Positions 1 through 64,000 of a stretch of 64,000 nucleotides of DNA are shown in pieces. Where the stretch lies: contig NW_008805094.1 in NCBI RefSeq assembly GCF_000004825.1, positions 62,001 through 126,000 on the forward strand, written 5' to 3'. The notes beneath the pieces were generated by a model. It did no database searches. It saw nothing but the letters and a program-made list of their open reading frames with translations, and had not been told where the DNA came from. The position numbers were made by a program, and so were the translations under genes. Position 1 is the stretch's first letter, and each line of letters begins with the position of its first letter. The DNA is from Heterostelium album PN500 (taxonomy: Eukaryota > Evosea > Eumycetozoa > Acytosteliales > Acytosteliaceae).

Positions 1-591
1 AACAAACGTAAGGTATCACTCTCCATCGCTATGTTGGGCAATCCATCTGTTGTCTTCTTGGATGAACCATCAACTGGTTGTGACCCAGAGATTCGTAGAT
101 TCATGTGGAATGTCATCTCTGAACTCGGTGCCAACAAGGTTATCATCATCACAACTCACTCGATGGAGGAATGTGAAGCACTCTGTCAACGTATCTCTAT
201 TATGAAAGACGGTAAATTCACTTGTCTTGGTTCGAATCAACATATCAAATCCAAGTTTGGTTCAGGTTACTCAATTGACATCAAATTCAAGAAAGAGTAT
301 TACGAAACTGGTATTAATATGGTATTGAGAGAGTTCCCATCGTCTTTCTTGCTGGATCAACACGATCTCATTGCCAACTTTGAACTTCCAAACAATACAC
401 ACAAACCGATCATGGTATCAGAGATCTTCTCTACTCTCCAAAATCAATTGGCACATATCATGGATGATTACTCTGTCAGTCAAACATCATTGGAACAAGT
501 ATTCCTCAAGTTGACATCATCCAAACACGAAGAGCGTCTCGATCAATATTCAGAAAGAGAAAGAGAAGGTGAGCAATTACTATATAATTGA
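1..591 (+). CDS. ABCA-type transporter, C-terminal end (5' part outside window)
   Basis: The frame is open from base 1 and stops at 589-591, so this is the 3' end of a gene entering from the left. It encodes the end of the second nucleotide-binding domain of an ABCA lipid-type ABC transporter: the tail of the signature motif ([11 protein letters not shown]), the Walker B with catalytic glutamate ([13 protein letters not shown]), the H-loop (ITTHSMEE) and the conserved C-terminal regulatory segment ending in [12 protein letters not shown]. It is a tandem paralogue of the complete gene at 2027-7009, with some stretches identical base for base. The family exports lipids or related hydrophobic substrates across internal or plasma membranes; the substrate cannot be read from the sequence. 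Confidence 0.93.
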
Positions 592-2026
592 ACATTTTTT
601 TTAAATAATATTCTTTCAACAATAACTTAAATAAAATATATAATTAAAAACTTGTATTAAAAAAAACCAAAAAAAAATGTTTTCCTCAACAAAAATATAA
701 AAAAATCATAAAATTAAACAACAATTATTTGATTATAAAATTTTTTCAAATACAAAAATAAAAAGGTAAATATAATATTAGTTAGAGGTGTATCCTTAAA
801 AAAGGATATTAAAAGTTGTAACCCCAAAAAATTTGATAATCATTTGAATCATACACCAAAAAATATGAAAAAATCATAATATATTAAGCCTCAATCCAAA
901 AAAAACGACCAAAAGATTTTTAATTTAAAGATGCAAAAATTACAAAAAAAAAAGTTGTTTATACTACATTTTTTAAAGGGTAAAACTCGTAATTAGTTAA
1001 TGAAACATCAATTCGATATAAGATCTTTTTATGATGCTCAAACAATGTTTTTTGTGATTGTTATTGGGTTCATCCAAATTTATATTTGGGTTTGTGATAT
1101 ATAAAGTAAAAAAAAAATTAATTTAATGTTTTTGCAAAACACAACTGAACCTTTTTAATAAATTCGTTGAATTTAATTTATATAACCACAAAAAAAAGAT
1201 TAATTAAACAATCAGAATCGTCATTGTGCAATTACACAATACTGTGTTAAAGTCAGGAGAACTTCAAATAGTTGCAAAAAAATGAGTAGTTTATATTTTT
1301 TTGCAAAAAAAATGAAAAATTTTAATTGTAACCCCTAACTGATTTACCACTTTTATTTTTACTCGCTTTATTATTCAAGACTCAAATCATAGAGAGTGCT
1401 TAAAAAACCTCAATCTTTAAGAAACAATTTCTGTCAATAAGTATCATTAAAGTTTCTTGGGTTATAAGGAATCGATATAACTCCACTAAAATACACCACG
1501 AAACAAACCAAATCAATCTGATACAATACCCGTCGGTCTGTACACACGCAGACCTCATCAACCAACCATTCATAAATTACCCACCCCCACATACTCATTG
1601 TTCCAACCTATTTATTGTTCTCTATGATTCTCTTGACCCATCTATAATTATATTACCCCATTTTAATTTTCAGATAGTTGACCTATTTATATTTATTGTG
1701 ATTAAAGTATTTTTAATTAATTTTTTTAATTTAATTTTGGGTTAGAGTCAAATCTGAAGGTCAACCAGAAATTAGGAACTATTTCTATATATATTAAACT
1801 TTTAAAGTTGACTAATACAGAAATATACAATTTACAATATATAATAATCTTTAAACTAAATAATTTATAATTTGTATTATTTTAGGTTTTTTTTTTACAT
1901 TAGTTTTCTTTTACAGTTTTAATAGTAATATATAGTTATCTCAATATAAATATTTCAAATCTACTTGAAATATTTAAACTTTTTTTTTTTTATATTTTTT
2001 TATATCTTATTTGTTCTCATTAAAAA
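592..2026. other. Intergenic region upstream of the complete ABCA gene
   Basis: About 1.4 kb of AT-rich DNA without a credible open frame. It carries the 3' flank of the left ABCA gene and the promoter of the next one. Apart from a C/A-rich stretch near 1579 I see no gene, RNA or mobile element. Confidence 0.6.
1579..1594. promoter_or_regulatory. C/A-rich element resembling a dictyostelid G-box
   Basis: The run ACCCACCCCCACATAC stands out in an AT-rich promoter about 430 bp upstream of the ABCA start. In D. discoideum, G-box-binding factor recognises G/T-rich (complement C/A-rich) elements such as the CA-rich repeats of spore-coat promoters. The match is by composition only, so this is a weak call. 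Confidence 0.25.
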
Positions 2027-5000
2027 ATGGAATTTGGTAGTCAACTTAAAATTCTATTATACAAGAATTTGTTATTGAAAAAGAAATCCAAAGTTGGAAT
2101 CTGTTGTGAAATAGTATTCCCATTGGTAATAGTTGGTATTCTTTTTATGATTTTAGGTAAGTTATCTTTAAAATTATTACTTTATTTATAAATACTTATT
2201 TATATATTTATTTTTTAATATTTCTTTTATTAGGTTTAATTCAATCATTTAAACCAGATTATGATTTATCAACGGTTCATCCTTTAGCGTTTAGAGTTGG
2301 ATCGGATAATCAAATTTTATATGGTCCAACCCCATTGTCAGCTGACGAGGCTGCAGTCTTATTGAATTTACAAACACAAATCTCAGTGTTGGCTGAGATC
2401 TCTCTTAATGAGAGTCAGAGTTATTTCTTGCCATTCTCGAGTTCCACTGTAATGGAGGCATTCTTTGCCAATCATTCGAAATCAATTTTCGCAGGTATAT
2501 GGTTCAACAATACTGGTGGTGCATTGTCTTCCACCAATCCATTCAGTTACGCAATCAGAATGGATGCTGACAACACTCCAGCAACTGATGACCAATACAA
2601 CAAAGATGAAGATGCCAAAGAGTATACCTCATCAGGTTTTGAGTCACTCCAAGTTGCAATGGATCAATCTATTATGAATCATCTCGGTGTCAATGTTTCA
2701 CAAATTGCAGTCGGTTCCAAGCGTTATCCAAACCCATACAATGCAAATTGGCAATCTTGGAATGACGGTCGTGATGCTATCTACAAGAATGCAGGTGGTG
2801 TATTCATTACTGCTGCTCTCTTTATCTTTTCATTCCGTCTCATCACTGAGTTGGTCATTGAGAAGGAAACTAAAATTCGTGAGGGTATGAAAATGATGGG
2901 TATGAACGATCTCCCATATTTCCTCAGTTGGACAATCACTTCTTTGATGATTGGTATTCCAGTTACTTTAATAGTCTACATTATGAATAGAGCCAGTAAT
3001 TTAGTATACCATACAGATTGGGGAACTCTGGTAGTTTTATATCTTTTTTATTTATTCACTTTGATTCTCATTGGTTTCATTGCCAGGTATGTATATATTA
3101 ATCTCTTTATACTATTATTATTTATTAATACCTAATTTATTTATTTTTAAAATTAGTATTTTCTTTAATAATTCTAAATTTGCTGGTATTTTAACATTCA
3201 TTGCAGTTTTGGTATTGGCTGTTATTGGTATTTTCATTTCCAAAGCCGATATGTCAAAATCAGTTAAATATTTACTTTCTTTAATATCACCAATTGGTTT
3301 TGCTTGCGCAAACTATGAAATTGCTACCAAGGATTTGATTGATGTCATGGCTCACCCAACTAATAATACTTCTGTTGGAGGTATCATTTTGATGATGTTG
3401 GTCGACATTGTTCTCTATTTGGTAATCTATTGGTATTTGAATAATATTGTATCTGGTGAGTTTGGTACAAGCAAGCCATGGAACTTTTGTTTCAAGAAGA
3501 GCTATTGGATCTCTGAAAAGAAAGATCCATCTCTCATGTCAGCCGATCTCGAGTCGTTCGGTAGCAATGAAGATATTGAATCGATTCCAACAGAGGTTCG
3601 TAAGAATGTAACTGTTAGCATTCGTAGTCTTAGAAAGGAATTCCAAACTGGAAACGGTTTGAGAGTAGCCGTCGATGAATTGTCTTTGGATATGTATTCA
3701 GATCAAATTCATGCATTCCTCGGTCATAATGGTGCCGGTAAATCAACTACTATCGGTATGTTGACAGGTCTACTTCCACCAACTAGCGGTGATGCCTGGG
3801 TTCAAGGTTATTCTATCAACTCACAAATGAACAATGTACGTCGTACTCTTGGTGTATGTCCACAACACGATATCATCTGGAAAGAGCTAACCGTCTTAGA
3901 GCACTTGAAGATTTACGCCGCTTTGAAAGGATTGAGTGGAAAACAAGTCCAAACTGAAGCCGAGAAGATGGCTCAAGAAATTGGATTAGCTGAAAAGATT
4001 AATGCTCAAGCAGGTACTCTTTCTGGTGGTCAGAAACGTAAGCTTTGTCTCGGTATCGCATTCATTGGTCGTTCTGAAGTCATTTTCTTGGATGAAGTTA
4101 CCACTGGTATGGATCCATTGTCGAGAAGAGGTGTCTGGGATTTCCTTTTGAAATACAAGCAAGGTCGTACCATTATTCTCACAACACATTTTATGGATGA
4201 AGCTGATTTCCTTGGTGATCGTATTGCCATCATTTCACATGGTCGTCTTCGTTGTGATGGAAGCAGTCTCTTCTTGAAGAAGAAGTTTGGTATCGGTTAT
4301 CTCTTGACATTGGCCAAGATTCCAAATGCCTGCAACTCTGAAGGTGTTACAAACTTTATCCAACAACACATTCAAGAGGCAGTTGTACTCTCAGATGCTG
4401 GTACTGAGCTGAGTTACCGTCTTCCAACATCTTCAGTTGACCAATTCGTTCCATTCTTCAAGGCACTCGACCAACAAAAACAATATCTTGGTGTTGGTAA
4501 CTATGGTATCTCTGTTACCACAATGGAAGAAGTATTCCTTCGTATTGGTCAAGAAGGAAAGCATGGACATGGTGGACAATTCAATATCAATGCTAATGAA
4601 AATCACAATGAAGAGGCAATCAAGAGAGCAATCTCTACATCATCTGTCGGTGTCAGCTGGAAGCAACAGCTGAAGGGTCTCATTATCAAGAGATTACATA
4701 CCTCGAAGAAGGACTTGAAGAGTTTCTTCTTAACCATCTTGGTTCCAGCTGTTATTATTTGTTCTTCGATCGTTGTCTACAAGGAACTTCGTATCGATGG
4801 TGATTATTTCAACAATGTAACTGTGCCACTCACTTTCTCCAATGCCAACTACGACTCTTCCAATATCATTCCAATCAACGTTCCAGGTCACAACTACGAT
4901 ATCTTAAAGAATGCACCATATGGATCTGAACTCTTTGCCATTCCGTCGCCATATGATATGTCTGATTACCTAAAGAAGAACTTTGTCAACTCGACCAGTG

Positions 5001-7009
5001 CTCTCAATTTTACTCAACCAATTAGTGATCAACAACTTGCTTACAATGTTTATTACAACAAAGGTTACCTCCACGCAACACCAACACAAGTCAACTTTGT
5101 TCACGATGCTATCCTTAGAAACAAAACAAACATTGGTATTACAACATCGAGTGCTCCATTCCCACATGTACTCTCTGCCATTGAAGCGGCGGTCAGCTCT
5201 GTCGATATGAATGCAGTAGTATACTTTACCATACTCTTCATGGGTGGATATTCTTTGATGGCTGCATCGTTCGCTGGTAATATGTGTGTTGAACGTGTAT
5301 CAAACATCAAGCGTCTTCTTTACATCTCTGGTTGTAAGAAATACGTCTATTGGCTTTCCAATCTTCTTTGGGACTACCTCTTTGCTATTGTCCTTGTATT
5401 CATTGTCTCTGGTGTACTTGCAGGTGTTGAATCGCACTTTGCCGATCAATTCGGAATCATTCTCTTGGCTCAATTGCTCTTTGCTTTTGGTGCCATTCCA
5501 TTCTCCTACATTCTCTCATACAAATACACTACTCATGGTAAAGCAACTGGTGCCATATTTGGTATTCACTTTGGTATCGGTTTGGTCATGTTGATCACCT
5601 CGATCAATCTTCGTATCCAAACCATTGTAGAGCAAAGCTCAGGTATCCAAACTGCATCCGATGTTATTGACTACATCTTTTACGCTGTCTCACCAATCTA
5701 TGCTCTTGGACGTATCATGATTATGACTGTTAATTTCCCAGGAACAATGCGTCTTGGTCAATTCAAGATCGATAGCTACTGGGATATCAAGGTTTGTGGA
5801 GCTCCACTCATCTACTTGGCTGGACACGCTGTTGTTTGGACAATCTGGATTCTCCTCTTGGACTATGCTCCAGAGATCAAAGGTGCTTTGAAGAATCCAA
5901 AGAATGTGCAATCTCCAAAGGTACCAGATGATGAAGACAGTGATGTCACTTCTGAGCGTCAACGTCTACATACCTTGAAGGATAACGATGAAGTATTGGT
6001 CATGCGTGAACTTCACAAGATGTTCCCAGGTAAAGGAAAGAATCCAGCTAAGATTGCCGTTAACAATACCACCCTAGGTATTCCACGTGGTCAGACCTTT
6101 GGTTTACTAGGTATGAACGGTGCCGGTAAGACAACAACTCTTTCAATGTTGTCTGGTGATTTGGTTGCCTCTGCTGGTAGTGCAACTATCAATGGATTCG
6201 ACTTGATCTCTCAACGTTCAAAGGCTCTCAGATCGATTGGATCGTGTCCACAATTCGACGCTCTAATTCCATTGTTATCTGGTCGTGAACAACTCTGGCT
6301 CTACTGTCGTATCAAAGGTATTCCAGAGCATCAAATCGGAGAGACTGTTGAGGCATTCTTGAGTATGATGGATTTGCAAGGATTGGGTAACACCAACACC
6401 GGTGGTTACTCTGGTGGAAACAAACGTAAGGTATCACTCTCCATCGCTATGTTGGGCAATCCATCTGTTGTCTTCTTGGATGAGCCATCCAGTGGTTGTG
6501 ATCCACAAGTTCGTAGATTCATGTGGAATGTCATCTCTGAACTCGGTGCCAACAAGGTTATCATCATCACAACTCACTCGATGGAGGAATGTGAAGCACT
6601 CTGTCAACGTGTCTCTATTATGAAAGACGGTAAATTCACTTGCTTAGGATCAATTCAACACGTCAAATCCAAGTTTGGTTCAGGTTACTCGATTGACTTT
6701 AAGTTGAAGAAAGAGTACCTGGAGACTGGTATTGAGATTATCGAGCGTACCCTCCCAGGCATTGAGCTTTTGGATCGTCACGATCTTATCGTAAACTTTG
6801 AACTCCCAAGCAAGAGCGGTGGTCGTGATGTAAAGGTTAGCGATATCTTTGATGTAATCCAACAACAATTGCACTTCATGGTTGAGGATTACTCTGTCAG
6901 TCAAACATCATTGGAACAAGTTTTCTTGAAACTTACCTCTGCTACTTATGAAGCTCGTCTAAATCAACTTTCAGAATCTCAACAAAATCAACCATTATAT
7001 ATGAATTAA
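2027..7009 (+). CDS. Full-length ABCA-family ABC transporter
   Basis: Three exons, join(2027..2156, 2234..3086, 3157..7009), give 1611 residues. The start is an ATG in A-rich context; both introns are GT-AG and keep phase. Order: a transmembrane segment in the short first exon, a large luminal loop, a membrane block, NBD1 (Walker A GHNGAGKST near residue 517; signature LSGGQKRKL; Walker B VIFLDEVTTGMDP), a second half with loop and helices, then NBD2 (Walker A GMNGAGKTT near 1315; signature YSGGNKRKV; Walker [14 protein letters not shown]). Both ATPase sites look intact. This is the usual full-transporter layout of ABCA proteins, which move lipids. It follows a tandem paralogue and is convergent with the ROK kinase gene. 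The substrate is unknown. Confidence 0.95.
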
Positions 7010-7204
7010 AAATATAAATTCTTTTAAACATAAAAATAAATAAATAAATTTAAATAATTCTAATCTTTAATATTCAAAAAAGTTAAGTTTTGTAGATATG
7101 AAGAAAAAAAATAAAAATTTTGTGTATATTATAAATATGTGTTTTTTGCTCTATACAATTTATTTGAAGACTGTGTGATTGTTTTCTTTTTCCAAACTTT
7201 TACT

Positions 7205-8337
7205 TTAATTTTTCTCCAAGTGTGCTCTTCTTGCCAACTCTAATGCACCGACAATGCCTGCATTACTTCCAAAAGGTGATTGAACAATATATTTATGAAC
7301 ATTTTCTATAGAATGTGAAGAAATTATTTAGTTGGAATCATAATAAAAAATACAAAGAAAATATGAATGATCATACCTTTAGTTAAAAATTCGGATTTAA
7401 TATATCCATTTAAAATCTTTAATAGTTCATCACGAATAATTGGGTAGAGAATAGTTCGATTGAGCACTCCTCCACCCAATACAATGACTTGTGGCGACAT
7501 GATGCAAGTGATTGTTGCACACAACTCTGCCAAGTAGTGACCAACGATCTGCCAAACTGGATCATCATCGGGGATCACTGATAGTTTATCAGCTGTAACA
7601 CCGAGACGCTTTGATATTGCACCAGTGCTTACTAATCCTTCAATACAATTTCCGTGGAATGGACATGTTCCTTGGAATTGATCATCCTCCAACAACTTTG
7701 TACTGTTTTTTAGCGCATTAGAATTTATTGGTTCTATAACTATTAACATTGTTAACAACTTACAATATATGTCCACCCTCTGGGTGAACCAATCCATGAA
7801 TTGGTTTTTCGTTGGCGACCACTCCAACTCCTACACCGGTTCCGACGGTGATATATGCACACGAGCTAATGGCACCACGTTCATGTCTTCCGTGGAAGGT
7901 CTCAGAGATAGCAGCACCATTGACATCGGTATCAAACTTCTTTGGACATTGGAACTCATCGAACCATCCCAAGATGTTTGTGTTTCCCCACATTGGTTTC
8001 GGAGTGGTGGTGATGAATCCAAAAGTGCTACTCTTTGTATCGAGATCGATGGGACCAAACGAGGCAACTCCGATCGAACTGAACTTCTTTCCACGCAACC
8101 ACTCCAAAACGTTTGCCTTTGTTTCATCTGGTGTAGTAGTGGGAATCGACACTCTATCAACTATATTATCTGGGGTACCACTTGCAATTGCCAGTGTGAA
8201 TCCAGTTCCACTTTGTAGTTATATATAAAAGATTAAAAATTAATATTAACTTTGAATATGTTTGATATATCTAACATATATATAAAACAACAATACCCTG
8301 CTTCAACACCTGCATATACATGAGGATTTGAATCCAT
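7205..8337 (-). CDS. ROK-family sugar kinase (fructokinase-like)
   Basis: Four exons, complement(join(7205..7305, 7377..7702, 7764..8210, 8297..8337)), give 304 residues with all phases consistent. The N-terminus has the ATP/phosphate motif GVEAGGTGF; then DTDVNGAA with the catalytic Asp, GTGVGVGVV, HPEGGH and the ROK zinc site CPFHGNC, followed by the second nucleotide-binding stretch VIVLGGGVLNR and a C-terminal SNAGIVGAL. The Cys-x2-His-x-Asn-Cys pattern and overall length match bacterial fructokinases of the YdhR/GmuE type, which phosphorylate fructose with ATP; a different hexose or amino-sugar substrate is possible. ROK kinases are mainly bacterial, so ancient transfer is plausible, but three introns show it is now a resident gene. 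Confidence 0.9.
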
Positions 8338-9014
8338 TTCTATTAATTAAACTTGTTACTTTGTTATATTATAAAAAGAAAAAAAAAATGTAATGAAAAT
8401 GAATGTACTCCCAATGATTTAATGAAAATTAATTTTTTTATTATCTAAAAATATAAATTTTTTTTTGCACACAAACTTTAACCCCAATTTTATCAATACA
8501 TGGTTGGGAGCAAAAAAATTGGTGCAAAAAAACAAATAAATTCCACAAGCAAGATCATAAATCAAATGTGTAGAATTGAATACAAGATTTATCAACGAGA
8601 AACAAAAGATCGTATCGATTTATTGCAATTCAATATTCAATGTTTATATCTTGCAGGCAATTATATTGTTTGGTTTTTCAACATTTAGTTCGACAAAAAA
8701 ATTTTTTGTTGTGCATCTTTTCAAAAATTAATTAATAAATTGCAAAAAAAAACAAAAAAAATTGTGTGATGTTTTTTTTTTCATGAAAAAAAATTGAGGT
8801 GACAAACAATAGTAATAACTATAAAAACAAATATAACTTGTTTTTTGTGATAAATTTTAGTATATAATCATATATAATGTATAAATAAAAATAAAAAAAA
8901 ATAATATGATAAATAACAATATTAATAATATTAATGTGTATGTTCCAATAAAAATAAAGATTAATAGGATTAATAAAACCTACAACATTATTATACTAAC
9001 TTTTAATACCATCA
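8338..9014. other. Intergenic region between divergent ROK and TBCCD1-like genes
   Basis: AT-rich spacer. A 62-codon open frame at 8500-8688 has no recognisable similarity and biased composition, so I do not call it. The missing N-terminal exons of the TBCCD1-like gene are not visible here. Confidence 0.5.
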
Positions 9015-10298
9015 TTGAATGCCAAACAAAGAATACAACAATGTTCAATAGTTGATATATTTAAGAAAACGATTTTAAGAACAGAGAATGACTTTTATTT
9101 GAACGACGATAGCAGCAATTGTAATAGTAGCTTTAGTAGCAGTAGCAACAGTAGTAGTAGTAATAGTAGATTAGATTCACCAAGAAATACAAGAAATACT
9201 AGCAATAACAATAACAACAACAACAACAATAGTAATGGTGGATTATCACCTAAACTACAATCTGTTAATGGAACAGCCACCCCATCAAACAGTTTGAACA
9301 ACAACAACAACCATAATAATAGTTCAGATAGTAATAACATTGTACAACCAATCAAGTTGATGATAAACAACTGTAGAAAATCAAATATATATATACTGGT
9401 GAGCATTGCCATTACTACGATTAGCAGCTGTCATGACTGTACAATAGTCCTCGGACCATGTTGTGACTACATAGAGATGAGCGATTGTTCATCATTGACA
9501 ATCATTGCACTCACCAAAGGAATTAGAATAAAGTATGTAATCCACCAATACAATACTACTACTACTACTACAAACAAAACATATATAACTAACAATATTA
9601 AAAGATCATCAACCAATATAAATGTAAATATATGTACAAATCAAAAACCAATTATTAGTTCAGATTGCAGTGATATTAGATTAGCACCTTACAATACACA
9701 TTATCCAACGTTGGAAGCACAGATTCATCAATCGAAAATACAAACCAACCTCTCTAGCAACCTATGGGACTCTCCTTTAATATTTAAAACACCAGGAATT
9801 CCAACTGACTCTACAATAGATTCAACATCAACAACAACAACAACTACAACATCATCAAATCAACATCAGAGTAATAATCTCGACACAACATCAGAATTGC
9901 TAAAAAATCTAAATATAACCGACAATAATGGAAATAATAGTAATAATACATCATCTATATATTCTATCATTGAACCTGATGATTTCTATCCTTTTTCAGT
10001 ACCATTTTTAATGAAAGGAAAAACAAAAGTAAATATATTAACATTATAAAGATCAAGTTCAAAAATACTAACATCCATAACCTAGTCTAATCCATGCGAA
10101 TTACCACCTAAATATACTAAAAGCCTTGCAAGTAAAACCAACTCAATACAATCACTTCATAAGATGATTCAACAATCTACATCCGATCAGAAAATTAGAG
10201 GTCATATCATGCATTTAGTAGAGTCAAAGTTTCAAGATTGGTTAATTGAAACCGATAATGTTAGACAGATAAATGATTTAATAAATATGAAAAAATAG
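9015..10298 (+). CDS. TBCC-domain protein (TBCCD1-like), N-terminal half missing
   Basis: Coding pieces join(9015..9532, 9605..10028, 10086..10298); 9015 is only the first in-frame base after a stop, not a known start. The C-CAP/cofactor C-like beta-helix is clear: INNCRKSNIYIL, then CTIVLGPC, then after the first intron QKPIISSDCSDI and the TBCCD1 hallmark APYNTHYPTLE. The last exon supplies the family's C-terminal helix region (ESKFQDWLIET). TBCCD1 proteins act in centrosome and Golgi positioning. Human TBCCD1 has roughly 270-290 further residues upstream; only the short stretch just before the beta-helix (DIFKKTILRTEN) is present, followed by a poly-Ser/Asn insert. The gene may have an unseen far-upstream exon, or be a 5'-truncated copy. 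Confidence 0.72.
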
Positions 10299-11207
10299 AG
10301 TTTAAAATTAGAATAGATTTGTTTTTAAAACGGAGAGATCATTTTAAGATTTATTATTATTTTAGAATAATAAGTAAGTGGTATGAATTGTTTGAATTTA
10401 TTTGTTCCTTTAAAAGATTTTTTAAATGGTAATATTAATTTTTTTATACTCAAACAATAATAAATGTTGATTCAAAGTAAGCATCGCCAATAATATAATA
10501 AAAATGACAGTTTGATTTAATATCGACAAGATTAACTGTTTTTGGTAGAGGTACCCCTAATTCCACTTTTGTTTTTTCACCACTCTACCAATAGATTTTG
10601 AAATATAAATATAAATGGATAAAATTAACCAATCACACTGTACTGTATATATATATATATATATATATAAATTTATATAAAGATAGATATCATTCCTATT
10701 TAAAGTTTAGAATGAGAGATTGTACATCTCATTAGAAAATAATGGTAGTAATACACACTTTTTATTAAGAGATAAATTCGAACATTTCAATTAGGTTGTA
10801 CTTTTTTTTGTCTAAATTGGTAGGAGTAAAGGTTCCCCATAATTAACCCTTTTATTTATCATTTTAGATGAGAGTTTTTGAAAAACCCTATCTACACTAC
10901 ATTTCAATATTCTTGTACTACTGTTGAAGGAGAATCTCAAACAATACTGTAATTCAATCCCCACCTCTTAATACCACACACCATCAATGATATATCTTTT
11001 TTTTAATATTGTATTTATAAATCTAAAAAAATAAGAGGTACAATTGTTATGATTTAATATGGTAACAAATAATTAAATAAAAATGCAATAAATAGGGAGA
11101 TTAAATAGAGCAAACTATATTCAAACAAAATTATAATTTCATAAATTATATTCTATTTGTAATTAGTTATCTAGATATCTTTAAAACTATAATTAAAAAA
11201 CAAAAAT
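10299..11207. other. Intergenic region with a TA microsatellite
   Basis: AT-rich spacer between the TBCCD1-like and SDR genes. It contains a pure TA repeat at about 10646-10668 and no open frame that I can support. Confidence 0.6.
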
Positions 11208-12207
11208 ATGATGCAAAATAATATATCTGTTGAAAAGGTTTGGTATGTAACCGGTACATCTAAAGGTTTAGGATTGGTATTCGTAAAGAAGTTACTACAA
11301 AATGGATACAAAGTTGTTGGAACCTCTAGAGACAAACAACATTTGATTGATGCCGTCGGACCTATTGGAAATTCCTTTAATTTCTTGGCGGTGCAAGTAG
11401 AGTTGACTAATGAGGAGAGTATCAGAGCATCGTTTCAAGAAGCCATCGAGAGGTTTGGTCGTATAGATGTCTTGGTGAATAATGCTGGCTACGGAATATG
11501 TGGTGCACTCGAAGAGAATGCCGATGAAGATGTCCGAAAGAATTTCGATATCAATGTTTTCAGTGTGTTCAACATACTTCGTAATATTACTCCGATCATG
11601 AGAGAACAAGGTTCAGGTCAGATCTTTAATATCTCCTCAAAAGTTGGATTGATTGGATTGCCTGGAATAAGTGTTTACTGTGCAACGAAATTCGCTGTCA
11701 ACGGATTGACCGAAGCCTATGCAGCCGAAGTTAAACCATTCGGTATCAACGTTACACTGGTCTGCCCAGGAACTTTCAGAACAGAAATTCTAAATGTAAT
11801 TGTTAAACGATCGATCTTTAATGTTAATGTCAAATCTAACATTTATATTATTTTTTATATAGTCTGAATTTTATAATGATTACAAGAATAAGTTGGAACA
11901 TTATAAACCAATACATAATCGTTTGGAGTTTAATGACCAATATCTAAGTGGTAATCAGTGGGGTGACCCTGAAAAGTTGGCTGATCTCTTAATTGAGGCA
12001 TATGAATTGAATCTTACTCAGAAGGAGACTGGCAACTACATTGTTGTTGGTTCGGAGGCTTATCCCACAGTCAGAGCCAAACAAGAGAGATTCGTTAAAG
12101 ATCTTGACAAGTGGGAACCAATCGGTTCAAAAACTGATTATGAAGGTTATGATCATAGTACTTTTAATCAAAACCTACAAAATTTTATGTTAAACAAAAA
12201 TAAATAA
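11208..12207 (+). CDS. Short-chain dehydrogenase/reductase (classical SDR)
   Basis: Two exons, join(11208..11795, 11863..12207), give 310 residues. Two ATGs in a row open the frame; the first is used here. Motifs of a classical SDR in order: cofactor-binding TGTSKGLG (about residues 15-22), the NNAGYG motif, the catalytic Ser in NISSKVG, and the active-site YCATK with Tyr and Lys. The C-terminal exon (about 114 residues) fits the extended tail seen in SDR oxidoreductases. It should catalyse NAD(P)H-dependent reduction or oxidation of a carbonyl/alcohol; the substrate cannot be deduced. It lacks an obvious signal peptide, so a soluble cytosolic enzyme is likely. Confidence 0.9.
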
Positions 12208-12414
12208 ATATTTATCTGCTCAAATCTTTATCTTGAAAAAAAATTTTGAAAAACGCTAATTTTTATTTCAAACTTTTAAAAAAAAAAAAAAATTAATTTT
12301 TTGAAAAAAAAAAAAAAACGAACGAAGAAAAAGAATTTAATCATTTATTTTTATTCTATATCAAATTCATAAACAAATATTTTTATTTATTATATATTAA
12401 TAATTTTTTAAATA

Positions 12415-15400
12415 ATGAATTTGAATGGTATAGATTTATCAAAAGTTAAATTTGTAGAGGTTGTGGAAGATGAAGATTTAGAAGATTTCGATGATGAAAT
12501 GATTGATCAAGATGGCGAGGAAAATGAAGATGATCAAGTCGATTATGAAAGTGATCAAGTAATTAAAGTTGAATCATTGTATAATGACAAGAAGGATAAG
12601 AAAAATAATAGTAATGAAAAGAGAGAAAAGAAAACACTAGAGATCAACAAATCAAGAGCACAAACAACAACACAAAACAGAAAGCTAAAGACTGTGTTCA
12701 AGCCAGAGTCAGTGATCGGTAGTATCTACACAGGTGGACCTATCATTGTCAACAGTGAAGCATCGTTCATGATTACAACATGTTCTAATCGTGTCTGTTT
12801 CGTCTCTACCGAGGATGGAGTGGAGTTGTACGAACCATTAGTATTTGAGGCCAAGGTCACTGCATTGTCACTCTCACCAGACAACACCAAGTTGATGGTT
12901 GCACTCAATAATCTCCATCTGCATATATATGACATGACCAAGTTGGCTGGTGTTGCTGCCGATGAAATCAAGTTGGTCGATGCCGACAACGACCAACAAG
13001 CCGACAAAACCGATCAAAAAGAAAAAGAAGACGACATTACCAGAACATCCAGACTTTTGATACGTATGTGGAAAGCACACGAAGCACCCATCTTATCGAT
13101 CGACTTTCATTCATCGGGTGGTGTAGTTGCCACTGGATCTGCAGATGGATCGGTCAGAGTTTGGGATATCGATAAGGGATTCTGTACACATAATCTTAAA
13201 GGTATTTAAATCATTCATCTACGCCAATATATAAAAACTAAACTAAAATTGTTATGACTTTGTAGATGATTGTGGTGTTGTTTCCATTGTTAAATTCCAT
13301 TCAAAGACATTGAGAGTAGTTGCAGTAAGTGATGACAATAACATTAGAGTATGGGATCTAGTAACCAAACAAAGGTAAGTAAAGTTTTAACAGATGTGCG
13401 TAATTTTTATAATTCTAATTCATTTAATTGTCTATAGAGTAATATTAGAGAATCATTTGGCACAGATTTCAGGTATTACTTTTTCAAATTCAAAAGAAGA
13501 ACTAATTTCATGTGGTAGAGATAAAGTACTCAGTCTATGGGATATGACAACACTTAAGCTCAAAAAGACTGTTCCAATATTCCAAGAGTTGAGTGGTATA
13601 ATCACACTTCCAAAGAGATTTTTAAATAGTACATCATTACCCGAGAAATTGCAAGCAAAAATAAAGGCAATTAGAACAAAATTATCTGGTAACTATAGTT
13701 TAAAGAGTACTCTTTAAAGACTTTTCAAGTACTAATGACTATGTTTAATTTATAGCAAATCCACAACTTTCAAGTAAAGTATCAAAGGAAGATCTTACAA
13801 TTGTTGTAGGTGGATATGATGTTATGCGTGCTTGGTGTATGGAGACTGGTGAATCGGTATGGAGAGAAGACGGACTTGAAAAGAAAGATCAAAAAGATAA
13901 TGATCAAGATATTGAACCATTGTTTACCTATACACATATATTGTAATTATTTAAACAATTAGAATCATTTTATTTGAATTGTTATTAATATTAATCATAA
14001 CATCTAGACAATCAAAAGATAAGATCATTTCAGTTACCTCGGAACATAATATGATAGTATATGAATGCGAATCATTCGATAGAGTATCCGAGATTATTGG
14101 ATACAACGACGAAATTGTAGATATAAAGTATTTGAATAAAACAGAGATAGCTGTTGCAACCAATTCCAACGAAGTAAGTTTAATTATTTAATTAGAGATT
14201 GATTCTATAATTTTTATTAATTTTTTTTTTTTTTAATATATTGTTTTTTTAGATAAGATTATATGATTTAAATACAAAGAAATCAAAGTTATTAAGAGGA
14301 CACAGTGATTTGGTCATGGCAATCGATGTGTCTAATGATGGAAAGTTGTTGGTATCAGCATCACGTGACAATTCAATTCGTTTGTGGAATGTCGAGACTT
14401 TGGAGTGTCTGAGTGTTGGAAATGGACATACCGGAGTGGTCTCTGCCATTGCAATGTCAAAAAAGTCTGGCTATATCATCTCTGGTAGTTTAGACAGAAC
14501 TCTCAAACTGTGGAAGTTGAACGGAAAGACCAAGCAGCTCGAAGTGCAAACCACTGTTATTGCTCATGACAAAGACATCAACTCGATTCAGATTGCACCA
14601 AACGATAAGTTGGTTGCAACAGGTTCACAAGATACCTATGTGAAGCTATGGAATGCTGCCGATCTCAAATCGGCCGGTGTCATCAAGGCACACCGACGTG
14701 GTGTGTGGTCCGTAGACTTTTCTCCGGTCGATCAATGTCTTCTTTCGACTTCAGCAGATGGATCCATCAAGATTTGGTCACTTGCCGACTTTAGTTGTCT
14801 AAAGACCTTCGAAGGTCATTCTGGATCGGTTTTGCGTGCAACCTTTATCAGCTATGGTATGCAGATTGTCTCTGTAGGTACCGACAGTCTTGTCAAACTC
14901 TGGACTATCAAGACAAACGAATGTGTCAACACATTTGAGAAACACGATGCTAAAATCTGGGCATTGGCTGTTACACCTCAGAATGACCAACAGCAATTCA
15001 TCACCGGTTCTTCAGACTCTAGAATTATCGTATGGAAGGACTATACCATATTAGAGGAGATCGAGAAACATCTTAAAGAAGAAGAAGCAATTAAAAAGTA
15101 AGTATACTAAATAATTTTTAAATCTTAAATATTTTTATACTAATATATTGTATTATTATTTATTTCCTATTTTTACCAGTCAACAATCATTGGATACTTC
15201 ACTTAGACAAAGAGATTTCAAGAGAGCATTAAAATTGGCATTGATTCTTAATCAACCAAGACAATCACTCAATATCTTTAATATGATGATGGAAAGTGAG
15301 AATGGAGAAGATCTAATCAAGTCTACACTAAAAAAGTTTGGTAAATTGGATATTGTAAAGATTTTGAAATTCGTACGTGATTGGAATACCAATTCGAAAT

Positions 15401-15687
15401 TCGTACCAGTATCTCAAATTATTTTAAGATCAATTATGACAATGTATGTATAGTTATGGTTTTGGAGTAAAAAAATTATTATTTACTAAATAATTATATT
15501 ATAAAATAGGTATTTACCAAGTGAGATAATAAAGATCCATGAATTACCAGAGCTATTGGAATCACTTATCCCTTACAATGAAAGACATTTCCAGAGATTA
15601 GATAGAATATTACAAAAGACTTATCTGTTGGATTTTACCATTTCTTCAATTAATCCAGCCGCATCAGATTTACTGAAACAAAGATAA
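12415..15687 (+). CDS. utp13: U3 snoRNP WD40 protein Utp13/TBL3
   Basis: Eight exons, join(12415..13201, 13266..13374, 13438..13688, 13756..13942, 14008..14173, 14253..15097, 15180..15443, 15510..15687), give 928 residues. After a very acidic, Lys-rich N-terminal segment come two blocks of WD40 repeats (for example GSADGSVRVWDI, SCGRDKVLSLWDM, SASRDNSIRLWNV, STSADGSIKIWSL, GSSDSRIIVWKD), then the helical Utp13 C-terminal domain starting at LRQRDFKRALKLAL. This tandem-propeller plus C-terminal domain layout is that of Utp13/TBL3, a UTP-B subunit of the nucleolar small-subunit processome needed for 18S rRNA maturation. Yeast and human proteins are about 810-820 residues; the excess here is mainly the charged N-terminus. 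Confidence 0.92.
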
Positions 15688-15889
15688 ACAAAGTGAAACA
15701 ATTTAAATTGAATAAAATTAGTTTAAAAAAATATCAAAAACTGAGATATTAAATATTAATATATAGTTGTATAATAATTCTCGTTACTATGGATTTCAGT
15801 CAACAGAAACTCTGATTAGACTAATTAGAAGTGTGGTTGTGATTCTCTTGATTGTAAAAAAAAAAAAAAAGATTAAGAGATTGGTTTTA

Positions 15890-16438
15890 TACAGAGATTT
15901 TTATCGAAGTATCTACCGCTCGAAAGAATCATTTTGCTCATGTTCGCTGATGACACTGGTGCTTTCACCCGGAACTTGGATGAACTGCAAAGAGTCATCC
16001 ATTGGTTTAACCTGTTCAAACTATCCACCACTGCGGACGTTAACTCTAGTAAATCGGTTATCATTCCGCTCGGTAACACTTCCACTGTTAACCTTCCGTT
16101 CCCTCTCTCCACCGTGCCTGAAAGATACTTAGGTGTCAACTTCAACCCGGATGGTCACTGCCCCAAACTGGCAAGTATAATCAATCTCATTAAAGCTAAC
16201 CTAGATCTGTATAAGAATAAAGTTTATACTCTTAGAGCGAAATCAACCATCATTAAATCTTATGTACTTCCCATGCTCTTCTATCACTTCAATCTTGAAT
16301 CACACACCTAATCAAATCAAGCTTGTCAACAGACTTATTGCTTGGTTCTTCACTAGTGCACCTGATGCCAAAGCAAAGTTCAAAGCGCTTTGTAGAAAAG
16401 TCATGGATATTTCAGTGAACACTCATAGACAATACTCC
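15890..16438 (+). mobile_element. LINE (non-LTR retrotransposon) reverse-transcriptase fragment
   Basis: An open frame at 15895-16311 contains the reverse-transcriptase catalytic box FADDTGAF and, about 65 residues on, ERYLGVNF, the YLG motif typical of non-LTR elements, followed by LRAKSTIIKSYVLPMLFYHF. The match continues just downstream in another frame as NRLIAWFFT, so the reading frame is shifted once near 16311. Base composition is visibly less AT-rich than the flanks. Endonuclease, 5' ORF and poly-A tail are absent, so this is a dead internal fragment, probably of a dictyostelid L1-like (TRE-type) element. It lies just downstream of the Utp13 gene; no tRNA gene, the usual TRE target, is visible nearby. 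Confidence 0.8.
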
Positions 16439-16702
16439 TAAATATGACAAATTCTCTCAAATATAAATAATAAATTTTAAAATATTTAATTTAAAAATAT
16501 TTAATATTTAATTAATATTTACAAACAAATATAATAAATAAAACATTTATCAAATAAATAATAAAGAAAATTCAATAATAAATAAAATGTTTAAACACAG
16601 TTATAAAGAATAATTGTTAAATAATCTAAATTTATTTATTTTAATGTTTATTTTCAGTGGCAGTGCATGCACATCTGTGGTGTTGTCAATATACTCAAAG
16701 GT

Positions 16703-17165
16703 TTATATTTGGGTATTGTTGGCAACATGCTAAATATGGAAAAAAGAAAAACAGAAAATAGATTCGAATTAGCTTAAATATTTATTAAAAAAAGAATTAA
16801 CATACCATTAATATGAGAGGTTGCACAATGTCCAACCTTTTTGTTTGATAATGAAATTGTGAAACATTCACATAAATTACATTCGAATCTGCTGGTGAGA
16901 CGCGAAAAAGTAAATATGTAATTAATGTTGAAAATTTATTTTTTTTATTTTCTAATATTTTGTTGAAAATATAATCTTCCAAATCAGTGATATAAATCAT
17001 AAGATTCCTCTTTAAATTAAGTTGGAATTGATTTATATGGATGATGTTGTTGTTTATGTTGTTGTTATTGCTGTTGTTATTGCTGTTGTTATTGATTTCA
17101 TATGTGAGATCAATGATTTCTTCTGTATACTTGTTTTCCTTTGTTAAATCAATTATAATCTTCAT
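16703..17165 (-). CDS. Small hypothetical protein with two SUMO-interaction-like motifs
   Basis: Tentative gene complement(join(16703..16729, 16806..17165)), 128 residues, using a GTATGT donor and a TTTAG acceptor. I recognise no family. The first 25 residues contain KIIIDLTKEN and EEIIDLTYE, both fitting the SUMO-interacting consensus of three or four hydrophobic residues next to acidic residues (compare VIDLT in known SIMs). An Asn-rich stretch follows, then an amphipathic region and a possible conserved patch around VSPADSNVIYVNV. The neighbours are mobile-element remnants, so it could be a gene fragment. Confidence that it is a real gene is low. Confidence 0.33.
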
Positions 17166-17690
17166 TCTTAATATAAATTGTTTTTTCTATACAAAAATGA
17201 AAATATGATTTGCTATTTATATTAAATTCTATACTATCAAAGTAATGAATGAGTTTACAGTAAAAAATAATATTTTACAATATTATATAAAAAGTTAAAA
17301 AAGTTAAAAAGATTACAAAATATATTATTCAAAAAATAAAGTTTTACAACAAAAGATAATTAAAATGATCAGAAAATAGTTATTTTTGAAAATTCTGTAA
17401 GTTAACATGAGATAGAGTTCTAAATAGTTTTGTAAACAAGTATATATCCACATTAAATTGTGAACAAATACTCAAGCAAATCATATAAAATAAACAAGAA
17501 GTGTGAGTAATGTTTATAAACACTGAGAAAAAAAAATTGAAAAGAAGAGAGAGAATATATATATATATATATGGTTGAAATAGGTGAGTAAATAAATTTA
17601 AATAAATCAATAATTCTCAATTTACAATTATATTTATGATAAAACAGAAAATAAATAAATACAGATACAACAGTGAATGATATTTTAAGT
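17166..17690. other. Intergenic, AT-rich
   Basis: Low-complexity AT-rich DNA between the small hypothetical gene and the left end of the hAT element. A 76-codon minus-strand frame at 17380-17610 is Leu/Phe/Tyr-rich and looks like a chance frame in AT-rich DNA. Confidence 0.55.
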
Positions 17691-17710
17691 GTTATATCAC
17701 AGTGCTGTGA
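17691..17710 (+). repeat. Left terminal inverted repeat of the hAT element
   Basis: GTTATATCACAGTGCTGTGA. It matches the reverse complement of the right end apart from one additional G, and it contains a CAGTG core of the kind common at hAT ends. Confidence 0.65.
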
Positions 17711-17783
17711 TTTGGATTATTCAACACTCCTCAGTACTATTAATAGATGAATATTATTAAATTTAATTGATTTATTTAATTGA

Positions 17784-20265
17784 TTATTTGATAAAATCTA
17801 ATTTAGAAATGCTGTTAGAACAGACTTGTGATTTGATAACTGTTTTCCCAAGAGACCACCTATTTTTAGTGAGCATGTCAGAGCTGTAACGGAATTCAAT
17901 CTCTGCAGGTGTAGATGTGCATTGAATGGCGAGATAGTCTCTAGCAATCCTAGATAGAACTGGGAACTCAATTTGATTCTCTTTCCAATACTGCAATGAG
18001 TCATTTGAGAATGTAGTTGGTAGATTTTTATATTTTGATAATTCATTCTCATTTTGTTCAACAATAATCTTGTTGAAATAAAAATAAAAATTAATAAATA
18101 TAATAAGAGTATTGATAGTGTAGATATAAAAATTAATTTAACTTACTATCTTTTGAGTGGATAAAATAAACTTCATTCTATCCATCTCTGGTTTGACTGA
18201 TTCTATACTGGTTTTATTTCCCTTAGTACCTCCATATTTAGTATAAATTGATTCAATTGAATTGTTTATGTTATTCCAATAATCTTTCCAAAATTCACTT
18301 TTAAATACCTCTAATTTGGTGAATGGTGCAAGAAAAGTTGAGATATAAAATGGTTCTATTCCATAATCAAGTGTTGTATAGTAACCCTAAAAAGTTTATG
18401 AATGTTTATATGATTAATAGTTTTCAAAAAAAAAAAGTTTTTTTAAAAAACCTTCAAATTTGAAAATGCAAATGTTAATAAAATATGATTACATACATCT
18501 ATTTCTTTCCAAAAGGCTTCAGCAGCAGTCTTGAGAATCTTATTGGTTTTCCATTCCTCTCCAATGTCCAAGAGCCGACCATACACAGGTAAACTGCAAG
18601 ACAGATTAACATCAGCTCCTTGTAATGCCAAAGTAATAAAATCCACACCATCCAAGAATTTATTGATTTGTTTGATGATATCCCATTCATCGGTAGTGAG
18701 ATGGATATCATGTTTCGTAATCTTATATTTAATGTCGTAATCAACTGCATCTTTGATCCTGATGAATCTACTAGTCATCTGAAAAGCAGATGACCAACGG
18801 ATTGGGTTCAATACTTTTGGCTTTAACCTGTCCTTCTTTTCAGTTTTTAGAATTTCAAAAATTCTAAAATTTTAAAATTTTTTATTAATTATGTAAAAAA
18901 AAAAATTATAATTGTGTTTCTTACCCAAAAAAAGCATCTGTTTGGTTACTGGAGTTTCTTAAATTTGAACCATAGGAGTGAATTTTATCGAAAAGATATT
19001 TCGTTGATTTATCTCCTATAAATGCTTTTATTGCTGAAAAAGAAGGGTTAATAAATTCAATGATGTATAGGAACAAATTGTTTGTTTAAAACAAAATATT
19101 AATATTTTAATATTTTTTTTATTTTTATACAACTTGAATAGCTAATGTATTATTTTTATTATATTCACTTACCTAAATTAATCACATGGTTTAAACATAA
19201 AATATGTCCACCCTGGAATCCTTTGTAATCATTGGAAGGATCTTGGTTTTTGACAATGTTCTCCACTGTAGTGTGGTTGTTCGAGCAGTTGTCAGAAGTG
19301 GTGCACATTATCTTTTTGGAGATATCAAACTTTTCTATAACATCAAAAAAAAGTTTTGATAGAGTTATACCTGAATCATGTTAATAAAATAATATTTGAT
19401 TGAATTAATAAATTGTAAATTAAAAATTCATTTTACAATACCTACCTGTTTTATCGCTTTTTAGGCTCTCCATTCCTAACAAACACTTTCTAGCTTTAAA
19501 TTGACTATCGATCCAATGACCAGTTACACCCAAAAAAGAGATATCCTTGACACTCCAGATATCGAAACAGAAACTGATTTTGGAATCCATAGTCTTGAAA
19601 TACTCTCTGAGTTGTACAACTTGATCATCATATCTTTTTATTATTCTATTTTTAATAGTATCTCCACCAACTAAATTGAACTCTGGTCTTAACGATGAAA
19701 TAAAATTTTTAAATCTCTCATCCTCTGTTAAGTTGAAGGGAAGATTTTTTTTGATTACTAAATCTATTAATAATTCCCTATTTTAATATAGTTAATAATT
19801 GAATATTCAATTTAAGATCATATATACATACTCTGATACACCTTGACTAAAAGGTTTTGATATAGCAAGTGCAAGTGTTTCTGCTTTTTTCCTTTTTTGT
19901 TCTGCGACATACGACCAATCTATTTCACTTTCTTTGTGGCAAGATAATCTCACATCTATAAAAAAATTAAAGAGAAAGAAATATAATAGGACAATCAGAT
20001 CACTTGAAATTGTTATTATTTTGTTAAATTTAAAAATCTTACTCTCAAGATGTGCCCATCCTAAACCACTAGACACTGATTTTTTGTCTACCTTATCGTA
20101 TTTAAAAGAAAATACTTGACAGTATTTACACTTCATTTTAATTAAATTCTTATCATTCGAATCTATAAATTTAAAAAAGTGTTCATAAATAGAACTATTA
20201 TATTTATTGGATCTTTTTTTTATTTCTTTATCAGATGAACTATAAGGGTGATATTTTTCACTCAT
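17784..20265 (-). CDS. hAT transposase, intact, eight exons
   Basis: Exons complement(join(17784..18068, 18147..18386, 18497..18863, 18925..19033, 19173..19370, 19446..19777, 19832..19955, 20043..20265)) keep phase at every GT-AG join and give 625 residues. The order is: a BED-like zinc finger (KCKYC then WAHLE...SCH); the RNase H-fold core with SFCFDIWSVKDISFLGVTGHWI (first catalytic Asp), CTTSDNCSNNH (second Asp) and CLNHVINL (the hAT C-x2-H); RWSSAFQM and the insertion-domain helices around LTTDEWDIIKQ; then the C-terminal hAT dimerisation domain (FPVLSRIARDYLAIQCTSTPAEIEF ... LTKNRWSL, residues quoted in parts). It should cut and paste its element. Seven introns are unusual for a transposase, so a domesticated host gene is an alternative, though terminal repeats are still present. 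Confidence 0.85.
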
Positions 20266-20698
20266 TTTATAACTATTATAAAATTAATTATTATTAATAA
20301 ATTCTAAAACTCTAACACTGAATCAATCAAAAATTTATAATTGTAATAAATGTGAAATCAAAAAATAAATTTAAAAAAAATTCATAAATATTGTTAAATA
20401 TTTGATAAATATTTTTCAAAATCTTGAATTTACCTCCCCATCGCACATATACCAAATTTATGATCAAAGTTAGTGTTTGAAAACATATTATTCAAATAGT
20501 TACAAGAGTTAAATAATAAATCAAATAATATCAGTAATACTATTGAAATTAAAAAATTTATACTACATTTCACATGTGAATATGTATGTCATATATCATA
20601 TATAGTTTATAAAACGTTTTTTGATTTTAATCACTTGACTTTATGTATTTTTTGGTGTATTAGCAATTTAAATACTATACACCGACTACTATATAGTC

Positions 20699-20717
20699 TC
20701 ACAGACTGTGATATAAC
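20699..20717 (-). repeat. Right terminal inverted repeat of the hAT element
   Basis: The plus strand reads TCACAGACTGTGATATAAC, the reverse complement of GTTATATCACAGTCTGTGA. The pairing with the left end covers 19 of 20 positions with one single-base gap. Confidence 0.65.
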
Positions 20718-21302
20718 TATTTTATTATATATGTAATTAGTCAATGACTGTATGACATATAGTATGACATATGTAGTTTGAAATTTCTACACACTGGTAT
20801 GTTTTTCAAATAGATTAAGTTAACCAATTAAATTCCGTACAAGTACAACGCACCACGAATCAATTCAACTCCTAAACATTCATTTAATATCTTGATCCTT
20901 TTATAATGGTATAAACAGTCAATGAACTATATATATATGAAAAAAAAATAATTTGTTTTATTTGTATTTTTCAAAAAAATCATACAAATATGAATATATA
21001 CATATGTATTTTTGTATGTCAAAGTGAAAAATGTGTTAATTAGTGTTATTATAAAATTAAATAATTCAATTCAATTATATCGTACTTCAATTCATTCACA
21101 TAGTGTTGTTATATTAACATTTAATAATAATTTTATTGATATAACCGATCGAGGTTTAGAAAATTATTTAATTTATAGATCTATAAATTTAATAAAGTTT
21201 ATATTTATTTAATATTTATATTAAAATATATTTGATATATATTTATAATAAATATTAAATATTCAAATTTAATATTTGAGTTGAGTATTTATTTATTATA
21301 TT
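20718..21302. other. Intergenic, AT-rich
   Basis: AT-rich spacer between the hAT element and the chromodomain fossil. A 66-codon plus-strand frame at 21012-21212 has only AT-driven composition; no feature is supported. Confidence 0.55.
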
Positions 21303-21606
21303 TAGGAGTATTGATGTTCACGATCTAGTGCCATACACTCCAAATGACGACACACTATTCGACCCAGCCATCCGCGATTTCCAAGAACCAGAACCAGAAG
21401 AAATCGACAACGAACTGGAATATGAAGTAGAAGCTATACTTAATCACCGCAAGTTCGGAAGAAGCAAGAATTACAAGTATCTAATACGATGGCTTGGATA
21501 TGGAGAAGACAAGAGCACTTGGGAATACGAGGAGAACCTAACCAACTGTAAACTAATTCTAGATAACTATAAACAAAAACATAATATAGAATTAAATCAA
21601 AATTAA
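21303..21606 (+). mobile_element. Fossil fragment of a chromodomain LTR retrotransposon (chromovirus)
   Basis: An isolated stretch of about 90-100 codons encodes a linker and a chromodomain (YEVEAILNHRKFG ... YLIRWLGYGEDKSTWEYEENL). This is the form found at the integrase C-terminus of Ty3/Gypsy chromoviruses, a class that includes dictyostelid Skipper-type elements. The base composition is clearly less AT-rich than the flanks. No gag, protease, reverse transcriptase, integrase core or LTR is visible around it, so only the terminal part of the element remains. A solo host chromodomain gene is a less likely alternative because no start region is present. Confidence 0.7.
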
Positions 21607-21879
21607 ATTAATCAGCACACAACACTCAGCAAAATCAAAATTGAAAAATTGAAAAATCAAAAAACAAAAAAAAAAAAAAAATAAATCAACACACAACACG
21701 TCACAAGTCAAATCAAGTCAACACACAACCTTAAAGAAGAAAGCAGAGTGTAAGAGATGCTCGTTACCAATTACAGCATACAACTACAGATATATGATAT
21801 AGGACTAATTTATATTTAAGTTATAGATCAACTAGATCTAGATAGATCTACCAACTGCAACAACAAGTATATAAATAAA

Positions 21880-22360
21880 CTGCACGATTGCAAACGTTCA
21901 TTATTCATTTTCTTATCACTTAAATATAACCTTAGTCTTAAATACCACGTTAATAGTGTTAAATTCAAGTGTGAGCATTGTTTATATTCTTATAGTGAAT
22001 TGACCAAACTCAATAGGCACAAGAGAGAAAAGCACCCCAATGAAATGAAAAAGTCACATTGGGAGCAGCCATTCCAAGTGAATGCAGATATAAATTCGAA
22101 GCAGTGTTGTCATAACAACTGTGAAGTAAAAGTGACTCTATCAAACTATGCAAAGCTCTGAAAACCAAACATCCTTGGTTGGGAAACGAATAATAAACTG
22201 GAATTAGACGAAATCACATGTTAAGGGTGCAAAAACAATTGGATTGTTTTCAGATCAAAAGAGAGAGAAATAACCTTGCAGTGTCTACTCCTATTTGACA
22301 TCTTAATAGATTTATTGTTTTCAGTGTGTTTACCTATTTATTTACAAAAAAAAAAAAAAA
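21880..22360 (+). pseudogene. Decayed C2H2 zinc-finger gene fragment
   Basis: In one frame a good C2H2 finger is read at about 21961-22040: KCEHC, twelve residues, H, four residues, H (Cx2Cx12Hx4H, ending NRHKREKH). Just before it is a degenerate finger starting with C at 21889 (KYNLSLKYHVNSV), and after it a third partial one (KQCCHNNCEVKVTLSNYAKL) that ends in a stop at 22159-22161. Coding-like sequence continues beyond the stop (PNILGWETNNKLEL) with another stop near 22220. No start codon or acceptor is clear. This looks like a broken multi-finger DNA-binding protein of unknown role, possibly itself derived from a mobile element. Confidence 0.5.
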
Positions 22361-22416
22361 AGTTAGAATTAATATATAAGTTTTCAAAGTATTTGAAGGT
22401 ATTGGTGGATTGACAT

Positions 22417-23060
22417 TTAATCAAATTGACATGTGTTTGGATCGATATTTAGAACAAAAGAATCTATTTGTAGAAGTAAGAAGTTACTAAGAACTCTTGA
22501 CTGTAATACTACAGAAAGAGATGATGAATATTTGGATAAGGTATTCGAATTGGAGTTGTGCTTTGATGGTGATATATGTAGTCGAAATATCAATCGCCAA
22601 ATGGAAATCAACAAACATCAGATTGGAAATCAACAACATTAAGAATATACTAGATGATATTATGAACCAAAAATGTGATGATATTAAGAACATAACATTC
22701 AACGATAATTTAATCGTTTTTTTGGAAATACATTTAAAAGAGAAGAAGAGAGAATTAAACAAAAGAAAAGGAAGATACAGCAAGATAGGCAACAAGATAA
22801 GCAACAAGATAAGCAACAAGACAAGAAACAAGACAAGAAACAAGATAAGAAACAAGACAAGAAACAAGACAAGAAGCAAGACAAGAAACAAGATAAGAAG
22901 ATACAATACAAGAAGCAAAACAAGAAACAAAAAAATAAAACAAAATATTTTAGTTATTTTTTTAATATTATTCTTACTTTTTTGCAGTTCTTTTATTGTG
23001 AACTCTGTTCATCTTTTAATCTATTCATATTTGCTGAACTGTGTTTCTGATATGCTTTAA
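22417..23060 (+). other. Unassigned open frames with a Lys/Gln/Asp repeat
   Basis: Overlapping plus-strand frames run through this stretch. One (22433-22642) reads EYLDKVFELELCFDGDICSR; a second (22497-23060, 187 codons) ends in a hydrophobic tail; a third passes through the repeat as KKQD units and also ends hydrophobic. I cannot decide the frame or exon structure and recognise no domain. It may be one gene with an unresolved intron, or another decayed gene of this block. Confidence 0.25.
22787..22902. repeat. 12-bp tandem repeat (AAGAAACAAGAC-type)
   Basis: Roughly nine imperfect copies of a 12-bp unit, varying between AAGAAACAAGAC, AAGAAACAAGAT and AAGCAACAAGAT. Depending on frame it encodes KKQD or KTRN tetrapeptides and no stop in two frames, which explains the long open frames on both strands here. 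Confidence 0.8.
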
Positions 23061-23639
23061 ATTTTTAATATTTGATATATTATCGTATAATCGATCAAAA
23101 TAGATGTTAATGTGATGTAATTTTTTTTTCAAATTTTTTTCAAATTTTTTTTCAAATTTTTTTTCATTTTTTATTATTCCAAATTTGTAAAAACTGAAAT
23201 AAGTGGGGTACGACTTTCTGAAGTGGATAAATACTTTTATATTCATTCTTTTGAATTAATTCATAGATTCCAAAGTAAATGAATCATATCAAGTCATGTG
23301 AATTGAATAAATAAAGTAAAAATTTATTATTTTAAAGCTGAAACTATATACATTTTTGATCACCACTATTTACAATTGTCATTGATATTTGGAGATCTGC
23401 TCTAAATGTTATTGTCTCTGCGTTACATTTTATAATTTCTATTGTTATTAATCTAATAGATAATATTTCAAAATGTTGTTGTTGTCGTTGTTGTAGTTGT
23501 TGTTGTTGTTGTTGATAATAAATATATCTTTTTGAATGTAATCTTCTTTAAATATCTGTTATCTAAATTTATAATTTCCTAATAATTTCCTAATAATAAT
23601 CAATAAATGTTAGTAAAATTCTATTAATAAATATAAATT
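23061..23639. other. Intergenic, AT-rich with a TTG microsatellite
   Basis: T-rich and AT-rich DNA. A run of TTG-type triplets lies at about 23474-23514. No gene is supported. Confidence 0.5.
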
Positions 23640-24370
23640 ATTATTTCTTATCTTACTGTTAATCTTTTTGAAGCTATTTAAAGATTGTTGGCGTCTATAA
23701 TTGTAATCCAAATGTAAATGATTTGAAACATTCGATCTCGCTTGTTCGATAGTGACCATATCTTCTTGTAAGATGGTAGTGGCTGCATTAACTTTAATCA
23801 AAGTGTTGGTGTATGTTTCACCTAATAGGTAAGCAAAGTAAGCCTTAGAACAACAAGTTGTACTTGATCAATATCATTTTCCAATGCTTGTTGAAATAAA
23901 ATCTATTTATAAACTAACTTGACTCTATATGATTGTGATGTATATTAGATAATTGCAGTATATTTAAAAATGTTTAAAAATATAAATTTACATACCTCAA
24001 TAGCACACCTTGGCTTTGTGTAGCAGGCCCGTCTCCTACTGTACTTTCATTGGCATCGCTGAACCCTCTGTCTTGATAATCTTGATGACCATACTATTAA
24101 TTGGTTGTACTTGAAATGCATTACTATTGCAACAGTTCTTTCACTCTGATAGTATCTTTAATCACGTTGATCTTTGTCATGATTTAGCCAAAGAGTCGAT
24201 CACCGCTATTGTCCTATTTCACAGCAGCTTCCAAAATAAGTATCTATCTTTGAGAGTATAGTCAATTTGATATCTAATCTTCATTCATCAGAACCAACCA
24301 CCACTCAACTAATATATTGACATTGCTGTCAACAAACGATATCTAATCTAACGTTGCATACTCTGTATCT
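23640..24370 (-). pseudogene. Decayed protein-coding gene, family not recognised
   Basis: The minus strand carries several protein-like stretches that line up in order but are interrupted by stops and frame changes: SFVDSNVNILVEWWLVLMNED, IMTKINVIKDTIRVKELLQ, ILFQQALENDIDQVQLVVL and, nearest the 3' end, AYFAYLLGETYTNTLIKVNA followed by TTILQEDMVTIEQARSNVSN. The composition (balanced, with Trp, Cys and Asp) is unlike the Asn/Ile/Lys/Tyr-rich frames that arise by chance in AT-rich DNA. A GTATGT donor near 23996 and a TAG acceptor near 23907 could be an old intron. I do not know the family. Confidence 0.4.
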
Positions 24371-25258
24371 GTTATTAAATTAAAATTAGTTTGTTAGTTT
24401 GTTAGTTTAGTTTAGTTTAGAATTATAGGAATGATCATTATCTCAATATTACTCTTCAAGTTTACTTTTTGTGTTCTAAAAAGATATAATAGACAATAGT
24501 AAAAAAAAAAAAAAAAAAAACAAAAACAATTCATTGATCATAAACACTGAAGATCAAAAGTATTATTTTAATATTTTAATTGTTGTTTAGTTTCATTGTT
24601 GTTAACAACAAATTACGATCATTTATCATTTAACTATAGTAAAACAAATATTAGCATATTTTATATTGACCTCTATTATCATGCAAACTCTTGTAAAGAT
24701 AATTTAAAAGGTTAGTTATCTTTTATTCTTATTTAATCTACACTCTATCTTTACTGTTTTTTATTCAATATTATATCGATTTAACTTGTTCATAGACAAA
24801 ATACAATATTAATCATGATTCAGACAACTTGGATTACCAAATATTTAAACTTAAACATATTTACACACCAACAAAATAATCATATATAATTAAATTAAAA
24901 ATAGAAATTATATCAACTATCGATGAATCATAAATTACACAATTATTAAAAATAACATAACAGAGAAACCTATACTTTGATTATACTATCCTTTACACTA
25001 ATGATTTCAAGCTACAGAATGTTCATAACGATTATTCACACTTTATCTACAATGCGAAGTTGATTCTCAATTCAAATATCTCATTTTATTTATTCATTTA
25101 TTTATATAATTCATTTAATCAATCATTCATTAGTTTCCCATTCATAGACACATATTTATTTTTTTATCTCTATCATAAGTCCTATAAAATTTCAATAAAT
25201 TAAATACTATACTATCATTTATTAATTTACTAATATTTTTAAACTTTAATGATCTAAA
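24371..25258. other. Intergenic, AT-rich
   Basis: AT-rich DNA with an A-run near 24500. I see no gene, RNA or repeat of note. Confidence 0.5.
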
Positions 25259-25540
25259 ATGGTAATCATACAAACAAATATTCAAGACATTTTGAATTCT
25301 TTAGGAAGGATCTTTGAATAAGACATCTGCTCCACTGACCACTTACTGTTCTTGAATAACATATTGGATCTGTTGTTGGCACGAATACAATATTTTTCTG
25401 GTCCAGAGATGACAGTTTGACGACAATTAATCGATTAAATCGTTGTAGAAACTCTGGAAAGTGATGCTATTCCTCTACTATCTACTTTTCAAACCTCAAA
25501 TAAAAAGCATTGAAACTCTTCTATTATTTGGTAAGTTTTG
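25259..25540 (+). pseudogene. Decayed protein-coding gene start, family not recognised
   Basis: From an ATG in good context (AAAATGG, 25259) one frame reads MVIIQTNIQDILNSLGRIFE, then after a stop DICSTDHLLFLNNILDLLLA, IQYFSGPEMTV, RQLID, and IVVETLESDAIPLLSTFQTS, with four to five in-frame stops in about 90 codons and a GTAAGT donor near 25531. The protein-like composition in a single frame argues for a former gene rather than chance. The family is not recognised. Confidence 0.4.
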
Positions 25541-25842
25541 TTAAACTATTTATTTATTATAAATGAATAACTAACTAACCAACTATAGTTAAAAAGAGAA
25601 TTGTTGAACCCATGGTGAAAGAGAGAAAAAAAAAACAGTCTATTGGTGAATTATCAATATTGCTCATATTAATATAGGACTGATAATGTACAAACGATTT
25701 AGATTTCAAGAAAGTTGAGTTGATGATGTTTTAGGGTATGATTTTAATTGTAACAGCAGTTCCTTTAATGCTAGGTGTGTTAGTTGTGAATACTTTTGTA
25801 TTGTATAAAGAAAAAAAACAATTCTAATTCCAATTATTATAG

Positions 25843-26131
25843 GTTTAATATTAAGATACATCTATATCTATAGTTTAGTGATTTATCATTTTTTTTGAAA
25901 ATATCATCAATATAGATACATAAATTTGAGAAGAAAATGAATGATAGAATAGGTTTCAACTAAAGATAAAATATCGTTTAATATATATTATTATTATTCT
26001 TTTAAATTGATTATTAAATTCTATAACTATTTTTATAAAAACTATAACAAATAAAATGATTAAAACAAATTTTTTTTTATGACTCCAATTTTAATATTAG
26101 TTTAATATTAAGATACATCTATATCTATAGT
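25843..26131. repeat. Pair of exact 32-bp direct repeats
   Basis: The 32 bases at 25843-25874 recur exactly at 26100-26131, 257 bp apart; both start GTTTAATATTAAGATACATC. Weaker similarity continues beyond (GATTTATCATT versus GATTGATCATT). This points to a local duplication of the DNA downstream of the ankyrin gene. Confidence 0.85.
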
Positions 26132-26218
26132 ATATTGATTGATCATTAAATTTTGCAATGATAGTCACTTAAATTATTTATTTATTTCAACGAATTCCTA
26201 TTTTGAATTTGTTCAATA

Positions 26219-27716
26219 TTAATTACGACTTTGTAAATGTGTGAAATTATTCTTTAGAAATTCAACTATTTCCAATTTATCATGTGATTTTGCAATTTCA
26301 TACAGTCGCTCAACGACTTCTTCATCTTTGAGAAATGCGGTCTTCTCTGCGAGGTACTGAAACATTGGTAAATGACCAATTATGATTGCATTAGAAAGAG
26401 CATAGACACTACAGCCTTCCTTACGATTTTCAATGAGAAATTGGACCACATGGAAATGACAGTTACCAGCTGCAAGATCTACGGCTGACTGTGAGCATCC
26501 TTTGTCCGATCGTTCGTGAAGTAGCTTCACAATATCCAAATGTCCATGCATAGAACTCAGGTCCATTGCTTCCCGTGTGCATCCTTCACTTCTATTCTCC
26601 AATAGGAAGTGAACCACTTGATAATGTCCATTGTAGGCAGCATAGTTGATGGCGTTTGTAGTGCATTTCGCTTGTCTACTATGAAGGAACCGTACAATTT
26701 TCATGTGTCCTCGCGCAGCTGCATTATCTAAAGCAACAGTAGTAGTGGGGAGATGGTTGAACTGATCTAGAGCGATCAGGATATCGAGATGTCCATTGTG
26801 TGCAGCATGTGCAGCTGCTAAATTTGGAATAACCTTCATTTCGAGGAGGAATTGAACCGTTTCCAATTTGCGATTGTCAGCGGCTGCATCTAAACCAAGA
26901 TGATTACAAACGGTAGCTGTTGAATCGCCAGTCTGATACATCCATTTCAAGACTTGGAGATGACCATTGCTCGCAGCGCAATTCATCGATTTCGTAGTGA
27001 TCTTTACATCATGATTTCCATAAGTTTCAATCAAGTATTTTAAGATATTTATATGTCCTTTGCCTGCAGCTTTGTTAAATATACTCTTTAAATACTTTTG
27101 CTCCAATTTTATAATGCTATCATAGAAGTGGTTATTTGATATTATTTATTACCATTTCATTGCTATCATAATGTTACACTATGTGTTATTATAATTACCT
27201 TTTGGGAGAAATACTCTTTGTTTCTTCTGATTTTTGTTGTTTTGTTGTTGGTAATTCATAGAATTGTGAAAGTAATTAGATGATTAAATCCAAGTTACCA
27301 TGAGTAGCATTCGTTTTTAATCCATACAATATGTAATAGATAACAAACTTTGGATTTCCATTTCTATTGTTGTTTTTAAGTTTTTTTTGTTTTTTTTTGT
27401 TATTATTGTTATTATTATTATTATTATTACTATTTACTATTTAATGATTGTTCTAATTTAAAGAATTTTTTTTTATTTTTTCTATTCTCGTTTAAAATTG
27501 TACATCGTAAAGTGTATCTATTTTCAATAAAATATTTGATTATTGATTTCAATTGATCGACATAATTATATATAACGAGTTGCTGTGGACAAAACGCTAA
27601 ATCACTCCATTTATATATTTCCAATCCTCTGTCTAGATATTCACCTGATAACCTATGAATTTGCTCAAAAATCAATTCTCTTAATACTTTTGATTAAATA
27701 AACCTCTAATATCCAT
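26219..27716 (-). pseudogene. Ankyrin-repeat protein gene, probably broken
   Basis: An open stretch at 26219-27115 encodes about nine ankyrin repeats, with many GHLxIVxxLxE units (for example MHGHLDIVKLLHERSD). Upstream, a segment of about 80 codons (27430-27680) resembles the N-terminal region of a large dictyostelid ankyrin family (VIYNYVDQLKSIIKYF), and a further piece (NPKFVIYYILYGLKTNATHGNLDL) lies at 27250-27360. A natural ATG at 27716 (MDIRGLFNQK) is out of frame with the N-terminal segment by one base, a TAA interrupts the middle piece, and an Asn/Lys-rich linker joins in another frame. Introns alone do not reconcile these. Ankyrin proteins mediate protein binding; this copy is probably dead although its repeat block is intact. 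Confidence 0.7.
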
Positions 27717-27852
27717 ATTTACAATTATTATTATTATTATTACAATTACTGTGTAAATTTTTTCATTTTTGTGAAAACTCACAACTATATTTTAAAAGAA
27801 TGAATTAAGATTGCAAAAAAAAAAAATTTAATTGCATTTGCACAAAGAAAGA

Positions 27853-29051
27853 ATGATATTACAAAGAAAAATTCTCAATAATAATATATATAGAAACTTT
27901 TCAACTTTCAATTACAACAATGCAGTTAATCATTCCGTTATTCCTATAATAGATATAAAACAATTTAAATATGGTTCAGACCAGACAAGACAATCAATTG
28001 CCAATGAGGTAATCATAACATGTTTAATAATATCAACTTTACATAATATTAATTATTATTATTACTAATCTAGATTTACAATGTTGGTAAAAATATTGGT
28101 TTCATGTATATAAAGAATAGTGAAATAGATGTCAAACTAAAGACAAAAACATTGGAGTACAATCAGTGGTTGTTTAATCTACCTATTCAAAAAAAACAAT
28201 TATTTGCACAGACTGATCAAAATATAAGAGGCTATTATCGATTTCAAGGTGTTGGATATGGTGAACAACTCGTTATCGATGATGAAACCGGTCATGCAAA
28301 ATCTATAGATGAAAATAACAATAACCACGAAATAGAAGATGTAATCGAAGCTTTTCTAGTTGGTAATGACCATCAAAAGCCTTGGGTATTGAAAAAGGAT
28401 TACTATGAACAAAGATATGGCAAAAATCAATCCTCTAGATTCAAGTGGTTGCCAAATTGCCAACCAAATCAGTGGCCAGCAACTGAACCAAGTGAAAATG
28501 GATTTGAAAACGATGATACATTGACTGAAAACGATTTAAAAGTGGCGAAAGCTTTTAGAAATCATATGAATCACTATTTTGATGTCTGCTCTCAGACTGC
28601 ATCCACCATTGTGAGTGCAATCGCGCTGTCTTTAGCTCTACCTTTAAATCATTTCGATCATTTTCACTCAAAGAACGATCATACAATGGAGTTAAAGCAT
28701 TATAAACCATCAACAAATACCAATAAGAATAACAAGGTGAGAATGAATGAACATGCTGACCTCAGTACTCTCACACTTTTAATACAGAATAAAGGTACTG
28801 ATGGATTACAGCTTTGGAATCAATCAGAATGGATCGATGCACCTTTCCTAGATGATGCTATTCTTGTTAATACAGGTGACGTCATGGAACGACTAAGTAA
28901 TGGTCAATATAAAAGTACAAAGCATAGAGTGGTCATGAACAACCAGAAATCACATCTATCGAGATATTCAACTGTTTTCTTCTATGTACCAAACTGGGAA
29001 AAGGAAATCACAAACTCTGACCTCATGGGTGATCTCATACCTTTTAGTTAA
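27853..29051 (+). CDS. 2-oxoglutarate/Fe(II) oxygenase, isopenicillin-N-synthase-like
   Basis: Two exons, join(27853..28008, 28074..29051), give 377 residues. The C-terminal half carries the iron-binding facial triad of this superfamily: His and Asp in NEHADLSTLTLL, the distal His in STKHRVV, and the co-substrate Arg in SRYSTVFFYVPN. The N-terminal exon has the DIOX_N pattern PIIDIKQF, with GFMYIKN after the intron. The family hydroxylates, desaturates or cyclises small molecules using O2 and usually 2-oxoglutarate; the substrate is unknown. The first 20 residues (MILQRKILNNNIYRNFSTF) are Arg/Lys-rich with no acidic residue, suggesting mitochondrial import. An Asn/Asp-rich insert sits near residue 120. 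Confidence 0.88.
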
Positions 29052-29478
29052 AAAGATACTCTAAAAATTCAATAAAAGATTTTTATTGCTCGAAATTGAT
29101 AAAACTTTTATGTTTTAATTATCCAGATTTATTATTAATATTTATTATTAATCGGATGTCCATTTTGATTTCTTTGATTAATACACCATCTGTTTCTCTT
29201 CTTTAACTATTATTATTTTAATTTCAACGAAATAAAAAAAATGATTATTTTTCAAAAAAATAAAAATAAAAATTAAGATCTTTTTAAAAAAACTTTCTTC
29301 TTATTATTTTTAGAAAATCACTTATTGGTAAAAACAAGAGAGTTGTAATGAATAATAACTAAACAGATCAATAGTAAATCTACCACATTTAATATTAAAA
29401 TAATTATCTATTTAATGAATAAAGAAGTGAGTTAAAAGTGTATAAAATAAATTTTAAAATTTAATTTTGTTTTATTAT
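29052..29478. other. Convergent 3' intergenic region
   Basis: AT-rich spacer between the 3' ends of the oxygenase and ABCG genes. No feature seen. Confidence 0.6.
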
Positions 29479-32400
29479 TTATCTTCTTTGTTTTCTTGAA
29501 AGATATATGAAACCAGTTAAGAGTAAAGCATTGAAAACCCAATAACATGCGAGGATACCAAAGTTACGCCAATCATTTTCTTCGGACCAACCTAAGGTAT
29601 GATAATATGATCTACCATCCTTATAGATACAATAACTACATTCTGAAGAGTTTCCACCTGTGACAGTACCAGTAGCATATGTTTGGAATACTTGGGTGTA
29701 TTGGTCACAATTTTGATTGGGTGGTGGTGTAAATTTGATTTTATCTTCTTCAGTGCATACAACAGTGACATGTTGGAGGACATTGGTTACGATACCCTCC
29801 ACGAAGTATCGGCTTGGCATCAAGTGATAAGTCCACGATTCCCAGAACTTTGGTAACTGATCTGGTGGAACCATTACACCACAAAATAAGAACAAGAATA
29901 CAATGAGCAATGGAATGATGAATTTTGCCATAATAATGTTGACACAGATGGCACCGACTGCTTGACCAAATGATACACAAAAGAATAGGTACAGTACAAA
30001 ATAAATCCAAAAGTAGAATCCTGTGATAGCACTATATTGCAATCCGGATGTCCAAAAAGTGCAGACAAAGAAGATGGTTCCTGTGATTACGAGGTATGGC
30101 AACTCAACCAATACTATTGAGATTGAGAATGGAAGGTAGGAATAGAATTTACTGGCATAATCACGTCTAAAGTATTCTCTTTGATTGAATAGTTGAGGAA
30201 GTGCAATAAAGATCATCATAATACCAAGAATGAGAGCTTGGAAGATTACAAAGATACGTTGAGTCATATCAGACGAACTATCTTGAAGGTCATAAAATGT
30301 GAAACCAATAATTAATCCAACGATTCCGGCTTGAGCAAAACGACCGAAAGAATAATAAGGATCACGCCACCAAATAATATTCATACGCTTGTAAACCTCC
30401 CAGAATTGGTACCACTGGTTGGTGGCAAATTCTCTAGCTGGACCATTGTGTGATTCATCTTTAGAGAAGGAGAGATCGGTTTTTTCAAGTCCATCCAATT
30501 CAGCATGGATTTGTGCACACTCTGGTGAAGATTTCCATGCAGCTGGCCAATCAACATCAGATTTACCATGTACACCGGCACCAATAGCTTCCAAAATGTA
30601 TTCAGCTGGATTCTCTGATTCAGTGCATGGTCGAACTCCATGGTTTTGGAAGTATGATGTAAGAGTGTGTGATCTTTCCCCGATATCACCAAAGTACACA
30701 GTCTTACCACCCTTGGCCAAAAGTAACAAACGATCAAAGTATTCAAATAATACTGATGATGGTTGATGAATTGTACAAACCAACGGCATACCAGCATCTG
30801 CAAGCTTTCTAATAAATTTAACAATATTATAAGAAGATTGAGCATCTAAAAATAAAGATTATAATTTTAGTTTACATGTTTTTTTTCTATTATTAATAAT
30901 CAACTTACCTAAACCTGAAGTTGGTTCATCCAAGAAAAGAATATGTGGTTTAGCAACTAATTCGACACCAATTGTTAAACGTTTACGTTCTTCCACAGAG
31001 ATACCAACACCAGTTTCAAGATCACCGATGAGTGCATCACCAAGATGTTTCATCTCCATCATTTCCAAGACGTGTTCAACATATTCATATTTCTCTTCGA
31101 TAGAGATCGATGGATCTTGACGCATCTTGGCACTGAAACGAAGTGATTCACGAACAGTGAGATTTGGGTTGTGGACATCCATTTGCTCAACGTAACCAGT
31201 GATACGCTCGAAATCGATATCCAATGGTTTTCCATTGAGACATTGTTTACCTTCAATGGTACCCATTGTTTTACGTTTGGCTAAGACATCAAGGAGAGTA
31301 GTCTTACCGGCACCAGAAGAACCCATAAGAGCGGTCATCTCACCTGGCTTGATCCAACCCTCAACATCATCCAGAAGCAAACGAGTTCCACCTGGAACTG
31401 GTACAGTGTAATTGATGTGCTTCCATGTAAAGACACCACCTCTCATTTTAAGGGTCTCCTTCATTTTACCGGTGGCCTCTGCTACAATCTTATTTTGGAT
31501 CTTTTCATCCTCTGCATCATTCATCTTTGGAGCCTTGCCTGGCTTGTAGACCTTTTGAGTGTAACCACCAGATGTCCAGTCGAATACTTCGAGTGCAATC
31601 ATGTTCATGGCAATAAAGACCAACCACCAGAGATAGATAACAATGACATTAAGAGCACGTTGACTGATCTTGAATCTGAGCTCCTCATAGAGGTAGTCGG
31701 TACCATAGATTTTAAGATCACCTTGTGTGGAATAACTAGTTGGGCAGATACGGTAGTCATTCATATTTTGGTAGGCTGGTCCATATGGAATGGCAGCCTC
31801 AGAACAATCGAAAGTCATATCCTTAAATTCGTTGGACATCAGAGCTTTGAAGGCGTAGGCGAATGGATTGATCCAGAAGAACCATTGGAACCATGGATGC
31901 ATCTTTGGATAAGGAACTGTGTAACCTGCATAGGTTAACATGAAGATCAAATAGACGGACATCATATTTTGACCAACATAGAGTGATGGGGTAAAGTTAC
32001 CAAATGCACGGAAAAGATTGGTGATACACAATGATGATCCTAGTAAAGTGAACAACCAAATAAAGAACTGATCCGCACGATATTGGAAACCAAACATAAA
32101 GTATGCGATAATGGAAAACAGAGTCACTTGGACAAACGTAATAGGTATATCGGTGATAATCTGTGCCAAGTGATATGCCGATGGTCTATAGAGAGCATAG
32201 GTTTTGTGTTTCTGAAGTACACGACGTCCCATATAGGTCATAACCAACTCTCCCTGTGAAAGGAATGCGTTGAAAAGCAAACTACCGAAAATAGCACCAC
32301 CACGAGTAAATAGACCCTGGAGGTTATCTTTTTGCAAAAAGAAAACTGAACCATAAACGAATGCTTGGATCAGAACAGAGGTATAACGTGAAAACAAGGA

Positions 32401-33930
32401 GAACTTGTTACCCCAGATCAATTGGAAGTGACGGATGGTCAAGGCACGAACTTGTGTAAAGAATGATGTTGTGTATGGACGACTCTTTGAAGTGGTACGA
32501 GATTTCTCGGCTCTAACCTCTGCAACAAAGTCGATCGATGGTTGTTCGATTTCGATTTGCTTGTCATAAGCGGATTGCTCGTCAAGCATTGCATGATACA
32601 AAGGAGAACGCAACCATGCAGCTTCAAACTCTGCCGATGTTTGTGGTGCAGACTCTTCAAAGCCTGGACGAATCATTCTCTCTTGTGGATTGGTTACACC
32701 AGTCAAAAAGTCTGGTGTTGATTTACGTGGCTCGCATTCGAATCCGAGATCCAAAAAGTATTTCTTGGCTTCGGTACCTGGACCAAAGTAGATACAACGA
32801 CCCTTTTCCAAGACTATAACCTTGTCGAATAATGAATAGATTGAATCGGACGCTTGGTAGAAAGAGCAAATAGTTGTCTTGTTCATGGTGTCGGACATGA
32901 TACGAATCGATTTGGCATAGTCAAGAGCGGATGCAGCATCGAGACCACGGGTAGAGCAATCCCAACAGATGATGGGTGCACCAGATACCATTGCCTCTGT
33001 GATAGTCATACGCTTACGCTCACCACCAGAGAGACCACGAACAAATTCATTACCAACCATGGTGTCGGCTTGTTTGGCGATACCAAACATATTGACCAAG
33101 AGATTAAAGATCTTCTCACGGAAACTACGTTTGGTCTCATCGGGTAAACGGTTTCCTGGTGTTTTGCATTTCAATGCAAAATCGAGAGTTTGACGAAGAG
33201 TAAGGGTTGGATGATGAACATCTTCCTCTGGTGTGTAGATGGCTTCACCACGATATCTAGCCCAGTCTTCAGATTTGATACCACCATAGTTTATATCACC
33301 TTTTACAGAGACATAAGTATTACGTTGATTGGAAATCAATCTAAGCAAGGTACTGCAACCTGCACCCGGTCTACCAAGTACTAATAATAATTCACCATCT
33401 TTACAGAATGTATTTATATTATGTAAAATATCAAAAGTGGTACCATTATTATTAAACCTGAAAGAAAAATAATAAATAAAAAACAAAAAAAAATTAGGAT
33501 ATTTTAGATTTTTTTTTTAATAATTAACTTACCATTTTCTTGGATTGAAAATAAATTTAAAAGGTGAAAGCATATTACTAATAACACTGACGTCAGCACC
33601 TCTACCAACAACGGTTAGATTATGAATAGAGACACCCATCTTTTTTGGTTTTACACCATTTTCCATTGACATACGGTGGGAATCTTCAAAGTATTTTCGG
33701 AGTTTAAAGTCTTCCTCTGTATCAACAGCACGTCCTTCCAAATCTTCTTTCTTTTGGTCAAGTCGGTACATTTGGGATTCGGATTCCAATGCTGCAGCCA
33801 TGGTTCTAAATTGAATCTCTGACTGCTCTAAATTAATATGACTATGATCACCAACAACCATTTCATCATTATTATTATTGTCACCACCTGATGTGGATCC
33901 ATTATCTTCGAAATGATCATCCAAAGCCAT
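29479..33930 (-). CDS. PDR-type ABCG transporter
   Basis: Three exons, complement(join(29479..30845, 30909..33457, 33533..33930)), give 1437 residues in the (NBD-TMD)x2 order of pleiotropic-drug-resistance ABCG proteins. NBD1 has GRPGAGCST (about residues 161-169), with Cys in place of the Walker A Lys as is typical of PDR proteins, signature [11 protein letters not shown] and Walker [14 protein letters not shown]2 has a canonical Walker [10 protein letters not shown] and Walker [11 protein letters not shown] but a degenerate signature [11 protein letters not shown]. Each TMD has about six helices. Such transporters export lipids or xenobiotics; several in D. discoideum affect development. 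Substrate unknown. It is divergent from CNOT10. Confidence 0.95.
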
Positions 33931-35313
33931 TTTTTTATAATATTAATAAAAAATATATATATAAAATATTAATATATTAAAAATTATTTGAAGAGAAAAT
34001 ATATATATTATAATATAAAAAACAAGTTATAAATTTAATAAATAGAAGTGGTAAGAAATTTTGACCATGTAAAAAGAGATAAATAATAGATAAAATAAAA
34101 TTAACTTTATAATTCAAGTAAAAGATTTAAATAAAAATGAATGAAAAAAGAACAAATCAAAACTATAAGTAGTGTGATTTAGTCTTTGAGTGATTATTAT
34201 ATATTTAGAATTTTGGTAAGTTGAAAGGAGCGAATGTAATATAAATACTAAATGTAGAATAAAATAGACAATGGGTTCACCTTAAAAGAAAATTAATTAA
34301 AATTAAATAAGAATACTGGATACAATTGCGTTTAAGAGGAGGTTCTATTTGTTCTAAATGCCTCACCCCTATGGAGAGGATGGCGCATAGATCCCTTTCC
34401 AAACATGATTTCAATCTATCGTCAGAACAACGATTTTCTCCATTTCCGAGTCTGTGATTTAGAAAGGGTCCAAACATCTGTAAACTATTGAGTAGTGAGA
34501 GTGTAGAACGAGAACGACATAAATGCTGACAATTTCCATGTCCAACCCTAAATTTACCTCTCTAATCCACCATTTATGATGGTGGTTTATTTGTTTTTCG
34601 TCAGCATAATTTCAATTTCGAAAATTCCAAAAAAGGAATGTTTAATATTTTTAAGCTATCCATTACACCACATTGAAAACAAAACAAAACTGAATTTTTC
34701 GTTTTTTTATTTTTTATTTTTATTTTATTTTTCAATAATTTTGAAAAGATGAGTGCATCATTAATGATATCATTATAAATTTCAGACCATTTTTTTGAAG
34801 TATCCTGTTTAGAATGGTGAATTGTTTAACGTGCAAAAAGTTATCTTTTTCTTAAATGACGATGTGATGTTGAATTTATTCTATTAATAAAATAATGATG
34901 AACATTTTTAAAAGATATATTAATGAAATAATTGAAAAAAAAACGTCATAATCATGACCTAAACTAAAAGTTATAACTTAATCTCTTAATCTTTGCTAAA
35001 AAAAATTTTTTTTTACTATCAAAAATAATCAAAGTTTGATACATCTTAATAAATAGTTTTTCAACATTACTTTATTTATGAGTAATAAATTTCTCATCAT
35101 TTTTTTTTTTTAAAGATCAATATATTGAAGATAATGAATACTGGTTTTGTTGTAATTTAAACTGTGCAAGTAATTGACAAAACATAAATTAATTTGTTGA
35201 CTTGGGTAATTTTTTTATTTTTTTTAATTTTTTTTTTTTAATTGTCTAAATTTTTTTTTTTTTTTGTTTTTTGAAGTTATATGACAAAGATTGGCATTAG
35301 ATAGGAGAATAGG
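33931..35313. other. Intergenic region between ABCG and CNOT10 genes, with a GC-richer island
   Basis: Promoter region of two divergent genes. Most is AT-rich, but about 34310-34600 is noticeably richer in G and C, is open for roughly 95 codons on the minus strand (ending near 34277) and holds a perfect hairpin. I recognise no protein in any of the frames. Confidence 0.5.
34567..34585. repeat. Perfect 7-bp-stem hairpin
   Basis: CCACCAT, loop TTATG, ATGGTGG. It is one of the few GC-rich inverted repeats in a non-coding part of the window. Function unknown. Confidence 0.45.
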
Positions 35314-37923
35314 ATGGATCAATTACAGAATATTGCATTGAATGCAACTACATCATTCAACAATAGAGAATATGAAAAATCCTATCAATTCTTTAATGAG
35401 TTGAAGAGTATTACTACTTCAAACAATAAAGAAGTCTTGATGAACCTTTCAATAACTGAGTACTATATGAATAATTGTAGTAATCCCAATAAATTAATTG
35501 ATGAACTCACAAGAATCAATCAGTTACCAACAAGTACAACACCTTCAACTGGTAACAGTACAACAACCAATAATAATAATAATAATAATAATAATAGTAC
35601 ACCAACAGAACAATCTACATCACCTGCACCGACCTCACCAAAAGAAGGTGACTCTGACAGATCGACACCACCAACAGCATCAACACCCAACGACAATAAC
35701 CTGGTTGATTTAGATAAGGATCAAGCGTTGATAATCTACAACCAAGCGGTACTATACAATGCAACAAAACAATATGGTTTGGCACACTCCAATCTAGAGA
35801 CACTCTATCAAAACATATTGTTTCTCGACGACTACGTTGCCATTAGAATATGTTTCCTCATGGTGAATGTAAATATCACACTTCAGCTCTATGATAAGGC
35901 ATACTCAGTACTGTCGTATCTCGAGCAAAACTTCTCACATCTCTACTACAACAAAGATACCGACGAGCAACACCTACCAACCACACCGACACACAAAGAC
36001 TCTACCACCACTACAACCACCTCTGAACCAAACAGTATCAACAGCAGCACCAACAGTAACAGTAGCAACGATTCAGACGATCTAAACTCTCAATCCTCTT
36101 GGAGCAACACCTTAATGTCGCCAATAGAATTTAGATTTATGATTCACTTTTATAAATCTAAACTATATCTTTTGTCCAACGATCATTTCCATCTTGCCAA
36201 AGATGAAATCAATCATGCAATAACTAGAGCTACGAAGGTAATACCTTACTTACATTTTTATTTCACAATCAAGATTATTAATATTTTGTTTTTTTTTTTT
36301 TTTTCTTTATTATTAGATAAATTATAAATTATTACCATCTTGCTATCTTTTAAAATCAAACTACTATCATATTAGCTCAAATACAGCTAAAACAGTACAA
36401 TTTCTACAACAAGCAAGAGATTCAGTAACAAACAATTCAACATCATCCAACAATAATAATAATAGTAGTACCACTCCAAATAACAACATAAATTTATCAT
36501 CATCATCAACAACCACAACAAACTCATCAACACCATCAACTACAGAAGATAATGGTATAATGATAAATCCACTCTCTTTTGGAATCGATCTGCAAGTCGA
36601 AGAGATAACACCACAGATATTCTATAATGACTTGGGATGTTTACATTTTAATTTACATAGATACACTCCATCGATATTTTACTTTACAAAGTCACTACAG
36701 GAGGAATCGACAACCAACAGCAATCCAAATAATGTTAATTTAGATCGTCGTACAGAGATCTTTTATAACACTGGTATTCTGTTGTTGCTGACCGGTCGTC
36801 CAGAACTAGCATTCTCTTGTTTACAAGAGGCTTGTCTTGTACTTTATAATAATCCGTTGGTATGGCTACGTCTCGCCGAGTGCTGTATACTTGTTCACAC
36901 TCAGAAATCCAATGAAGAGTCATCACCCCAGGGCATTTCGTTGATCGGCGACAACAACAATACTAGTGGTCGTCGTGTTCTCCTACCAACAACAAGTGGG
37001 TTGCACCAAGGTTTACAGATAGAAGACAGCGATGTACAATCAACTCTAGGCGAGGAATCAAACGAATCAGCCAGAATCGGTACACTCTCACTCGAGTTTG
37101 CCGCCAAATGTCTAAGAAATGCACACTACCTCCACAGCAAATCAATGAAAAATCTAAAGCAAATCAAGCAAAATAGCAACTCAAAATCAACTACCAACTC
37201 ACCCCCATCGAGCACACCTCTGACCTCTGCCAACAGCAACAACAACAACAACAACAATAGCAGTTTGTCAACGAATCCAAACATATCGGATCTCTACCAT
37301 TCCAATTCAGGTGAGCTAATGATGAACGTTTTAACTTCGATGGCCTATGTTGCGTTGTGTACCTCCAATCCAGTTGTTGCATTGACGTCGACCAAGGAAC
37401 TTCTGCATTTGTGTGAGGAAAACCCCAACCAGAGTATCGTCGAGAAGTTTAAATACTACGGTCACATGTATGCTGCTGAAGCCTGTATCATGATGAACTG
37501 TCCAAGCCAAGCCATTGTATATCTCTCACCAAACTTTGTAGACTCTATCAAAGACACTTCCTTTCAATCTAAACTTTACAGCAATCCCATTATAAACTCT
37601 ATCAATTCAAATGATTATAGAATGTAAGTAATATAATATTAGAGGTATCTTTTTAACTATTCTAAACTAATATGTTTTTTTTATTGAAAAGTGTTTTTTA
37701 TATAAACTTGGCGATTGCATATCTTTTGAAAGATGACTTTGAAAATGCAAATAACTGTATAGCAACATTAATGCACGAACAACAAATCAACAATAATAAT
37801 CACCTCACAAACATTACCAAAATCTCACTTCTCAAAGTATATATAGAAATTAGAAAAGGTAATATTGAAAATGCTCTTGCTATACTCTCTAGAGAAAGGC
37901 CATTACCGATAATACAAGAATAA
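35314..37923 (+). CDS. cnot10: CCR4-NOT complex subunit 10 (CNOT10)
   Basis: Three exons, join(35314..36237, 36317..37623, 37692..37923), give 820 residues. TPR-like helical repeats run throughout: LIIYNQAVLYNATKQYGLA near residue 140, FYNDLGCLHFNLHRYTPSIF and LLTGRPELAFSCLQEA in the middle, and INLAIAYLLKDDFENANNCI with VYIEIRKGNIENALAIL at the C-terminus, which is the CNOT10 ending. Asn, Thr and Ser tracts are inserted in loops. CNOT10 binds CNOT11 and the N-terminal part of CNOT1 within the cytoplasmic CCR4-NOT deadenylase that shortens mRNA poly(A) tails. The human protein is about 744 residues; the low-complexity inserts account for the extra length. Confidence 0.9.
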
Positions 37924-38191
37924 AATAAAAATAAATAATTAGATAAAAAAATATATATTATTAATATAATTCTTAATAAGATAGTTTAATTTGTTTATCG
38001 AACTACCATATAAACATTTGATTTTTGAATGTATGATTTTTTATTATTTTTGTTTATCGAGATATCATCGATTGACATCCTATTTAAAATCGAGTGACTC
38101 TCTATACATATTTGTGTTGTTGTTGATTATTATTATTATATTTCATGTGAAAATGTTTATCTATAATTAAATTAAAAAAGATATATCAAAT

Positions 38192-39060
38192 TTAATGTTT
38201 AGCCTCTTCGTCGTAAACCTTGATGATTGGGAGTTCCTCAAAGTTGTGTTCTGGGACTGGCAATGGAAGATGGTATTCAAATGAGCTGTCACCAGCTGAA
38301 ACTTCGAAGTTTTCAAAAAGATCTTTCTCTTGCTCTGGAGTCAAATTGTATCTGAACAATAATTTAAAAAAGCATCATATTAATATTTCATTATAATACC
38401 TGGTGATGATGTTGTTGTTGTTGCTGATAATTACTTTTCTACGACGTGCTTGTTGTATTTGATGACAGAGATATGGAGAAGTGGGTCATCGAGGAGGGCA
38501 TCTGGGACACCGGTCTCTTGAGACAATTTCGATGGAGTGAGCTCATCGTAGAACTTGTCAAACTCTGGGTTACCTGGGTAGATACCTGCAGAGTGCAACT
38601 TGTTGACTCTGACTTGTCTATCAGATGGGTAAAGGAACTTTTGGAAGAATCCTCTATAATAAATAGATTAATTATTAATTATTTAATTTTTTTTTTTTTT
38701 TTTTAATTCTTATTTATAAAACACTGTTCTGTTCATTCTCTTTTGACGTTACATATATCTGCTCTCCTCTTTTTCTTCTCTTCTGTGTTTTTTTTTTCGT
38801 AAAATTTTAATCTTTTAATCTATAAACTCGATTCTGTGTGGTTTTTTTATTATTATTAAATATATTTATAAACTCGTAGTTGATCTTTCTGTAATATTCC
38901 TGTATTTATTATCTGATGGTGATCTAAAGAGGAGGCAGTATCGAGAATGAACTGATAATTGTGTTGTTGATGATGAACTTGGATCCAAATCCTACCTTGA
39001 ACCAGCTGGTTGAGCAGTTTGTTGGAAAACTTTAGTTACTGAACGAAGTGATGAGAACAT
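38192..39060 (-). CDS. Small predicted mitochondrial protein, family not recognised
   Basis: Three exons, complement(join(38192..38351, 38435..38653, 38996..39060)), give 147 residues with consistent phases; the first intron is long for this genome (342 bases). The first exon encodes MFSSLRSVTKVFQQTAQP, an Arg/Lys and hydroxyl-rich segment without acidic residues, typical of a mitochondrial presequence. The mature part is acidic and well conserved in appearance (VNKLHSAGIYPGNPEFDKFY, SVIKYNKHVVEKYNLTPEQE, EYHLPLPVPEHNFEELP) with C-ending codons, as in highly expressed genes. A small respiratory-chain subunit would fit, but I cannot name one. Confidence 0.75.
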
Positions 39061-40095
39061 TTTTTCTCTCTAATATGATCACAATTAAAAAAAAAAATAA
39101 AATGATGAAAACACTCAAAACAAATTTTTATAAATCAATTTTGCAAAATATGATTTTTTTTTTATTTCTTTTTTTTCATTGCGTAACGTTTTTTTTTCCT
39201 CTCCACATTTTTTTTTATCACTGGCAGTCTACTTTTTAATTTATTTTTTTTAATTCTTTTGTTTCAATTTGTTATTATTATAATTCAATGAATGAATGAA
39301 AAACAAATTAGTTCTCGTTTATAAAATTTAATATAAATAGTAATGTTTTGTTAGTAAACACATTTTTTTAAATCTCAATACTATTTTTTTTTTTTTCAAA
39401 ATTTATAGATAACCTTGGTTGTGAGGTGGTATCAAATAAACTTTTAAAAAAAGTATATGTAACAAAGGGATTTTGTTTTTCTTTTTAAAAAAAAACTGCT
39501 ATTTAAATAAATATTTTATTTAATATTCATTTTATGTTATAAAAAAAAACATAAACCATCTTGTTTAATGTTTGAGCATTTATTTAGTCTATTATGATTT
39601 AGTCTTATTCTTTTTGTGTTTATTGGTAGGTTACATTATTGCATATTTCATCACATTCATTACAATATTATTTAATGTTTAATATTAGTTAAACAAAAAA
39701 ATGTGCACATTTTTTGAACATATTTTTTGAATTATCATATGTTTCGTGAAGTTTCGACAACAATCCAAATCAAAATCGATTTTTTAAATAAGGAAATCAT
39801 AGGCAGTTTGTGCACGTTTGCAAAAAAAGAAAACTAACAAAACCATCGAATTTGTGGAAAACTTCTAAAGTCATCCATGTTCTTCATCTTTGCCACCAGA
39901 TTAAAAATTTTTTTTATTTAAATTAATTAAATTTAAAATCAAAAAATTAGAGGTGATTTTAATTCTGCATAGAAATCTCACCAAACCATTTATTATTATA
40001 TACGATTTTACCCACTATTTTTATGTATTAACATTTTATAAGATTAATATTTAAATTTATTTACTTAGATCAGTAAATAAATAAACAGTACAACT
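39061..40095. other. Divergent intergenic region, T-run rich
   Basis: About 1 kb of AT-rich DNA with many poly-T and poly-A runs, which in dictyostelids are common near transcription starts. No gene supported. Confidence 0.6.
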
Positions 40096-41904
40096 ATGAA
40101 GGATACAGAGGAACCAAAAGAAACGACAGAGAATGAAAACTCCACATTGGACAAGAGCGATATCATCTTTACAAATCCGGTGAGCAAAGGAGATTTAAAG
40201 AGTTCGAGTGCTGACAGCGATGAATCTATCAACAACAGCGGTGATGATCTGATCAAGAATACTGAAGGTTCAAGCACAAACGTATCACCTGAATTTACAA
40301 AGAGTACAGTATCTAAAACAATCATTACAAATGGAATTGATCAATCAATCACAGTTCCTACCAACTCTACTTCTATTTCACCCATCATCAATACTACAAC
40401 AGCTGATATAATCAACAACAACGGTGTTGAGATTCCTATTGATAATCATATGAATGGTTTACAAATAGCAAATAGTAATTCTAACAATAATATCATTAAT
40501 CATACTATAATAGAGAGTCAACAATCACTACACACAGATATAAAGATACAAGATAATAAGTTGTATAATAATGTTTCGATTGTCACTCCCATAAGTTCAC
40601 CACCGGTAACACAGATAGAGCTTGCCAATACACCAAAGCTATCAGAGATTTCAGAGGATCAAGAGACCTCTGATGACAAACCAAAATCAATAGACATACA
40701 GACAAGTGAAGAAGACGAAAAGAGAGCAGAGCAAGAGGCTAAAGAAAGAGGAAAGTTACATTATTTCAAATATTTATTTAAAAAGAATAAACACCGTTTA
40801 GATATTAAAGGAAATAAACGGTTTTATCTTGCAGCGCAAATTATTACAAGAATTGGTTTCTTTTCAAAGTGTATGTTATCAATATTTCAAATTAATTAAT
40901 TATCTTATTTCAACAAGTTGTTAATTAGTATTTCTTTATCACTTTTTTTTAGTTTTAATGTATGTAACATTAGGATGTATTTCGATAGCGGCAGCAGTTG
41001 ACAAGACAAGACAACCTCTGGGACCTGCAGGTGCATTTGAAGAGCTACAAGAGATGTTTAGTGGTGGAGTTAGTTTTTTGTTAATTATTGGTCTCTGGTG
41101 TTATGGCACATGGGGAATATTCTTTGTAATCTTTGATATAGATCAGCTTGGAAGGAAAACAGCTGGTGCTATATTGAAGAGATTTGGTCGTATTTTTTCA
41201 TCTGGTTTCTATTTTGTGCTTGGTGTAGATGCCGCTCAAGTGTTGGCGCATACCCGACACGGAGAAGACAAGTCTGGTACAGAACAAATTCTAATATGGC
41301 TGTATGCAAGTGTTGCTGGAAAAATCTTGGTCTGTGTCATTGGTGTGGTCATGTTTGTAGTATCAATCGTTTATTTGGTGTATTTCATTAAACCCGATAA
41401 ATTTAAAAAAGAGTTGTCCACCGAAAGAATGACCAAAGGTCTATTCTATACTTCTCTAGCATTTGCAAGAATCGGTGCAATCGGTAGAAGTATGTTCTTT
41501 GCTGCTTTTGGATCATGTTTAATCAAAGTAAATATATCTCGAATTGTATTCGCAACCTACATTTTAACTAATAATTTATTCAGGCAGTAGCAGATTTGAA
41601 TAAAGGTCGGGATGCAGATGCTTCATTACTGGGTTTCCAAGGTGTATTTAGAGCGATTGCAAGATTTAACTCAACCTTGTTGTTTATTATAGCAGCACTA
41701 ATTGTAATCTACGCATTCTGGTGTTTGTGGTTAGTTGCATTTAGACGACTCCCGGCACATCAAGATGCCCAAGTTGCTCAGAGTTTGTTGGGTACAAAAA
41801 TTGATAAGCACTTAAAATTCAATGGAATAATTTTTCACAGTCAGCGTAGTTATTATGCTAATCAAGCAGAAATGGAGGAAGCAGGAAATCAAAACGACCA
41901 TTGA
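40096..41904 (+). CDS. Multi-spanning membrane protein with DUF1206-like region
   Basis: Three exons, join(40096..40870, 40953..41527, 41584..41904), give 556 residues. Residues 1 to about 215 are hydrophilic, Ser/Thr/Asn/Glu-rich and probably disordered. The rest has about six transmembrane helices arranged as three similar pairs, each starting with an RIG or ARF motif and a helix: RIGFFSKFLMYVTLGCISIA, RFGRIFSSGFYFVLGVDAAQ, and ARIGAIGRSMFFAAFGSCLI, with Gly and Ala/Phe spacing like the bacterial DUF1206 family (three two-helix repeats). Function unknown in that family. The exon 1 donor is chosen at GTATGT because only it preserves frame. Confidence 0.78.
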
Positions 41905-42255
41905 AATAAAATATTGTTTATTATTTTTATCAAAAAAGTAATTAGTAGTTTACTAGTTCTATTATTAGAATCAATCAAATTATTCTATAAAATTAATTAT
42001 TAATAATTGTATTGTATGGAGAGAAATTTTTTTTTTTCCCATTTTTTTATTACCACACAAAAAAATTGTCATGGTTGTAAACCATCATTTTTGTTTGTGT
42101 TAATTTACAAAATATGATATAAAATAAATTACGATTTATATGATATCATATCTTTTAGATTTACTATAAAAAGATGGATTGATTGTTTTTTTTTAAATCA
42201 ACAAATTCAATTAAATCTAATTTTATTAATTAAACAAAATAAACTTTTATAAACT
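41905..42255. other. Intergenic promoter region of the HssA-family gene
   Basis: AT-rich, with T-runs at 42029-42048 and 42186-42196. No other feature seen. Confidence 0.55.
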
Positions 42256-42630
42256 ATGACTATTCTTGGTAGGTCAAAAAAAAAATAAAAAATAATAATA
42301 ATAATTTGAAGAGGATTGATTATTAATAAAAAAATTTTTTTTGATACAGCTTCATTAAGTTCATTGGGTGCTGGTGGAATGGTATCTGGAAATGTATCGA
42401 AATCCATGTCGTTTGGTACCGGAAGTTCAATCAAACAAGGTTCAAACATGGTCAGTTGTGGTGGTGGAAGAGGTGGCAAGTCTGCTGGGGGAGGACTTTT
42501 AGGTGGATTGCTTGGTGGTAGTGGTGGTGGATTACTCGGTGGATTGCTCGGTGGAGGTGGTAATGGTGGTGGTAATACATTCCTTTCGGGTAGCAATGAT
42601 GCTGGATTCGGATGTAACTGTGGATGTTAA
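42256..42630 (+). CDS. HssA/2C/7E-family small glycine-rich protein
   Basis: Two exons, join(42256..42268, 42350..42630), give 97 residues. The tiny first exon encodes MTIL plus one base, exactly the family pattern, and the protein continues ASLSSLGAGGMVSGNVSKSM, then SFGTGSSIKQGSNMVSCGGG, Gly/Leu repeats (GGLLGGLLGGSGGG) and a Cys-rich end GFGCNCGC. The HssA/2C/7E family is large and dictyostelid-specific; many members are expressed during development, often in stalk or prestalk cells, but the molecular role is unknown. Its presence is the strongest single taxonomic marker in the window. Confidence 0.92.
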
Positions 42631-42735
42631 AATCAAATATTTATATATTTTTTTCAATAAATTAATCATTAAGTTGGTTCAATCTTCAATTACTTATTAG
42701 TATCATTTAATTTATTTACAGGTTTTATTTATTGA

Positions 42736-43491
42736 TTATTTCCCACCTAAAAGAGCTGGTGGTTTGAATACATTCCAAAACATATCTACTACACCACCTG
42801 TGTTTTCTGATCCTGCAATCGAAATCTTTAAAGAATAGGTTAGTTAGGGAAGTTGTCTCTAAAATAATGAAAATCAATAACATACAGTAAAAGGGAAAGG
42901 ATTTTGATCTTTTGCTGTTATTGGTGGTATGTTCTTATCTTGATTTACAATTACAATAATCTTTTGTATGGTATCTCTAAGTTGTTGAAATAATGCTTGA
43001 GAATCCAACGTAGGTACTAGTTGAAAAGTTACAATCCATTGTTCCCAACAAACGTTTTCTGTCGATGAAAAGAAAGTAGTTTTCTGTCGTTTTTCATAAA
43101 ATGATACGGATAGCTATATAATAATTGTTAACTGGTGCACAAAGTAATAAAAGAGATTATAAAGTACTTACTTGAGCAGTTTTAGCTTTTCTTTTTATGA
43201 TAGATGATAATAGTTCCTCTGATTTCTCTTCAACATGTTTCGTAGTTTGCTGATCGTCTAGCTTTGTAAATGTAAAATCAGTGCAATCTAAAGTTGCTTC
43301 TTTAGGTTTAATCGTACCAAGACATCGTTGAAACAATATACTATGTAATAGACATTGAACAACTTCTTTAAGTTGTGAGTATTGTAAATTCTATTATATT
43401 TACATTAATAAAGGGATATACGTAATACCTAATTGTACAATAGAATAAATTATATACCTACTATTTCTAATATATATTGTTGTGCGTTCAT
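42736..43491 (-). CDS. atg101: Autophagy protein Atg101 (HORMA fold)
   Basis: Four exons, complement(join(42736..42825, 42886..43113, 43172..43390, 43462..43491)), give 188 residues, against about 218 in human. It follows Atg101 from end to end: MNAQQYILEI, VVQCLLHSILFQRCLGTI, TLDCTDFTFTKLD, VSFYEKRQK, CWEQWIVTFQ, IIVIVNQDKNIPPIT, and a C-terminal ENTGGVVDMFWNVFKPP. Atg101 pairs with Atg13 in the ULK/Atg1 kinase complex that starts autophagosome formation. In the WF finger, human Trp-Pro-Phe corresponds here to Thr-Phe-Phe. The first donor (GTAGGT) is the one that keeps frame; the alternative GTATAT four bases downstream meets a stop. Confidence 0.87.
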
Positions 43492-43698
43492 ATTGAATAT
43501 ATTTCCATTTATATATTTGTGTGTGTATTAATTATTATAATATGAATAACAAACACAACACCATTAATATTATTAATATTTTTTTTTTTTTAATATTTTT
43601 TTTAAATAATTTTATTTTCATTTCTAAAATGATTCATGAAGTGATAAGATAAATCTTGAGCAGAGAAATAAGAGTATTAAAAAATAATTATAATAAAA
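43492..43698. promoter_or_regulatory. Shared 207-bp region between atg101 and a small gene
   Basis: Start codons of the two divergent genes are only 207 bp apart, so their promoters must overlap or be a single bidirectional one. T- and A-runs at 43579-43618 could mark a transcription start. Confidence 0.5.
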
Positions 43699-43977
43699 AT
43701 GAAAGAGTCTGCATGGGCAACATTATTTGTTGGAACATTAGTTGCTTATGGTGTTTTAAATCGTCCAAAGAGTACCATTATAAATGATATAAGAGATCTC
43801 ATTAGCCATAAGAACATCACCAATAATAATGAAATTACAAAACAGAACTCTGTAGACGATACAAAAGCGACAACTGTGATTTTGGCAACACCAAACAATC
43901 AATTACCTACTTTAAGCATAGATAATGTAAGCAAAGCTATCAGAAATAAATACAACAACGCAATGAACAAATGTTAG
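43699..43977 (+). CDS. Small hypothetical protein with N-terminal hydrophobic segment
   Basis: Single exon, 92 residues, ATG in A-rich context (AAAATGAAA). Residues 5-20 (AWATLFVGTLVAYGVL) form a hydrophobic segment that may be a membrane anchor; the remainder is polar, Asn/Lys/Thr-rich. Short size and N-terminal anchor recall small mitochondrial or ER membrane proteins. No family recognised. Confidence 0.55.
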   Translation: MKESAWATLFVGTLVAYGVLNRPKSTIINDIRDLISHKNITNNNEITKQNSVDDTKATTVILATPNNQLPTLSIDNVSKAIRNKYNNAMNKC

Positions 43978-44190
43978 CAGCTATGAACCCTCATACTAAT
44001 TTCCACTAATATACTTAATAGTTATCCAATGTCGATAGTAGTCTACAAATATTTGATAAAAATAATACAATCAAAAGAAGAGTATTTTTTAGTTAACAAC
44101 AATAGAAAAAAAAAAAAAAAAAACCTTTTTTGTAAATAAAAAATAAAATAATTTAAAATTAATTAATATATTATTATTATTTTAATTTTT

Positions 44191-45756
44191 TTAAATTAAT
44201 TTAAATGAATCAAAGATAAAGAAACAGGATGAGTATAAACTATCATACTCTGATCTGGTGGTACGGAAAGATAAAAGTACACCATAACGACGTTTGACTA
44301 CTGCACACTTGAATGTTGCCTTGAGTTGTTCATTACCGATCTGTCTGTCGAAACCGAGCATCTCTACCAAGCTTGCTTTATATTTGTCGAGTCTTGTGAT
44401 TTTATCGCTGGCAACTCTTGGTTGTTCAAGTGATTCATTGTGGAAGTGCATGATAAGTTGCTTGTACTCCTCTTGGTTGACTGCCGATCCGATATCCTCA
44501 TAGGTGATGCTAAAAACTGGATTGTCAATCTTACTCTTTGTGCTGGTGAACATGATCGCTTCGTTGGTGGAAAACTTTGCGGCAACCTCAAAGTGCTTTG
44601 GGATTTGCAAAGCGTATGACTTGATGAGGTGTGCAAAGATAGAGTATGACAAGAGTTCACCCTCGGTATTAGAGTTTCCTTCCTCTGTCAACTTGAAACC
44701 AGCCAACACAGCATCGAGTATATTGCTCCAGTGTTTCATGTCGCCGGCAGCGGAAATCAAGGTTGTTGTAAAGACGTGTTGCTTACCGATGACTACCATT
44801 GCAATCTGTTGGTCTTGACCTTTCGATTTGTATTGAAGTCTGAGGAATTCTACGTTGCACGATGGCAGACTGACGAGTTTGGCCATTGACGAGCTAAGGT
44901 CAACAGTAGAGTCGCGATCGGCACGAGTACGTACACGTTGTGCTTGTTGGGAGAGGAACTTTGACACCGATTCAACTTGCTTTGGGAATTGTTCGATCGA
45001 GTGAATCAATGTGAGATTGTCCTTCTCCGATTGATATTGGATAATGGTTGAGGTTTCACTACGCTTATCGAGAGTGACCTTCCATTGTTTTGGTGCAAAT
45101 AGATTGTAACGCATAATGCTCTTGTTGTTGTCATCGACAGTCAGTGTACCTGTTGCTTCATCTAAAATGATATATTTATAACCTTTGGGTGAGAAGATTC
45201 CGAATGAGCTGACGGCTTTCTCATAGACCTCCAAGAGTGATGCCTCACGAGATGGTACCGACAAGGTGATTACATATGTAAAGTAGTCTTTAATAAAGAA
45301 GGATTGGTTGATCTTCAACAAAGTACCTTCGTTCTCCAACATATAGGACATGTAATATCCGTCATGTACTTGCTCGCCACTACCAATCTTTGTACTTCCA
45401 TACTTTAATGATTTAGCTCCCATCTGTACGACTTGTTGCTTAGAGATTTCTAAAAATTCATCTGATGATGGAAGTACATCACTTCCTGTTGCAGCTTTAA
45501 TTTTAAATTATTAAAATAGAAAATAAATATTAATACTCGGATGATGTTTATCTTTAGAGTAATATAGTAGTAGCATACCTTTGAGATCTTGAATGCTTAC
45601 ATTCAAGTTTAACATTCCATTCTCTTGTTGTGATTGTGAAGAAATGGGTGGTGTGAATAGTGCAACAGAGAATCCCATATTCTCAACTACTTTCCAACCC
45701 TTTGGATATTCTAAAGTGAATCCATGTGTAAATGTTTCGTATTTTGAGAATTCCAT
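44191..45756 (-). CDS. Protein with three PsbP/Mog1-like repeats
   Basis: Two exons, complement(join(44191..45494, 45579..45756)), give 493 residues. I read three diverged copies of a PsbP/Mog1/DUF1795-type unit: an N-terminal one starting HGFTLEYPKGWKVVENMG, a second near residue 215 (YNLFAPKQWKVTLDKR), and a third near residue 375 (YALQIPKHFEVAAKFS), each followed by a beta-rich stretch with a pattern like NVSIQDL or FSITYEDIG. In plants PsbP belongs to photosystem II, but non-photosynthetic relatives and Mog1 share the fold with other roles, so photosynthesis is not implied. No signal peptide is visible. Function unknown. Confidence 0.65.
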
Positions 45757-45959
45757 TCCTTTTTTACTTAATATTATTAGTGATAAGTATAAACTTTAAT
45801 ACTGATAATGAAAAAGTAAAAAAAAATCGAAAAAAATTAAAATTTTTAAAAAAAACAAAAAAAAACAAAAAAAAATGTAAAATTAAAAAAATAAATATTT
45901 TCATGAATATTTATGTCATCGATCGAATGTATTATTTAAAAAAAAAAAAAAATGTAAAT

Positions 45960-47492
45960 TTATTTTTTATACATATCCTTTGAAAATAATGGATTATTTG
46001 AAATCAATTTAAGATCGATGTTTTGTTGTTTATCATCTTTGTCGTGTTGTTTGTCAAGCAGATCCTGATAAGCTTTTGTTGGTATCCATTCGGGGTGTGG
46101 CAATGCATTGTTGTCAGCAAGACAATCGACAACACGTTGTGCATCAATTTCCCAGCGATCCAAAGAGAGACTGAGATCGGAAATGATCTTTCGTAGAAAT
46201 CTAACTAAAGAATGTCTCATCTGATACAAAACTTCACCGTGAGGTAGACACATGTGTTGTTCCAACAGTGACATGATTCCTGAACTTTGAAACTCGAGAG
46301 GTAGCTGAACGATCGCTTCTTTCAGTTCTTCAAAATTGTTGTTGTTCTCTAGATCGTTGGCTGTTTCTGACTGTGCCAATTCCTCTGTGAATTTCTTATC
46401 GTCAGCAACCCAACATTCATTATCATCATAGGTGATAGTCTCTTGATCTTTTGGTTTTATTTGATTTCCTTCAGTCTGTTGTTGTTCTTTATCTTCATTT
46501 TCCTCTATGTTATCTACATCTATTCTTTGTTCATAACAAGCTACTAATTGTTCATGTAACAATAGATTTGACTCTTCCATCTCTGTAATATATAGTCCAA
46601 TGTCAAACATTGATTTACTGTTGTTGAGTGCCTTTGAAATGAGTGACCACAGTCCAATTGGATTCTCTTTCAACATCGTTGGGTATCTATATAGATAATT
46701 GCTAACCATTATCTTTTCTGCTGATTTAAACTGTGTGACTGCTTTATATTGCTTGTGATTTGGATGGGTTGTTGATAATACTTTTGTCATCATTGTTTGT
46801 TGTGACTCTGATTCTGACTTTGATGATGATTGATTTGTTTTAGATACTTTCCAACCTAAATCGATGGTTGGTATAACTTCAGAGATATTGTAATCATAGG
46901 TCGGTAGTATAGAAGACATTGTTTTGGGAGGTGTTGTGCTTTCAGAGAGTTTAAAAATGACACCACCTCCAAAGTTATTTAAATCACTATCTTGCTTATT
47001 ATTATTGTTAACTCTATCATTTGGTTTATCTACTTCCATTTGTTGTTGTTGTTGCTGTAGTTGCTCATCATATGGAATGATATTTAATAATGATTGTGTT
47101 TCTGTTGTACTTTGATTGGGTAATGGCTGTTGTTGTTGTTGAGGTAGTTCTTTCTGTTCTTCTTTTAATAATGGTGCATTAGGTTTGCTATTCAATGTAT
47201 CATTATAGAAAGAAGAAGTTTGACTTGATCTGTTCCTTTTCAGTAGTCGTTGATAAAGTGTACTCTGTTGAACAGCACTACGCTTGTTATTAGTGACACC
47301 AATGAAACCGTGATTGAATGTTTGGTCTTGTTTATCATATCCACAGTCAACGAAACCATTTTCGAGATCTTCTATATGCCAAGGAAACGGTTTTTTGAGT
47401 TTACATTCACATATGTTTTCACTAAAATCATATACATCATCATAGTCTTGATCATCCAAATGCTTATCAAGATCTGCTGAATAGTGAAGCAT
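45960..47492 (-). CDS. Low-complexity hypothetical protein, 510 residues
   Basis: Single exon with an ATG start, 510 residues. The N-terminal third is acidic then Gln/Asn-rich; the middle has YKAVTQFKSAEKIMVSNYLY; the C-terminal part looks folded and helical (LPLEFQSSGIMSLLEQHMCL, YQMRHSLVRFLRKIISDLSL, RWEIDAQRVVDCLADNNALP). I do not recognise the family. The mix of poly-Gln and a conserved-looking acidic/helical C-terminus would suit a nuclear regulatory protein, but that is only inference. Confidence 0.75.
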   Translation of the reverse strand: MLHYSADLDKHLDDQDYDDVYDFSENICECKLKKPFPWHIEDLENGFVDCGYDKQDQTFNHGFIGVTNNKRSAVQQSTLYQRLLKRNRSSQTSSFYNDTLNSKPNAPLLKEEQKELPQQQQQPLPNQSTTETQSLLNIIPYDEQLQQQQQQMEVDKPNDRVNNNNKQDSDLNNFGGGVIFKLSESTTPPKTMSSILPTYDYNISEVIPTIDLGWKVSKTNQSSSKSESESQQTMMTKVLSTTHPNHKQYKAVTQFKSAEKIMVSNYLYRYPTMLKENPIGLWSLISKALNNSKSMFDIGLYITEMEESNLLLHEQLVACYEQRIDVDNIEENEDKEQQQTEGNQIKPKDQETITYDDNECWVADDKKFTEELAQSETANDLENNNNFEELKEAIVQLPLEFQSSGIMSLLEQHMCLPHGEVLYQMRHSLVRFLRKIISDLSLSLDRWEIDAQRVVDCLADNNALPHPEWIPTKAYQDLLDKQHDKDDKQQNIDLKLISNNPLFSKDMYKK

Positions 47493-48085
47493 AGTAATCT
47501 ATATCGATCTTGTTTATTATATATTTAAAAATAACAATTAAAACCGCTGAATGATTATAAAAAAAAATATATTTTTTTACTTGATAAAATAATTTATCTA
47601 AATCGTTGCATTAATTTAACTCATTGGTCAATTATATCAACATAATATTAGAGAAGAATTAATTGTTAATTTTTTTTGTAAACATTGTTATAAATTTTTA
47701 TTAGATACAACCATATAAGAGAAATATCTTCTACAACTATGGACGATTGCCAAGTATGTAACCGTTACCAGTGCGACTGCTATTGTTTTCTGGAACACAA
47801 AGAGATCTCGAATTACTCTTTTTATTAAGAAAATTAATTCTTTGAATTAAACCACACGGAATATGCACATAATATTCATTTTCTTATAAATCTTTAAATT
47901 AAAAGGGAAATTTCTATAATTGTAGTTATTTTAATATAAATCTACATCAATATTTATAATAATTTAAACAAAACCAATAAATTACTTATGATAATCTTGA
48001 ATTTTTTTATAAATTATATCAAAAATATTTTTAAATTAAATATCTCAATATATCAAAACTCTCTTGATGTGTCAATCGTAACCTT
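47493..48085. other. Intergenic region holding a Cys-rich micro-ORF
   Basis: AT-rich except for about 47735-47830, which is richer in G and C and open in more than one frame. See the micro-ORF entry. The rest shows nothing supportable. Confidence 0.5.
47739..47828 (+). CDS. Possible 29-residue Cys-rich micropeptide (or exon of a small membrane protein)
   Basis: An ATG opens a frame reading MDDCQVCNRYQCDCYCFLEH, then KEISNYSFY and a stop: five Cys in 16 residues in a CxxC and CxCxC arrangement, reminiscent of metal-binding peptides. The same DNA in another frame reads LLQLWTIAKYVTVTSATAIV, a plausible membrane helix followed by a basic tail, which would need an upstream exon that I cannot find. 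Either or neither may be real. Confidence 0.2.
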   Translation: MDDCQVCNRYQCDCYCFLEHKEISNYSFY

Positions 48086-48785
48086 TTATTTGAATAATGC
48101 ACAGTTTGAAATAAAATTAAAGATTGGTTGTGTTCTTATTGCAGTGTGAAGATGAGTGGGAACTATTATTTTAATGATCGACTCATCGTCTTTATCTTTT
48201 TCTTTCGAATAAACTTCATAGGTTTTACCGATTAATTCGATAATGAATTTCAAGGATGCCTGAATAGATAAAAAAAGGTCATGTTAGTTTTACATTTTCC
48301 AATTATTTATTTTTTACGATATCATTGTATCTTACCATATATAAAACTTCAGTTGCATTCAAATCATCTAAATTGATGTTTAACAAAGAAACCACCTCTT
48401 TTATGAATTGGATTTGATGAGTACCACTTGAATATCGTTTATTATTCAATAAAACCATTTGGCTCTGTGTAGAAGCAAAAAAACATTGTTAATAGATGTT
48501 AGATTGGAATATAGATTAGACAAAGCGAAATAAAATAGTTACTCTTGGATCAGGTGATGGTTGTTTTGATTCAGAATCGAAATACGATGGATAGGTGATA
48601 CGAATTTGTGGGAATGAGCTGTTTAATGTTGTATATGATGTCAGACATGCAACACTACCACAGTGACGCTGTTTTTGATCAAAAAAGTCTGGTGTGTGGC
48701 CGGTACCACAGTATTTACAAAAGAAAATGGGATAGGGTCCAAGTGTTTTCTTGAGTGGTAGGTTGATCGTTGAGCTTATCATTTG

Positions 48786-48821
<36 letters not shown>

Positions 48822-50086
48822 GATTGTATTCGGTGTGATATTGCTAGTGAGTATTGAACTGTTATTCATAACCAACGTTGATTTCGGTTCATTGAAGGCC
48901 ACTGTCGTTGGTGTTGTCGCTGTTGTTGAAGAGGACGAGGAGGAAGAGGAAGTAGCTGCCGATGGTGAAAATAATGAGAGTGCCCATTGTGGTAGTGTAG
49001 GTTGTTGTTGTTGTGGTTGTGCTGCAGGTGCAGGTTTCTTAAATTTAGTTGCTTTTGGTTTTGGTGTTTGTATAGTTGGTGAAGGTAAAGGTGATTTACT
49101 CTCTTCTGTCTTTACAGGAATATTGTTGGTGATTGGTATAGTAGAAGTAGAGACGACAGCATTGGCTGTACTATTATTATCTCTAGGTGAAATTAGTTCT
49201 TGCTTAACTGTTATATTATCAATATTATTGATTGTTTTAATAGATGTATCTTGCTTTTCATTATTATTTGTTTCTTTTGACTCTAAACTATTATTATTAT
49301 TATTATTATCTATTGTAGGTTTATCTTGTATCCTATCTTTAAGGTCAGTATCTTTGTCTATAATATTACTACTAGTGGTGATGTTGTTGTTGTTGTTGTT
49401 ATCTTTGCTATCTTTATCTTTGAGTGCTTCATTGTTATGCTGCTCTTTATCAGTAAGTTTATCATTTTCCTTCTCTCTTTTGGTTGCTTTTTCCAAAAGA
49501 AAGTGTGCTCTTTGTAGATCAGTCATTGGAGTATGTTTGTGCTCTTTACACCAATCAATGATATCTCTTAAAGTAAAACTAGTATTTAGCTTCTTGTTGA
49601 TTGACTTTCTAATTAATTTAAAGCGACGATACTGTAATGATATTAAATGAAATGTTAGTGATTATTATATCATTTTTAATAAAAGCTATATACCTCTGTT
49701 GATTTCTGTTTACCGACAGTCCATGACTTCCATTCTTCTAAAGATGAAGCTATTCTATATGGGAATTTAGATTTATTATCTTTTTCTAATGTTAAATATA
49801 GATTGTTAGTATCTTGGATTTAAATATTAAAAATTGATTCTCTCATAATTACCTCTTATCGTTGGATATCTAGTTGCAAGTGATTTAAGCTGTTCAAAAA
49901 CAGTCTCTGATTCAATGGTTAAAACTGCTGAAATATCTCGCTTCTTACTTGATTTACTTTTTTGATTATTATCATTCTTAAAATCACTATCTTCTTTATC
50001 ATCTTTCTCTTTCTCTTTTTCTTTTTCTTTTACTGTATCTTTTTCTTTATCTTTATCTTGTTCTTTCTCATTCTCTTTTTCTTCAC

Positions 50087-50123
<37 letters not shown>

Positions 50124-50902
50124 TAATTCTTCAATCTTTGATTTTAATAACAATTTTTCTCTTTGGTCAAAAAAGAACCTATCTAAATTAATATCAGTTG
50201 TAGTCTCACCACCGACAGTGGTAATACCATATTGTATTGGAAGTTGATTTAACTAATTAACAAGTACAAGTAAGCTATGTTAGATGATAATCGATCAAAC
50301 AAAGATATTATTGCTTACCTTTAAATTATGAAATATATCTATTGGTTTGTTCCTGTGATCCTTAAAGAAAAGTGTAACACGTACGGTAAACTCACCCCAG
50401 CCTCTTCTAGTGATATGGAATGGTGGATGCTCAAGTTCGATAATGTCGTTCGGTGCAAATGAATCGTGAAGATAGACTCTTACTTTTTTGATAAAGTATG
50501 AAAGATCTGGTTCTGCTTCAGGTCCTCTGACATACACCTTCCATTTATGAGTTGATTTGTCTGCACCTCTCTGATCAGGTGCTATTTGTGTCGATGTGTT
50601 ACCAACAATAATTCTCTTTTTAACATAGAATCTTGAACTAGATTCCTCTGGTAGATTGGTATTCGTAGATGATGATGATAATGGTGATACCACTGGTGTT
50701 GTTGGTGATGGTAATTGTGTTTCACCTGTTACTGCCGATGCTGCTGCTGCTGCCGTTGATGACGATGTGGTTGTAGTAGTGGTTGTTGTTGTTGTGGTTG
50801 GCTTCTTTTTCTTTGTTAAAGGAAGATAAGGTTTGCTTGGAGTATTAGAGTTTGGTGGAAATTGAATTACATTGTTACTAGTTTGTAAAAGTGGATGTGT
50901 TT

Positions 50903-50953
<51 letters not shown>

Positions 50954-52250
50954 TTTTAATATTATTCTCTAAAAGTTCTTTACTGTTTGTTGTTGAGAAT
51001 CCCATGAGTAAATCTCTGGACGGATCATCGTATGGCACCACCTTTTCATCAACAACAATACCACACTTGAGTAGAAGATCATCAAGAGTATCATAGGATA
51101 TTCCATGCTTATTTCTGTTGTGATGTCTAAATCCTGTCATGTTATGGAAGTTCACTCTATGACAAACTCTACACTTTAATCTAATTAGATTATAAACACA
51201 TTAGTTATTAATAAAGCAATATATCTAAACAACAATTAATAGATATTTACTGTAAAAATACACCATCATTTCTTCTATAGTATAATGGATAATCACTATC
51301 ATTCTTTGATTTTTTAGTTGAACCACTGCCAGTGTTGGAAGTCGAAGAGTGATTGGAGGAAGATGAAGATGAGGTTGTCTTCTTGGTTGCCGATAAACTT
51401 GTTGTTGGAGCATCAGTTTTCTTCTTGAAATGTGATGATCGGTATCGCTGCATCTGATTGAGCATCTCCTTGACCTTTAAGATATTGGTATCGATCTTAA
51501 GTAGTTCATCCTCTTTGATATGTATCTCAAGTGTAAACTCTTTTTCAAACAATTTCGAAAGTCTATCGGCTAGCTGTACTCTATCTTTAAATCATAAATA
51601 GTAACTTGTTAGTCAATGAAATGAAACAAAATATTCGATAACATAAACAAACCTTGTTGATTATTAATGATAAGCTTTCTCCTTAGCTTTGAAAGTGATT
51701 GATTTAATATTGAAAATAAACTTGTATCATTCTGTCGATTATTGTTGTTATTGTTATTGTCATCGTTGTTGTCATAAGTGTAATGATGTCGTTGCGTCAG
51801 GGTCATTGGTTGACGAACATCTTCACCATCAACATCATCAGCAACAGAAGAATCATCATTACTCTTTTTCAGGTTATCTTTTCTTGTTGCTGTTGCTGTA
51901 GTTGTATTTATAATGATTGTGTTACTATTATTATTTTTTTGTATAACATTATTTAATTCATTTAGCTTGCTATCTAATTGTAATTTATGATTATTTAAAA
52001 GTGATGTGTAGTTTTGATTCAGTTGATCGATATGTAATCTTTGAATCTCTAAGAGTTGCTTGGTAAACTCTAAATATTTAGGATCACCTTGAAACTGTTG
52101 TTGTTGTTGTTGACTCGTCAACAAAGTATCTACAGCCAACTGATATGAATCAACCACATTATTACTACTAATATTATCTTTATTGCTATTAGTATCTGTT
52201 AAAGCATTGTTCTGGTTCACACTCATCGATGATTTGTCTTCATGACTCAT
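48086..52250 (-). CDS. YEATS-domain chromatin protein (YEATS2-like)
   Basis: Eight exons, complement(join(48086..48259, 48336..48464, 48543..49631, 49694..49812, 49853..50252, 50319..51180, 51251..51584, 51653..52250)), give 1234 residues in phase. Order: Asn/Gln-rich N-terminus with a helical segment; an atypical zinc finger at about residues 313-336 ([19 protein letters not shown]); a poly-Gln tract; the YEATS domain at about 490-610 ([50 protein letters not shown]); an Asn/Glu/Lys-rich linker; a second Cys cluster near 1100 ([14 protein letters not shown]...HCGSVAC); and a helical C-terminus. YEATS domains read acylated lysines on histones. Order and C-terminal Cys cluster resemble YEATS2, a subunit of the ATAC acetyltransferase complex. 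Intron 49813-49852 is only 40 bases. Confidence 0.87.
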
Positions 52251-52830
52251 ATCTTTTAAGTAAAATTAAATTGATTAAAAAGCTATGATTGTTGTGCTCT
52301 TCAAATTAAAAAAAAAAAAAAAATTTAAAATCTTAAATAATTTTTAAAGTTCTCAAAAAAATTAGAATTATTATTATTTCATTTTCTTGTAAAATTTTGT
52401 TGCCCTTCAAAAAAATAATAATATTTTTAATTTATTATTATTTTAGTTTCAAATTTCCTCAGTTGAAATAAAATATTGTTTATTTTTATCATTAAATAAT
52501 TAGAAGTTCTATTCGAAAAATTGTCTGAAAAATCAATTTCATTATAAATTTAAAAAATAAATAAACTTTAGATATTTAAAAATAAAAAATAAATTGATCA
52601 ATTTATTAATATAGAATTATATTTTATGATTACTTGTGTGTCTATTATTGTTTTGCAAACCCGAATGACAAAACAGTTGGAAAAAGTGTGTGGGAAAAAT
52701 ATAAATCTTTCATTTTTCTCAGATCAAAAAACGAGTAATTTTTTTTTTTTTTTTTTTAATAAATCTATCTTTTTATCTCTTTTTTTTTTTTTTTTTGTAT
52801 ATTTTATATATATTTGTAACAACAAAAACT
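52251..52830. other. Divergent intergenic region between YEATS and qng1 genes
   Basis: AT-rich with long T-runs at 52738-52758 and 52781-52796, just upstream of the qng1 start, of the kind found near dictyostelid transcription starts. No gene supported; a 75-codon frame here is made largely of poly-Phe. Confidence 0.6.
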
Positions 52831-53903
52831 ATGGATGTTTTAGAATTAATTAGAAGCAGTACAGATGTTGTTTGTCAACAATCAAAACATGTAAAGATCA
52901 ACGATGCAAATCTGACAAAAGAGTGTCATGAATTCGTAACGCAACACAAGATCAAAGCACACAAAGAGATTTGGGCAGACAATGACTTTCATTTTTGTGA
53001 TGTCGACAGAACACAACCTGCAGGTCACCCAACCTATCAATCAGAGTTGACTGCCAAGTTTATTATCGTTTTAGATTGTTTGAATCACTGTTTCTGGCCA
53101 GACGAATCGTTGGAGTATCACCATCTTGGAAATGGTTTGAAGCGAACACTACTCGCCGACTCCAAGGCATTCGATGCCGATCGTCTCATCACCGTTACAC
53201 CAGAGATATTGAAGCAATGGTTCGACAGAGAGCTACCAAACGCTGAAGAAAGATGTCGTCTCCTCCAAGAAGTTGGACACGCACTCATTGAGCACTTTAA
53301 CGGTAGCATTCGTGAATTGATTCTCTCTGCAAAAAACAGTGCATCTAAATTGGTTGATGTAAGTAGTAGTAGCAGTAGTAATAATAATTAATTATAATAA
53401 TAATAAGAAAGTTATTAATTAATCTTTATTAATAATAATCATAATAATAATAATAGATTGTAACAAGATATTTCTGGGGATTCAGAGATAGTACTGTATA
53501 TAAAGGAAGACAAGTATTCTTGTATAAGAGAGCACAGATTTTTGTAGGTGATTTATGGGGTGCATACGAAGGAAAAGGTCTTGGTCATTTCAACGACATC
53601 GAACGTTTGACAATGTTTGCCGACTATCGTGTACCACAAATTCTGAGGGAAATGGGTATCTTGGAGTACAGCGAAGAACTCTCAAAGTTGGTCGACAACA
53701 AACAAGAGATTCCAGTTGGTTCCGAGATGGAGGTTGAAATTAGAGCAGTCACCGTTCAAGCTGTCGAGAAAATGAGAGATGTATTCAACGCCAATCAATG
53801 TAACCTTTTAGCTTTGGAGATCGATTGGATGCTTTGGGGTAGAGGTGAAGCAATGTTGGATAGATTACCACCACACCACCGTACTTTTACCATATTTTAT
53901 TAA
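52831..53903 (+). CDS. qng1: Queuosine 5'-phosphate N-glycosylase (Qng1, DUF2419)
   Basis: Two exons, join(52831..53358, 53457..53903), give 324 residues (human about 341). Family landmarks in order: FHFCDVDRTQPAGHPTYQSE, LDCLNHCFWPDE, RLLQEVGHALIEHF, TRYFWGFRDSTVYKGRQVFL, KRAQIFVGDLWGAYEGKG, TMFADYRVPQILREMG, and near the end LLALEIDWMLWGRGE, where the Asp of the DWxLW motif is the catalytic residue. The enzyme releases queuine base from queuosine nucleotide so it can be reused to modify position 34 of tRNAs. Eukaryotes cannot make queuine and salvage it, here probably from bacterial food. Confidence 0.93.
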
Positions 53904-53997
53904 ATAAAATAATAAAATAAATATTTATTATGTAAAACCTCCCTGAAAAAAATTAAATATCTATAAACATGTTGAACAAAAAAAAAAAAAAAAAGAT

Positions 53998-54041
<44 letters not shown>

Positions 54042-54234
54042 AGTTATAACCTAATTAATTATTTAGTTTTTAAATATTTAAATTATTTATTCTTATTATT
54101 ATTATGTTATGATCATTAATTATATTATATATTTATTTTTTGGATATCTTTTGTTTTTTGTTTTTTTTTTTTGTTATCAAATGTTTAGGTTTGATGATCT
54201 TTCTTTTTAACAGAGAACATCAACGCGCTCGAGT
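53904..54234. other. Convergent 3' region with TA microsatellite
   Basis: Spacer between the 3' ends of qng1 and eif3l. Contains a pure TA repeat at about 54005-54039 and T-runs; no gene. Confidence 0.65.
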
Positions 54235-55721
54235 TTAAAAGATAGTTTTAAGGGAACCTTCGAATTTAAGGATTGAGTTGATGAATGAATCGGTTTCTTT
54301 GGCGTGGAAACGGTTGTCGATGTGAATCATATCTTGGTCGATGGTGAAGTCGATGTCCATTTGGTTGTTCCATTTGTTGTCACCCTTACCCAAGACGTTG
54401 ATGAGCTTGTGTTTGTAGCAGGTGAGTTTAACACGGAGATCCTCTGGATCCATTTGGAGGAGGGTCGCCAATTTCTGGATGGAGATACTAGAGTAGAGTG
54501 TGATATAACTACGAATGGTGGTCAACAATGATTGTTGCTTGACCTCTTCGATGAACAGCGAGAGTTGGAGACGGGGTGGGTCAAACACTGTCTGGTTCAA
54601 TCCAGAGATGTACGGTGACACTGGTCCGACACAACGTGGTGATGCGAAAGTAAAGAGCTCTTCGTAGACAGCGATCTCTCCCTTTTGCATTCTGAGTAAT
54701 TTTTCACCAAACTTCTCTTTCAACAAGTTGTTTACGTTCTCGTCGATCTTGCTTGGGTATAATGCTTGACAGATGGCCAACAAAGCATACATTTTATCAA
54801 TCTTTTTCTCATTCTATAAAATAAAGATATAATGCAACGATTATTAATATTACTAATAAATATTAAATTATGATTGTGTAAACTTACATGATCGGCTTGG
54901 AAGTTTTGAGCCTTTGATTTCGAAGCCATTGAAATTAAAATGGTATTCAATGCTTTGTTTGCTTCGTTGTATCTTCTTGACATAAGATAGGCATAGGCGA
55001 GATAATAGTATAAGGTAATATGACAAGCAGTTACAAATGTATACATAGCCTATTAATTAATAATTAGTTTAATTTGTTAATAAAGTTGATTGATTGATTG
55101 ATTATTATTTGTTACATACTCTTTTACCCATATCGATTAATTCCAATGTCTTTAATGCCAAAGTGTAATCACCGAGTAAACATTGTACACGAACCAAACT
55201 TATAATACTGTAATAACCGAGCATCTTGTAGACTGGATGAGAACAAAAGTCGTCGAGCGAGGATTCGGTACCAGAGGCGGGACTGTTGAAGATCTGTGAT
55301 TTTCTGATGAGGAAGTAGAGGTATTGAATGACAGAGGTGGTATCCCAGATATCTGGATTCTCACTCAAGAATTCAACATCGGACTTCTTTAATTTAGCCT
55401 TGGCAAAGGTGTGATATTGATAGACAAACTCATCGACAATATCCCAAACCCATGCATTTGGCAAATCGATTTCGACTTCGGTTGGTGTTTGAGCGTCGAG
55501 AAGTGTGTTGAAAATCAATGCATAGTTTTGCCATGACTCTACACACACATGAATATTTGGTTGACTTACACGTGCATAATAATAACGATAGTAAATCTCC
55601 TTATATAATAAAATAAAGAATTTATCAGTGACTAAAAAATAATAATAATAATAATAATAAAATAAATAATAAATAATAAAAAATAAAGATGTTAGTTTAA
55701 ACAAAGTTTTTAAATAGCTAT

Positions 55722-55754
<33 letters not shown>

Positions 55755-56365
55755 TACATACAGTTATTTTCATCGATTCTATCACCTAATAATGCAAGGA
55801 ATACTTCTACGGTTGGAAGTGCACAATTTGGATAGTAGATTTCACATGAACGGAAAAAGTTGTCATAAGACAAGAGAATGTCTTGATGTGATTGTGAACG
55901 GAAGTTGTTGAGGAAGGTGATCATGTAGTTGACGACTGGGGTGTAAAGTACGGTGGCTGGTGGGAGGAAGTTCAAGAATTGGTTAGATCCTTGTTGTTGA
56001 GCTTGTTGTGCTTGTTGGTATTGGTGGAGTTGTTGCAACTGTTGTGGATTCAAACTAATTGGGAATGACTCAACATTGGCGGGTGGCTTACGATGCTTTC
56101 CACCTTGTTGTTGTCCTTGTCCACCTTGTTGTTGTTGCTGTTGTTGACCATCTTGTTGTTGACCACCTTGTTGATGATTGTTTTGATTACGGTTCTTTCC
56201 ACCACCAGCTTGTCTGTTGTTGTTACCTCCTTGCTGATTATTACGTTGTTGACCACCTTGACGTTGCTGATTGTTGTTATTCTTACGTTGGTGTTGTGGT
56301 CTACCACCTTGTTGTTGTTGTTGCTGTTGTTGTTGCTCGGCAACTGGTGCAGATGAAGACTCCAT
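54235..56365 (-). CDS. eif3l: Translation initiation factor eIF3 subunit l
   Basis: Four exons, complement(join(54235..54813, 54888..55049, 55120..55631, 55762..56365)), give 618 residues. The N-terminus (about 110 residues) is a Gln/Asn/Gly-rich low-complexity extension not found in animal eIF3l. From there the match is continuous: [100 protein letters not shown], then the PCI domain ending in [20 protein letters not shown]. eIF3l is a PCI-type subunit of the eIF3 scaffold that recruits mRNA and the 40S subunit. The start codon lies head to head with eif3a. Confidence 0.94.
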
Positions 56366-56749
56366 ATTGTTGCTATTATCTAAACTAAATTAACTAATCT
56401 AAAATAGAACAATATTACTATTATCAATCAATCAATCCAACAATAATAACAAAAATTGAAAAAAACTTTTTTTGTTGAACTTTAAATTTATTTTATTTTA
56501 TTTTTTTTGTAATTTTTTTGACGACTAAAAAAAAAATTAAGCTTTCCAACACAATTCACAAAAGTTTTTTCGTAACGTTGAACTAACTCAACAACAACCA
56601 TCCCTTTTAAAAAACAATTTTTTTTGATTAACTATTAAGTCGACTATTATTAATTGTTTGACCTAATATATCAATTAACATATTTTTTTATTGATTCTTT
56701 AATTATTTAATATTAATATTAATTTATTATAAATCAATTTAAATAAAAC
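56366..56749. promoter_or_regulatory. Shared 384-bp region between eif3l and eif3a
   Basis: The start codons of two eIF3 subunit genes face away from each other across 384 bp. T-runs at 56466-56520 and AT-rich DNA fit dictyostelid promoters. A common regulatory region for two subunits of one complex is likely. Confidence 0.55.
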
Positions 56750-59700
56750 ATGTCTCAATATCTAGTTGTCAATGAACAATGTTTGACAAAGGCAAATGGT
56801 AAGTTAATATTAACTTATTAGATTCAATATCTATTTTAAAAATATTATAGATGATCATATATATATATATTAATATAAATTTATTATTATTATTATTATT
56901 ATTATTATAGAATTTGTTCAAATGGGACAACCAATTGCAGCTTTGGACACAATGAGAGAGTTATTGTTGTTCAGAAACATTTGGCATCCATCGTTGGAAC
57001 ATGTCATGTCGTTGTATATCAGATTGTGTGTTGATATTCAACCAGGTACACCAGCAGCAAGAGATCAAGTGTTATACATTAAGGATGGTCTTCATCAATA
57101 TCGTGGATCACTCACCAATCAAAAGGAGTTCAACGTTGTTCCATTGGACAATATCTTGAGAGATTTGTTGACTCGTTTGGATGCCAAGCTCGAGGAAGCC
57201 AAGAGTGCTGCCGCCGCAGCTTCCGAAGGTCTCGAAGCCGAGGCTGCCGCTGCCATCACCGAAGAGAAATTGAACCCACAATTGAAATTGATGTCGGAAG
57301 TCTACCAAATCCTCTTGGATATCCTCAAGCACAACAAGCTCGAAGCTATCTACCAGAAGATCTCTGCACAAGCCATCAACTTTTGTCAAGTCTATGACCG
57401 TAAAAAGGATTTCTACAGAATCGGTGAAATCTTCCGTAACCACGTAGAGAACCTCATCAAATCCGCCAATCAATACACCACACCAGACACCATCTACACT
57501 CACATCGATGTTCGTTTCTCACAGTTGAACGCTGCCATCGCCATGGGAATCTGGCAAGAGGCATTCCGTTCCATCGAGGACATCAACAGCTTGTTTGGTT
57601 TGCTCGCCAAGCCAAAGCCAAACGTGTTGGCCGCCTACTTCCAAAAGTTGGCACAAATCTACTGGGTTGCCGGTTCACACCTCCTCCATGCCTACGCTCT
57701 CTACAAGCATCTCTACTACAATAAGACCTACAACACCAACTTCTCCAACGAAGATTCAATGTTGTTCTCCTCGGTCTTGTTGGTTGCCGCCATCTCCTCG
57801 CCAGTCCAAGAGTCATCGCAATCCTCTTTGTTGCAATTCGACGCACAATCACAGAGAAACACATCGTTGGCTTCATTGCTCGGTCTCTCTGCCTATCCAA
57901 AGAGAGAGACTTTCATCGCTGAAGTTCGTCGTATCGCCACCAACGTCTACCCAGAGTTAGCCGATCTCATGAACACCTTTGATCGTCGTAGCTCACCACT
58001 CAACTTGGCCACTCAATTGGCACCAAAGATTGAGTTTATCAAGCAACACCCACAATTGGCCCAATACAACAAGTCATTCCTCAAGACCATCTTCACCAAG
58101 ATCGCTCTCCAAGTCAGTCAAGTCTTTGAGGTCATCAAGATCAGCGAGTTTGTCAAGTTGATCCCATTCTTTGACCGTAATGAAATCGAATTGTTGTTGC
58201 TCGACTCGATCAAGCGTAAATTGATCGGTGCTCGTATCGACCACCGTAATGGTGTTGTCCGTTTCGGTCACTACGACTTTGATTCCGCCAACATCGGTGA
58301 CCAATTGTCCAACTTGGCTCAAGGTGTCCGTAAGGCTCTCAAGATGATCGAGTCCGAGCGTAAGGACGACTCTGCTGCCAAAGTCAAGCGTGAAGTCTAC
58401 GTCAAGATTATCAACAGTTTGGGTGACGAACACCGTCGTATCTTGGCTCGTAAGGAGATCATCGAGAAGAAGAAGATCTACGTCGAGCAACAAGAGCGTC
58501 TCCGTCGTCAACGTGAAGAGGAACAATTGGCTGCCGCCGCTGCCCAAAAGGCAGAGAAGGATCAAGCCATGGTCAAGGAGAACTTGGAGAGACGTGAGAA
58601 TGAGAACAAGGAACCAACTCGTTCTCAAATGATCAATCAAACCATCAACGCCATGGACAAGGCCAAGGTCGAGATGGCCACCAAGGTTGCCAAGCTCTCA
58701 AAGCAAATCTACTATTTGGAGCGTGCCTTCAGACATGAGGAAGTCCCAGTCATCAAGTCTCAACTCGAAGCCAAGCAATCCGAGGACAGAGAATACTTTG
58801 CCGCTCAACAAGCTGAACACCTCGCCAAGCACAAAGAGAGATTCGAATTGGACGTCAAAGAGAAGCACAGACTCGCCAGAATGTTCGACGACATCCAAGC
58901 TCACACCAACAAGGTACTCGACCAAAGAAGACAACACCTCCCAGCATTGCAAAAACAACAACAAGCCAGATTCGAGAAGTTCATGGAGCAACAGGCTGCC
59001 GAACAAGCTGCCAAGAAGGCCAAGAAAGAAGAAGAGAAACGTATTGCCGAAGAGAAGCGTATTCGTGAAGCTGAGGAAGCTGCCCGTCTTGAAAAGGAAA
59101 GACAAGAAGCTTTGGCCAACGAAACTTACTCACAAAGAAAGGAAAGAGAGAGACGTGAAAAGGCTGCCGCCGATGCTGCCGCCGGTGTCTCTCCCAAGGA
59201 AGAAAACTGGAGAGGACGTGATGAGCCAAGACGTGATGAGAGTTGGGGAAGAGAGCCAAGACGTGATGAACCAAGAGAAGGTGGTTGGGGAAGAGAACCA
59301 AGACGTGATGAACCAAGAGAAGGTGGTTGGGGAAGACGTGATGAACCAAGACGTGACGATGGTCCATGGGGAAGACGTGAAGAGCCAAGACGTGACGAAC
59401 CAAGAGAAGGTGGTTGGAGAGATGCTCCAAGAGATGCTCCAAGAGATGCTCCAAGAGATGCTCCAAGAGATGCTCCAAGAGATGCTCCAAGAGATGCTCC
59501 AAGAGATGCTCCAAGAGACGCACCAAGACGTGACGATGGTCCATGGGGAAGAGAACCAAGACGTGATGAACCAAGAGAAGGTGGATGGAGAGATGCTCCA
59601 AGAGATGCTCCAAGAGACGTACCAAGACGTGACGAACCAAGAAGAGAAGAGGGTGGATGGAGAGATGGTCCAAGACGTGATGAGCCAAGAAGAGAAGAAG

Positions 59701-60017
59701 GTGGATGGAGAGAAGGTCCAAGAGACGGACCAAGAGATGGTCCAAGACGTGATGAGCCAAGAAGAGAAGAAGGTGGTTGGAGAGATGGTCCAAGACGTGA
59801 TGAACCAAAACGTGAAGAAGGTGGATGGAGAGATGGTCCAAGAGACGGACCAAGAGATGGTCCAAGAGATGGACAAAGAGGTGGATTCGGTCCAAAGCGT
59901 GACGAACCAAGAGACGGACAAAGAGGTGGATTCGGTCCAAAGCGTGACGAACCAAAGGACAACAAGAACAAGGTTGATGCTGATGGTTGGACCACTGTCG
60001 GAGGAAAGAAGAAATAA
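56750..60017 (+). CDS. eif3a: Translation initiation factor eIF3 subunit a
   Basis: Two exons, join(56750..56798, 56911..60017), give 1051 residues. The 16-codon first exon carries the true start (MSQYLVVNEQCLTKAN). Then: an N-terminal helical region (PIAALDTMRELLLFRNIWHP), a PCI domain around residues 330-500 (KLIPFFDRNEIELLLLDSIK), a long charged coiled coil from about 550 to 830 (EKKKIYVEQQERLRRQREEE), and a C-terminal tail of Arg/Asp/Pro/Gly repeats (DEPRREEGGW and RDAP units), ending DGWTTVGGKK. Human eIF3a also ends in Asp/Arg-rich decapeptide repeats. eIF3a is the core scaffold of eIF3. Codon use is strongly C-ending, as in highly expressed genes. Confidence 0.95.
59218..59960 (+). repeat. 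Nested tandem repeats in the eIF3a C-terminus
   Basis: Degenerate 12- to 36-bp units encode DEPR, EGGW and RDGP motifs. Within them, 59419-59514 holds eight perfect copies of the 12-mer GAGATGCTCCAA (RDAP). Perfect copies mean recent expansion by slippage or unequal exchange. The repeats also create long open shadow frames on both strands. Confidence 0.9.
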
Positions 60018-61827
60018 ACTGCTGTTTGTTTATCTTGGACAATCAAAGAAATCAAAAAAGTTAATGTGGAATTCTTTTCTCAATTTTAAATAAAACAAAA
60101 TTCATTTTTCGAATTCACTTTTCAATCAAATCACTTGTTTTTTTTATTGTAATTATGAAAATATTTAATCCAACATTTTTTATTTCTAATCATTCATTAT
60201 CGTTCATTTATTTCTTCAATTTATATTAATAAAAAGATTATGTTTTGTTATAGATTTAAGAATGCTAGGCTTTAACTTTTTTGGAATTTTGAACTGACAT
60301 TTAAAACTGATTTGATTTGTAAATTGAGATCTGAACGATTGTTTTTTTTTTCAAACCATTATCAGGATTTTTGATTAAAATAGGAATCTATAATATCAGA
60401 TAAAGTTTATTTTTCTTTTCAAAACAAAAACCATGGTTTCCAATTTTCAAAATAATTTCTTTTTATAGTAATAAAGATTTATTCAAAAAAAACAAAATAA
60501 AAATTTCATTTTTCAAACTAAAATTAAAAAATAAATAGATCTTTAAAAAAACAATTAAAAATTAATTTATATGTCCAATGAATTTTTAAAACTGGGGTCT
60601 ATTTTTAAGTTTTTTAAGTGTGGGTTTCTCTTATGGAAAAAATGGGGTTTTTAATTAAAAAAACACCACACACCCACCTGGTTAAAGTATATTATGTGGT
60701 GTATTTAAAATTTTTTTTACTACAAAGTATTAATGAGGAAGAATGATACGGATCTAACTTTTAGGACATTACACGAATCGCAATGAGAATTGTGTTGGAT
60801 GTTCAATTTTGTATGTGGGGTGGTATATAGAGTGGGGTTAAATTTAAAAGAAGATGGTGATATATTTTTAAGAATGAAAAAAAAATCAAAAACAACACCC
60901 TCATTATATTAATATTATTTTTTAATATTATTTCTGGATGAGTTTGATATCATTTTTATATTTAAATGTCAAAAGAGTGAAGTGACGACACAGAAAAGTT
61001 AAACACTGAAAAACTTAATTCCAACAACAACACGACGACAGTTTTTATTTATATTTTATTTAAATATATTCTATAAGGATTCCCTTATTAGTCTGGGAAA
61101 CTCGTTGTTTTCAACAAACACACAAGTTAGATTACTCATACATCCTCGCATTAATTTTCGTTTTCTATTGTCAATATTATTGATCCCTATCAACTATTTA
61201 GATCCAAGAGAAATCCTCAACGTATCCACCTCATTCTCCAAAATATTAAAGTTATTAGTGTTACATCTATTTCCAAATTGATATTCGATTTCACCCCAAT
61301 TTCAACAAAAGAACACTTTTCTGATATCTACCCTTTTTTTTGTTTATATATTAAAGTGTTTTTTTTAAATTTCAATGCAAAGACAATAATAGATGGAAAA
61401 GTATAGTTGACAAAGTTTGTTCAAAATAACCTACAACAAAAACAACGCTATCCCAAAATAATAATAACATAAAATAACTTACAATCCCAAAACAACAGAA
61501 CCATTGTACACAACCACATATCAATTATATATGTTTAAATCTTAAAAGTAAATTAAAAAATCAACTTAATAAGATAGTGTATACTTTTCCAACACAGGAT
61601 CCTCATTGTGGAGTGTTTGTCTTTTGTTTTTTCAAAGTCAATGTAGAACTAAGGGATTTAATTTTAATCACCCTTTTTCATTAGGTATGAAATTTCAGAT
61701 AGCACAACACAGTTTCAAACCAAACTAACCACTCCAATAATTTTAATAACATTTTAGTTCCAATTCATTAATTATTCATTTTTTTTTTAAACTTTATAAA
61801 TCTTATCTATCATATATCTATTAAACA
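60018..61827. other. Large intergenic region between eif3a and the cyclin gene
   Basis: 1.8 kb, AT-rich, without an open frame I can support. Two short stretches are less AT-rich (around 60660-60860 and 61060-61300), the first including a C/A-rich element. A long promoter fits a developmentally or cell-cycle regulated downstream gene. Confidence 0.55.
60663..60678. promoter_or_regulatory. C/A-rich G-box-like element
   Basis: ACACCACACACCCACC, complement GGTGGGTGTGTGGTGT, resembles the G/T-rich G-boxes bound by dictyostelid GBF. It lies about 1.15 kb upstream of the cyclin gene. The match rests on composition only. Confidence 0.3.
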
Positions 61828-62962
61828 ATGAATACTTTATCCTTTTATCCATCCAACCCTTTTGTTCATCCATATGAAAATATTTATCAACAAGCTCAAC
61901 AATATCCACCTTCACAACAACCATCTCAGCAACACTTTCAAGATTGTTCATCAAATAATCAACATTTTCAGAATAATAACTATGGTCAAAAACTAAGTGA
62001 ACAACCAAACATGATGTACCAACAACCCACTGCCACCACAACCCACTATTATAAAAATGGATACAATCCATTCTATACCAATCATGCTACAAGTGCTATG
62101 ACAGCAAATTCTGCAACAGGAATTTCCAATCAACATCATTTCATCCAACCACAACAAACAAAATACAGTACTACTACAAATAATAATATTAACAATTACC
62201 AATCTTCTCATATCAATGGAAGTTCATCTTCCAATAAAATCATTGACAAATCAGATTCATCAAAAGTATCATCCACCAACACAACAAGAAAACCAAGATC
62301 GAATGAACATCCAAATTCCCAATCTCTTGAGAGCTGGAATTTCAGTGGAGAAAGTACCTCACGAATCTATCAGACACTAAATAGGAGAGCAGAGTTTCAT
62401 AAGAATTCTGCACACTCCAGAATTGTTTTTGTCAAGAAAGTATTCGGATGGTTAGCCGTTCACGACAGAGAATACCTCAACAACCATAAAACTGTGGATC
62501 TAGTAGTCGCAATTTCGGATATAATCAACATGATTATAAGTTTAATTGAACTTCATCGTGCTCCTTCTTTTGTTATCTACCTAATTATCCTTGCTTCCGA
62601 TCGATTTGTAGAAAGAACCGGTATTAATCATCATCAAATTTTTAATTTATTATTAACAAGGTAGGTTGGTTTTTAAAATTTAATTTTTTTAAACTATGTT
62701 CTTATTAATTTATTTTTATAGTTCAATTGTAAATCTTAAATTCTGGAATGAAAGTATTTATATTCAAAACAAAACCATTGCAGATATCTTTTCCTTCAAT
62801 GTAAAAGATTTAAATACAATGGAAAGAAGATTCTTGTTTGGTTTAGATTATAATCTTTGTGTTACCGAGGAGCAACTACAAAACTATATTGAACAAATCA
62901 AGAGCCAATCAATTTCAAATATGGTACTATCATCTTTAGAGAAGGAAGGAAACTATAGTTAA
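61828..62962 (+). CDS. Cyclin of the Pho80/PCL (cyclin P/Y-like) type
   Basis: Two exons, join(61828..62660, 62722..62962), give 357 residues. The first 180 residues are Gln/Asn/Ser/Tyr-rich and probably disordered. The C-terminal half is a single cyclin box: RAPSFVIYLIILASDRFVER, then across the intron LLLTSSIVNLKFWNESIYI, NKTIADIFSFNVKDLNTMER and RFLFGLDYNLCVTEEQLQNY. The N-K-T-(I/F)-A-x-I segment after a KFW core, the loop before ERxFL, and a single cyclin fold are typical of Pho80-like cyclins, which activate Pho85/CDK5-type kinases in nutrient and polarity signalling. The CDK partner is not in this window. Confidence 0.88.
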
Positions 62963-63292
62963 AAACATTGTTACCAACTCATCTTTTTATTATCCATTCT
63001 TTTTAGGTTGACTTGGAAGAATTCTTTACTTTGGGATATTAAATTAACTTTATTCTTTTTTTGTTTTTTGTTATATCCAAGATGTTAATTTAATAATTCA
63101 TCAACTAACAAACAAACCAACTACTACTAAAGTACTATATTAACAACTTAATAATACTAAACAGTATTATTAGTTTCCGACTTTACTTAATATTAAAAAT
63201 ACAAAAAAGAAAAGAAAATTATGTAAATAGTATCATAAAATTAATATTAATAAATATTATTATTTAAAATAGACGGTGTGGCTGTGTTTGAT
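62963..63292. other. Convergent 3' intergenic region
   Basis: AT-rich spacer between the cyclin gene and the minus-strand gene at the right edge. Nothing further seen. Confidence 0.6.
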
Positions 63293-64000
63293 TTATTGTC
63301 TTTGGGGTTGTGATAACATTAGATAATCAACATCTACTATACCTGTTTTTGTGTTTGCTCTAAAAGTGATGTCGATATAACGAATTACTGTTGTATCTAA
63401 AATTTTATCATTGTTTTCAATGACGTCTTCGAGTGCCTGCCAATTGAGAGTGATGAGTGCTGGCAATCCAAGACCTTTCTCATAGTCTAACAATTTGTAA
63501 CGATGACACTTGATGGGGATAGAGTGACGTTCACCATGCACAGTGATCGTTTCAAAGTCAGTGGTCACTTGGAATGGTTTATATTTAGAGAAATGATTGT
63601 CCAACAGCTCTGCATTGATTTGTCCGATCACCAACGATTGTATCTTGGTGAGTGGTTGTGACTGACGACCGAGACGTGAGTAGAGTAGACGCTCTGCACC
63701 ATCCAAGAAAGTACTGAGAGTCATTGCATTGAGCCATGACACTGCATGTTTCATATCGGCAAACTGTATCGATTGTTTTTGGTCATATTTAGCATTACTG
63801 TTGTTGTTATTCTTCTTTACCAACTTGTAGAATGAATCTGAATCAGAGAGTAGTGCATCTATATTCGATTCGAAATCGATTGGATATTCCAAGGAATTAC
63901 TCAAATTTACAATTTCATTACCTATACTTTATTATTAGTTCATCCAATTTATTTTAAAACACAAATAATAATAATGATAGTTACTTGTTAACTCTGACAT
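63293..64000 (-). CDS. Unknown conserved-looking protein at the right window edge
   Basis: Two exons, complement(join(63293..63921, 63985..64000)). The first exon reads MSELT from an ATG that occupies the last three bases of the window, so the gene is either complete at 214 residues or continues beyond the edge. The intron is GT-AG, 63 bases, and in phase. The protein has a short Asn tract and folded-looking parts: ADMKHAVSWLNAMTLSTFLD, RLLYSRLGRQSQPLTKIQSL, FETITVHGERHSIPIKCHRY and a C-terminal VIRYIDITFRANTKTGIVDV. I do not recognise the family and see no signal peptide or membrane helix. Confidence 0.7.

Follow-up and report, generated by a model that had tools for sequence, protein, structure and literature searches.

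A very young, probably autonomous hAT transposon family with a putative accessory gene in Heterostelium album PN500

Within the window, the whole stretch of 64,000 nucleotides analysed here (C32:62001-126000), we identified a DNA transposon that quite probably represents a very young hAT family with an accessory gene in Heterostelium album PN500, one that is probably autonomous. The genome searched for relatives was that of the same strain (32.9 Mb, 39 contigs). An earlier note on this DNA had described an apparently complete hAT transposon in a dictyostelid, and our analysis supports this, though at corrected ends. The inverted repeats of 19-20 bp at 17691/20717 that had been taken as its bounds proved to be the wrong ones: copies of the element extend to 16430 and 21313. 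The element and its immediate surroundings are as follows.

16430..21313, minus strand: whole hAT element, 4,884 bp, with both genes on the minus strand; ends from alignment of the C25, C14 and C12 copies
16430..16445, plus strand: left terminal inverted repeat CAATACTCCTAAATAT, 16 bp, perfect
21298..21313, minus strand: right terminal inverted repeat, inverted CAATACTCCTAAATAT, 16 bp
16389..16429, plus strand: left flank, 41 bp of a repeat that recurs in the genome, giving a paralogous empty site
21314..21600, plus strand: right flank, which reads as a chromodomain (named by eye)

Short terminal inverted repeats (TIRs) bound the copies, as in other hATs. The pattern CAATACTCCYWAATAT is matched 20 times genome-wide, at ten left and ten right ends (three of the latter being short fragments), and its reversed control finds no match in the same genome. 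Beyond the 16 bp, a weaker similarity between the two ends runs for ~150 bp at 72%. The TIR starts with CAATA, which satisfies positions 1-4 of the 5'-YARNG start of hAT TIRs and violates the fifth base; that start is a tendency rather than a definition. Empty-site comparisons, on which the earlier note had let its boundaries stand or fall, also gave borders that differ from 17691/20717. The last 19 bases of the left-flank repeat occur at nine other places, and at the three inspected (on C4, C30 and C28) the repeat continues past CTCATAGA with no element there, which identifies 16430 as the true left border. The first 317 bases of the right flank have no second match in the genome. As termini, 17691/20717 were rejected, being internal wherever a copy covers them, with the 8-bp duplications lying at 16430/21313 instead; as the ends of an older nested element they are unsupported, since by eye no 8-bp duplication stands beside them. 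Next to the element, at 15890-16390 of the window, we noted by eye a reverse-transcriptase-like stretch of a non-LTR element, which eight further places match over 344-363 bases at 91-94%. Elsewhere in the window, 56874-60017 holds a GC-rich frame of 1047 amino acids, skewed in composition and including a long repeat of the RDEPR type.

The search for further copies that had been proposed revealed about ten, nearly identical to one another: ten left ends with ten different flanks, and seven long right ends (matches to the whole 714-base query). Over 16430-21313 the complete copies on C25, C14 and C12 are 99.9, 99.2 and 99.7% identical to the window's copy, and three of these four complete copies differ among themselves by 2-3 substitutions. 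The transposase frame is intact in all four; compared with the window's copy its product is unchanged in C25 and C12 and carries four amino acid changes in C14, where four of six exon differences are replacements. A dN/dS comparison between transposase copies, also proposed earlier, was run and proved uninformative. The presence of about ten nearly identical copies indicates that the family has been mobile very recently. The element may be mobile today, and because three of the four complete copies differ by only 2-3 substitutions we predict that present activity is likely. The suggestion of a recent, perhaps active hAT was thus borne out by the near-identical copies, the 8-bp duplications and the frame intact in every complete copy. 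No miniature derivatives appeared among the 20 end matches, the sole short pieces there being fragments of the right end, on C27, C9 and C28. At C28:835043-836226 (L048) 39 bp from the right end of another copy run straight into a left end, in what looks like a nested insertion; this site lies 115 bp past the repeat that also flanks the window's copy.

Comparison of ten left with nine right flanks (90 pairs) showed that five pairs share a perfect 8-bp word, where about 0.003 would be expected by chance (our own arithmetic), and no pair among the 90 gave a near-miss of seven in eight. The shared words are listed below.

ATTACAGC: on both sides of one copy, on C25
CTTCGTAC: C12/C39
ATAGATAT: C18/C10
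TTAGAGGG: C22/C12
CTCCTTGA: C25 start/C11

The copies are therefore accompanied by the 8-bp target site duplication of hAT elements. When the C12 and C39 flanks were joined and one 8-bp word removed, they formed an unbroken frame of 299 codons with a single AA_permease_2 match spanning the join (E=7.9e-24), which is best read as a reconstructed empty site in an amino-acid permease frame. The three other joined pairs (four of the five were joined) gave no frame of more than 90 codons. Among 14 target octamers, 12 have T at position 2 and nine have A at position 7, with both present in seven; in the five proven duplications the respective counts are five and two. On these figures the targets would fit the Hermes pattern nTnnnnAn in part.

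These duplications also bear on whether the transposase is under early domestication, kept as a host gene, as the earlier note had considered. Its intact frame would suit such a role; against this stand at least ten near-identical insertions distinguished by their left flanks, which show matching ends and duplicated targets and one of which lies inside the permease frame. For a multicopy element with ends intact and duplications present domestication is unsupported, and we consider it highly improbable.

Of the four assembled complete copies only one is bracketed by a matching duplication; in the window's, C12 and C14 copies the two flanks share no 8-bp word. In the C14 copy we saw just an off-set TTTATT, which was left out of the count. 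Both flanks of the C12 copy find perfect partners on other contigs, namely at the starts of C39 and C22, and for this reason mis-joining of identical copies in the assembly is the simplest cause of the missing duplications. The window's copy might instead be one faithful insertion that has since lost its duplication, through deletion or through recombination between copies, with no assembly join involved. Recombination between identical copies would exchange flanks just as observed, and we give this reading some weight while holding it to be the less probable. It sits poorly with the C12 copy, which joins two flanks having partners at two contig starts, and with the number of ends at contig edges or gaps, the usual mark of collapsed repeats: five of ten left ends run off a contig end and one into a gap, and three of the seven long right ends run off a contig end. 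Besides the mis-joining that we favour for the window's copy, the shared words would place C12 (>396847) beside the start of C39, C12 (<391976) beside the start of C22, the start of C18 beside that of C10, and the start of C25 beside the end of C11. These matches suggest contig adjacencies, along with a mis-join or rearrangement of C12 at the element. Copies are where the assembly breaks, and the target duplications point to possible wrong joins in the public version.

The larger of the two genes encodes the transposase, for which eight minus-strand exons between 20265 and 17784 were predicted.

20043..20265, minus strand: exon 1, ATG at 20265
19832..19955, minus strand: exon 2
19446..19777, minus strand: exon 3, with D188
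19173..19370, minus strand: exon 4, with D253 and C285-x2-H288
18925..19033, minus strand: exon 5
18497..18863, minus strand: exon 6
18147..18386, minus strand: exon 7
17784..18068, minus strand: exon 8, with E587, Dimer_Tnp_hAT at 541-617 and the stop

As the earlier note had it, the exons join in phase to exactly 625 residues, and all seven predicted introns are GT-AG. The introns measure 54-139 bp, with a GC content of 15.7% vs 31.7% in the exons. If retained, six of the seven would introduce in-frame stops. The exception is intron 1 (87 bp), and its removal is accordingly deduced from base composition, from the H72-x7-C80 finger spacing that it creates, and from the junction, which the deposited gene model P0002 shares.

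The protein reads plainly as a hAT transposase. In Pfam the dimerisation domain, which had been named from the letters, was recovered at residues 541-617 (Dimer_Tnp_hAT, PF05699; E=1.8e-12, 47.3 bits vs a cut-off of 21.4). Among solved structures the sequence alone finds Hermes through its C-terminal region (E=2.8e-4), and Hermes entries are the only matches with E<0.001, others being at E=0.17 or worse. A profile of the transposase and three relatives extends this match to E=3.1e-27 over profile positions 81-599 of 607. The RNase H aspartates D188 and D253 and the C-x2-H motif (C285-x2-H288) reported earlier are indeed found, aligned to Hermes via this profile. E587 is present as well, and it aligns with the Glu of Hermes in the single-sequence search of solved structures. 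The BED finger that had been claimed survives as a motif, in the spacing C46-x2-C49...H72-x7-C80, of which H-x7-C is the same as in the zf-BED of P0003, a RICESLEEPER-like plant hAT; Pfam zf-BED was reached neither by the whole transposase (to E=1) nor by its N-terminal piece (to E=10), for which the only Pfam match was PyrI_C (E=0.018).

Two deposited models, P0001 and P0002, omit residues 227-238 and 293-298, and P0001 omits the transposase finger too. Because the skipped residues align with relatives, both models are probably mis-spliced. In P0002 (PPL_12646; L017, C11:1636759-1640472) the transposase is also run together with an ATPase-like stretch that lies upstream of it. Pfam ATPase matches to this stretch fall below the cut-off, and we presume it to be like a Polinton-like packaging ATPase.

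The 1.25 kb between the transposase and the left end hold a second frame, ORF2, of 126-130 codons from 17165. Its splice and coordinates were read by eye.

16695..17165, minus strand: predicted accessory gene ORF2, ATG at 17165, intron 16805-16730, stop at 16695

The predicted product of about 130 amino acids opens with MKIIIDLTKENKYTEEIIDLT, contains CNLCECFTISLSNKKVGHCATSH, and has a Cys/His finger (C-x2-C-x13-H-x4-H, a spacing seen by eye only) and two I-I-D-L-T stretches. In 2000 shuffles no frame as long as its 130 amino acids arose, the longest reaching 120. ORF2 is open throughout in eight of the nine copies that cover it, with an Asn/Ser repeat that is 12 bp shorter, in frame, in six of the nine. 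The exception is the window's own copy, which is frameshifted by one base fewer at about 16911. The tenth left end, at the start of C25, spans residues 96-120 only.

A diverged fragment on C4 offered a longer view of this frame.

C4:2069130-2069360: ORF2 relic (L049), old and diverged, with stops

Its longer protein match holds three stops, which mark the fragment as a relic, and the protein search of the genome listed no transposase beside it. Over the 43 codons found by DNA alignment (the next codon, a replacement, being left out), ORF2 and the fragment differ at 11 bases, eight silent and three replacement (P 2e-4 to 7e-4; dN/dS about 0.07). The silent excess is confined to the ORF2 frame, the ratios elsewhere being 2:9 and 0:11 for the two remaining forward frames and 2:9, 5:6 and 0:11 for the three reverse ones. 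From this excess we take it that selection maintained the ORF2 frame in one lineage or more.

Searches of Pfam and PDB up to E=10 gave no match to ORF2. One protein search found no relative outside the H. album PN500 genome, the sole relative being PPL_03639, a deposited model of that same genome. Lacking homologue and domain match, with a frameshift in the window's copy and stops in the C4 relic, it might be a captured or non-functional passenger in an ordinary one-gene hAT. We regard this as unlikely in view of the frame open in eight of nine copies and the 8:3 silent excess seen against the C4 fragment in that frame only. ORF2 could also belong to the transposase transcript as an alternative 3' end, in which case a single gene would yield a longer transposase with a second C-terminal finger. 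P0001 does join the transposase (to ..KSQ) in frame to KKQFILR-ORF2, and P0007 begins at the same KKQFILR. ORF2, however, has an ATG of its own, about 620 bp beyond the stop of the transposase; the donor that P0001 would require begins GTCTGT, in contrast to GTAAG, GTATG or GTAGG in the seven predicted introns; and that model loses residues that align with relatives. We therefore find this reading a shade more doubtful still. Our preferred interpretation is that ORF2 is a gene of its own, whose product we predict to be a DNA-binding helper or regulator, perhaps acting through a pair of palindromes inside the element.

These palindromes lie within the earlier terminal repeat. The inverted repeat at 17691/20717 is real, with 13+6 matched bases, a total of 19 that only three of 200 shuffles of the element reach. 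Its core is the palindrome TCACAGN1-2CTGTGA, which occurs twice in the window, both times inside the element.

17697..17710, no strand: internal palindrome TCACAGTGCTGTGA, centre 538 bp upstream of the ORF2 ATG
20699..20711, no strand: internal palindrome TCACAGACTGTGA, centre 440 bp upstream of the transposase ATG

Both are kept in every copy that covers them (six of six on the left, seven of seven on the right). We rejected the palindrome as a host motif: it has 17 places in the genome, 13 of them in element copies and four elsewhere, vs five for the reversed control. The best match shared by the upstream regions of the two genes is 29 bp at 83% (E=2.4e-4, with no low-complexity filter). The BED fingers of Hermes are reported to bind a quasi-palindrome (PMC10368747), and on that precedent a binding site is a reasonable guess for the paired palindromes.

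These data allow us to propose a mechanism for the element. The eight-exon, 625-residue transposase would bind the 16-bp ends, recognising them through the terminal repeats and its N-terminal finger, and would excise the element by hAT-type D-D-E chemistry. The element would then insert at 8-bp targets, which become duplicated. The second, small gene, read in the same direction, would give a helper or regulator acting perhaps at the palindromes about 0.45-0.55 kb upstream of either gene. In a bolder version of this two-gene model the ORF2 protein, with its finger and tandem I-I-D-L-T stretches, which we take to resemble SUMO-interaction motifs, would bind the palindromes to control both genes or would couple transposition to the host SUMO system; this we put forward as speculation, and as improbable. 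Splicing, binding and regulation are throughout predictions from the DNA.

Among characterised elements, Hermes of the house fly resembles this one in the D-D-E acids, the C-x2-H motif, the hAT dimerisation region, the 8-bp target duplications and T at the second target position. It differs in that identity is low, the H. album element has seven predicted introns, another TIR and a second gene, its finger goes unrecognised by Pfam zf-BED, and A stands at target position 7 in only two of the five proven cases. The best relative outside the genome by E-value, among 7,996 candidates scored, is P0003 (21% identity over 96% of the query, E=3.6e-15). It has the same Cys-x2-Cys...His-x7-Cys spacing, whereas it passes the Pfam cut-offs for zf-BED and the hAT-like RNase H, both of which the H. 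album transposase fails. We know of no accessory gene in RICESLEEPER-like plant hATs. The 7,996 candidates scored were those sharing most words, so missing relatives in other dictyostelids are no proof of absence.

The Tdd, DDT and Thug elements of Dictyostelium discoideum are likewise class II elements in a dictyostelid; their transposases are reported to have no significant similarity to known transposases (PMC5633606), whereas the H. album element is plainly a hAT. Sola2-Fanzor elements are reported from the same strain (as P. pallidum) as DNA transposons that also carry an extra gene (PMC3627910); these belong to another superfamily, with 4-bp duplications, 21-bp TIRs and a different extra gene. 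A P-element-like transposase is mentioned in P. pallidum (PMC3985635). The titles, abstract openings and paper passages searched contained no account of the element described here.

Our search of the genome placed the hAT dimerisation domain at 12 sites, four of them in the element family and eight outside it.

C2:1607627, C12:1432849, C15:603710, C31:192140 and C35:216447: other hAT dimerisation domains, of near-equal score
C5:226763, C15:564435 and C4:63216: other hAT dimerisation domains, one each

The five of near-equal score probably reflect at least one more multicopy hAT family. With eight further domains, hATs are not rare in H. album PN500, which weakens the earlier view that an intact, intron-rich hAT would be unusual in a dictyostelid; what is new here is the youth of the family, its second gene and the corrected anatomy, and not the presence of a hAT as such.

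To our knowledge hATs follow a one-gene plan, and none has a dedicated accessory gene. ORF2, if it works for the element, would break that plan. Should the element be active, it would provide a natural insertional mutagen for social amoebae of its group.
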